A DNA stretch of 36,186 bases from Flavobacteriales bacterium (GTDB lineage Bacteria > Bacteroidota > Bacteroidia > Flavobacteriales > Flavobacteriaceae), in assembly GCA_027024205.1 (NCBI GenBank), contig JALVST010000074.1, positions 1-36,186 on the forward strand, read 5' to 3'. Each line of letters opens with the position of its first letter. Position 1 is the first letter of the stretch. This document shows, in pieces, positions 1 through 36,186 of the stretch. The notes under the pieces are model-generated. The model searched no databases. It saw only the letters and a program-made list of their open reading frames with translations, and had not been told where the DNA came from. The translations under genes and the position numbers were made by a program.

Positions 1-1
1 A

Positions 2-3000
2 TTCATAGGAGACGGTAATGAAGCGGTAGCTAGAATAGCACATAAAATCAATGAAGTCTGTGCAATCTACCCTATTACACCGTCCTCTCCCATGGGCGAA
101 CATGCCGATGCACTGAGTGCCAAAGGAGAAACAAATATTTGGGGGGAGGTCCCCCGGGTCATTGAGATGCAAAGTGAAGGGGGTGCCTCCGGTGCCGTTC
201 ACGGTGCTTTGCAAGGCGGTGCCTTAACCACCACATTTACGGCATCACAAGGTTTACTGCTGATGATACCCAATATGTATAAAATTGCCGGTGAATTATT
301 ACCGACAGTTTTTCATATTGCCGCCCGCACCGTTGCGACACATGCATTATCAATTTTCGGTGATCATTCGGACGTTATGGCAACCCGTCAAACCGGATTT
401 GCCATGTTGTTCGGCGGTTCCGTTCAAGAAGCGCAGGATATGGCACTCTTGGCTCAAGTGGTATCATTAGAAACCAGAGTTCCTTTCTTAAATGTATTTG
501 ACGGATTCAGAACTTCTCATGAGATTCAAAAAATCGATACAATACCCGATGAAATTTTGAAGGAGATGATTCCGGAAGATAAAGTTATGGAACACAAAGT
601 CAGAGCTTTGGATCCGGACAGACCCAAATTGAGAGGTTCGTCACAAAACCCTGATGTTTTCTTCCAAAACAGGGAACGGGCTAATCCTTATTACAACAGG
701 GTACCCGGTGTTGTAAAAGAAGTCTTTGACAAATTTTATGATTTGACCGGTCGCCGGTACGAGATATATCAATATTTCGGTGCCCCTGACGCAGAAAAAA
801 TCATTATTATCATGGGATCCGGCATGGGAGCCGCTTTGGAAACCGTTGAAGAATTAAACAAAAGAGGTGAAAAAACAGGTGTCTTGGTCGTTCGTTTGTA
901 CCGTCCTTTTTCTGTTAAAGATTTTATCGATGCTATCCCTGAAACGGTCAAAAAAATTGCCGTATTAGACCGTACCAAAGAATCAGGAAGCATCGGTGAA
1001 CCTTTGTATATGGATACGGTTAACGCATTTGTCGAATCAGATAGAAAAATGCCCACAATCGTAGGGGGACGTTACGGTTTATCCTCCAAAGAATTTAATC
1101 CGGCAATGGTTAAAGGTATTTTCGACGAATTGAGTAAAGATAAACCTAAAAACCATTTTACCATCGGTATTGTCGATGATGTAACCTTTACCAGCTTGGA
1201 TATTGACCATGACTTTAAAATCAAAAATAATCATAAGAGTTTTTTATTCTTCGGATTAGGTTCAGATGGAACAGTATCAGCCAACAAAAACTCTATCAAA
1301 ATTATCGGGCAAACTACTGACAATTTTGTTCAAGGATACTTTGTTTACGACAGTAAAAAAGCCGGTGCCCGTACCGTATCGCATTTGCGTTTCGGACCGG
1401 ACCCCATCCAATCAACATATTTAATTGACGAAGCGGATTTTGCCGCCATTCATCAATTTAATTTTATTCAAAAATATAATTTCGTTAAAAACATCAAAAA
1501 AGGCGGTACTTTATTATTGAATTCGCCTTTTACAGCTGATGAAATTTGGGATCAGTTACCACAAGAAATTCAAAAGGAAATCATTGACAGGGAATTAAAA
1601 TTCTATGTAGTCGATGCGTCCCGTGTAGCTTTTGAAGCCAAATTAGGTCGTAGAACCAATACGGTTTTACAAACATGTTTCTTTGCCATTTCCGGTATTT
1701 TACCGCAAGACGAAGCAATAGAAAAAATTAAAAACGCTATTGTCAAATCGTACTCCCATAAAGGTGACGCCATTGTTCAGATGAACTTCAACGCCGTTGA
1801 CAAAGCTTTGGAATATTTGCAAGAAGTCAATTATCCCAAACAAGTTACAAGTGAGCGTCATTTGGAAAGTGTCATGCACGAAGATGCTCCGGAATATGTT
1901 TTGAATGTTTTGGGAAAAATATACGGTGGTGAAGGTGATTCATTACCTGTAAGTGCTTTTGAGGCAGACGGTACATTCCCGTTGGGAACGGCCAAATATG
2001 AGAAATCCAATATTGCGGATTTTGTACCGGTTTGGGATGATACCGAACTTTGTACGCAATGTAATAAATGTGTGCATATTTGTCCGCATGCCGCTATCCG
2101 TTCCAAAATTATCGATGTAGAAGCACTGGCTGATGCCCCGGAAGGTTTTAGAAAAACCAAAATCAAAGGACGTTATGAAGGGGTTGATACATATGTTTTA
2201 CAAGTAGATCCCGAACATTGTACCGGCTGTACACTTTGTGTAGCGGTATGTCCTGCGGAAAGTAAAACCGAACCCGGATTTAAATCCATCAACATGCATC
2301 CGCGTATGGACGTACAACCGGTCGAACAAAAATACTGGGATTACTTTGTAGATTTACCTTGGTATGACCGTAAAAAATTGAAATTAAATACGGTTAAAAA
2401 CGTTCAATTCTTAGAACCGCTCTTTGAATATTCAGGAGCTTGTCCCGGATGTGGTGAAACACCTTATATCAAAGAAGTAACCCAACTATACGGAGACAGT
2501 TCCTTGATAGCCAATGCAACAGGTTGTTCTTCCATTTACGGCGGTAACTTACCCACAACACCTTACACTACCAATGAAAAAGGAATGGGACCGGCTTGGG
2601 CAAACTCGCTATTTGAAGATAATGCCGAATACGGTTTGGGGATGCGACTGGCTTTGACCGAAAAACAAAAAACCGCCCGTACTTTGTTAAAACGTTTTGA
2701 AAACGTTATCGGTAGCGAATTGGTAGATGCCATATTGAACAATCCCGAAGCTGACGAAGCTCAAAAAGAACAACAGATAGAATACATCAAGCAAGTTCGT
2801 GAAGCTATCAAAGATATCGATAGCGAAGATGCCAGACGTTTGATGGTCTTAGCCGATGATTTGCGCAAGAAATATATTTGGATTATCGGTGGTGACGGTT
2901 GGGCTTACGATATCGGTTACGGCGGATTGGACCACGCTATTGCCAGCGGTGAAAACATCAATATTTTGGTTTTGGATACCGAAGTTTATTCCAATACAGG

Positions 3001-3505
3001 TGGTCAAGCTTCCAAAGCAACGCCTTTGGCAGCCAGTGCCAAATTCCAAGTTGCCGGTAAATCCATACCTAAAAAAGATATTGCCTTGCAAGCAGTAGCT
3101 TACGGTAATGTCTATGTGGCACAGATTGCCAGTGGCGCCAAAGATCAACAATCTTTAAAAGCCATTAAAGAAGCTGCCGAATATGATGGTCCTTCCATTA
3201 TCATTGCGTATTCTCATTGTATTGAGCACGGTTATGACATGGGTGATGGGGCTACGCATCAAGATTTGGCAGTAAAATCAGGTTACTGGCCTTTGTTCAG
3301 ATACGACCCGCGTAAACCGGCCGGAAAACGTTTCCAATTGGACAGTAAAGAACCTTCAATTCCCGTTAGTGAATTTATTGACAAAGAAGCCCGCTTTGCA
3401 AGAGTTAAAAAAGCTAATCCCGAACGGGCTAAAATGTTGGAAGATATGTTGCAGGAAGAAATCAACAGCCGTTGGGAACGCTTGGAATTGTTGTCAAAAT
3501 TGTAA
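2..3505 (+). CDS. nifJ: Pyruvate:ferredoxin (flavodoxin) oxidoreductase, 5' end cut off
   Basis: Cytosolic thiamine-diphosphate iron-sulfur enzyme that interconverts pyruvate + CoA and acetyl-CoA + CO2 using ferredoxin or flavodoxin. The reading frame is open from base 2, and the residues before the first ATG (base 92) already match the family N-terminus (DGNEAVAR, then AIYPITPSSPM). The gene therefore starts just outside the window and probably lacks only about ten residues. Two [4Fe-4S] ferredoxin motifs are visible: CTQCNKCVHICP (2051-2086) and CTGCTLCVAVCP (2219-2254). The CPGCGE cysteines of the proximal cluster lie at 2441-2458 and the TPP-binding GDGWAYDIGYGG near 2891. Length is normal for the single-chain five-domain enzyme. 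A terminator follows directly. The name nifJ is conventional and nothing here suggests nitrogen fixation. The gene implies fermentative or low-oxygen acetyl-CoA metabolism. Confidence 0.97.
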   Translation, partial: FIGDGNEAVARIAHKINEVCAIYPITPSSPMGEHADALSAKGETNIWGEVPRVIEMQSEGGASGAVHGALQGGALTTTFTASQGLLLMIPNMYKIAGELLPTVFHIAARTVATHALSIFGDHSDVMATRQTGFAMLFGGSVQEAQDMALLAQVVSLETRVPFLNVFDGFRTSHEIQKIDTIPDEILKEMIPEDKVMEHKVRALDPDRPKLRGSSQNPDVFFQNRERANPYYNRVPGVVKEVFDKFYDLTGRRYEIYQYFGAPDAEKIIIIMGSGMGAALETVEELNKRGEKTGVLVVRLYRPFSVKDFIDAIPETVKKIAVLDRTKESGSIGEPLYMDTVNAFVESDRKMPTIVGGRYGLSSKEFNPAMVKGIFDELSKDKPKNHFTIGIVDDVTFTSLDIDHDFKIKNNHKSFLFFGLGSDGTVSANKNSIKIIGQTTDNFVQGYFVYDSKKAGARTVSHLRFGPDPIQSTYLIDEADFAAIHQFNFIQKYNFVKNIKKGGTLLLNSPFTADEIWDQLPQEIQKEIIDRELKFYVVDASRVAFEAKLGRRTNTVLQTCFFAISGILPQDEAIEKIKNAIVKSYSHKGDAIVQMNFNAVDKALEYLQEVNYPKQVTSERHLESVMHEDAPEYVLNVLGKIYGGEGDSLPVSAFEADGTFPLGTAKYEKSNIADFVPVWDDTELCTQCNKCVHICPHAAIRSKIIDVEALADAPEGFRKTKIKGRYEGVDTYVLQVDPEHCTGCTLCVAVCPAESKTEPGFKSINMHPRMDVQPVEQKYWDYFVDLPWYDRKKLKLNTVKNVQFLEPLFEYSGACPGCGETPYIKEVTQLYGDSSLIANATGCSSIYGGNLPTTPYTTNEKGMGPAWANSLFEDNAEYGLGMRLALTEKQKTARTLLKRFENVIGSELVDAILNNPEADEAQKEQQIEYIKQVREAIKDIDSEDARRLMVLADDLRKKYIWIIGGDGWAYDIGYGGLDHAIASGENINILVLDTEVYSNTGGQASKATPLAASAKFQVAGKSIPKKDIALQAVAYGNVYVAQIASGAKDQQSLKAIKEAAEYDGPSIIIAYSHCIEHGYDMGDGATHQDLAVKSGYWPLFRYDPRKPAGKRFQLDSKEPSIPVSEFIDKEARFARVKKANPERAKMLEDMLQEEINSRWERLELLSKL

Positions 3506-3522
3506 TACAACAAAAAAGATAG

Positions 3523-3555
3523 AAAAAAAGCCCGTATATTTGCGGGCTTTTTTTT
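3523..3555 (+). terminator. Rho-independent terminator of nifJ
   Basis: The stem AAAAAAAGCCCG / CGGGCTTTTTTT (3523-3534 with 3543-3554) has an 8-nt loop and ends in a T-run. It starts 18 nt after the nifJ stop codon. The last T of the run is also the first base of a TAnnTTTG element that probably drives the tRNA. Confidence 0.85.
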
Positions 3556-3562
3556 ATTTTTG
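3555..3562 (+). promoter_or_regulatory. -7 promoter element of tRNA-Leu
   Basis: TATTTTTG matches the Bacteroidota -7 consensus TAnnTTTG and ends 11 nt before the tRNA 5' end. I see no convincing -33 TTTG at the usual spacing. That position falls inside the nifJ terminator stem. Confidence 0.5.
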
Positions 3563-3573
3563 CTTTTGCATTA

Positions 3574-3657
3574 GCCCGAATGGCGGAACCGGTAGACGCG
3601 CATGATTCAGGGTCATGTGTCCGCAAGGACGTGCAGGTTCGAATCCTGTTTCGGGCA
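3574..3657 (+). tRNA. tRNA-Leu, anticodon CAG
   Basis: The acceptor stem GCCCGAA pairs with TTCGGGC. The D-arm contains the GG of the D-loop. The anticodon stem CATGA/TCATG encloses the loop TTCAGGG, giving anticodon CAG, which reads CUG. A long variable arm (GTCCGCAAGGAC) marks a class II tRNA. The T-arm is GCAGG-TTCGAAT-CCTGT. The discriminator base is A, and CCA is not encoded (ACTA follows). Confidence 0.96.
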
Positions 3658-3668
3658 CTATTTTAAAA

Positions 3669-3697
3669 GCCAAATAATTCTTCATAATTTATTTGGC
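3669..3697. terminator. Bidirectional terminator between tRNA-Leu and the DUF3810 gene
   Basis: A perfect 9-bp stem GCCAAATAA/TTATTTGGC has an 11-nt loop. It is followed by GTTTTT on the plus strand, and by TTTTAAAAT on the minus strand. It lies 11 nt after the tRNA. On the minus strand it contains the last codons (PNKL) and stop of the DUF3810 gene, so both convergent units probably end in the same structure. Confidence 0.7.
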
Positions 3698-4767
3698 GTT
3701 TTTCCCAATTCATAAGCAATTACCAACCGCACCATTTCATTATAGGAACGGATACCGGATTGTTGGTTATTTAATTTTAAATAAGAATCGTAAGTGGTGG
3801 AAAAATCCACGGGAAAACGGTATTTTTGATGAAAAATCCGGGCTTCGTTAAAATTTTTGAGAACACCTTTGTGCAATTTTTTGAGATATGACCGGTAAAC
3901 ATCCTTATCATACCGGCGTAATTCGACTAAAAAATAATACAAAGCATTGATATTGCCCGAATAGTTAAAATATAAATCAGGATGGTGTGTTGCCGCCAAA
4001 TATCCTAAAAAATTCGCTTCATCCTCCGGTGTAAAACCCAGCTGATGTGCCACTTCATGTGATGCAATATCCGGTAAAAATACTTTGGGATACAACTTGT
4101 TTACTTGTGCTTCACCGGTAAAGGGATTGAGATAGCCGCTGACACTCATATACGAAATTTGCTTGCTAAACAAAGAAGTTTTGATACAAGGGACGTGATA
4201 TTTTACATTAATATAGTTCTCAATTTCACGGTAACCGGCAGGTGTTTTTCTCAAAATATTCTCAATACTATAAGGTATTTGGACGGATAAGGTATCATTG
4301 CCGGCAAGATACAATTGCAAAGTGTTGGTTCTCTCAATTAAACTTTCAGTCACTTCAAGAAGCTCTTCCGCCGTATATTGTACGGTTGACAAGTTTAATG
4401 ATTTGGCCAGTGGTTCTCTAAAATAATTAAAGCCCCAAGACAGGTAAAAAATCCAAACGGTTTTAAGCAAAAAAGTTGAAATTTTAAGCAATTGCCGTTT
4501 CGGATGCCGGATTTGAATAATCAATTGCAAAATTTGATACAAGAAATAAGCGATTCCCCAAAAATACACTAAATCGCCAATTGAAAAAGGAAACCGAACG
4601 GCAATCCAACGATTGATAACCGCAATCACCGGATACAAGTTACGGGCATAAAGTATCTCAATAAAGTGTGGTAACGCTCCTAATATTTTGATAATCAAGA
4701 TAGTTAGAGTCCAAAAAACAAGATGTTTATGGAATTTGTTGATATTCTTAAAGTCAATTTTTTTCAT
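3682..4767 (-). CDS. DUF3810 family membrane-bound metalloprotease-like protein
   Basis: A Bacteroidota-specific family (DUF3810) of unknown substrate. The 361-residue product has hydrophobic segments near residues 16-40, 64-85 and 97-115, then a soluble domain. That domain carries HEVAH (His237, Glu238, His241) followed by DEANF (about 249-253), a gluzincin-like zinc-site arrangement. Membrane anchoring with an HExxH site suggests an envelope peptidase, but no activity is established from this sequence. It is transcribed alone on the minus strand. The stop codon and last codons sit inside the bidirectional terminator with tRNA-Leu. The 5' side borders a composite repeat region, and I see no clear promoter there. 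Confidence 0.85.
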   Translation of the reverse strand: MKKIDFKNINKFHKHLVFWTLTILIIKILGALPHFIEILYARNLYPVIAVINRWIAVRFPFSIGDLVYFWGIAYFLYQILQLIIQIRHPKRQLLKISTFLLKTVWIFYLSWGFNYFREPLAKSLNLSTVQYTAEELLEVTESLIERTNTLQLYLAGNDTLSVQIPYSIENILRKTPAGYREIENYINVKYHVPCIKTSLFSKQISYMSVSGYLNPFTGEAQVNKLYPKVFLPDIASHEVAHQLGFTPEDEANFLGYLAATHHPDLYFNYSGNINALYYFLVELRRYDKDVYRSYLKKLHKGVLKNFNEARIFHQKYRFPVDFSTTYDSYLKLNNQQSGIRSYNEMVRLVIAYELGKTPNKL

Positions 4768-4991
4768 TTCCTCAATTCATCAATTCATCAAAAATAATTA
4801 AGATTTCTCGCCACTTTTACTCCTTGTCTCGTAAAAGTTCTGTCGGAACAAACTCATTTCCACATTTCATCAATTCCTCAGTTCATCAACCCGGTCACTT
4901 CGATACATCCCGTCACTTCTCCGTCGTGACGGGACACTCAGTGACCTACTTAACAGTCCCTCAACTCATCAACTTATCAATTCATCAATTA
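4767..4991. repeat. Intergenic composite of degenerate octamer repeats and two hairpins
   Basis: Three blocks of degenerate TCAATTCA octamers (about 4767-4792, 4866-4889 and 4954-4990) alternate with two inverted repeats. The first is ACTTTTAC/GTAAAAGT (4813-4820 with 4831-4838). The second is CCCGTCAC/GTGACGGG (4909-4916 with 4926-4933), itself nested in GGTCAC/GTGACC (4893-4898 with 4941-4946). The repeats fill the whole space between the two flanking minus-strand genes. I see no coding potential. Confidence 0.7.
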
Positions 4992-5807
4992 ATAAAAAAC
5001 AATGTGAACCGTTTGATTTTTTCGTAACCCCAGTAAAGTATTAGCGCCGCCACTCAATTGATTACTTTGATAAATAAAAATTTCCAAATATCCGAAACTG
5101 TTAAAATGTGCAAACATCTGCCCGGCTACCATGACAGCATCGTTTCCGGTTAAAGCATCGTGATAATGATTAACAAGACTTTTTATCTCATTATGTCCGA
5201 ATTTAATAGTAAAATTCCGGCCATTCCGCCATCTTTCGAATAGATCCTTTTTCAGATTGAAAACGGCATTTCCATAATGGTCATTGTAAATTACCTGTGG
5301 CACTATCAATAACACTTCGCCAGTTTGTTCGTGATACTTAACGAAAGGTTTCGAGAGTAAAATTTTTTTTAAGGCCGATGTCTTTTGTCCTATTTCATCA
5401 GGATGTTTACCTGTGACCAACTGCCTTGCTGCCAAAATATGAGCTAACATAAAAGCCGGTTGGTTACTTGTCTGCAAATAATAATAACTGGCCTCTTTGT
5501 TTGCCAAGGCCGTTGTAATAACGCCATTATCGTTTCCCAAATAATATTGACCGCTTGCCGCAACCAAAACCGCCGGTTGTGTTTCGTGGGATTCACTGTC
5601 AAACCCAACAAAATGAATAGTATTTTCAGGAAAATCCAACAAACTGTTTTCAACAACATAAACAGCCTCTTGCGGGTCAAAAGGTGTCAAATCATGCGAT
5701 ATATCCACAATTTGAGCATCAGGTATGGATTGCAAAATCCGGCTCTTCAAATAGCCCAAATCAGGATCTTTGTAACCGAAATCGGTAGTAAGCGTAATTA
5801 ATGGCAT
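4989..5807 (-). CDS. SAM hydrolase / SAM hydroxide adenosyltransferase family protein (DUF62)
   Basis: 272 residues of the DUF62 (SAM hydroxide adenosyltransferase) family, whose characterised members cleave S-adenosylmethionine to adenosine and methionine using water. Relatives include the fluorinase and chlorinase. The N-terminus has the family LTTDFG (Asp9), followed by VDISHDL and GNDNGVIT. The segment that normally reads DPGVGT..R is here FDSESHET.Q, and the usual RDIF.PAAA..L segment reads NQPAFMLAHIL. Two normally catalytic positions (Arg and the segment near His) are therefore changed. Bacteroidota members are generally divergent here, so this may be a lineage subfamily and hydrolase activity is not assured. 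A TATCTTTG element on the minus strand at 5882-5889 could be its promoter, lying inside the phoH leader. Confidence 0.85.
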   Translation of the reverse strand: MPLITLTTDFGYKDPDLGYLKSRILQSIPDAQIVDISHDLTPFDPQEAVYVVENSLLDFPENTIHFVGFDSESHETQPAVLVAASGQYYLGNDNGVITTALANKEASYYYLQTSNQPAFMLAHILAARQLVTGKHPDEIGQKTSALKKILLSKPFVKYHEQTGEVLLIVPQVIYNDHYGNAVFNLKKDLFERWRNGRNFTIKFGHNEIKSLVNHYHDALTGNDAVMVAGQMFAHFNSFGYLEIFIYQSNQLSGGANTLLGLRKNQTVHIVFY

Positions 5808-5835
5808 AAATCGGCGGTTTTTGGCGTTAATTTTG

Positions 5836-5843
5836 TATTTTTG
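5836..5843 (+). promoter_or_regulatory. -7 promoter element of phoH
   Basis: TATTTTTG fits TAnnTTTG, 52 nt before the phoH ATG. The -33 element is not clear. Confidence 0.45.
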
Positions 5844-5881
5844 AAAATAAAACGTATATAAAAATATAACTTATTAAAAAA

Positions 5882-5889
5882 CAAAGATA
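5882..5889 (-). promoter_or_regulatory. -7 promoter element of the SAM-hydrolase gene
   Basis: CAAAGATA on the plus strand reads TATCTTTG on the minus strand, a full TAnnTTTG match about 75 nt from the minus-strand ATG. It lies only 6 nt before the phoH start, so the two divergent promoters would be interleaved. Confidence 0.4.
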
Positions 5890-5895
5890 CAAAAT

Positions 5896-6837
5896 ATGAC
5901 AGAACGTTTATTGGAAATCAACGGCATCGACCCTATTATATTAAGCGGTGTTAAAAACGAAAACATCAATTTTTTAAAAGAACATTTTCCAAAAATCAAA
6001 ATCGTTTTCAGAGGTAATCAAATCAAAATTTTCGGAGAACCGGAGATTTTGGACGAATTTGAACAAAAATTGGATTTGATTTTGAGTCATATTCAAAGAT
6101 TTAATAAGCTTGACAAAGAGAGTATCGAACAAATATTGGTGACTAATCATCATGAATACCTTGATTTTGTTGATAATGATGACGTTATCGTCCACGGTGT
6201 CGGTGGGCAATTGATTAAACCGCAAACCCCCAATCAACGAAAAATCGTTGTGTCTGCCCGTAAAAACGATATGATTTTTTTAGTTGGTCCAGCCGGGACT
6301 GGAAAAACTTTTGTCAGTGTAGCTTTGGCGGTTCGAGCCTTGAAAAACAAAGAAGTTAAACGCATTATTTTGACCCGTCCAGCGGTTGAAGCCGGTGAAA
6401 ATCTCGGTTTCTTACCCGGCGACTTGAAAGAAAAACTCGACCCGTACTTGCAACCCTTATACGATGCCCTGCGGAGTATGATTCCTTTCGAACGCTTGGA
6501 AAGTCATCTCGAAAAAGGTATCATTCAGATTGCCCCGCTTGCTTTTATGCGCGGTCGTACGCTTGACAATGCTTTTGTCATTTTGGACGAAGCCCAAAAT
6601 ACCACTCACAATCAAATGAAAATGTTTTTAACCCGGATGGGTAAAAATGCCAAATTTATCATCACCGGTGACCCGGGGCAAATAGACCTGCCCCGCAAAC
6701 AAGTATCTGGACTTAAAGAGGCATTGGGAATTTTAAAAAATATCAAAGGTATCGATGTCATCCACTTGTCCGAACGCGACGTCGTGCGCCACCGGTTGGT
6801 CAAAAAAATTATCGATGCTTACAAGACTTTGGATTAA
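5896..6837 (+). CDS. phoH: PhoH family ATPase (YbeZ type)
   Basis: 313-residue cytosolic P-loop ATPase of the PhoH/YbeZ family, linked in other bacteria to RNA metabolism and ribosome maturation together with YbeY. The N-terminal 100 residues form the small KH-like domain typical of this type. The C-terminal ATPase has Walker A GPAGTGKT (131-138), the TRPAVEAGE segment (160-168) and Walker B VILDEAQN (228-235), followed by TGDPGQIDLP. Length and motifs are standard. The ATG is preceded by an A-rich leader without a Shine-Dalgarno sequence. It is transcribed divergently from the SAM-hydrolase gene. No ybeY lies in the window. Confidence 0.95.
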   Translation: MTERLLEINGIDPIILSGVKNENINFLKEHFPKIKIVFRGNQIKIFGEPEILDEFEQKLDLILSHIQRFNKLDKESIEQILVTNHHEYLDFVDNDDVIVHGVGGQLIKPQTPNQRKIVVSARKNDMIFLVGPAGTGKTFVSVALAVRALKNKEVKRIILTRPAVEAGENLGFLPGDLKEKLDPYLQPLYDALRSMIPFERLESHLEKGIIQIAPLAFMRGRTLDNAFVILDEAQNTTHNQMKMFLTRMGKNAKFIITGDPGQIDLPRKQVSGLKEALGILKNIKGIDVIHLSERDVVRHRLVKKIIDAYKTLD

Positions 6838-7094
6838 TATCTTATATAATGTTGATTATAAATTATTTCGAATTTGTTTTTTTGTTTGAAGTATTGAATG
6901 TGAAAAACGGAAGTCCCTTTGTAAAGAAAATCCCAAAAACTTATCATAAGCCCTTTGCTATGTAAAAATTTTTTTATTTTCTTATCAAATGAGATATTCG
7001 TGTATTTGTGGCGATTTGTAAAAAAAGAAATATTATTTAGCTGTAAAAATGATAAAAATATAACCTATAATTGTAAAATATTTAAACAAAAAAA

Positions 7095-8576
7095 ATGAAA
7101 ATCAAAATCTTTTCTCTAACTTTTCTCGGCATAATATTGTTTATGGGATGTTCATCAACAACAACTGTTCCGAAGGAAAAAGCACAATATCAAACCGGCT
7201 CTATTACACAAAATCAATCCAAACCTAATATCTTGATTATTTACGTAGATGATTTGGGGTATCACGATTTGAGTTTGACCGGTTCCAAATTATATGATAC
7301 CCCCAATATCGATAAATTAGCCAATGAATCGGTACAATTTACCAATGCTTATGCCGGATATCCACGTTGTGTGCCGTCCCGTTACAGTATGTTTACGAGT
7401 ACCTATCCTGTCAATGAAAACAAAGGGGATGTCAATAATATTCCGGTTAGTAAAAATATCATTAAGCAATTTAATAAAGCAGGATATAACACATATTATG
7501 TAGGAAAATGGCACTTGTGCCGGCGCGGTACAACTCCTAAAGCATTCGGATTTACAGATACTTACGCCGCAGGTGCAGCGGGAGGTGTTGCATCCCGTTT
7601 TTACCCGTTTAATGTGGACAAAAAAGGAAATCCGGGTAAATATACCGTTCCGGACATCAAAGAAAACAGTAAACCCGGAAATTATGCCGCTGACAAATTA
7701 ACCGAAGCAACCATTAATTTTATCAAAAACAATCCGGAAGATAAACCTTTTTTGGCCGTTTTGGCATTCTATGCCGTTCATACCCCCATCGAAGCCAAAG
7801 AAAAAGATATGGAGCGAAATAAAGCCGAATTGAAAAATATTGACTTTGGCAATATGCCGGAATATATCATTAAAGACGGGGTAACCAAGATGCGGCAAGA
7901 TAATACCGCTTATGCCGGTATGGTTGAAAATGTTGATGAAAATGTCGCCAAACTATTAAAAACCTTAAAAGATGAAGGCATTGCCGATAATACCATCATT
8001 GTATTTTCATCTGATCACGGCGGTTTGTCAAACCGTGGGATTAACAGTTATCGTGAACTGGCAACGTCTAATTTTCCGTTACGTGCCGGTAAAGGACACG
8101 TCTATGAAGGTGGTATCAAAGTGCCTTTGTTTGTAAAATGGGGCAACCATTTCAAACCAAGAGTAGATGATAAATCCATAATTTTGCAAATGGACATATT
8201 GCCCACACTTTTGGATTTGGCAACCGGTAAACAAGTTAAAGGAATTGATGGCAAGTCTTATAAAAAAGTATTGACCGGTCAAGAAACTTGGGAAAACAGA
8301 ACCGTTTTTTGGAGCAAACGCAAAGAAAGACCCAACCGTACCGGTGACCATAAAGCATATGTAGTCCGTTCGGGTGATTATAAACTCATTGACTTTTTTG
8401 ATGATAACGAAATAGAATTGTACAACCTGAAAAAAGATCCGGGAGAAAATAATAATTTGATTGACCAAATGCCCGGAAAAAAAGCCGAATTACAAGCTTT
8501 ACTCAACCAATGGAAAAAAAAATACTTAGTGCCAGAAAAATTATATACCAGTAAAAAGAAAAAGCATAAAAAATAG
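7095..8576 (+). CDS. Sulfatase, lipoprotein, Cys-type (S1 family)
   Basis: 493-residue type I sulfatase that hydrolyses sulfate esters, probably on a carbohydrate. A lipoprotein signal ends FMGC with Cys19 as the lipid site, placing it in the periplasm or on the surface. The metal site begins VDDLG (Asp52, Asp53). The formylglycine motif is RCVPSR with Cys92, so the protein must be matured by an FGly-forming or anaerobic sulfatase-maturating enzyme, and neither is encoded here. Other family positions visible are GKWHL (Lys138, His140), AVHTP (His229) and SSDHGG (Asp307, His308). The tail is Lys-rich. It is the first gene of a four-gene plus-strand block. I found no strong -7 element in the 257 nt upstream. 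The exact substrate cannot be read from the sequence. Confidence 0.94.
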   Translation: MKIKIFSLTFLGIILFMGCSSTTTVPKEKAQYQTGSITQNQSKPNILIIYVDDLGYHDLSLTGSKLYDTPNIDKLANESVQFTNAYAGYPRCVPSRYSMFTSTYPVNENKGDVNNIPVSKNIIKQFNKAGYNTYYVGKWHLCRRGTTPKAFGFTDTYAAGAAGGVASRFYPFNVDKKGNPGKYTVPDIKENSKPGNYAADKLTEATINFIKNNPEDKPFLAVLAFYAVHTPIEAKEKDMERNKAELKNIDFGNMPEYIIKDGVTKMRQDNTAYAGMVENVDENVAKLLKTLKDEGIADNTIIVFSSDHGGLSNRGINSYRELATSNFPLRAGKGHVYEGGIKVPLFVKWGNHFKPRVDDKSIILQMDILPTLLDLATGKQVKGIDGKSYKKVLTGQETWENRTVFWSKRKERPNRTGDHKAYVVRSGDYKLIDFFDDNEIELYNLKKDPGENNNLIDQMPGKKAELQALLNQWKKKYLVPEKLYTSKKKKHKK

Positions 8577-8663
8577 TAAACACAAAAAATACGGTTTTTA
8601 AATAAACCTTAACCGGCTGTTTTTCAAAAGGGCGAATATAAATAATTATTATTAATTAAAACA

Positions 8664-10082
8664 ATGAACAAAATCCTCTTACTGCTTGCTATTTTTTGGT
8701 TGGCATCTTGCAAATCTACACAAGATAAAACCGGAGAGCCGGGACGTCCCAATATTGTTATTTTATTCGTTGACGATTTGGGCTATCACGATCTGAGTTG
8801 TAAGGGATCACGAATTTATCAAACGCCAAACATCGATAATTTTGCCAATCAAGCCGTTGATTTTACCAACGCCTATGCCAATTATCCGCGTTGCGTCCCG
8901 TCGCGTTTTGCACTGCTAACGGCAAGCTATCCTATCCAAAACGGCTATGTCCCCGATGACGGTTTTGCCATATCAACAATTCCCGATAAAAAAAATGTCG
9001 TAAAAGCTATAGAACAAGCCGGCTATCAAACCGCCTACTTCGGAAAATTTCATCTGGGCGATAAAAACACTATACACCGGTTGGGTTTTCAAACAACATT
9101 AGGGGCCGGTCATGTCGGTTCGCCAATCAGTTATTTTCAACCTTTCAACATGCCTAAAAGAAAAAATGCCAAGGTCAAAAAAAAACCCATTCCCGATTTG
9201 GATAATTTGTCAAAAAAAGGCGATTACCTGACTGATATTCTGACGAATCAAGTCATAAAATACATCAAAAACAGAAATCCGGAAAAACCTTTTATGGTAA
9301 TGTTGGCTTTTTATGCCGTACACCAACCTTTGGAAGCCAAAAAAGACTTGATAGAAAAAAACAAAAAAGAAATAGCCAATTTTGATTTTGGCAATCAACC
9401 GGAATATATCAAGGAAGGCGCCGGACGCACCAAAATACGTCAAGACAATCCGGTTTATGCCGCCATGGTTGAAAACATGGACACTAATATTGGTAAAGTC
9501 TTACAAACGTTGAAAGAGTTGGATTTGGAAAAAAATACCATTGTTATCATTACGTCCGACCATGGCGGCTTATCCAATGACGGGTTCAAAAGGCGAAACT
9601 TGGCAACCTCCAATTATCCGCTGCGTGCCGGTAAAGGCTGGCTCTACGAAGGCGGCGTACGTGTCCCTTTGTTTATCAAATGGCCCCATCATTTCAAACC
9701 GCATATTGACAGTACTTCCGTCATCATGTTAATGGATATTTTTCCTACTTTACTCGATATAACACAACACAGCACCAAACCGGTAGATGGCAAAAGTTTT
9801 TTACCGGTCTTGCAACAAAAAGAAAATTGGACAAACCGCACCGTTTATTGGCACGAGCCGCATGCACGACCCCGTAATACAGGAGAAAGTAAAGCATCGG
9901 CTATCAGAATGGGAGATTACAAATTAATTGACTTTTACAAACAAGAAAAAGTGGAATTGTATAACATTAAAAAAGATATTTCGGAACAGCACGATTTATC
10001 AGACGAGATGCCGGAAAAAAAAGCACAATTATTACAACAATTACGTAAATGGAAAAAAGAGAATAATTTAATTGAGCGGTAA
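8664..10082 (+). CDS. Second sulfatase, lipoprotein, Cys-type (S1 family)
   Basis: 472-residue paralogue of the preceding sulfatase, 87 nt downstream. The lipoprotein signal ends LASC (Cys16). VDDLGYHDL (Asp37, Asp38), NYPRCVPSRF with the formylglycine Cys77, GKFHLG (Lys128, His130) and TSDHGGLSN are all present. The two proteins share motifs and overall layout along their whole length, which points to tandem duplication. They differ enough, including in the insert between the FGly site and the DHGG motif, that they may act on different linkages. It lies directly before the SGNH esterase genes. I see no separate strong promoter, so the block is probably transcribed together. Confidence 0.94.
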   Translation: MNKILLLLAIFWLASCKSTQDKTGEPGRPNIVILFVDDLGYHDLSCKGSRIYQTPNIDNFANQAVDFTNAYANYPRCVPSRFALLTASYPIQNGYVPDDGFAISTIPDKKNVVKAIEQAGYQTAYFGKFHLGDKNTIHRLGFQTTLGAGHVGSPISYFQPFNMPKRKNAKVKKKPIPDLDNLSKKGDYLTDILTNQVIKYIKNRNPEKPFMVMLAFYAVHQPLEAKKDLIEKNKKEIANFDFGNQPEYIKEGAGRTKIRQDNPVYAAMVENMDTNIGKVLQTLKELDLEKNTIVIITSDHGGLSNDGFKRRNLATSNYPLRAGKGWLYEGGVRVPLFIKWPHHFKPHIDSTSVIMLMDIFPTLLDITQHSTKPVDGKSFLPVLQQKENWTNRTVYWHEPHARPRNTGESKASAIRMGDYKLIDFYKQEKVELYNIKKDISEQHDLSDEMPEKKAQLLQQLRKWKKENNLIER

Positions 10083-10231
10083 AATTCTTGAAAATATAAT
10101 TTTATGAAACCGACATGATTAAAAAAATTATTAAACACACAAAGCCTGTCCCGGCCGATGTCTGGAGAAATGATTATTTTAATCATCAAAGGTTACATCT
10201 GACATTGATGTTAAAATTAAAAAATAAACAG

Positions 10232-11302
10232 ATGAAAAAATTAATACTTAGTACCATTATTTTATTGATGCTTTTAACCCAAAGTGCTTGTTCCGTACAA
10301 AAATCAATTGCTGCCAACGACAGACGAATAAATTACTATGGTAGCCGGTTTGTCAAGTATCAAAACGGTGAATTAATACTACACCGGCATTCTGACAAAG
10401 TCTATCAAGCTACAACACGCGACAACCTTTTTAATCCGTTAAAAGCCCGTTCGGGAAGCGGTATCAAACTGGAATTTAAAACGGCAAGTCCACATATCAA
10501 ATTACGTTTCAAAATTGCAAAAGGCTGGCACAAAAATCCGGTTTTTAGTGTTTTTCAAAATGGTAATTTTCAAAAAAATTATTCTTTTGTTTACGGTGAT
10601 GATAAAATCATTACACTTGATTTACAATCAGAAACACCCGGCGAGCCAGTAGTTTATACAATTACCTATCCTATACGTACCGATGTGCATTTTTTAGGAA
10701 TGACCTTGGATGAAAAATACAAACTTTTGAAACCCGATAAGAAAAAACAACCTGTTTATGTGGCGTTTGGCAATTCCATCACACATGGTACAGGACAGCA
10801 AACCACCCCGCAAACATATGCCTATCAGCTTGCAGAAAAAACGAATTGGGAACTTTATAATCTGGCAGTTGGAGGTAGTAAAACATCGCCCGTTATGGCT
10901 GAAATGATACGGGATGATTTTGATAGAATAGATTATATGACAATACTTACCGGCTTTAACGACTACAATGGCGCCGGTGTTGACACCTTGACTTTTGCCA
11001 ACAGGTATCGTCAAGTTTTATCCACCATAAGAGAAACGCATCCTGACACAAAGATTTACATAATTAATTTGACCACAACCAAAATCAAGTATTCTAAAAC
11101 ATCCGGTATCCCGATAGAAGATTTTAGAAAAGTAATCAGAAATATCGTCAAAATAAGACAAGCAAAAGGTGATAAAAATATTTTTCTGATTGAAGGGAAA
11201 AAACTAACATCGGAAGCCGACTTAAACGACAACGTACATTTGTCAGTTGAAGGTTCTAGAAAATTTGCAGAAAAATTATATCATCAAATAAATTCATTAT
11301 GA
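10232..11302 (+). CDS. SGNH/GDSL esterase, putative lipoprotein
   Basis: 356 residues from the ATG at 10232, chosen because it begins a clean signal (MKKLILS...QSAC, probable lipid Cys20). The frame could open at 10115, but that would add 39 charged residues before the signal. A beta-rich N-terminal domain (about 35-160) precedes an SGNH hydrolase domain: FGNSITHG with Ser182, the Gly of AVGG (about 214), Asn243 of GFNDY, and Asp333/His336 of DNVH, so all four blocks are intact. The arrangement resembles two-domain GDSL esterases (Lipase_GDSL_3 with an N-terminal beta-sandwich), many of which deacylate sugars. The next gene overlaps by 4 nt (ATGA), which indicates translational coupling. An esterase beside sulfatases suggests removal of acyl decorations from the same glycan. 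Confidence 0.85.
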   Translation: MKKLILSTIILLMLLTQSACSVQKSIAANDRRINYYGSRFVKYQNGELILHRHSDKVYQATTRDNLFNPLKARSGSGIKLEFKTASPHIKLRFKIAKGWHKNPVFSVFQNGNFQKNYSFVYGDDKIITLDLQSETPGEPVVYTITYPIRTDVHFLGMTLDEKYKLLKPDKKKQPVYVAFGNSITHGTGQQTTPQTYAYQLAEKTNWELYNLAVGGSKTSPVMAEMIRDDFDRIDYMTILTGFNDYNGAGVDTLTFANRYRQVLSTIRETHPDTKIYIINLTTTKIKYSKTSGIPIEDFRKVIRNIVKIRQAKGDKNIFLIEGKKLTSEADLNDNVHLSVEGSRKFAEKLYHQINSL

Positions 11303-12531
11303 AACAAACGACTTTTATTACATTACTTCTATTGTTCAGCCTAAACACAAAGGCTCAGCAAACAAAGAACATATTGTTTATTGGGAACAGCATTACTTAT
11401 TATAACAATCTACCGGTTACATTTGAAAACATTGCCAATTCCAAAGGCGACCCGACTTCTGTTACAATGTATGCACCCGGTGGTCACGGTTTTGCCGACC
11501 ATGTCAACGACCAGAATGTTTATGCCAAATTCAAAGAAAAAGTCTGGGATTTTGTCGTCTTACAACCCGGTTCCGGTGAATCATTCGGCTCAACACAGCC
11601 CATATCCGCCACCTTAACCAGAGCCTTACAGCTCAAAGATTCCATTTTAAAATACAGTCCTTGTGCCAAAATTTTATTTTATGAAATTTCTAATGGCGTT
11701 ACCGGTAGTGCCGCCTCCGATCTGGCAAATTATAACAATACGATGGATGTGGTCAGAAGTAATTTTGAATATTGGGCAGACAATACCCAATTATATTTTG
11801 CTCCGGTTGGCGAAGCTTTTAGAGAAAAATGGAATGCCGACCAAACCGATATGCTTTGGATAAGTACCTATAATATTCATCCCAATGCCAAAGGTTCCTA
11901 TTTGGCTGCTTGTGTTTTTTACGCAAGTATTTACCAAAAACCATCCTACGGCACTACGGTAACCGGCCCGTTAAACCAGGCCGAAGCAACTGCATTGCAA
12001 CAAATAGCCGATGAAAAAGTTTTACTCCATAAACCGGATTGGCGGATAAATGTTTACAATCTTTATACGGATTTTGATTACAATATTAATGGATTAGAAG
12101 TCAATTTTACTAATTTGTCTGCCAATGCAGATAGCTTTCTTTGGGATTTCGGAGACGGCCATACTTCAACTGATACCAATCCCGTACATCAGTATGCCAC
12201 TACCGGTACTTATCAAGTGAGCTTGACCGCAACCAAAGGCGATTGTGTCGAAACAGTGACTGAAAATGTCTCTCCCGGAAGTTCCGGCATTTCAGATCAT
12301 TCGAATATTCGTCTTAACTTATACCCCGTTCCCGCAGATAAAATTATAAAAATTGCAATAAATCAGCCCGGCAAATACAACTATCAAATACTGGATATCA
12401 CAGGCAAAATTTTAAAGACAGTAAGTGAGAACCTGATTGATGTCAGCGACTTGACCGGTGATATTTATTTGATTAAAATAACCAATAAAAACACTGGAAT
12501 AAGCCTTATCAAACTTTGGTTAAAGAAATAA
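11299..12531 (+). CDS. Secreted SGNH-like hydrolase with PKD domain and T9SS sorting domain
   Basis: 410 residues. A signal peptide ends near Ala19 (NTKA-Q). A DUF4886-like SGNH domain follows (about 23-245), with ILFIGNSIT (Ser31), GGHG (61-64), LQPGSGES (89-95) and a His194 in IHPNAKG. A PKD domain has LWDFGDGHTS (281-290) within about 265-322. The last ~70 residues (LNLYPVPADK to KLWLKK) form a type IX secretion sorting domain of the kind cleaved at the cell surface. The start overlaps the preceding esterase stop in ATGA. It is predicted to be exported across the outer membrane while its partners are lipoproteins, giving a surface enzyme that may bind or hydrolyse a polysaccharide. The substrate is unknown. 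Confidence 0.83.
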   Translation: MKQTTFITLLLLFSLNTKAQQTKNILFIGNSITYYNNLPVTFENIANSKGDPTSVTMYAPGGHGFADHVNDQNVYAKFKEKVWDFVVLQPGSGESFGSTQPISATLTRALQLKDSILKYSPCAKILFYEISNGVTGSAASDLANYNNTMDVVRSNFEYWADNTQLYFAPVGEAFREKWNADQTDMLWISTYNIHPNAKGSYLAACVFYASIYQKPSYGTTVTGPLNQAEATALQQIADEKVLLHKPDWRINVYNLYTDFDYNINGLEVNFTNLSANADSFLWDFGDGHTSTDTNPVHQYATTGTYQVSLTATKGDCVETVTENVSPGSSGISDHSNIRLNLYPVPADKIIKIAINQPGKYNYQILDITGKILKTVSENLIDVSDLTGDIYLIKITNKNTGISLIKLWLKK

Positions 12532-12605
12532 TAATAAAACCCGGCTGGTCCGTTAGACCTACCTGTTCAAAGAAATAAGAATCTGGCTGGTCTTAAAAAA
12601 AATAC

Positions 12606-12613
12606 TAACTTTG
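12606..12613 (+). promoter_or_regulatory. -7 promoter element of miaE
   Basis: TAACTTTG matches TAnnTTTG, 26 nt before the miaE ATG. It separates miaE from the sulfatase/esterase block. Confidence 0.45.
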
Positions 12614-12639
12614 AACATTGACAAAAATATTGAGAATTG

Positions 12640-13227
12640 ATGTTAGGTTTAAAAGCACAAACACCGGAAGCTTGGGCACACATAGTCGTTCAAGATTTGG
12701 AAACATTTCTGACCGACCATGCATACAACGAAATAAAAGCTGCACAATCTGCGATGGCGGTTATCAATCATCGTCCTAACGAAGTGGAATTTGTTAATAC
12801 CATGTCAGCCTTAGCAATTGAAGAGATGCAACATTTTGAGATGGTGTATGAGCGAATACAACAATTAAATCTGAAATTGGGACAAGAATCTCAAAATACT
12901 TATGCCATGCAACTGCGTAAATTTTTTCCACGCACCAAAGACCGGGAAGAAAAATTTTTGCAAAAACTGATGTTATCGTCATTGATGGAAGCCCGCAGTT
13001 GCGAACGTTTCAGTATCCTCATACCAGTCATTAAGAAATCTTATCCGGAATTAGCCGGTTTTTACGAAGACTTATTCGTCAGTGAAGCCCGTCATTACAG
13101 GATTTTTCTGGAATATGCCCGTAAATTCGGTGGTAGAGAACGGATTGATACCATTTGGGAGCAACTGCTTTCTTATGAAGCGGAACTCATAAACAGCTTG
13201 GGCAAAAATGCATTGGTTCATGGTTGA
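12640..13227 (+). CDS. miaE: tRNA-(ms2io6A37) hydroxylase, MiaE family
   Basis: 195 residues from the ATG at 12640. A TTG immediately before could extend it by one codon but is less likely. It is a ferritin-like di-iron monooxygenase that hydroxylates the isopentenyl group of ms2i6A at position 37 of tRNAs, using O2. Carboxylate and His ligands occur in the expected spacing: Glu31, Glu62xxHis65, Glu117, and Glu149xxHis152. Length is typical of the non-enterobacterial MiaE-like group. The start lies shortly after a TAACTTTG element. The following gene overlaps it by 8 nt (or 20 nt with the upstream start). It is the only clearly O2-dependent enzyme in the window, alongside PFOR. Confidence 0.93.
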   Translation: MLGLKAQTPEAWAHIVVQDLETFLTDHAYNEIKAAQSAMAVINHRPNEVEFVNTMSALAIEEMQHFEMVYERIQQLNLKLGQESQNTYAMQLRKFFPRTKDREEKFLQKLMLSSLMEARSCERFSILIPVIKKSYPELAGFYEDLFVSEARHYRIFLEYARKFGGRERIDTIWEQLLSYEAELINSLGKNALVHG

Positions 13228-13990
13228 CAAACCCTTAAATATCACTTTATTCGGCGGCGGTAACGTAGCGACGCATTTGGCTAAAAATTTTTTAAATTTA
13301 CCCGGTTACCGCTTACAACAAATCTATAACAGACATTTATCATCTATAAAAATTTTTGAAAATCGAACCGGAATCATCGATGATTTATCCAAACTCAAAC
13401 CGGCTGATTTGTTTATATTGGCACTTAAAGATGATATTATTGTCCCGTTTTCAAAAAAACTCAAAGATTTCGATGTCTTAACCGTGCATACTTCCGGGAG
13501 TATTCCTATGGCTGCTTTACAAACCCGGCGAAAAGGTGTTTTTTATCCGTTTCAAACTTTTTCAAAAGATAAATCTACGCTTGATTTTTCAAATATTCCC
13601 ATTTTAATTGAAGCGGAAAATAAACGGGATTTGGATTTGTTGAAAAATTTGGCAAAATCTCTCTCAAAAAAAGTGGAAGTCGTAAATTCCGACCAACGTA
13701 AAGCCATTCATATTGCCGGTGTTTTTGCCGCCAATTTTGTCAATTATATGTATCGGCAAGCAGCAGAGATTTTACAAGAAAACGATTTGTCTTTCGATTT
13801 AATCAAACCGTTGATTCTGGAAGTCGCACAAAAAGTACAAACACTGTCGCCTGAACAAGCTCAAACCGGACCGGCTAATCGTGGCGACATAGAAACTATT
13901 AATCGTCATTTGGAATTTTTAAAACAAAGCCCGAAATATGACTTGTACAAATATTTATCGGAATTGATTATAAACGACACCAACATATAA
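13220..13990 (+). CDS. Rossmann-like / DUF2520 domain NAD(P)-binding protein
   Basis: 256 residues from the ATG at 13220. An in-frame ATG at 13208 would add four residues. The N-terminal half is a Rossmann fold with a glycine-rich FGGGNVATH near residues 10-18 and a VHTSGS segment where the nicotinamide would bind. The C-terminal half is the all-helical DUF2520 domain with the family GPANRGD near residue 214. The family resembles 6-phosphogluconate and pyrroline-5-carboxylate dehydrogenases, but its substrate is not established. The start overlaps the miaE stop, so the two are probably co-translated. No functional link to tRNA modification is known to me. Confidence 0.85.
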   Translation: MVDKPLNITLFGGGNVATHLAKNFLNLPGYRLQQIYNRHLSSIKIFENRTGIIDDLSKLKPADLFILALKDDIIVPFSKKLKDFDVLTVHTSGSIPMAALQTRRKGVFYPFQTFSKDKSTLDFSNIPILIEAENKRDLDLLKNLAKSLSKKVEVVNSDQRKAIHIAGVFAANFVNYMYRQAAEILQENDLSFDLIKPLILEVAQKVQTLSPEQAQTGPANRGDIETINRHLEFLKQSPKYDLYKYLSELIINDTNI

Positions 13991-14159
13991 TTGTCTACTA
14001 CAATCATATCATCCCTTCTGATCAAAATAAATCCAAATTCTTGAATCAATAAAGACGTAAAAGCAAACAAAAGAATGTAGGATTTGAAATGATTGTTTCA
14101 CTTGCTACAAAAACTGTCATCTCCGGGTTACTGAACTTACCGCAGATAACTTTCACAAC

Positions 14160-15077
14160 TTATTCGTCTTTTTTTCCCCAAACAGAAAAATGAACATATC
14201 GTTTAGGATGCTCACGTAAATCTTTTAGTAACAATTCCAACTCTTTGGAACTGCGTTCCAGATTATCATACAGTTTTTTATCGTTCATCAACTTAGCCAT
14301 TGTTCCTTGTCCGTTATTGAGTTTATTCAAAGTCTCATTGAGGGTTATAACGGTTTTATTAAGCCGGTTGACGGTATTTTGTAAATTGAGTTGTTGGAGT
14401 GAATCACTCAATTGTGCAAAATTTCCGGTCATTTTATCGATATTGTTCAAAGACCGTTTCAAATGCTCTTGATTTTGTACCATAAACGTGTTGAGTTTGG
14501 CCATAGTATATTTCAATTGTTGCATTACCACGGCCATATCTTCCATACTTGACGACAGTGCTTTTTGAGTTTTAGGATTTAACACATTATTGATACCCCA
14601 CATCAAAGTATCGGTTGCCGTCAAGATACGCTCCAATTTATTTTGAAGCGGTGTAATTTTGTCATTGACCAAATCAAACATGCCGGGCATTTTCATTACA
14701 GCCAAAGTATCTCCATCCTGAGCCATAGCACTTTCTCTGCCGGGAATAATAGCCACACTTTTCCCCCCCATAATATTCCCGCCATAAATTTTCACTTTAC
14801 TGTCTTTGGCAAAGTGATAACGGCTGTCAATATTTAAAACCAGCATTGTTTTTTCTATGCCATTGTAAAACTTTAATTTTTCGACAGTTCCTATCTGAAT
14901 CCCTTTTAATGTAACAGGAGTGGATTGTACCACACCTTCCACATTATCCAAAATAGTATAATAGGTATCATAAGATTTAAAAATATCTTTCCCTTTCAGG
15001 TAATTAAATCCCCAAATAAACAAAAGTAATGCGGTTATGACTATTATACCGGTTTTATGTTCTCTTTTAATTTTCAT
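14160..15077 (-). CDS. MCE/MlaD family phospholipid-trafficking protein
   Basis: 305 residues. A single N-terminal transmembrane anchor (about 11-27) is followed by an MCE domain (about 36-115, with the family GVVQSTPVTLKGIQIGTV segment), then a long C-terminal helical region (about 140-290) rich in Leu, Asn and Gln with coiled-coil character. MlaD-type proteins sit in the inner membrane facing the periplasm and carry phospholipid between membranes with an MlaE permease and MlaF ATPase, neither of which is in the window. It lies downstream of the amidase gene on the same strand (113-nt gap) and has its own good promoter. With lptD on the far side of the amidase, it forms an outer-membrane homeostasis locus. 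Confidence 0.9.
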   Translation of the reverse strand: MKIKREHKTGIIVITALLLFIWGFNYLKGKDIFKSYDTYYTILDNVEGVVQSTPVTLKGIQIGTVEKLKFYNGIEKTMLVLNIDSRYHFAKDSKVKIYGGNIMGGKSVAIIPGRESAMAQDGDTLAVMKMPGMFDLVNDKITPLQNKLERILTATDTLMWGINNVLNPKTQKALSSSMEDMAVVMQQLKYTMAKLNTFMVQNQEHLKRSLNNIDKMTGNFAQLSDSLQQLNLQNTVNRLNKTVITLNETLNKLNNGQGTMAKLMNDKKLYDNLERSSKELELLLKDLREHPKRYVHFSVWGKKDE

Positions 15078-15095
15078 CTGATAATTTTTCTATTG

Positions 15096-15125
15096 CAAAT
15101 TTAATGATAATTTTATTTGAACAAA
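15096..15125 (-). promoter_or_regulatory. Promoter of the MCE gene (-33 TTTG and -7 TAAATTTG)
   Basis: On the minus strand, TTTG (15122-15125) is followed after 18 nt by TAAATTTG (15096-15103), 19 nt from the ATG. This is the most complete Bacteroidota-type promoter in the window, with both elements in register. Confidence 0.6.
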
Positions 15126-15190
15126 CAAGGCAAAAAAAGGATTTGTTGATCTTTACGGAATATTTCCAAGAGAAGCCACCTACCACATTG

Positions 15191-16438
15191 CTACTGATTA
15201 CCTTGCAAAACCTGTGATAAAGGCACCCGCTTCCCATTCACATAAGCCACAATAAAAGCTTGACTATAAGATTTGTATCTGGCTTCCCCTTTTATTTCCA
15301 AAATTTTTTCAAAATTTGAAGTATGACCGGCAAAATATTTGTACAAACCGTCTTCTTCAACCATAGATAAGTCTTTCAAACCACGGAAATTTTCAGGAGT
15401 TAAAGGTATTTTCTTGGAAGAGGCCATCAATTGCACCTTAAAAATCACATTTTTATAGCTGGCATCATTAGTATTATGATATATATTGTTTTTTAAACGG
15501 TTTTTTTTTGCAACCGTTTGCTTTGTTGCATTACCGGCCGCATTATTTTCCAGGTCATGTTTCTTGTTATCCTCATGATTTACAGCCGTTTGGTTCGTTT
15601 TACCGTTTTGACTGACGTCAGAGGATTTATCATTTAATCCGGGCGTATTGGAACGGATATATTCTTTGTATTTGATAATAGCGGCAACAATGGAATTGGC
15701 TATTTTTTCCTGACCCGCTTTCGAATGTAAAAATTTTTCTTCTTTGGGATTGGTCAAAAATCCTATTTCTGTCAAAACACTCGGCATATAAGTCAATCTC
15801 AATACGGCAAAACCGGCTTGTTGGACACTCCTGTCTTTGGTATTTTTTATATGTTTTTTATATTCTTGTTGAATCAGTGAGGCCAACATAATACTTTGGT
15901 CCAAAAATTCCTCTTGCATCAAAGTCAACCCGATAAAGGTTTCGGGATGTTTAGGGTCAAAACCTTTATAATGCAATTTATTATCCGCCTCCAACTCGAT
16001 AACCGCATTCTCACGTTTGGCTACTTCCAAATTATCCTTATTACGATGGACTCCCAAAACAAAAGTTTCACTACCGGTAGCTTTTGTATTTTTATTAGCA
16101 TTACAATGTATGGAAATAAAGACATCGGCTTTATTTTTATTAGCTATTTCAGCCCGTTGATACAGTTCTAGAAACACATCTTTATCCCTTGTTAAAATAG
16201 GCGTGATATCTTTATAAGCCTTCAATTTTTTGGCAACCAATTTGGCAACAGTCAAAGTCACGTCTTTTTCACTTTTTCGCATTTTACCCGTGCCGCGTGT
16301 TCCCGTATCTTTACCGCCATGGCCGGCATCGATAACAACCTTAAATTTTCTTTCCTGCGAAAAAAGTTTTCCGGCAGGATTTAGCACGATTATTGCTATA
16401 AAAATTAAAATAAATATATTTTTAAGGTTGTTTAACAT
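15191..16438 (-). CDS. N-acetylmuramoyl-L-alanine amidase (Amidase_3) with C-terminal SPOR-like region
   Basis: 415 residues. A signal peptide ends near LFSQ (28). The catalytic domain (about 33-255) is a zinc Amidase_3 that cuts the amide between MurNAc and L-Ala in peptidoglycan. The ligands and catalytic Glu are visible: His40 in DAGHGG, Glu57 in KSEKDV, His111 in SIHCNAN and Glu224 in LTEIGFLTN. A charged, Asn/Lys-rich linker (about 265-330) leads to a terminal domain (about 335-415: FKVQLMASS, then GLYKYFAG, YKSYSQAFIVAYVNG). That domain has the pattern of SPOR domains, which bind denuded glycan strands at division sites. It is divergent from lptD, with 73 nt between starts, and lies upstream of the MCE gene. 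Confidence 0.92.
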   Translation of the reverse strand: MLNNLKNIFILIFIAIIVLNPAGKLFSQERKFKVVIDAGHGGKDTGTRGTGKMRKSEKDVTLTVAKLVAKKLKAYKDITPILTRDKDVFLELYQRAEIANKNKADVFISIHCNANKNTKATGSETFVLGVHRNKDNLEVAKRENAVIELEADNKLHYKGFDPKHPETFIGLTLMQEEFLDQSIMLASLIQQEYKKHIKNTKDRSVQQAGFAVLRLTYMPSVLTEIGFLTNPKEEKFLHSKAGQEKIANSIVAAIIKYKEYIRSNTPGLNDKSSDVSQNGKTNQTAVNHEDNKKHDLENNAAGNATKQTVAKKNRLKNNIYHNTNDASYKNVIFKVQLMASSKKIPLTPENFRGLKDLSMVEEDGLYKYFAGHTSNFEKILEIKGEARYKSYSQAFIVAYVNGKRVPLSQVLQGNQ

Positions 16439-16480
16439 AGTTTTGATACTTTTTTATCATCATATCTAAATCAAAAGATT

Positions 16481-16488
16481 TATTTTTG
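16481..16488 (+). promoter_or_regulatory. -7 promoter element of lptD
   Basis: TATTTTTG fits TAnnTTTG and lies 23 nt before the lptD ATG, in the short spacer shared with the divergent amidase gene. I cannot see a convincing minus-strand element for the amidase in the same spacer. Confidence 0.45.
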
Positions 16489-16511
16489 CCCTTAACAAAT
16501 CATTATCAAAT

Positions 16512-19121
16512 ATGACAGTTTACAAAAATAACATAAGCAAATTGTTTACCAAAACATATCCAAAATTATTTTTGTTGCTGTTTTTTTTATTTATTAACAA
16601 CATCTGTGCCCAACTAGACAACAAAGTAAGAAAAATTACCAACATTAAAAAAAATATTAAAACTTCCACTTTGGTTAAACCCGAAGATTCACTTATTAAA
16701 CCCAAAGACAGTTCAAATATAAAAAAAGACACCTTAATTGACAGCACATTAAAGGATCAATTGTACCACTACGCAGAAGATTACACCGAAATCAATCAAA
16801 AAAAGAAATATATCAAGCTATACAATAAAGCCCACGTTAAGTATCAGGATATCGATTTAACTGCCGGCATCATTTACATAGATTATGCTAAAAACGAAGT
16901 ATATGCAGGACGTATTCCGGATTCATTGGGAAGACCGAGTCAGCGTCCCGTATTTAAACAAGGAGAAACCCAGACGGAAAATGACAGTATCCGTTTCAAT
17001 TTCAAGACAAAAAAAGCTTTGGTATGGAACACATATACCAAAGAAGGCGAATTCAGTATGATCAGTGATGTAACAAAAAAATATAACGACAGTATTATTT
17101 TTGTTAAAAACGTCAAATTTACCACATCCACCGACAAAGAACATCCCGAATATTATTTTCTGGCCAAAAAAGGAAAAATCGTTCCCGGTAAAAAAATTGT
17201 TATCGGCACTACAATCATGTGGATTGAAGATGTGGCTACCCCATTGATGATACCTTTCGGTTTTTTTCCGCTTACCGAGACCCGGACATCCGGATTTTTA
17301 ATGCCCAATTTTGCCGATACCCGTTTCGGATATGCCCTCACGGGCGGCGGATTTTATTGGGCTATCAATCCTTATATAGACTTATCTGCAACCGGTGATA
17401 TTTACACCAACGGCTCTTACGGATTCCAATTAAGCTCCCGTTATGTCAAAAGATATAGATTTTCAGGGGATTTAAGATTCAAATATAACAATATCATTCA
17501 ATCCGAACTACCCGAATTTGTCCAAAGTACCGAATGGCGGATTAATTGGACCCACAGAAACGATAACAAAAGCAGTCCTCTGAGTAGTTTTACCGCCAAC
17601 GTCGATTTGGGAAGTAGCAAGTATTACCGCGATTCCTATAATTATAATGATATTTTAAATACCAATAACCGTTTGAGCAATGAATTCGGTTCATCCATAT
17701 CGTATCAACAACGTTTTGCAAACCTGCCTTTGAGCTTTTCGGTAAATCTTAACCACAATCAAAACGTCAGTAGCGGAAAAATCACGATGACTTTACCGCA
17801 TTTCAATTTAAACGTCAGCCGGATATATCCTTTTGCCAAAAACGGTCTGAAAAAAAATGCCATTCAACGTATAAATTTCACCTATCGATTGGACGCCCAA
17901 CAAAGAATAAATACCGTTGACAGCCTGTTTTTCAAATCACAAATGTGGCACGATGCCGACTTGGGCGCCATGCATTCCATACCTATCAGCACCAACATGA
18001 AATTGTTTAAATATTTTAACTTGCAACCGCAGCTCACTTATAAAGAAGTTTGGTTGCGGCAAAGTATTATCAAACAATGGGATCCCACAGCCAACAACGG
18101 TGACGGTGGCGAACAAATCATCAAACAAAAAGGCCCTGTCTCTTACAGGGATATTAATGCTTCTTTAAACCTATCTACAACCCTTTACGGCACATATCTG
18201 TTTGGTGATAAACATTTGTTGCAAGGCATCCGTCATACGATGAAATTCGGACTTAGTGCCGGTTACCATCCCGTCAACCTCAATTATATCAAACACTATT
18301 TTAATCCGGTTGACAATCAATACGTCGATTATACGATTTTTGATAACGGACTGTACGGTAAACCCAATGTCAATGAAAGCAAATCGATGATTTTAAATTT
18401 ATCCAATGATTTTGAAGTCAAAATTAAAACCAAAGACGGAAAATCAAAAAAAATCCGTTTTTTAACCGCTTCCACCGGATATAATTTTTTGGCAGACTCG
18501 TTAAAAATAGCCAAAATAAATTTGCACTCAACTGCAACTATCACACAAGGTTTCAGTATCAATATGAGCGCCTTATATGATTTTTATGCCCTGGATGATG
18601 CCGGTAAAAATATTGACCGTTTTGCATGGCAAAAAGGACAAGGTCCCGGACGTATTCAAAATTTTAGTATATCAACAGGATATAATTTCAACAATAAAAC
18701 TTTTACAAAAACAACCGAAAAACAAGACAATAATAAAAACAAAGAAAAAACGGCCGATTTATACATTAACGACGTAAAATGGTCGTTACGCATCAATTAT
18801 TCTTTCAACTATCAAAACAAAGCTTATCATCCCGGCAATCTTTTCTTTAACCAAATCGGAACACATGTTGTAAATTTTAATGGAACAATCAATTTCTCCC
18901 CTTCTTGGGAAATCACATACAGAAGCGGCTACGACTTGGTAAAAAATGACTTCTCTTTTACCGACTTTACTTTTCGCAGAGACTTAAAAAGTTGGCAAAT
19001 GTCATTGACTTGGAATCCTATTGAACCTTCATACTGGTACTTTAATATCAGTATAAAATCTTCCGTTTTACAAGGTTTGAAATATGATAAAAGGAAAGAA
19101 CCTTTCCAAAAATTCTTTTAA
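16512..19121 (+). CDS. lptD: LPS-assembly outer-membrane protein LptD (Bacteroidota type)
   Basis: 869 residues. A signal peptide ends around residue 34 (NNICA-Q). A Ser/Lys/Asp-rich stretch follows, then an OstA/LptA-like beta region (about 95-210, with the AHVKYQDIDLTAGIIYIDY segment). The rest is a large beta-barrel starting near 235 (PFGFFPLTETRTSGFLMPNF) with alternating aromatic strands to the C-terminus, which ends in FF. LptD inserts lipopolysaccharide into the outer leaflet of the outer membrane with LptE. The length and the LptD_2-type barrel are those of the Bacteroidota branch rather than E. coli LptD. It is divergent from the amidase and monocistronic as far as seen. A small hairpin follows at 19157-19174. 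Confidence 0.9.
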   Translation: MTVYKNNISKLFTKTYPKLFLLLFFLFINNICAQLDNKVRKITNIKKNIKTSTLVKPEDSLIKPKDSSNIKKDTLIDSTLKDQLYHYAEDYTEINQKKKYIKLYNKAHVKYQDIDLTAGIIYIDYAKNEVYAGRIPDSLGRPSQRPVFKQGETQTENDSIRFNFKTKKALVWNTYTKEGEFSMISDVTKKYNDSIIFVKNVKFTTSTDKEHPEYYFLAKKGKIVPGKKIVIGTTIMWIEDVATPLMIPFGFFPLTETRTSGFLMPNFADTRFGYALTGGGFYWAINPYIDLSATGDIYTNGSYGFQLSSRYVKRYRFSGDLRFKYNNIIQSELPEFVQSTEWRINWTHRNDNKSSPLSSFTANVDLGSSKYYRDSYNYNDILNTNNRLSNEFGSSISYQQRFANLPLSFSVNLNHNQNVSSGKITMTLPHFNLNVSRIYPFAKNGLKKNAIQRINFTYRLDAQQRINTVDSLFFKSQMWHDADLGAMHSIPISTNMKLFKYFNLQPQLTYKEVWLRQSIIKQWDPTANNGDGGEQIIKQKGPVSYRDINASLNLSTTLYGTYLFGDKHLLQGIRHTMKFGLSAGYHPVNLNYIKHYFNPVDNQYVDYTIFDNGLYGKPNVNESKSMILNLSNDFEVKIKTKDGKSKKIRFLTASTGYNFLADSLKIAKINLHSTATITQGFSINMSALYDFYALDDAGKNIDRFAWQKGQGPGRIQNFSISTGYNFNNKTFTKTTEKQDNNKNKEKTADLYINDVKWSLRINYSFNYQNKAYHPGNLFFNQIGTHVVNFNGTINFSPSWEITYRSGYDLVKNDFSFTDFTFRRDLKSWQMSLTWNPIEPSYWYFNISIKSSVLQGLKYDKRKEPFQKFF

Positions 19122-19148
19122 TATGGAAGATAGTTTGCCCTAAATTAT

Positions 19149-19156
19149 TATTTTTG
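19149..19156 (+). promoter_or_regulatory. -7 promoter element of the metalloprotease gene
   Basis: TATTTTTG fits TAnnTTTG, 46 nt before the ATG at 19202, and is directly followed by an inverted repeat. Confidence 0.45.
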
Positions 19157-19174
19157 TCTCTTAATTATAAGAGA
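19157..19174. promoter_or_regulatory. Inverted repeat at the predicted transcription start of the protease gene
   Basis: TCTCTTA-ATTA-TAAGAGA, a perfect 7-bp inverted repeat with a 4-nt loop, abuts the -7 element. It could be an operator, a 5'-leader hairpin, or a weak terminator for lptD. It lacks a T-run, so the terminator reading is least likely. Confidence 0.35.
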
Positions 19175-19201
19175 TTCTCAATATAAATAAAAACAACTTT
19201 T

Positions 19202-21445
19202 ATGAAAACAAAATTATTTCTTTTGGTATGGCTTATCAGCTTTTCAATATTTTCACAGGAAACTTTATGGCTTCCTGCAAATATCATTAACATTGATAAA
19301 ACCGTAATACCTTCCGAACGGGTACCATCCGGATACATTTCTTATGAAATAGATTTGCCTGCTATTGCAAACCGGTTATTTACAGCACCGTTAATCACGG
19401 ATAATACGGCTTCAAATACCGTTTTGTCCATTCCTAACGAAAACGGAAATTTTGATAACTATAATATTTACAAGTCCCCTACCCTCCCGGAAAGACTGAA
19501 AAATATCAATCATATTTATACCTATCGCGGTTACAATAATACGGGCGCTATCGCTTCAATTGTTATCAGTCCGTTGGGATTGCGTATTGAAATTTCCAGA
19601 CCCGGGAAACCGAATTTAATTATTGAACCGGCTACCAAAGATTTGCAATACAATATTGTTTATTCAAAAGATCGTTTACGTCCAATAGAATTTCAATGTT
19701 TTACAGACAGCGAACCGGTAACCGGCGATTTAAATTTAACGGATATGCAGATTGACGACGGTATTTTGAGAACTTACCGTTTTGCCGTCGGCACAACCGG
19801 AGAATACTCTCAATTTCACGTTAACCGGGCTATCAATATGGGCATCATCCCTTCAAACGCAACCGACGCACAAAAAAAGACCGTAGTTTTGGCTGCTGTA
19901 ACCGAAACCATTGACCGGATAAATTCTGTTTACGAAAGAGATTTGGGTGTCACTTTGGAATTGGTGACTAACGAAACGGATGTAATTTTTTTAGACCCTA
20001 ATACGGACCCTTATGATAATTCGGATATTATGTCCATGTTGTCTAACAATACCACAGTTTTAAACAACTACATCGGCGCTTCCAATTACGATGGTGGTCA
20101 TTTGTTTTCAACCTATGCCGGCGGCGGTATTTCCGGTTTGGGCGTTATATGTAGTTCAGTCAAAGGCCGTTCGGTTACAGGTTCAACAAGCCCGCGAACA
20201 GATACTTATGATATCGATTATGTGGCCCATGAAATCGGTCACGAATTCGGTTGTAACCATACCTTTGCCAATTCATGTTATAATAATATAAACCGTAATA
20301 CGGCAGTAGAACCCGGCAGTGGTAGTACTATCATGGCTTATGCCGGTGTATGTAATCCAAATATTAAACTCCACAGTGACGATTATTTCAATGTCATAAG
20401 TATTATCGAAGCCGGTAATTTTATTTCAACATACGCCACCTGCTCCATCAATACCAATATCGGTAACCACACTCCAGTTATCAATACGGTTAATTACGGC
20501 AGTGTTTATATTCCCAAATCAACGCCGTTTGTACTCACAGCTACTGCCACGGATCAAGATACCGGCGATGCCCTGACCTATTGTTGGGAACAAGTTGACA
20601 ACGTTCCGAATAACGCACCGAGCTCATGGGTTCCCAATCCTACTTATACAAGCGGACCGGCATTCAGATCCTACGATCCGACAACCAATCACAACCGGTA
20701 TTTCCCAACAATGATCAATATTTTAAACAACACTTACGGAAACACTTGGGAAAAATTACCTTCGGTAAACCGCACTTTGACATTTGCCATTACGGTTAGA
20801 GACAATCATCCCGGTGGCGGTCAAACACCGTATGATTATTTACAATTTTCAGTCGACCAAAACAGCGGACCTTTTAGAATTACCAATTTAAATAGTGGCG
20901 AAACCTGGCAAGCCAACCAAAGTAAAACCATTACATGGGATGTTGCGGGGACAGATAGCGGTTTGGTAAATTGTTCATCCGTTGACATTTTATTCTCATT
21001 TGACAATGGCGTTACATTTCCGGTAACCGTAGCCAGTAATATACCCAATAACGGATCAGCTACATTTAATGTGCCGGACTATCAAAATACCAACTTGGGT
21101 CGAATAATGGTCAAAGCTCATAACAACTATTTCTTTGATATGGCAAAAGGTAGATTTACTATCCAAGGCGCCGGCAGTACTGCTGAAAACAATTTACAAA
21201 ACCTTAAAATTTTTCCGAATCCCGCCTCACAAAATATTTTTGTCAGTTTCAATACTCTTAATTCCCCGAATAAAACCATTATAAAAATTTATGATGTCAG
21301 CGGTAGAGAAGTATTTCACAAAAATTTTGAAACAAGCTTACCGTTTAATAAGAAAATATATGTCGGCCATCTCAAACGCGGTGTATATTTTATAGAGATA
21401 AATAACGGTAAACAAAATGGAACGCAAAAGATTATATTGAATTAA
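19202..21445 (+). CDS. Secreted reprolysin-like (metzincin) metallopeptidase with T9SS sorting domain
   Basis: 747 residues. A signal peptide ends near residue 18 (SIFSQ). A prodomain-like region to about 190 precedes the zinc protease domain (about 195-420), which has HEIGHEFGCNH (His343, Glu344, His347, His353) and a downstream Met-turn in TIMAYAG, the metzincin signature. Ig/FN3-like beta domains follow (about 425-660). The last ~80 residues (LKIFPNPASQN to QKIILN) form a T9SS sorting domain, so the enzyme is predicted to cross the outer membrane and be released or anchored at the surface. Similar proteins in Flavobacteriia are extracellular proteases. It stands alone, with its own -7 element and a palindrome after it. 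The substrate is unknown. Confidence 0.92.
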   Translation: MKTKLFLLVWLISFSIFSQETLWLPANIINIDKTVIPSERVPSGYISYEIDLPAIANRLFTAPLITDNTASNTVLSIPNENGNFDNYNIYKSPTLPERLKNINHIYTYRGYNNTGAIASIVISPLGLRIEISRPGKPNLIIEPATKDLQYNIVYSKDRLRPIEFQCFTDSEPVTGDLNLTDMQIDDGILRTYRFAVGTTGEYSQFHVNRAINMGIIPSNATDAQKKTVVLAAVTETIDRINSVYERDLGVTLELVTNETDVIFLDPNTDPYDNSDIMSMLSNNTTVLNNYIGASNYDGGHLFSTYAGGGISGLGVICSSVKGRSVTGSTSPRTDTYDIDYVAHEIGHEFGCNHTFANSCYNNINRNTAVEPGSGSTIMAYAGVCNPNIKLHSDDYFNVISIIEAGNFISTYATCSINTNIGNHTPVINTVNYGSVYIPKSTPFVLTATATDQDTGDALTYCWEQVDNVPNNAPSSWVPNPTYTSGPAFRSYDPTTNHNRYFPTMINILNNTYGNTWEKLPSVNRTLTFAITVRDNHPGGGQTPYDYLQFSVDQNSGPFRITNLNSGETWQANQSKTITWDVAGTDSGLVNCSSVDILFSFDNGVTFPVTVASNIPNNGSATFNVPDYQNTNLGRIMVKAHNNYFFDMAKGRFTIQGAGSTAENNLQNLKIFPNPASQNIFVSFNTLNSPNKTIIKIYDVSGREVFHKNFETSLPFNKKIYVGHLKRGVYFIEINNGKQNGTQKIILN

Positions 21446-21481
21446 CGAAAAATATAAAATGGTAGAGGCTTAAAATGACAC

Positions 21482-21515
21482 TTGTAAGAGACACAAAATT
21501 TTGTGTCTCTTACAA
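21482..21515. repeat. Perfect 34-bp palindrome
   Basis: TTGTAAGAGACACAAAA is followed at once by its exact reverse complement (17 bp per arm, no spacer). It lies 37 nt after the metalloprotease stop and 131 nt before rsmA. There is no T-run, so it is not a classic intrinsic terminator. It resembles the short REP-like palindromes with an AGAGAC arm found between genes in several bacterial phyla. No second full copy is in the window. Confidence 0.75.
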
Positions 21516-21646
21516 TTATCATACAATCCGCATGTGGACGCTACAAATTAAAAAAAACTGAAATATTTTTTAATTCATTTGTCCAAAAAAAATAACACAA
21601 TTAGTTGATTTTCAATAGTATAATTAATATCGATTTCTAATTTATA

Positions 21647-22423
21647 ATGTCTAAAGTCAAACCCAAAAAACATCTCGGGCAACATTTTTTAACCGACAAA
21701 AATATCGCCCGTAAAATAGCCCGCTCCTTACAACTCGATACTTATGATACCGTTTTGGAAATAGGACCGGGCATGGGCATATTGACAGAATTCTTGAGGC
21801 AAAAACCAGACAAAGAACTGTATGTTGTTGAAATCGATGATGAATCTGTTGTATTCTTAAAAAATAATTTTCCTTCACTGAAAGATAACATCATTAGAGG
21901 CGATTTTTTAAAACTTGATTTAACAAAATTATTCAACGGTAAACAAATAGGTATAACCGGTAACTTTCCATACAATATTTCATCACAAATCCTTTTCAAA
22001 GTTTTGGATAACAGAGAAATCATTCCGGAATTTTCGGGTATGTTTCAAAAGGAAGTAGCCGAACGGATTACAGCACGCCACGGCAATAAAACTTATGGCA
22101 TTCTCTCCGTTTTGGCTCAAACCTACTATGACACCGGACATTTGTTTAATGTCAATGAAAACGTTTTTAATCCGCCTCCCAAAGTAAAATCAAGTGTTGT
22201 CAGACTGGTCCGGAAAGATAATTTTCCCGAAATTCCTTATGATTTTTTCAAAAAATTGGTTAAAACGGCCTTTAATCAACGCAGAAAAACACTACGAAAC
22301 AGTTTAAAATCATATAATTTGAGTGATAATTTAAAACAAGCTCGTATATTTGCAAAACGTCCTGAACAATTATCACCGGAAGAATTTGTCGAACTGGCTC
22401 AAATTATAAGACATGACACATAA
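21647..22423 (+). CDS. rsmA: 16S rRNA dimethyladenosine transferase RsmA (KsgA)
   Basis: 258-residue SAM-dependent methyltransferase that dimethylates two adjacent adenosines in the 3'-terminal helix of 16S rRNA during 30S maturation. Visible are the N-terminal KKHLGQHFL, the SAM-binding EIGPGMGIL (38-46), VVEID (60-64), catalytic NFPYNIS (106-112; NLPY in many other phyla), and the C-terminal FNQRRKTLRNSL. Length is normal. The stop overlaps the start of mgtE by 11 nt, which suggests an operon. The upstream 200 nt hold the palindrome and an AT-rich leader without a full -7 match (TTCATTTG is the nearest). Confidence 0.96.
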   Translation: MSKVKPKKHLGQHFLTDKNIARKIARSLQLDTYDTVLEIGPGMGILTEFLRQKPDKELYVVEIDDESVVFLKNNFPSLKDNIIRGDFLKLDLTKLFNGKQIGITGNFPYNISSQILFKVLDNREIIPEFSGMFQKEVAERITARHGNKTYGILSVLAQTYYDTGHLFNVNENVFNPPPKVKSSVVRLVRKDNFPEIPYDFFKKLVKTAFNQRRKTLRNSLKSYNLSDNLKQARIFAKRPEQLSPEEFVELAQIIRHDT

Positions 22424-23780
22424 CGAATATCATCAAATTGCAGAACAACTTCAAGATTATATTGCACAAAAAAACAATGCTAAAATCGTGCAATTACTTG
22501 AAGGCTTGCATGCTGCGGATATTGCTGAAATCCTCGATCACATGGATTTTGATGAAGCGTTATATGTCATCAGGCTTTTGGATACCGATATTACAGCCGA
22601 TATCATTGCCGAGCTGGATGACGACCTAAAAGAAAAAATTCTTGAAAATCTCTCCGCTAAGGAAATTGCAGAAGAAGTGGAAGAGTTGGAGTCAGACGAT
22701 GCTGCCGATATTTTAGCAGAACTTCCCGAAGATAAAAAAGTGGCAGTCATCTCCCATATTGACGACAAGGAACATGCCAAAGATATCATCGAACTCCTCC
22801 GCTACGACGAAGATACAGCCGGAGGATTGATGGGTAAAGAATTTGTCAAAGTCAACAAAAACTGGAATGTCCTCCGGGCTGTTGCCGAAATGCGTAAGCA
22901 AGCCCAAGAAATGGAAAGGGTACACACCATTTATGTAGTGGATGATGATGACAAATTGGAAGGCCGGTTATCCTTAAAAAAATTATTAACAACTTCTACC
23001 AAAACCCCCATTAAAGACGTTTATAACGACAATATTCACTACGTCAGTGTCAATGATTCAGCTGACGAAGTGGCCCGTATCATGCAAAAATACGACTTGT
23101 TTGTTATTCCGGTTGTAGATGAAACCGGTAGGTTGGTTGGTCAAATCACCATAGATGACGTTGTAGATTACATCAAAGAAGAAGCCGAAAGAGACTATCA
23201 AATGGCTGCCGGTATTTCCGAAGACGTTGAAGCGGACGATACGATTTTCCAGTTAATGCGTGCCCGTCTGCCTTGGTTGATTGTAGCACTTATTGGAGGC
23301 TTTGCCAGTGTTATCGTGTTAAGTGGATTTGGCAATGCCATGAATAAGTACGGTACACTTTTCTTCTTTACGCCGTTAATTGCAGCCACTGCAGGTAATG
23401 TCGGTGTTCAATCCTCTGCAATTGTCGTTCAAGGTTTGGCTAACGGCACTTTAACCGGTTCCATATGGAAACAATTGATTAAAGAAGTTTCTTTAAGCTT
23501 GCTCAACGGGATTATTTTAGCCATCATACTTTTATTAATTGGAAAATTTTTATTGGGTCACATCTTAACCGGCTTCGACTTAAAAATGGCTATTACCGTA
23601 GCGATTTCACTAGTATCGGTTATCATTATGGCCTCATTAATCGGCACCTTTGTCCCGCTTTTCCTTCATAAACAAGGTATTGATCCCGCTGTGGCTACCG
23701 GGCCTTTTATCACAACAAGCAACGATATTTTCGGTATTTATATCTTCTTTACCATTGCCAAATTGATTTTAGGTTTTTAG
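22413..23780 (+). CDS. mgtE: Magnesium transporter MgtE
   Basis: 455-residue inner-membrane Mg2+ channel. An acidic N-terminal helical domain (about 1-125) contains repeated ADI/LAEL segments such as DDAADILAELPED. A pair of CBS domains follows (about 130-250, RVHTIYVVDDD and DLFVIPVVDE) that sense cytosolic Mg2+. Five transmembrane helices fill about 285-455, with the family AGNVGVQSS and DPAVATGPFITTSNDIFG lining the pore. Length and domain order are standard. It begins inside the end of rsmA (11-nt overlap), so it is translated from the same message. It is convergent with the glycosyltransferase gene, and I see no clear terminator in the 37-nt gap. Confidence 0.96.
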   Translation: MTHNEYHQIAEQLQDYIAQKNNAKIVQLLEGLHAADIAEILDHMDFDEALYVIRLLDTDITADIIAELDDDLKEKILENLSAKEIAEEVEELESDDAADILAELPEDKKVAVISHIDDKEHAKDIIELLRYDEDTAGGLMGKEFVKVNKNWNVLRAVAEMRKQAQEMERVHTIYVVDDDDKLEGRLSLKKLLTTSTKTPIKDVYNDNIHYVSVNDSADEVARIMQKYDLFVIPVVDETGRLVGQITIDDVVDYIKEEAERDYQMAAGISEDVEADDTIFQLMRARLPWLIVALIGGFASVIVLSGFGNAMNKYGTLFFFTPLIAATAGNVGVQSSAIVVQGLANGTLTGSIWKQLIKEVSLSLLNGIILAIILLLIGKFLLGHILTGFDLKMAITVAISLVSVIIMASLIGTFVPLFLHKQGIDPAVATGPFITTSNDIFGIYIFFTIAKLILGF

Positions 23781-23817
23781 TCCCGGAACTTTTAAGTGAA
23801 GAAAATGCAGAGCTAAC

Positions 23818-24774
23818 TTACATATTTAATGCTTGTTCTATTTTATAGCGTTTGATTTTATCATTATTTTTAAGAAGCATTTCACCTAAAAATCCGGCTA
23901 AAAAAAACTGACTTCCCAATATCATGGCCGCCAAAGCTATATAAAACCAAGGGCGGTCGGTCACCAAATGAGTTGGAATATTATAATATAATTTATAGGC
24001 TTTTACGCCTAAAATAAATAATGTTGCCAATCCGCCAATCAAAAACATCAAAATACCCAAAGCACCGAACAGATGCATGGGACGTTTGGAAAAACGGGTT
24101 AAAAACCAAAGAGTTATCAAATCCAGAACACCTTTGATAAAACGATCCGAGCCGAATTTCGTTTCGCCGTATTTCCGTGCTTGATGTTTAACTATTTTTT
24201 CTCCAATATGAGTATAACCTTCGTTTTTAGCCAAAAAAGGAATGTACCGATGCATCTCGCCATACACATCAATATCTTTAACCACTTGATTTTTATAAGC
24301 TTTTAATCCGCAATTAAAATCGTGCAAAGACAAACCGGACACTTTGCGAGCCGCCCAATTGAATAATTTGCTGGGCAAATTCTTTTTGAGTTTGGAATCA
24401 TACCGCACTTTTTTCCAACCGGAGACCAAATCGTAATTATCATTGATTATCATTTCATACAAATCAGGAATTTCTTCCGGACTATCTTGCAAATCAGCAT
24501 CCATTGTGATAACTACATCACCGTTTGCCATTCTAAAACCGGCATTCAGAGCCTGTGATTTACCGTAATTACGTCTGAATTTTATACCTTTGATATGCTT
24601 GTCTTTTTCGGCTAAACCGGAAATAATCCGCCAAGAATCATCCGTACTGCCGTCATCAACAAAAATTATTTCATACGTATAACCTTTCCGTTGCATCACT
24701 TCCGTTACCCAACGGTAAAGCTCCGGTAAAGATGCCGCTTCATTTAATAAAGGAATGACTAAAGATATCTGCAT
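23818..24774 (-). CDS. Glycosyltransferase family 2, polyprenyl-phosphate type (DPM1/GtrB-like)
   Basis: 318 residues. A GT-A domain (about 1-215) has VIPLLNE, FVDDGSTDDS (Asp40, Asp41) and the metal-binding DADLQD (Asp92, Asp94). A conserved NCGLKAY precedes two C-terminal transmembrane helices (about 236-260 and 278-302). This architecture is that of enzymes moving a sugar from a nucleotide donor to a polyprenyl phosphate on the cytosolic face of the inner membrane, for later use in envelope glycans or protein glycosylation. The donor sugar cannot be told. It lies downstream of the DUF4199 and FlaA1/CapD-like genes on the same strand, after a 351-nt gap. Confidence 0.92.
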   Translation of the reverse strand: MQISLVIPLLNEAASLPELYRWVTEVMQRKGYTYEIIFVDDGSTDDSWRIISGLAEKDKHIKGIKFRRNYGKSQALNAGFRMANGDVVITMDADLQDSPEEIPDLYEMIINDNYDLVSGWKKVRYDSKLKKNLPSKLFNWAARKVSGLSLHDFNCGLKAYKNQVVKDIDVYGEMHRYIPFLAKNEGYTHIGEKIVKHQARKYGETKFGSDRFIKGVLDLITLWFLTRFSKRPMHLFGALGILMFLIGGLATLFILGVKAYKLYYNIPTHLVTDRPWFYIALAAMILGSQFFLAGFLGEMLLKNNDKIKRYKIEQALNM

Positions 24775-25125
24775 ATTGTTTTTACTGAGGTTTTTGTCTC
24801 TACATGGAATATCTTGTTCAGTAATATTTGTTTACTACCTCTTCAACACTATATTTGAAGGAATAAAGAATTTTTCGTTTGAATGATTATCTCACTTGCC
24901 CTGACTAATGTCGAGGGGGCTTTAATTATGTATAATTACCGTAAAATAATAATTCTAATCTGAGAACTTGAGAATTTTATTGAGTTCAGATTTACAACTT
25001 TTCTGAGTTATCAGGTATATCATAATTCAATTCAAACATTTCTTAGAACGTCCCCCTACCAATCTAATGGTATAGAAAACATTAACACGCCACATACAAC
25101 TTAAACCTTCAACTTTCAACAAAAC
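24775..25125. other. 351-nt AT-rich intergenic region between the glycosyltransferase and DUF4199 genes
   Basis: I see no ORF of note, no RNA gene and no full TAnnTTTG element on the minus strand. The segment 24878-24899 (TTTGAATGATTATCTCACTT, then GC) matches 14083-14105 in another intergenic region with only a few differences, suggesting a decayed dispersed element. The right end (about 25098-25128) has short CAACTT-like reiterations. The length argues that the glycosyltransferase has its own promoter, which I cannot place. Confidence 0.5.
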
Positions 25126-25644
25126 TTAATAATCCTCATTGGGCGTTTTAAAAAATAATCCACCGAGCAGCCCACCTATCACTCCGTACAACAAACCTGA
25201 AAATATTTGTCCGACTAATTGCATCGGGACAAAAAGTTTTCGCGTCATTTCCATTTGTTTGTCAAGCATGTCTTGTGAAAAAGCATCATTCTCTTCCAAG
25301 ATTTTACGTGACAGTTCCAAGACTTGATCTACGGCACCCGGGTTGATATAAGCGAAATAAATATAAGCATAGATACCCACAATAAAACCGCCTAAGAGTC
25401 CTATCAGAACACCCAACTTAACGGCCTTGCCTACACTCACGGCATAACCCTGATTACGATAATACCAAACTGCCAAAACGGGTAGTCCGATAAATACAAA
25501 TAGGGAGGCAAAATTTAAGATTACCACAAAAGGCTCTTTCGGGTCGGCAGCCGGTGATTTCACCAACATAAAAAGAATACCTAAGAGAGCATAAAGAAGG
25601 GCAAACATCCAAACGATGTTTTTAAATGACTTTTGATTTTCCAT
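25126..25644 (-). CDS. DUF4199 domain membrane protein
   Basis: 172 residues with four predicted transmembrane helices (about 9-27, 38-60, 73-97 and 145-166) and a charged loop between the last two (about 105-140). The DUF4199 family is found mainly in Bacteroidota, has no known activity, and often neighbours a family-2 glycosyltransferase as it does here, so a role in envelope glycan assembly is possible but unproven. The start ATG lies 23 nt inside the 3' end of the FlaA1/CapD-like gene, implying co-transcription and coupled translation. Confidence 0.8.
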   Translation of the reverse strand: MENQKSFKNIVWMFALLYALLGILFMLVKSPAADPKEPFVVILNFASLFVFIGLPVLAVWYYRNQGYAVSVGKAVKLGVLIGLLGGFIVGIYAYIYFAYINPGAVDQVLELSRKILEENDAFSQDMLDKQMEMTRKLFVPMQLVGQIFSGLLYGVIGGLLGGLFFKTPNEDY

Positions 25645-27574
25645 AATTTTTACTTAATTTTTTTAATTCAAAATCTAACTTTTGATAAACCGAATTGTTT
25701 GATACAAATTCGGGAATCATTTCTTTAAGAATTTTTACTATTTCAAAGTTAGTCATTTTTTTGTAATCTTTCAAAATTTTAAAATATTTTAAAATTTTTT
25801 CACAATCCGGTTGTTCCAACCGCGCTATTTTAATTTTTTTATGATGTGTCGGCAAATCACCTTCATTTTGTCCTAAAACTTCTTCATAAAGTTTTTCTCC
25901 CGGACGTAAACCTGTGATTTTAATGGAGATTTCTTCGGGATATTTATATCCTGACAATTGAATCATTTTAACGGCCAAATCAAAAATCCGGACGGGTTCT
26001 CCCATATCAAACACGAATATTTCCCCGCCTTTTCCCATAGTTCCGGCTTCTAATACCAAATGACATGCTTCGGGTATCGTCATAAAAAAACGTGTGATTT
26101 CTTTATGCGTAACGGTTAATGGACCGCCTTTTTGCATTTGTTTTTTAAACAACTGAATAACAGAACCGTTAGACCCTAATACATTTCCAAAACGGGTTAT
26201 GATAAATTTGGTATCCGCTGTATTACGTTGTAAACAAGTGGCATAAATTTCAGCTGCCCGTTTGGTTGCTCCCATGACATTGGTCGGATTCACAGCTTTG
26301 TCTGTGGAAACCATTACAAATTTCCCTACTTTATATGCAACCGCCAAATCCATTAATATTTGACTTCCCAAAACATTTACCTTAACCGCTTCGTAAGGAT
26401 TTTCTTCCATCAAGGGTACATGCTTATAGGCTGCAGCATGATAGACTACATCCGGTCTGTATTTTTCAAAATATCCACGCATTTTATGAGCATCTCTGAC
26501 ATCGGTCACAATTGCTTTAAAATTTTTAAATGATTTGGCGATAAATTCTTGCTGTAAATCGTATAACGGTGATTCGGCCTGGTCTATCAAAACAACAAGA
26601 CCGGGAGTAAAATGCATGACTTGACGGGCAATTTCCGAGCCTATGGATCCGGCCGCTCCGGTAACCATTACAACTTTTCCCTGCAAATCTTTTTGAATGT
26701 CGGGATTATCGATTTTTATGGGATTTCTATTGAGCAACTCTTCAATATTCAATTCTTTAATCTGACTGACATTGATTTGCTCTTTATCAATCCACTGATT
26801 AATATACGGAACAGTTTTTACTTTTAATCCCAAGTCCAAATATTTATTGGCAATAGTTAATAATTCCAGAGATTTAGCCTCCGGTTTGCTGATGATTACC
26901 TCTTTAATATTGTGTTTTTTAAAAAAATCCGACGTTATACGGTCCGGGTGAAAAACGTTAATACCGTGAATGGATTTATTGAGATAACGTGACCGCTCAT
27001 CTACAAAAGCTACAACCCGGTAAGGAGTATCTTGTGAAGCCAAAATTGCATCAAAAACGGCCTTTCCTGTGTGAGCGCCGTGGATAATAATATTTTTACG
27101 CTCAACATGAGATACCAACTTTTGATGAAAAGCTTTATAAACAATTCGACTGGAAATTAATAAGAAAGTTGCAACAAAAAAATTTATACCGATTACCGAT
27201 AACGGAATATTTATAGCCGTTAAAAAATGAAATTTCCGTACTAAAAATACCGAAAAAAATAAAAAAACGGTCATTATTATACCGGATTTGGCTACATTTA
27301 CAGCGTCATTTAAACCCGTATGACGGACAATGCCTCTGTAAGATCCCGTTAGCAAAAAACTTACTAATGCAAAAAAAGAAACCAATACCAATTGGGGTAA
27401 GAGCTCAAATCTTTCAAATTTAAATCCGAAATTAAAACGGATGAGGTATGAAATCAAAAAGGCATTTAAAACCAAAAAAATATCAATCAACAATACCCCC
27501 CAACGCGGTGATGATTTATCAGCCAATTCCTTTAAAAAATCGGAAATTTTAAAATAATACTTTTCAATAATCAA
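25622..27574 (-). CDS. FlaA1/CapD-type nucleoside-diphosphate-sugar 4,6-dehydratase/epimerase
   Basis: 650-residue inner-membrane enzyme. Four N-terminal transmembrane helices (about 28-47, 60-77, 98-113 and 122-142) lead to a CoA-binding-like Rossmann domain (about 158-260, GAHTGKAVF), then the extended SDR domain (about 297-590) with NAD(P) motif GAAGSIG (306-312). The active site reads VSTDKAVNPTNVMGATKR. Met434 replaces the usual Tyr of YxxxK, with Ser423 and Lys438, matching the Ser-Met-Lys triad described for long dehydratases such as WbpM. It makes the 4-keto-6-deoxy sugar precursor for surface polysaccharides or glycoproteins. The start is TTG at 27574. No ATG lies upstream in frame, and a TAATTTTG element sits only 22 nt before it. 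Confidence 0.92.
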   Translation of the reverse strand: MIIEKYYFKISDFLKELADKSSPRWGVLLIDIFLVLNAFLISYLIRFNFGFKFERFELLPQLVLVSFFALVSFLLTGSYRGIVRHTGLNDAVNVAKSGIIMTVFLFFSVFLVRKFHFLTAINIPLSVIGINFFVATFLLISSRIVYKAFHQKLVSHVERKNIIIHGAHTGKAVFDAILASQDTPYRVVAFVDERSRYLNKSIHGINVFHPDRITSDFFKKHNIKEVIISKPEAKSLELLTIANKYLDLGLKVKTVPYINQWIDKEQINVSQIKELNIEELLNRNPIKIDNPDIQKDLQGKVVMVTGAAGSIGSEIARQVMHFTPGLVVLIDQAESPLYDLQQEFIAKSFKNFKAIVTDVRDAHKMRGYFEKYRPDVVYHAAAYKHVPLMEENPYEAVKVNVLGSQILMDLAVAYKVGKFVMVSTDKAVNPTNVMGATKRAAEIYATCLQRNTADTKFIITRFGNVLGSNGSVIQLFKKQMQKGGPLTVTHKEITRFFMTIPEACHLVLEAGTMGKGGEIFVFDMGEPVRIFDLAVKMIQLSGYKYPEEISIKITGLRPGEKLYEEVLGQNEGDLPTHHKKIKIARLEQPDCEKILKYFKILKDYKKMTNFEIVKILKEMIPEFVSNNSVYQKLDFELKKLSKNYGKSKVI

Positions 27575-27596
27575 AATGAAAATTTTAAGGTTACTG

Positions 27597-27604
27597 CAAA
27601 ATTA
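27597..27604 (-). promoter_or_regulatory. -7 promoter element of the FlaA1/CapD-like gene
   Basis: CAAAATTA on the plus strand is TAATTTTG on the minus strand, a TAnnTTTG match 22 nt before the TTG start. It implies a leader of about 15 nt and supports the TTG as the true start. Confidence 0.5.
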
Positions 27605-27645
27605 ATAAAAAAAACGAAAATCTCTTCTTATTTTTTCACAAGTTT

Positions 27646-28770
27646 TTATATATAAAAACGTTTATTCAAGCCGGACAATAGCACTTCCGACTTTAAAAGA
27701 ATTTCTTGCCATTCTTTATCGGGATTACTATCCGCTACAATACCTCCACCCACATAAAGCACAATCCGGTCAGCGCACACTTCCATACAACGTAAATTGA
27801 CGTGTAGTGAAGCGGATTGTTTATTTTTTTCGCCTAAAAAACCCGTATAATATTTCCGGTTGTAATTTTCAATTTGCTTAATGTAATATTTGGCCGTTTC
27901 AACCGGTAAACCGCATACGGCAGGTGTGGGATGCAAATAGCGTACCACATCACCCAAAACGGATGGTTTTATCAAAGCGATAATACCTGTTTTTATATGT
28001 TCCAAATGTCCTTGACGAACAGTTCCGGGTTTGGAAATTTCAACATCCGGGCTGTATTTTTTTAAAATACCCGCTATATAGTCGGTTACAATCTGCTGCT
28101 CGTGAAATTCTTTATTACCCCAAGAGCCGGTCATATTATCTTCTTTTAATAGTGTATTTTTTCCATATTTAACATTCATCATTGTTGATTGATTATCACC
28201 TTGAAAGCCACTAACTGTTCCGGCAAGCGAAACCGTTTTGAAATATCCGTTTTGAAAATCTGCCAATAATTCAGGAGTAGCTCCCATCCAAGTCCCAACA
28301 TCCGGATGATGCCAAAGATATACGTACGAATAATCATACAGCCACATCAATCTCAATACGGTATCAAAAATATCAAAATCGGAAACCATAACTTTAAAAG
28401 GGCGGGATAAAACTATTTTTTGAAGTTTGCCTTGATGAATCAGATTTACCGCTCTTTTAACCTTTTGTTTATATTCATCCGGATCCGAATTTGATATTTC
28501 AGGCCATAAATAACCGTACCGGTTTTCAAGAAAATCATCAGGTGTAAAATCAGTGAGTCTTTTCTCATGAATTTTAATTTTGTTTTTAGGAAAAACAACG
28601 ACCCGATGGCTGTCAAAATCAAACGGTGCAAAATAATAACCTTCTTCCGATAAATCACCGGATGTATAGAGCCCTGAATCTTTTTGTTGCCATATCGACA
28701 CTTTAAAACTACCGGGTTTTTTAAAAATTACGAAAGGCTTATCTTTTTGAACCGAATTTGCAAGCGTCAT
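27646..28770 (-). CDS. menF: Isochorismate synthase (chorismate-binding family)
   Basis: 374 residues. It converts chorismate to isochorismate in the cytosol, the first step towards menaquinone (or a catechol siderophore). The C-terminal two thirds is the chorismate-binding domain: KIVLSRPF with Lys118 as the likely base, GATPELL with Glu167 (GxxPE), TVSLAGT, NKEFHEQQIV (Glu221, Glu224), HLEHIKTG and LHPTPAVCGLP (279-289). These positions fit isochorismate synthases better than anthranilate or aminodeoxychorismate synthases. The length is on the short side for MenF. It begins 2 nt after the stop of the thioesterase gene. That neighbour, together with the respiratory lifestyle, favours menaquinone over siderophore synthesis. 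No menD or menB is in the window. Confidence 0.88.
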   Translation of the reverse strand: MTLANSVQKDKPFVIFKKPGSFKVSIWQQKDSGLYTSGDLSEEGYYFAPFDFDSHRVVVFPKNKIKIHEKRLTDFTPDDFLENRYGYLWPEISNSDPDEYKQKVKRAVNLIHQGKLQKIVLSRPFKVMVSDFDIFDTVLRLMWLYDYSYVYLWHHPDVGTWMGATPELLADFQNGYFKTVSLAGTVSGFQGDNQSTMMNVKYGKNTLLKEDNMTGSWGNKEFHEQQIVTDYIAGILKKYSPDVEISKPGTVRQGHLEHIKTGIIALIKPSVLGDVVRYLHPTPAVCGLPVETAKYYIKQIENYNRKYYTGFLGEKNKQSASLHVNLRCMEVCADRIVLYVGGGIVADSNPDKEWQEILLKSEVLLSGLNKRFYI

Positions 28771-28772
28771 AA

Positions 28773-29195
28773 CTACTTTTTTAAAACAATATTGGTCAAC
28801 TTTGCATGTGCTATCAACTTGTCGTTTTCATCCGTCACTAATATTTCCCACAAATGTGTCGTCCTACCGATATGAATAGGTTTGGCCATTGCATAAATCA
28901 CGCCATCCTTTTTACTTCTCAAATGATTGATAGACAATTCAATTCCCCTAACCTCATATGCTTGCGCATCAACAAACAGGTGAGATGCCGTACTACCGAC
29001 ACTTTCGGCCAAAGCGGCGGTTGCACCGCCATGTAACAAACTCAAAGGTTGATGTACTTTGGCATTCACCGGCATCTTAGCTATCAAGCTTTCTTCTCCG
29101 GCATTGACAAATTCTATTTGTAAAGTTTCCAAAAGGGTATTTTTGACAATCCTTTCATTCAAGTAATCAATCAATGCTCTTCCTCGCAATTTCAT
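28773..29195 (-). CDS. Hotdog-fold acyl-CoA thioesterase (PaaI/MenI-like)
   Basis: 140 residues, a single hotdog domain of the PaaI/YdiI type. The active-site helix reads LLHGGATAALAES (about 53-65), with HGG and a Glu at the catalytic position, followed by GIELSINHLRS typical of the substrate-lining strand. Co-transcription with isochorismate synthase (2-nt gap) suggests it hydrolyses 1,4-dihydroxy-2-naphthoyl-CoA in menaquinone synthesis. This is inferred from context, and PaaI-type activity on phenylacetate intermediates remains possible. It has a TAAATTTG element 31 nt upstream. Confidence 0.88.
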   Translation of the reverse strand: MKLRGRALIDYLNERIVKNTLLETLQIEFVNAGEESLIAKMPVNAKVHQPLSLLHGGATAALAESVGSTASHLFVDAQAYEVRGIELSINHLRSKKDGVIYAMAKPIHIGRTTHLWEILVTDENDKLIAHAKLTNIVLKK

Positions 29196-29538
29196 AAAGC
29201 TTGGTTTATCTTTGAAGTTCTATTGCAAATTTAGTGAATATTATAACGAAAAACCGTATAAAAAGTCTCCTTTGTAAATATTAAATTTTAAGAATTATGT
29301 GTTTCTTTTTTTTTTTACAATAATTCCTGTTTTTTAGTAAATTTATAAGAATTTTACGCCCTTTTATTCAATCAACTTTAATAAAATTTCGATAAAAAAC
29401 ATCCTTCCGGAATTTATTATTATGCAGATAAGGAATTCTTCTTCCGGTTTCAATTATTTTTTTTAATTGTTTTAACGGACATTTTGTTAAGCTATTACTA
29501 CGTATTGTTTTAAGATGAAACAAAAAGACTTTCGTTTT
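29196..29538. other. 343-nt AT-rich intergenic region between the M23 peptidase and thioesterase genes
   Basis: It contains the thioesterase -7 element at its left end, a run of twelve T near 29307-29318, and several T-rich tracts. I found no convincing ORF or RNA fold. An imperfect T-rich hairpin about 29515-29541 lies at the 3' end of the M23 gene and could terminate it, but the pairing is poor. Confidence 0.45.
29226..29233 (-). promoter_or_regulatory. -7 promoter element of the thioesterase-isochorismate synthase operon
   Basis: CAAATTTA on the plus strand is TAAATTTG on the minus strand, 31 nt from the ATG. It is identical to the element of the MCE gene, but no in-register -33 TTTG is seen. 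Confidence 0.5.
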
Positions 29539-30777
29539 TTATATACTATCCAAAGCCTGTTTGTATGGCTTAATAAATTCCAGATAAGCCTGTAACAAAT
29601 CCGGATCAATGGGTTTTGCGGGAGGCATTTTTTCTTTTAAAGGATCCACTTGTTTACCGTATTTCCAAAAACGGTAACAAACATGCGGACCGGAAGCGTG
29701 TCCCGTCATACCGACATATCCGATGACTTGTCCCTGTCTGACCACACTCCCGACATGAATACCTCTGGCAAATTTACTCATGTGCAGATATTGCGTGCTA
29801 TATGTGGCATTGTGCTTGATTTTGATATAATAACCGTTACCTGAGGTATAAGCTTTTTTGACAACTACGCCGTTTGCAGTTGCCAAAATAGGCGTTCCGA
29901 TAGGAGCCGCAAAATCAGTTCCCAAATGTGGTTTAACATGGCCGTAATACTTGATAAAACGATGTAAATTATACCGGGAACTAAGCCGTCCGAATTTTAA
30001 AGGCGCTTTAAGAAATTGCTTGCGTATAGTTCTGCCTTTGTCATCAAAATAATCAAAACGTTGTCCGGTCGAATCAACCGGATAACGGAAAGCGTAAAAT
30101 GCATTACCGCCATAGTTAAAAACCGAGGCATAAATATTACCGATACCGGCATAAATCGTATCATTGATATATATATCATCATAAATGACTTTGAATGAAT
30201 CGCCTTTGTTTAAGTGAAAAAAATCAACCGTCCACGCATAAATATTACTCAATTCCATAGCTAACTTGGGACTCAGGTTCTTATCGGCTATATCTTGATA
30301 CAAGGATCTGTTGATAACAACTTTAGCTTTTTTTCTTCGAATATCGACTTTTTTGCTTTTAAATTGAACTTTTATCGAATCTTGAAAATCAACTACCGTG
30401 TAGTGTATCAAATCCTGTTCGTAAATAAACACCTTGGGACGTGGCAAACTATCTAACGAATCTTTTTGTTGCAAAATAACATAAGGACGTCCCACCTTTA
30501 TTTTTTTGATATCAAAAGTGTCTTTAATAGCTTCGGTTATTTTATAAACATCACTAAAAGGCAAATTAAAGCGTGTTAAAATTTTACCGAAAGTATCATT
30601 GGGGGCTACAGTATCTTTTATAACGATATAATCTTCTGTGGGGTATGAAAATATTTTAGCCGGTAGTTTGGGAATACTGTCCCCGTGTTTATGCAGTTGT
30701 TGCTGTTCTTTAATACTCGTATTGTAACACGCCGTAATCAATAACAAACTCATCAGTCCAATTAGATATCGCTGCAT
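29539..30777 (-). CDS. M23 family peptidoglycan DD-metallopeptidase, lipoprotein
   Basis: 412 residues. The lipoprotein signal ends ITAC (Cys17). A LysM/OapA-like N-terminal part (about 45-105) and a middle beta domain (about 120-255) precede the LytM domain (about 265-385). Zinc ligands His284 and Asp288 occur in HLGTD and catalytic-type His332 in YLHMSK. The last motif is GPHVCYRFW, so the usual HxH is His365-Val-Cys367. Cys takes the place of the third zinc-ligand His. I recall the GPHVCYRF form in other Bacteroidota M23 proteins, so it may be a lineage variant rather than a dead site. It probably cuts peptidoglycan cross-links from the outer-membrane side. It is divergent from the rhomboid gene. 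Confidence 0.9.
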   Translation of the reverse strand: MQRYLIGLMSLLLITACYNTSIKEQQQLHKHGDSIPKLPAKIFSYPTEDYIVIKDTVAPNDTFGKILTRFNLPFSDVYKITEAIKDTFDIKKIKVGRPYVILQQKDSLDSLPRPKVFIYEQDLIHYTVVDFQDSIKVQFKSKKVDIRRKKAKVVINRSLYQDIADKNLSPKLAMELSNIYAWTVDFFHLNKGDSFKVIYDDIYINDTIYAGIGNIYASVFNYGGNAFYAFRYPVDSTGQRFDYFDDKGRTIRKQFLKAPLKFGRLSSRYNLHRFIKYYGHVKPHLGTDFAAPIGTPILATANGVVVKKAYTSGNGYYIKIKHNATYSTQYLHMSKFARGIHVGSVVRQGQVIGYVGMTGHASGPHVCYRFWKYGKQVDPLKEKMPPAKPIDPDLLQAYLEFIKPYKQALDSI

Positions 30778-30939
30778 AATTTTGTTTTGTTGTTTTTTAT
30801 AAAAAAATTATTAAAATTGTGTTTTGTGCATAAATATAAATAATCAATTGGTAATAAAAAATCAATCATAAAAATCAACGCAAATATCCTACAAAAATCA
30901 GAGAGAAAAAAATAAAAAATCAGAATGATTGTATTTTAG

Positions 30940-30947
30940 TATCTTTG
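30940..30947 (+). promoter_or_regulatory. -7 promoter element of the rhomboid gene
   Basis: TATCTTTG fits TAnnTTTG, 32 nt before the ATG at 30980. Its position inside the alternative TTG-started extension (30929) supports the downstream ATG as the start. Confidence 0.5.
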
Positions 30948-30979
30948 TAATTCCATATGTTATTTTATCTCAAACGAAT

Positions 30980-31684
30980 ATGAACAGAACACCGGACACT
31001 ATCAAACACCTTATTATAATCAATATCATCATGTTTTTGGCTACACAAATGATACCTGAACAAATGATAAACCTCTTTGCCATGCACTTTCCTTTAAATC
31101 CGCTTTTCAAAGTTTGGCAAATTATCACGCATATGTTCATGCACGCCAATTTGATGCATATAGCTTTTAATATGTATGCCTTATGGGCCTTCGGTATTCC
31201 GTTATACCATATTTGGGGAAACAAAAAATTTTTAATTTTCTATTTTGCTGCCGGATTAGGCGCTATTTTTCTTTATACGTCTGTTCAATATTATACATTT
31301 CATCAGGATTTAGTTCAATTAACTGCACAAGGTATCTCAAAAGATGAAATTTTCCGCATTTTAAACAACGGAAAAATCTTTACCGGTTTTGAAGAAATGG
31401 GAAGCATTTATTACAGTGTAATGCTAGGGGCATCCGGCGCCATTTACGGTCTATTAGTCGCTTTTGCTTTTTATTTTCCCAATGCCGAACTCATGTTGAT
31501 TTTTATCCCCTACCCTATCAAAGCTAAATATTTTGTGCCGCTTTTGGTTTTGTCCGATTTATTTTTCGGTATAACCAATGTTTTGCATACTCCTATTGCC
31601 CATATGGCACACGTAGGAGGGGCCCTGGTCGGTTTTATTTTAATGAAAATGTGGCGTAAACACGAGTTTAACCGTTGGTATTGA
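30980..31684 (+). CDS. Rhomboid family intramembrane serine protease
   Basis: 234 residues from the ATG at 30980. A TTG at 30929 in frame would lie upstream of the predicted promoter element. It cleaves membrane proteins within the bilayer. The core helices carry HMFMHANLMHIAFN (51-64, with the conserved His55, His60 and Asn64), GASGAIYG with the nucleophile Ser152, and AHMAHVGG with the catalytic His211. An unusually polar insert of about 40 residues (103-145) separates the third and fourth helices. Six transmembrane segments are predicted, as in basic rhomboids. The substrate is unknown. It is divergent from the M23 peptidase gene and convergent with the helicase gene. Confidence 0.93.
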   Translation: MNRTPDTIKHLIIINIIMFLATQMIPEQMINLFAMHFPLNPLFKVWQIITHMFMHANLMHIAFNMYALWAFGIPLYHIWGNKKFLIFYFAAGLGAIFLYTSVQYYTFHQDLVQLTAQGISKDEIFRILNNGKIFTGFEEMGSIYYSVMLGASGAIYGLLVAFAFYFPNAELMLIFIPYPIKAKYFVPLLVLSDLFFGITNVLHTPIAHMAHVGGALVGFILMKMWRKHEFNRWY

Positions 31685-31795
31685 TATTTTAGCAATACGT
31701 TTTACATCAATAAATAACATAATTATATCCTAAAAATCAATACTTTATAATACCAATAACTATCTCTCAAAAAAAACTTTACCGGCATTCCACAC

Positions 31796-33220
31796 TTATT
31801 CAATAAAAAAATCATCTTTAAAACCTATCAAATACAATTTCTTTTGAGCTCTTGTAAAAGCCGTATATAACCAACGCAAATGTGTGGCATCGGTTAAGTC
31901 CAGTTGATAAGGCTGTTCCACAAATATATTTTTCCATTGACCGCCTTGTGATTTATGAGCTGTCAATGCATAAGAAAACTTTACTTGCAAAGCGTTGAAA
32001 TATTTATTTTCTTTCACTTTTTTATATCGTGCCCGGTTGGTTTTCAGATGGGCATAATCCTCACTAACGGCTTGATATAATTTATTAGATTGATCGTAAG
32101 GCAAGGACGGCGTATCCATATATAAGGTATCGAGCATTATAACCGCTTCAAAAGGCGGTTCATCAGGGTAATCAACCAAACGCAATTTGACTTCTGCAAA
32201 ACGGAAATCATATAAATCTATAAATCTGAAAATCTCCAATACTTCAACGATATCCCCGTTGGCAATAAACCCGGCTTTGGAAGTTTTTTCCAGCCAAAAA
32301 TAGTTGTTTTTGACGACCATTAGATAATCTCCGGCATCGAGTTCATTGTCTTTAAGTAATATTTTATTGCGTATCTGTCTGTTATACTGATTTGCCCGCT
32401 TGTTAGAACGGACAATAATAGCCGTATCTTCAAATTTATATCCCGAATAAGCCGTTTCTATCGCATCTTGTATATCATAACCGTCTATCAATCTGATAAA
32501 ATCGTCAAATCCCGTCGTATTAAATTTTAGTGCCCCTGTGGGATTATGTTGCAATTCCATTCGTATTTTAGTTGCATTGAACAAAATACCCGATTCCAAA
32601 CTCTGCCGGACCACTTCATTTAACTCATATTCATAAACAGGAATATTAAAATGACGTTCCAGATATGATTTATCCAGAGCCAGACTGACCGGTAAACCAA
32701 CCGGAGGTAATTGAGCCGTATCTCCTACTAAAATCAATTTATTACCCGGAAGACTGTAAACATAAGAAATCAAATCGGACAAAACAGAGCGACTCTCAAA
32801 CAAACCGCCTGCCGTGCTTTCACTGCCTATCATTGAAGCTTCATCAACAATAAAAATCGTACGGCGTTGCTTGTTTTGCCGCAGAGTAAAATAAAACTTT
32901 CCAAAAGAATCCGTCTTGGGATAATACAAATGCTTGTGAATGGTAAAAGCTTGTTGACGGGCATAATAACTGATAACTTTGGCAGCACGACCGGTCGGTG
33001 CCAAAAGTGTAAAATGATATTTGACTTGCCATAAATTGTTAACCAAAGTGCTGATGACAGTCGTTTTTCCGGTTCCGGCATAACCTTTTAAAAGAAATAT
33101 TCCGGCTGTATCATCAAAAATAAACCGGGCTAAATCTTTCATTAAATGTTGTTGAGAATCAGTTATTTGATAAGGAAATTTATCTCTCAACAAGCTGACA
33201 AAACGGTTAATTAAATCCAT
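31796..33220 (-). CDS. ATP-dependent DNA helicase, RecD/Pif1-like (superfamily 1B)
   Basis: 474 residues. Walker A GYAGTGKT (46-53), motif Ia LLAPTGRAA (72-80), motif II VDEAS (125-129, Asp126-Glu127), motif III VGDTAQLPPVG, and the C-terminal UvrD_C_2 motif YALTAHKSQGGQW with WLYTAFTRAQ. The order and the GDTAQLPPVG segment are those of small RecD-like/Pif1-type 5'-3' helicases. There are no RecB or RecC partners and no N-terminal extension as in RecD2, so it is probably a stand-alone repair or replication helicase. It is transcribed alone on the minus strand, divergent from the gene at 33344, and I could not find a full -7 element for it. Confidence 0.9.
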   Translation of the reverse strand: MDLINRFVSLLRDKFPYQITDSQQHLMKDLARFIFDDTAGIFLLKGYAGTGKTTVISTLVNNLWQVKYHFTLLAPTGRAAKVISYYARQQAFTIHKHLYYPKTDSFGKFYFTLRQNKQRRTIFIVDEASMIGSESTAGGLFESRSVLSDLISYVYSLPGNKLILVGDTAQLPPVGLPVSLALDKSYLERHFNIPVYEYELNEVVRQSLESGILFNATKIRMELQHNPTGALKFNTTGFDDFIRLIDGYDIQDAIETAYSGYKFEDTAIIVRSNKRANQYNRQIRNKILLKDNELDAGDYLMVVKNNYFWLEKTSKAGFIANGDIVEVLEIFRFIDLYDFRFAEVKLRLVDYPDEPPFEAVIMLDTLYMDTPSLPYDQSNKLYQAVSEDYAHLKTNRARYKKVKENKYFNALQVKFSYALTAHKSQGGQWKNIFVEQPYQLDLTDATHLRWLYTAFTRAQKKLYLIGFKDDFFIE

Positions 33221-33314
33221 ATTTCGGTATGAGTTTCTATAAATTTACAATATTCAAACGAAACAAACACAAATTATTTTGATGCAAGATACTTTTTAAA
33301 TTTAAAAAAATATG

Positions 33315-33322
33315 TATATTTG
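33315..33322 (+). promoter_or_regulatory. -7 promoter element of the 33344-35404 gene group
   Basis: TATATTTG fits TAnnTTTG and lies 21 nt before the ATG at 33344. It probably drives all three closely packed genes up to rsmD. Confidence 0.5.
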
Positions 33323-33343
33323 CCTTAATAAAAATCAAAACAC

Positions 33344-34090
33344 ATGTTACTATTTATACTTATCGTAATATTAGTTATTGCTATCACTTATTTTCTATCC
33401 TATTTAGTGGTAAAATATGTTCCTTTAAAATACAAATGGCTTATTAACTTGATTTTAGTCTTGATTTCCTTATTTTTAGGTTACAAGATTTACAATTCGG
33501 TTTACGAACCTGTAAGATTTAATAAGATAAAAGTAAAAAGATACCAAAAAGTAGTTGACAGGCTTAAAGATATCCGTATATCTGAATTGGCACATAGAGA
33601 AGTAACCGGCGATTATACCGGCTCGTTTGACAGTTTGGTTAAGTTTATAGACACGGCCCGATTTGTAATTACCCAACAAAGAGACTCCAGTTTTAAATAT
33701 TTTGACAAAGCCTACGGTATTGAAAAAGAGAAGGATACCGTCCTTATTGACACCTTGGGATTTGCATCTGTCAAAGATTCATTGTTTAAAAACGATACGA
33801 GATACAAAAATATGATGTGGGTGCCGATTCCGGGTAGGGAAAAACAAGTTAAATTCGAACTCAAACACGGTTATATCAAACGTAGTAATGTAAAAATTCC
33901 CGTCTTTATGGCACGGGTTGACAAAGCAGAAGTTTTATATGACCAACCCGAAGATTTGGTAAAACAAGAAAAAAATATCAAAAGTACAAAAGAAATCAAC
34001 GGACCTTACATTCAAGTCGGTTCTTTGGATGAAGTGGACGATTCGGGAAACTGGCCTAAATTATATGATATAGGTGACGACAAAAAATAA
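33344..34090 (+). CDS. Conserved two-TM protein of unknown function
   Basis: 248 residues that I cannot assign to a named family. Two N-terminal hydrophobic helices (about 2-23 and 32-50) are followed by a charged soluble domain of about 195 residues with no catalytic motif I recognise (KVKRYQKVVDRLKDIRISEL, then DSLVKFIDTARFVI). The middle is rich in Lys and Asp, and the tail is acidic. If both helices cross the membrane, the large domain faces the cytoplasm. It has its own -7 element and overlaps the DUF3822 gene by 17 nt. Its place before DUF3822 and rsmD suggests a conserved neighbourhood, but I infer no function from that. Confidence 0.8.
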   Translation: MLLFILIVILVIAITYFLSYLVVKYVPLKYKWLINLILVLISLFLGYKIYNSVYEPVRFNKIKVKRYQKVVDRLKDIRISELAHREVTGDYTGSFDSLVKFIDTARFVITQQRDSSFKYFDKAYGIEKEKDTVLIDTLGFASVKDSLFKNDTRYKNMMWVPIPGREKQVKFELKHGYIKRSNVKIPVFMARVDKAEVLYDQPEDLVKQEKNIKSTKEINGPYIQVGSLDEVDDSGNWPKLYDIGDDKK

Positions 34091-34847
34091 CAATACTACA
34101 CAAAATATTAAAGAAATGTCCATACTTGTCAGTAAGTATGGGCTTTCTTTTATGATATCCAAAGAACAACAAAAGAAATTTTTTGAGTATCCGCTGTCTT
34201 TCAACAATCCGGTTTTAACATTCAAAAAATTTCAAGACATAATTGAAGAACGTCCCGTCTTGAAAGAACAGTTTGACCAAATAGAATTGATTTATCACAA
34301 CCGGCTTAACACATTGATCCCTGAAAGATTTTTTAAACCCGAAACAGCAAAAGATTGGCTGGCTCATCAAATAAAATTACTGCCAAATGAACCGGTTACT
34401 TCTGATTTTATTAGCAGCATAAAAGCGTATAACTCTTACGTTCCTTTTCAAAAATTAGACCTTAATTTTATAAAACAAACTAATAAACTCATTGTTAAAC
34501 ATAGCGCTACTGCATTTTTTAACAATATTGAACAGATAAAAAATCAAACTCAAAATTTGCCGGTATTTGAAATTTTTCTCAATGTTTTTCCAAAAGATTT
34601 TCAAATAGCTGTTTTCAAAAACGAAAGCCTATTGGCATACAATCATTTCGAATATGAAAATATCGAAGAGTTTTTGTATTTCTTGTTTTTTATGACAGAA
34701 ACTTTAGAAGCAAAATCTCACCAAAGTAAATTTTATATATTCGGCGCAAACAACCAAACTGAAATTTCTGAAAATCTATCAATGTTTACAGATAATATTC
34801 AATTTATTTCTAAAAAAAATCCCAGCCAAATTTTTAATTATTTCTAA
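34074..34847 (+). CDS. DUF3822 family protein
   Basis: 257 residues if the GTG at 34074 is used, directly after an in-frame TAG. The alternative ATG at 34116 gives 243 residues and would lie next to a hairpin. The longer form is preferred because family members, as I recall them, usually carry about a dozen residues before the SILVSKYGLSF segment. The Bacteroidota DUF3822 family has no established activity. No transmembrane helix or catalytic motif is evident, and the protein is Phe-, Asn- and Lys-rich. It overlaps the previous gene by 17 nt and ends 2 nt before rsmD, so the three are almost certainly one operon. A functional link to 16S rRNA methylation is only suggested by this pairing. Confidence 0.82.
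   Translation: MTTKNNNTTQNIKEMSILVSKYGLSFMISKEQQKKFFEYPLSFNNPVLTFKKFQDIIEERPVLKEQFDQIELIYHNRLNTLIPERFFKPETAKDWLAHQIKLLPNEPVTSDFISSIKAYNSYVPFQKLDLNFIKQTNKLIVKHSATAFFNNIEQIKNQTQNLPVFEIFLNVFPKDFQIAVFKNESLLAYNHFEYENIEEFLYFLFFMTETLEAKSHQSKFYIFGANNQTEISENLSMFTDNIQFISKKNPSQIFNYF
34119..34142 (+). other. Hairpin at the start of the DUF3822 gene
   Basis: CCATACTT/AAGTATGG (34120-34127 with 34134-34141) plus a flanking T-G pair, with a 6-nt loop, followed by GCTTTCTTTTAT. It lies inside the coding region, just after the alternative ATG. It looks like a weak attenuator or a translational control structure, or it may be chance within codons. Confidence 0.45.
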
Positions 34848-34849
34848 AT

Positions 34850-35404
34850 ATGCATATCCGGATTATTTCAGGAAAATACAAAAGCAGACGTATATCGGCA
34901 CCCAAAAATTTACCAATACGACCAACAACAGATCGTGCAAAAGAAGCGCTGTTTAACATTTTAAACAATCTGTTTGATTTCAGAGATTTAAAAATCTTGG
35001 ATCTGTTTACCGGTAGTGGCGGTATTGCTTATGAATTTGCTTCTCGCGGCACAAAAAACATACAAGCAGTGGACAGAAGTTATCCCGTTTATAAATTTGT
35101 GTCCCAAACAGCTAAAAAATTTGATTTTCCTATAAAAGTTATTAAAAAAGACAGTCTTAAATTTCTGGAAAAAACAACGGAAACTTACGATATTATCTTT
35201 GCTGACCCGCCTTATGATTTAGCACTGGAAGAACAAGAAAAATTGATAAACATTTCCTTTGAAAGAAACCTTCTTAAAGACAAGGGTTTTTTTATTTTGG
35301 AACACATCGAACGGCTTAATTTCGAACAACATCCAAACTTTAATTTTTCCAGAAAATACGGCAAAAGCGTTTTTAGTTTTTTTAAAAATCAAAGCCAATC
35401 GTAA
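34850..35404 (+). CDS. rsmD: 16S rRNA (guanine(966)-N2)-methyltransferase RsmD
   Basis: 184-residue SAM-dependent methyltransferase that methylates N2 of G966 in 16S rRNA during 30S assembly. Visible are N-terminal RIISGKYKSRRI and RPTTDRAKEALFNIL, SAM-binding DLFTGSGGIAYE (51-62), and catalytic DPPY (119-122). Length is standard. It starts 2 nt after DUF3822 and is convergent with the surface-protein gene 29 nt downstream. Confidence 0.95.
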   Translation: MHIRIISGKYKSRRISAPKNLPIRPTTDRAKEALFNILNNLFDFRDLKILDLFTGSGGIAYEFASRGTKNIQAVDRSYPVYKFVSQTAKKFDFPIKVIKKDSLKFLEKTTETYDIIFADPPYDLALEEQEKLINISFERNLLKDKGFFILEHIERLNFEQHPNFNFSRKYGKSVFSFFKNQSQS

Positions 35405-35433
35405 ACAATTCTGTCCAATGTTCAAAACTCTTT

Positions 35434-36186
35434 TTATTGTTTGAAAAATCTCTTAACAACTTGCCCACTCGAAGTTTGAATAACCAACAAATATGTTCCT
35501 GCTGCTAATCCTGAAACCGGATATTTTCCGGATAACTGATAAAGTAATTCCGCTTGAACTTGTCCGTTGGCATTAATAAATGTTATCTTCTCAATTTTCA
35601 AATCACCGGATACAATATATATAAAATCAGTAGTGATTGCCGGATAAAAATATATCTGATTTGTCAGATAATTGTCTAAACCGGCAGTTTGTAATATGGT
35701 AATTGTTGGCTCATCGGGAATGGTATTTGACGGATTATCATCAGACAATTCAGAATAAGTAACCCCTTGAAAATCAAACGTTCCGGCGGCTTGATTACTA
35801 ACTTGCCCGGCATCAATATCAGCTTGTGTAACGGTATGATCGGCGGTAACAACATGTGTTGTCCCCGGTTCTAAATTCATAACAGGATTACCACTTATTA
35901 TGGTAGCATTATTATCCGTAATGTTTACCAAATTTAATGTAACATTTCCTGTGTTCGTTACTAAAATTTGATAAGTAATTACATCGCCTACATTTAAATT
36001 TTGAGGTGTGTTAGGCAATTGATCATCTTTTACAACTGAAATTTGCGGATATTGAGCAATATGAGTTATCGTTGGATCATCACCGCCACTTGGAGAATCC
36101 GGGTCAATATCATCTGACGCATCAATAATCAAGGCGCCATTAAAAAAACCTTGTGCAACGGCTGAATTGCTGACACTGCCGTTATC
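35434..36186 (-). CDS. Surface protein with DUF11/DUF7507-type repeat and T9SS sorting domain, 5' end cut off
   Basis: About 250 C-terminal residues. The frame is open to the window edge (it begins DNGSVSNSAVAQG), so the start lies outside. An apparent start at 36132 is only an internal TTG. One immunoglobulin-like repeat is complete: PQISVVKDDQLPN, then VGDVITYQILVTNTGNVTL, VNITDN, and VTQADIDAGQVSNQA. This pattern occurs as tandem copies in very large adhesin-like proteins of Bacteroidota. The preceding DASDDIDPDSPSGGDDPT is an acidic, Ca2+-binding-like linker. The last ~75 residues (LTNQIYFYPAITTDF to VKRFFKQ) form a T9SS sorting domain, giving a protein exported to the cell surface. A role in adhesion or gliding is possible but not shown. 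Confidence 0.85.
   Translation of the reverse strand, partial: DNGSVSNSAVAQGFFNGALIIDASDDIDPDSPSGGDDPTITHIAQYPQISVVKDDQLPNTPQNLNVGDVITYQILVTNTGNVTLNLVNITDNNATIISGNPVMNLEPGTTHVVTADHTVTQADIDAGQVSNQAAGTFDFQGVTYSELSDDNPSNTIPDEPTITILQTAGLDNYLTNQIYFYPAITTDFIYIVSGDLKIEKITFINANGQVQAELLYQLSGKYPVSGLAAGTYLLVIQTSSGQVVKRFFKQ

What the first reader, a model, noticed from the sequence alone, without database searches (positions are those of the whole stretch)
7095..12531. Small sulfatase/SGNH-esterase locus without SusCD: candidate glycan de-decoration system
Two tandem lipoprotein sulfatases, a lipoprotein SGNH esterase and a T9SS-exported SGNH-PKD protein lie in a row on one strand. The last two are coupled through ATGA. 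Sulfatases beside esterases usually mean removal of sulfate and acyl groups from a polysaccharide, but this block has no SusC/SusD pair, no glycoside hydrolase or lyase and no regulator. It may serve one specific sulfated, acylated substrate, or trim products made by a system elsewhere. I know of no named system with exactly this gene set, although that cannot be settled here.
Basis: partly seen in the sequence, partly recalled or inferred. Interest (0 to 1): 0.62.

Follow-up and report, generated by a model that had tools for sequence, protein, structure and literature searches.

The report
Displaced half of a sulfated-glycan locus
These four genes for stripping sulfate and acyl groups from a polysaccharide look like one broken-off piece of an ordinary marine sugar-degrading gene cluster whose importer, regulator and a chain-cutting enzyme sit elsewhere in the same genome, so the block is real but not a new stand-alone system.

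Summary
The four genes are real: two Cys-type S1 sulfatase lipoproteins, an SGNH hydrolase lipoprotein (likely start 10232, not 10115) and a T9SS-exported SGNH-like/PKD protein overlapping it by ATGA. The block has no SusCD, glycosidase or regulator, but it is not a separate system. In two other Flavobacteriaceae genera and one genus-mate (G009), orthologues of the sulfatases and the lipoprotein esterase lie in a large SusCD PUL with further sulfatases and, in the two genera, GH10 directly after SGNH. In the window's genome that PUL is in three pieces: HTCS-SusC-SusD-three sulfatases (C33), the window block (C74), and GH10-sulfatase-beta-helix (C69). GH10 occurs in 3 of 13 genus genomes, exactly those with a near-full SGNH gene. 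Each of six shared sulfatase groups shows ((G000,G010),G009), and dN/dS is 0.07-0.16: the scattered set is co-inherited and under purifying selection. Split and remnant PULs are known (Bacteroides xylanisolvens rPUL 70). One oddity: no recognised sulfatase maturase was found in this draft genome or two genus-mates.

The parts
7095..8576 (+). S1A: S1-type sulfatase, lipoprotein (by eye), 493 aa; Cys-type signature CVPSRYSMFTS at residue 92
   Evidence: PF00884 198 bits; signature; nearest solved chains 6ust and 9fo1; orthologues in G010, G009, G206, G323
8664..10082 (+). S1B: S1-type sulfatase, lipoprotein (by eye), 472 aa; Cys-type signature CVPSRFALLTA at residue 77; an old paralogue of S1A, not a recent tandem copy
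   Evidence: PF00884 202 bits; nearest solved chain 9fo1, S1_16; tree
10232..11302 (+). SGNH/GDSL hydrolase, probable lipoprotein, 356 aa, N-terminal domain plus SGNH domain; Ser182, Gly215, Asn243, Asp333 and His336 invariant in 6 of 6 aligned homologues
   Evidence: PF13472 68 bits; alignment A1; match to SsfX3 3skv over residues 24-325, E 3.7e-9
11299..12531 (+). SGNH-like (DUF4886-like) domain + PKD + T9SS type A sorting tail, 410 aa; ATGA overlap with the SGNH gene
   Evidence: DUF4886 below its cut-off; the usual Asp three residues before the His is a Tyr (my reading)
5896..6837 (+). Left flank: PhoH-like ATPase; the phoH | S1A junction is shared with G010
12640..13227 (+). Right flank: MiaE-like protein; in the G008 bin (contig C245) an SGNH gene end lies directly before miaE

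Best explanation
The block is the displaced 'de-decoration' module of a sulfated-glycan PUL that was once contiguous and is now in three pieces. Proposed working: the HTCS on C33 senses an oligosaccharide and switches on all three pieces (inferred). T9SS-exported enzymes, among them the window's SGNH-PKD protein and the C69 beta-helix protein, act outside the cell (sorting tails shown; site inferred). SusC/SusD on C33 imports oligosaccharides (families shown; cargo inferred). Lipoproteins S1A, S1B and SGNH remove specific sulfate and acyl, probably acetyl, groups so that GH10 and other enzymes can finish the chain (families and catalytic residues shown; order, place and specificity inferred). 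The target is most likely a sulfated, acylated xylose-containing glycan, probably also fucosylated; no fucosidase of the GH29 family was found in this genome.
For: Homologous PUL with SusCD in two other genera, G206 and G323, and in genus-mate G009, whose contig C308 alone carries SusC, SusD, S1F, S1E, S1D, S1A, the DUF4886-like gene, S1C, GH29, S1B and SGNH. In G000: SusC, SusD and S1F-S1E-S1D on C33 are 69-80% identical to G009's, with a 1306-aa HTCS directly upstream; GH10-S1G-sp123-T9_403-beta-helix on C69. GH10 in 3 of 13 genus genomes, the same three as a full or near-full SGNH gene. For each of the six sulfatase groups shared by G000, G010 and G009 (A, B, D, E, F, G) the tree gives ((G000,G010),G009). 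dN/dS 0.07-0.16 for the window genes and the C33/C69 genes tested. Precedent: rPUL 70, a PUL remnant controlled by the HTCS of another PUL (PMC4855328, abstract and passages).
Against: No expression data: co-regulation with C33 and C69 is untested, and no shared promoter motif was found. The substrate is unknown; xylose rests mainly on one GH10, and fucose on a GH29 seen only in G009 and G010. SusC and SusD of G206 and G323 are only 34-42% identical to G009's and their beta-helix proteins 32%, so the outer genera share the sulfatase core better than the importer. The DUF4886-like gene was not seen in the G206 or G323 stretches. The window genome and its genus-mates are drafts of 20-400 contigs. 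G009's link between contigs C308 and C157 passes through a 127-bp sequence also present at a contig end of the G008 bin, so SGNH-GH10 adjacency rests on G206 and G323.
Confidence: 0.8

Rival explanations
1. Stand-alone de-decoration operon: the four genes serve one specific sulfated, acylated substrate independently of any PUL.
For: Compact same-strand block with an ATGA overlap and no SusCD, GH or regulator; all four genes are open and under purifying selection.
Against: Orthologues of S1A, S1B and SGNH lie inside a SusCD PUL in G009, G206 and G323; much of that PUL is retained in the same genome.
Confidence: 0.08
2. Decaying remnant: the block is left over from a PUL being lost and contributes little.
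For: S1C and GH29 are not in the block, and GH29 was not found in the genome; G010 has a decayed tail of the DUF4886-like gene with stops; 9 of 13 genus genomes show no match to the SGNH protein; no FGE or anSME was found.
Against: All four window ORFs are open with most catalytic residues in place; dN/dS 0.075-0.164 against G010 and G009; SusCD, HTCS and GH10 are retained.
Confidence: 0.1
3. Artefact: a misassembled or contaminating contig brings the block next to phoH and miaE.
For: Draft assembly of 151 contigs.
Against: The phoH-S1A junction recurs in G010 and an SGNH-miaE junction in the G008 bin; flanking genes match genus-mates.
Confidence: 0.02

Closest known systems
Bacteroides xylanisolvens rPUL 70 with PUL 43 (PMC4855328; abstract and passages seen)
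   Same: A cluster that is a fragment of a larger PUL, whose core lacks its own SusCD and regulator, working with a PUL elsewhere in the genome that has an HTCS and a GH10; the complete form is present in related strains.
   Different: There the HTCS link was shown by gene knockout and the substrate is xylan from plants; here the fragment is sulfatases and esterases, the split is three-way, and co-control is inferred.
Marine Flavobacteriia PULs predicted for sulfated xylose-rich glycans (GH10 + sulfatases) and for FCSP (GH29 + sulfatases) (PMC6298971, PMC6794258; passages seen)
   Same: SusCD, several S1 sulfatases and GH10 in one PUL (G206, G323); in G009 also GH29.
   Different: I saw no description of this gene set (S1A/S1B + SGNH + GH10 + beta-helix) in those passages; the window genome has it scattered and without GH29.
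S1_16 carbohydrate sulfatases such as AMOR_S1_16A (9fo1) and the H. hathewayi enzyme (6ust) (PMC11760155; passages seen)
   Same: Nearest solved sequences for S1B and S1A; the metal-binding Asp pair, FGly Cys, H125, H201 and K287 align.
   Different: W79 and H149, which the paper gives as characteristic of S1_16, are not conserved; metal ligand N264 is a His in both window proteins.
SGNH hydrolases with an N-terminal domain: SsfX3 (3skv) and endoglucanase E (2wao/2wab; CE2 by recall)
   Same: Match to 3skv over most of the length and weak partial matches (E 0.006-0.011) to endoglucanase E.
   Different: Low similarity; no activity known for the window protein.

Membership tests
Polysaccharide utilization locus (SusCD type) | susC/susD pair in the cluster | tested here: not met
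   None in the block; met on C33 of the same genome
Incomplete or remnant PUL | Carbohydrate-active cluster lacking SusCD/regulator and homologous to part of a complete PUL | tested here: met
   Orthologues of S1A, S1B and SGNH inside SusCD PULs in G009, G206 and G323
Incomplete or remnant PUL | Control by the regulator of the distant PUL | not testable with these tools
   Needs RNA-seq or an HTCS deletion
S1 (FGly) sulfatase | Sulfatase domain and C/S-x-P/A-x-R signature | tested here: met
S1 (FGly) sulfatase | Known maturase (FGE or anSME) in the genome | tested here: not met
   No TIGR03942 match in G000, no SPASM match; PF03781 gives only GldJ and GldK. The genome is 97% complete, so absence is not proven, and this is a requirement for activity rather than for membership
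Subfamily S1_16 | Closest characterised relatives are S1_16 | tested here: met
   S1B best 9fo1, 300 bits; S1A best 6ust, 252 bits, and 9fo1, 251 bits
Subfamily S1_16 | W79 and H149 (AMOR_S1_16A numbering) | tested here: not met
   No Trp aligns with W79 (poorly aligned or unaligned stretch); H149 is Ser in S1B and Gly in S1A in the phmmer alignments to 9fo1
Subfamily S1_16 | Assignment by SulfAtlas | not testable with these tools
   SulfAtlas is not among the libraries on hand
SGNH hydrolase (lipoprotein) | Ser, Gly, Asn and Asp-x-x-His blocks (recalled) | tested here: met
   S182, G215, N243, D333 and H336 invariant in 6 of 6 sequences of A1
DUF4886 / SGNH (T9SS protein) | Pfam score over the gathering cut-off and Asp-x-x-His block | tested here: not met
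   22.9 against 26.7 bits; Tyr at the Asp position in both sequences of A2
T9SS cargo | C-terminal sorting domain | tested here: met
   PF18962 32.3 bits (cut-off 27) and TIGR04183 27.8 (23); GldK and GldJ present in G000

The most novel reading that the evidence does not exclude
The sulfatases of this scattered PUL are active in a lineage that has neither known formylglycine-generating enzyme. G000, G009 and G010 carry Cys-type S1 sulfatases with intact signatures (7 of the 10 PF00884 matches in G000; 6 in each of the fetched G009 and G010 stretches), yet none of the three shows an anSME over the cut-off or any SPASM match, and their only FGE-domain proteins are the T9SS parts GldJ and GldK. 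If real, a third, unidentified maturation route serves them.
Probability: 0.08. Interest if true: 0.75.

Novelty: new member of a known kind. Interest (0 to 1): 0.3.

Why it matters
It shows that a sulfatase/esterase cluster without SusCD need not be a new system: comparison with relatives finds the importer, regulator and a glycosidase in the same genome. A cluster finder that requires SusCD within one locus would miss two of the three pieces here. If the missing maturase is confirmed, this genus becomes a place to look for a further formylglycine-forming system (a third one is suspected in E. coli: PMC8379841, passage).

Tried and rejected
Structure prediction of the T9SS SGNH-PKD protein gave mean pLDDT 41.5 from a two-row alignment and was not used. 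The GHy protein of G323 gave pLDDT 50.3 from three rows; Foldseek's first hits were GH30 xylanases, then other barrels, at TM (query) 0.25-0.34, taken only as 'probably a glycosidase barrel'. phmmer gave no PDB relative for GHy or GHx465 beyond the sorting tail; the C69 beta-helix protein matched a solved xylosidase (3vst; GH120 by recall) over 45 residues only. The sigma-70 scan found 36 sites against 19.2 (sd 4.4) expected, spread over both strands and mostly inside genes, one of them (6919-6947, +) before S1A; terminator-like sites were 8 against 5.8, none of them between the four genes. I draw nothing from either. The Bacteroidota-type pattern (recalled) had 8 matches in the window against 3.4 expected, none on the + strand before 24827. 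Recent tandem duplication of S1A/S1B was rejected: both groups contain the other genera. Literature searches for this gene set: (no paper); for maturase-less sulfatases: 61; for split PULs: 68 (off topic), 80; for S1_16: 82. No description of this gene set was seen in the listings and passages; only open-licence papers are held.

An idea not kept: that the PUL arrived between a Kef/TrkA-type antiporter and miaE, which are neighbours in PUL-free G007 (53 bp apart) and near neighbours in G012 (one small ORF between). In G000 the antiporter borders the GH10 module but on its 5' side, which does not fit a simple insertion.

Full report
OBSERVATION. The window is the whole contig C74 of a draft genome of 2.38 Mb in 151 contigs, 97% complete. 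The two sulfatases carry the Cys-type signature (CVPSRYSMFTS, CVPSRFALLTA). The SGNH lipoprotein most likely starts at 10232: its signal peptide begins there, and the G010 orthologue starts at the equivalent Met. Its catalytic blocks are invariant in six of six homologues. The last protein ends in a T9SS sorting domain and overlaps the SGNH stop codon by ATGA. Gaps are 87 bp (S1A-S1B) and 149 bp (S1B-SGNH), so a single transcription unit is plausible but not shown.

CONSERVATION. With the SGNH lipoprotein as query, 4 of 13 genus genomes match (G000, G010 at 80%, G009 at 77%, and a 51-residue piece at a contig end of G008). In a draw of 397 genomes of the family, 33 match at E <= 0.001, but apart from the window's own genome only three match better than 1e-40: G206 (57%), G323 (two copies, 51 and 48%) and G018 (35%). 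A scan of one genome per species for 84,980 species confirmed 5 loci: four are the contigs of G010, G009, G323 and G206, the fifth is Labilibacter sediminis. The scan used two short peptide patterns, so it undercounts distant relatives. In Labilibacter (21 kb asked for, 19 kb held) the sulfatase order is absent, though a sulfatase fragment lies at the end of the stretch; in G018 the gene lies at a contig start, so only its downstream side was seen, without sulfatases.

THE CLUSTER IN RELATIVES. Letters S1A-S1G, sp123 and so on are my own labels. In G009 contig C308 reads SusC, SusD, S1F, S1E, S1D, a 465-aa T9SS protein, S1A, DUF4886-like, S1C, GH29, S1B, SGNH; contig C157 begins with the SGNH end and continues GH10, S1G, sp123, T9_403, beta-helix. 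G206 reads FGE (opposite strand), HTCS, SusC, SusD, an unidentified ORF, S1E, S1D, S1A, T9_609, S1B, SGNH, GH10, S1G, beta-helix, a Calx-beta protein, sp123, GH5. G323 reads HTCS, SusC, SusD, S1F, S1E, S1D, S1A, two ORFs, S1B, SGNH, SGNH, GH10, T9_529, GHy, beta-helix, metallophosphoesterase, S1G. The window's S1A, S1B and SGNH thus belong to this cluster in three lineages. Identity to G009 is 47-67% for S1A, S1B, SGNH, GH10 and the other shared sulfatases (72% for the S1G piece of G323), but only 34-42% for SusC and SusD and 32% for the beta-helix protein. The DUF4886-like gene was seen in these clusters only in G009, and GH29 only in G009 and G010.

THE SPLIT. In G000 the same parts lie on three contigs. 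C33 has HTCS (1306 aa; Reg_prop, Y_Y_Y, HisKA, HATPase, Response_reg, HTH_18), SusC, SusD, S1F, S1E and S1D on one strand, SusC to S1D being 69-80% identical to G009's; 53 bp on follows a Trans_reg_C protein that is also beside S1D in G010; beyond the HTCS are a further sulfatase and a GH5. C74 is the window block. C69 has GH10, S1G, sp123, T9_403 and beta-helix. The window block has assembled non-PUL genes on both sides, so it is not adjacent to the others. G010 is also split: SusC-SusD-S1F-S1E-S1D on C57; on C4 GH10-S1G-sp123-T9_403-beta-helix-CytTPR and, about 5 kb further, past genes ending in phoH, S1A-S1C-GH29-S1B-SGNH. GH10 occurs in 3 of 13 genus genomes, G000, G009 and G010. GH29 occurs in 2 of 13, G009 and G010, not in G000. 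SusD-family proteins as such are common in the genus (12 of 13), so SusD presence alone says nothing; it is the C33-type one that matches G009's. A match to the window's last protein over its full length was found in G000 and G009 only; G010 keeps a decayed tail with stop codons at the end of SGNH. Nearly all other matches of that search, which reached all 13 genomes, fall on the PKD and sorting-tail region.

SHARED HISTORY AND SELECTION. A 30-row sulfatase tree gives ((G000,G010),G009) in each of the six groups A, B, D, E, F and G. S1A and S1B are sister groups that both contain G206 and G323, so the tandem pair is ancient. Three of these forks fall below the strict support mark (the G000-G010 pairs of S1B and S1F, and the S1G group of three), and deep joins between groups carry a long-branch warning. 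dN/dS is 0.075 and 0.164 (S1A against G010 and G009), 0.116 and 0.095 (S1B), 0.118 and 0.153 (SGNH), 0.141 (DUF4886-like against G009), and 0.074-0.163 for S1D, S1E, S1F, SusD, S1G and GH10 against G010; the controls phoH and miaE give 0.025 and 0.033. dS is near or above 1 for most pairs, which makes the ratios rough, but decay is not indicated.

FUNCTION. Shown: families, signatures and export signals. GH10 of C69 keeps the motifs WDVVNEAY and ISEF (their roles as acid/base and nucleophile are recalled) and is closest to solved beta-xylanases. Inferred: the target. GH10, a beta-helix protein with a short match to a xylosidase, and GH29 in G009 and G010 point to a sulfated glycan with xylose and perhaps fucose. 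Published predictions for marine Flavobacteriia describe PULs for sulfated xylans and for FCSP (PMC6298971, PMC6794258; passages). Against this, the S1_16 activities reported are on galactose or GalNAc sulfates (PMC11760155; passages), which does not match a xylan. The window sulfatases lack two S1_16 hallmark residues, so I do not file them as S1_16. My confidence in the substrate class is about 0.4.

MATURASE PROBLEM. S1 sulfatases are thought to need FGly. No TIGR03942 match exists in G000; 6 of 13 genus genomes, G009 among them, have weak matches of 24-32 bits, none near the cut-off of 349; of 14 control genomes 12 match and 2 exceed the cut-off. No SPASM match was found in G000, G009, G010, G206 or G323, against 8 of 14 controls. 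PF03781 hits in G000, G009, G010 and G323 are GldK and GldJ by NCBIfam. G206 has an additional PF03781 protein (240 bits, over no NCBIfam cut-off) with a C-x4-C pair (typical of FGE by recall) beside its PUL regulator. With that protein as query all 13 genus genomes match, mostly through frames of GldJ/GldK size; G005 has one clearly stronger match (74.5 bits), and G002 and G007 have extra weak ones (26.5 and 19.2 bits). Incomplete assemblies may explain the absence, but three genomes (97, 91 and 96% complete) agree.

COMPARISON AND VERDICT. It works like, and by descent is, part of a SusCD PUL. As a cluster by itself it fits the incomplete/remnant PUL described for B. xylanisolvens rPUL 70, whose genes fell when the HTCS of PUL 43 was knocked out (PMC4855328; abstract and passages). 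Marine surveys also count clusters lacking SusCD as incomplete PUL subtypes (PMC6298971; passage). New member of a known kind; interest 0.3.

Noticed in passing
G000, G009, G010 (whole genomes); L047, L053, L045: No recognised sulfatase maturase (FGE or anSME) beside the T9SS proteins GldJ and GldK, although Cys-type sulfatases are present; G206 has an FGE-like protein next to its PUL regulator.
   Followed up: partly
G000:C69 (L036:3719-7222) against G010:C4 (L037:12370-15873): S1G and GH10 have lower synonymous divergence between G000 and G010 (dS 0.26 and 0.62) than the other genes compared for that pair (0.94-1.52), which suggests more recent exchange of this module.
   Followed up: no
L016:1-127, L017 end, L019 end: Contig ends of G009 (C308, C157) and G008 (C245) share the same 127 bp inside SGNH, as at an assembly-graph branch: one branch leads to GH10, the other to miaE.
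   Followed up: yes
L025, L027 (G012, G007) and L036: In PUL-free genus-mate G007 a Kef/TrkA-type antiporter lies 53 bp from miaE, and in G012 one small ORF apart; in G000 the antiporter borders the GH10 module and miaE borders the window block.
   Followed up: partly
L014:17979-18281: G010 has a decayed tail of the DUF4886-like gene with stops at the end of SGNH, so the adjacency of the window was probably once present there.
   Followed up: yes
window:10083-10231: The S1B-SGNH spacer is 149 bp against 21 bp in G010 and holds an in-frame upstream ATG (10115); origin of the extra bases unknown.
   Followed up: no
L021:7775-8926: The S1B orthologue of G323 is listed from a Met after the FGly Cys; its N-terminus may be in another frame (sequence error or truncation).
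   Followed up: no
L028:8023-8676 and L038:10115-10768: A 217-aa protein with a Trans_reg_C DNA-binding domain follows S1D on the same strand in both G000 and G010: a possible second regulator.
   Followed up: partly
L035 (Labilibacter sediminis):6986-9490: An 834-aa protein contains an SGNH region related to the window's SGNH lipoprotein, next to a GHy-type protein.
   Followed up: no
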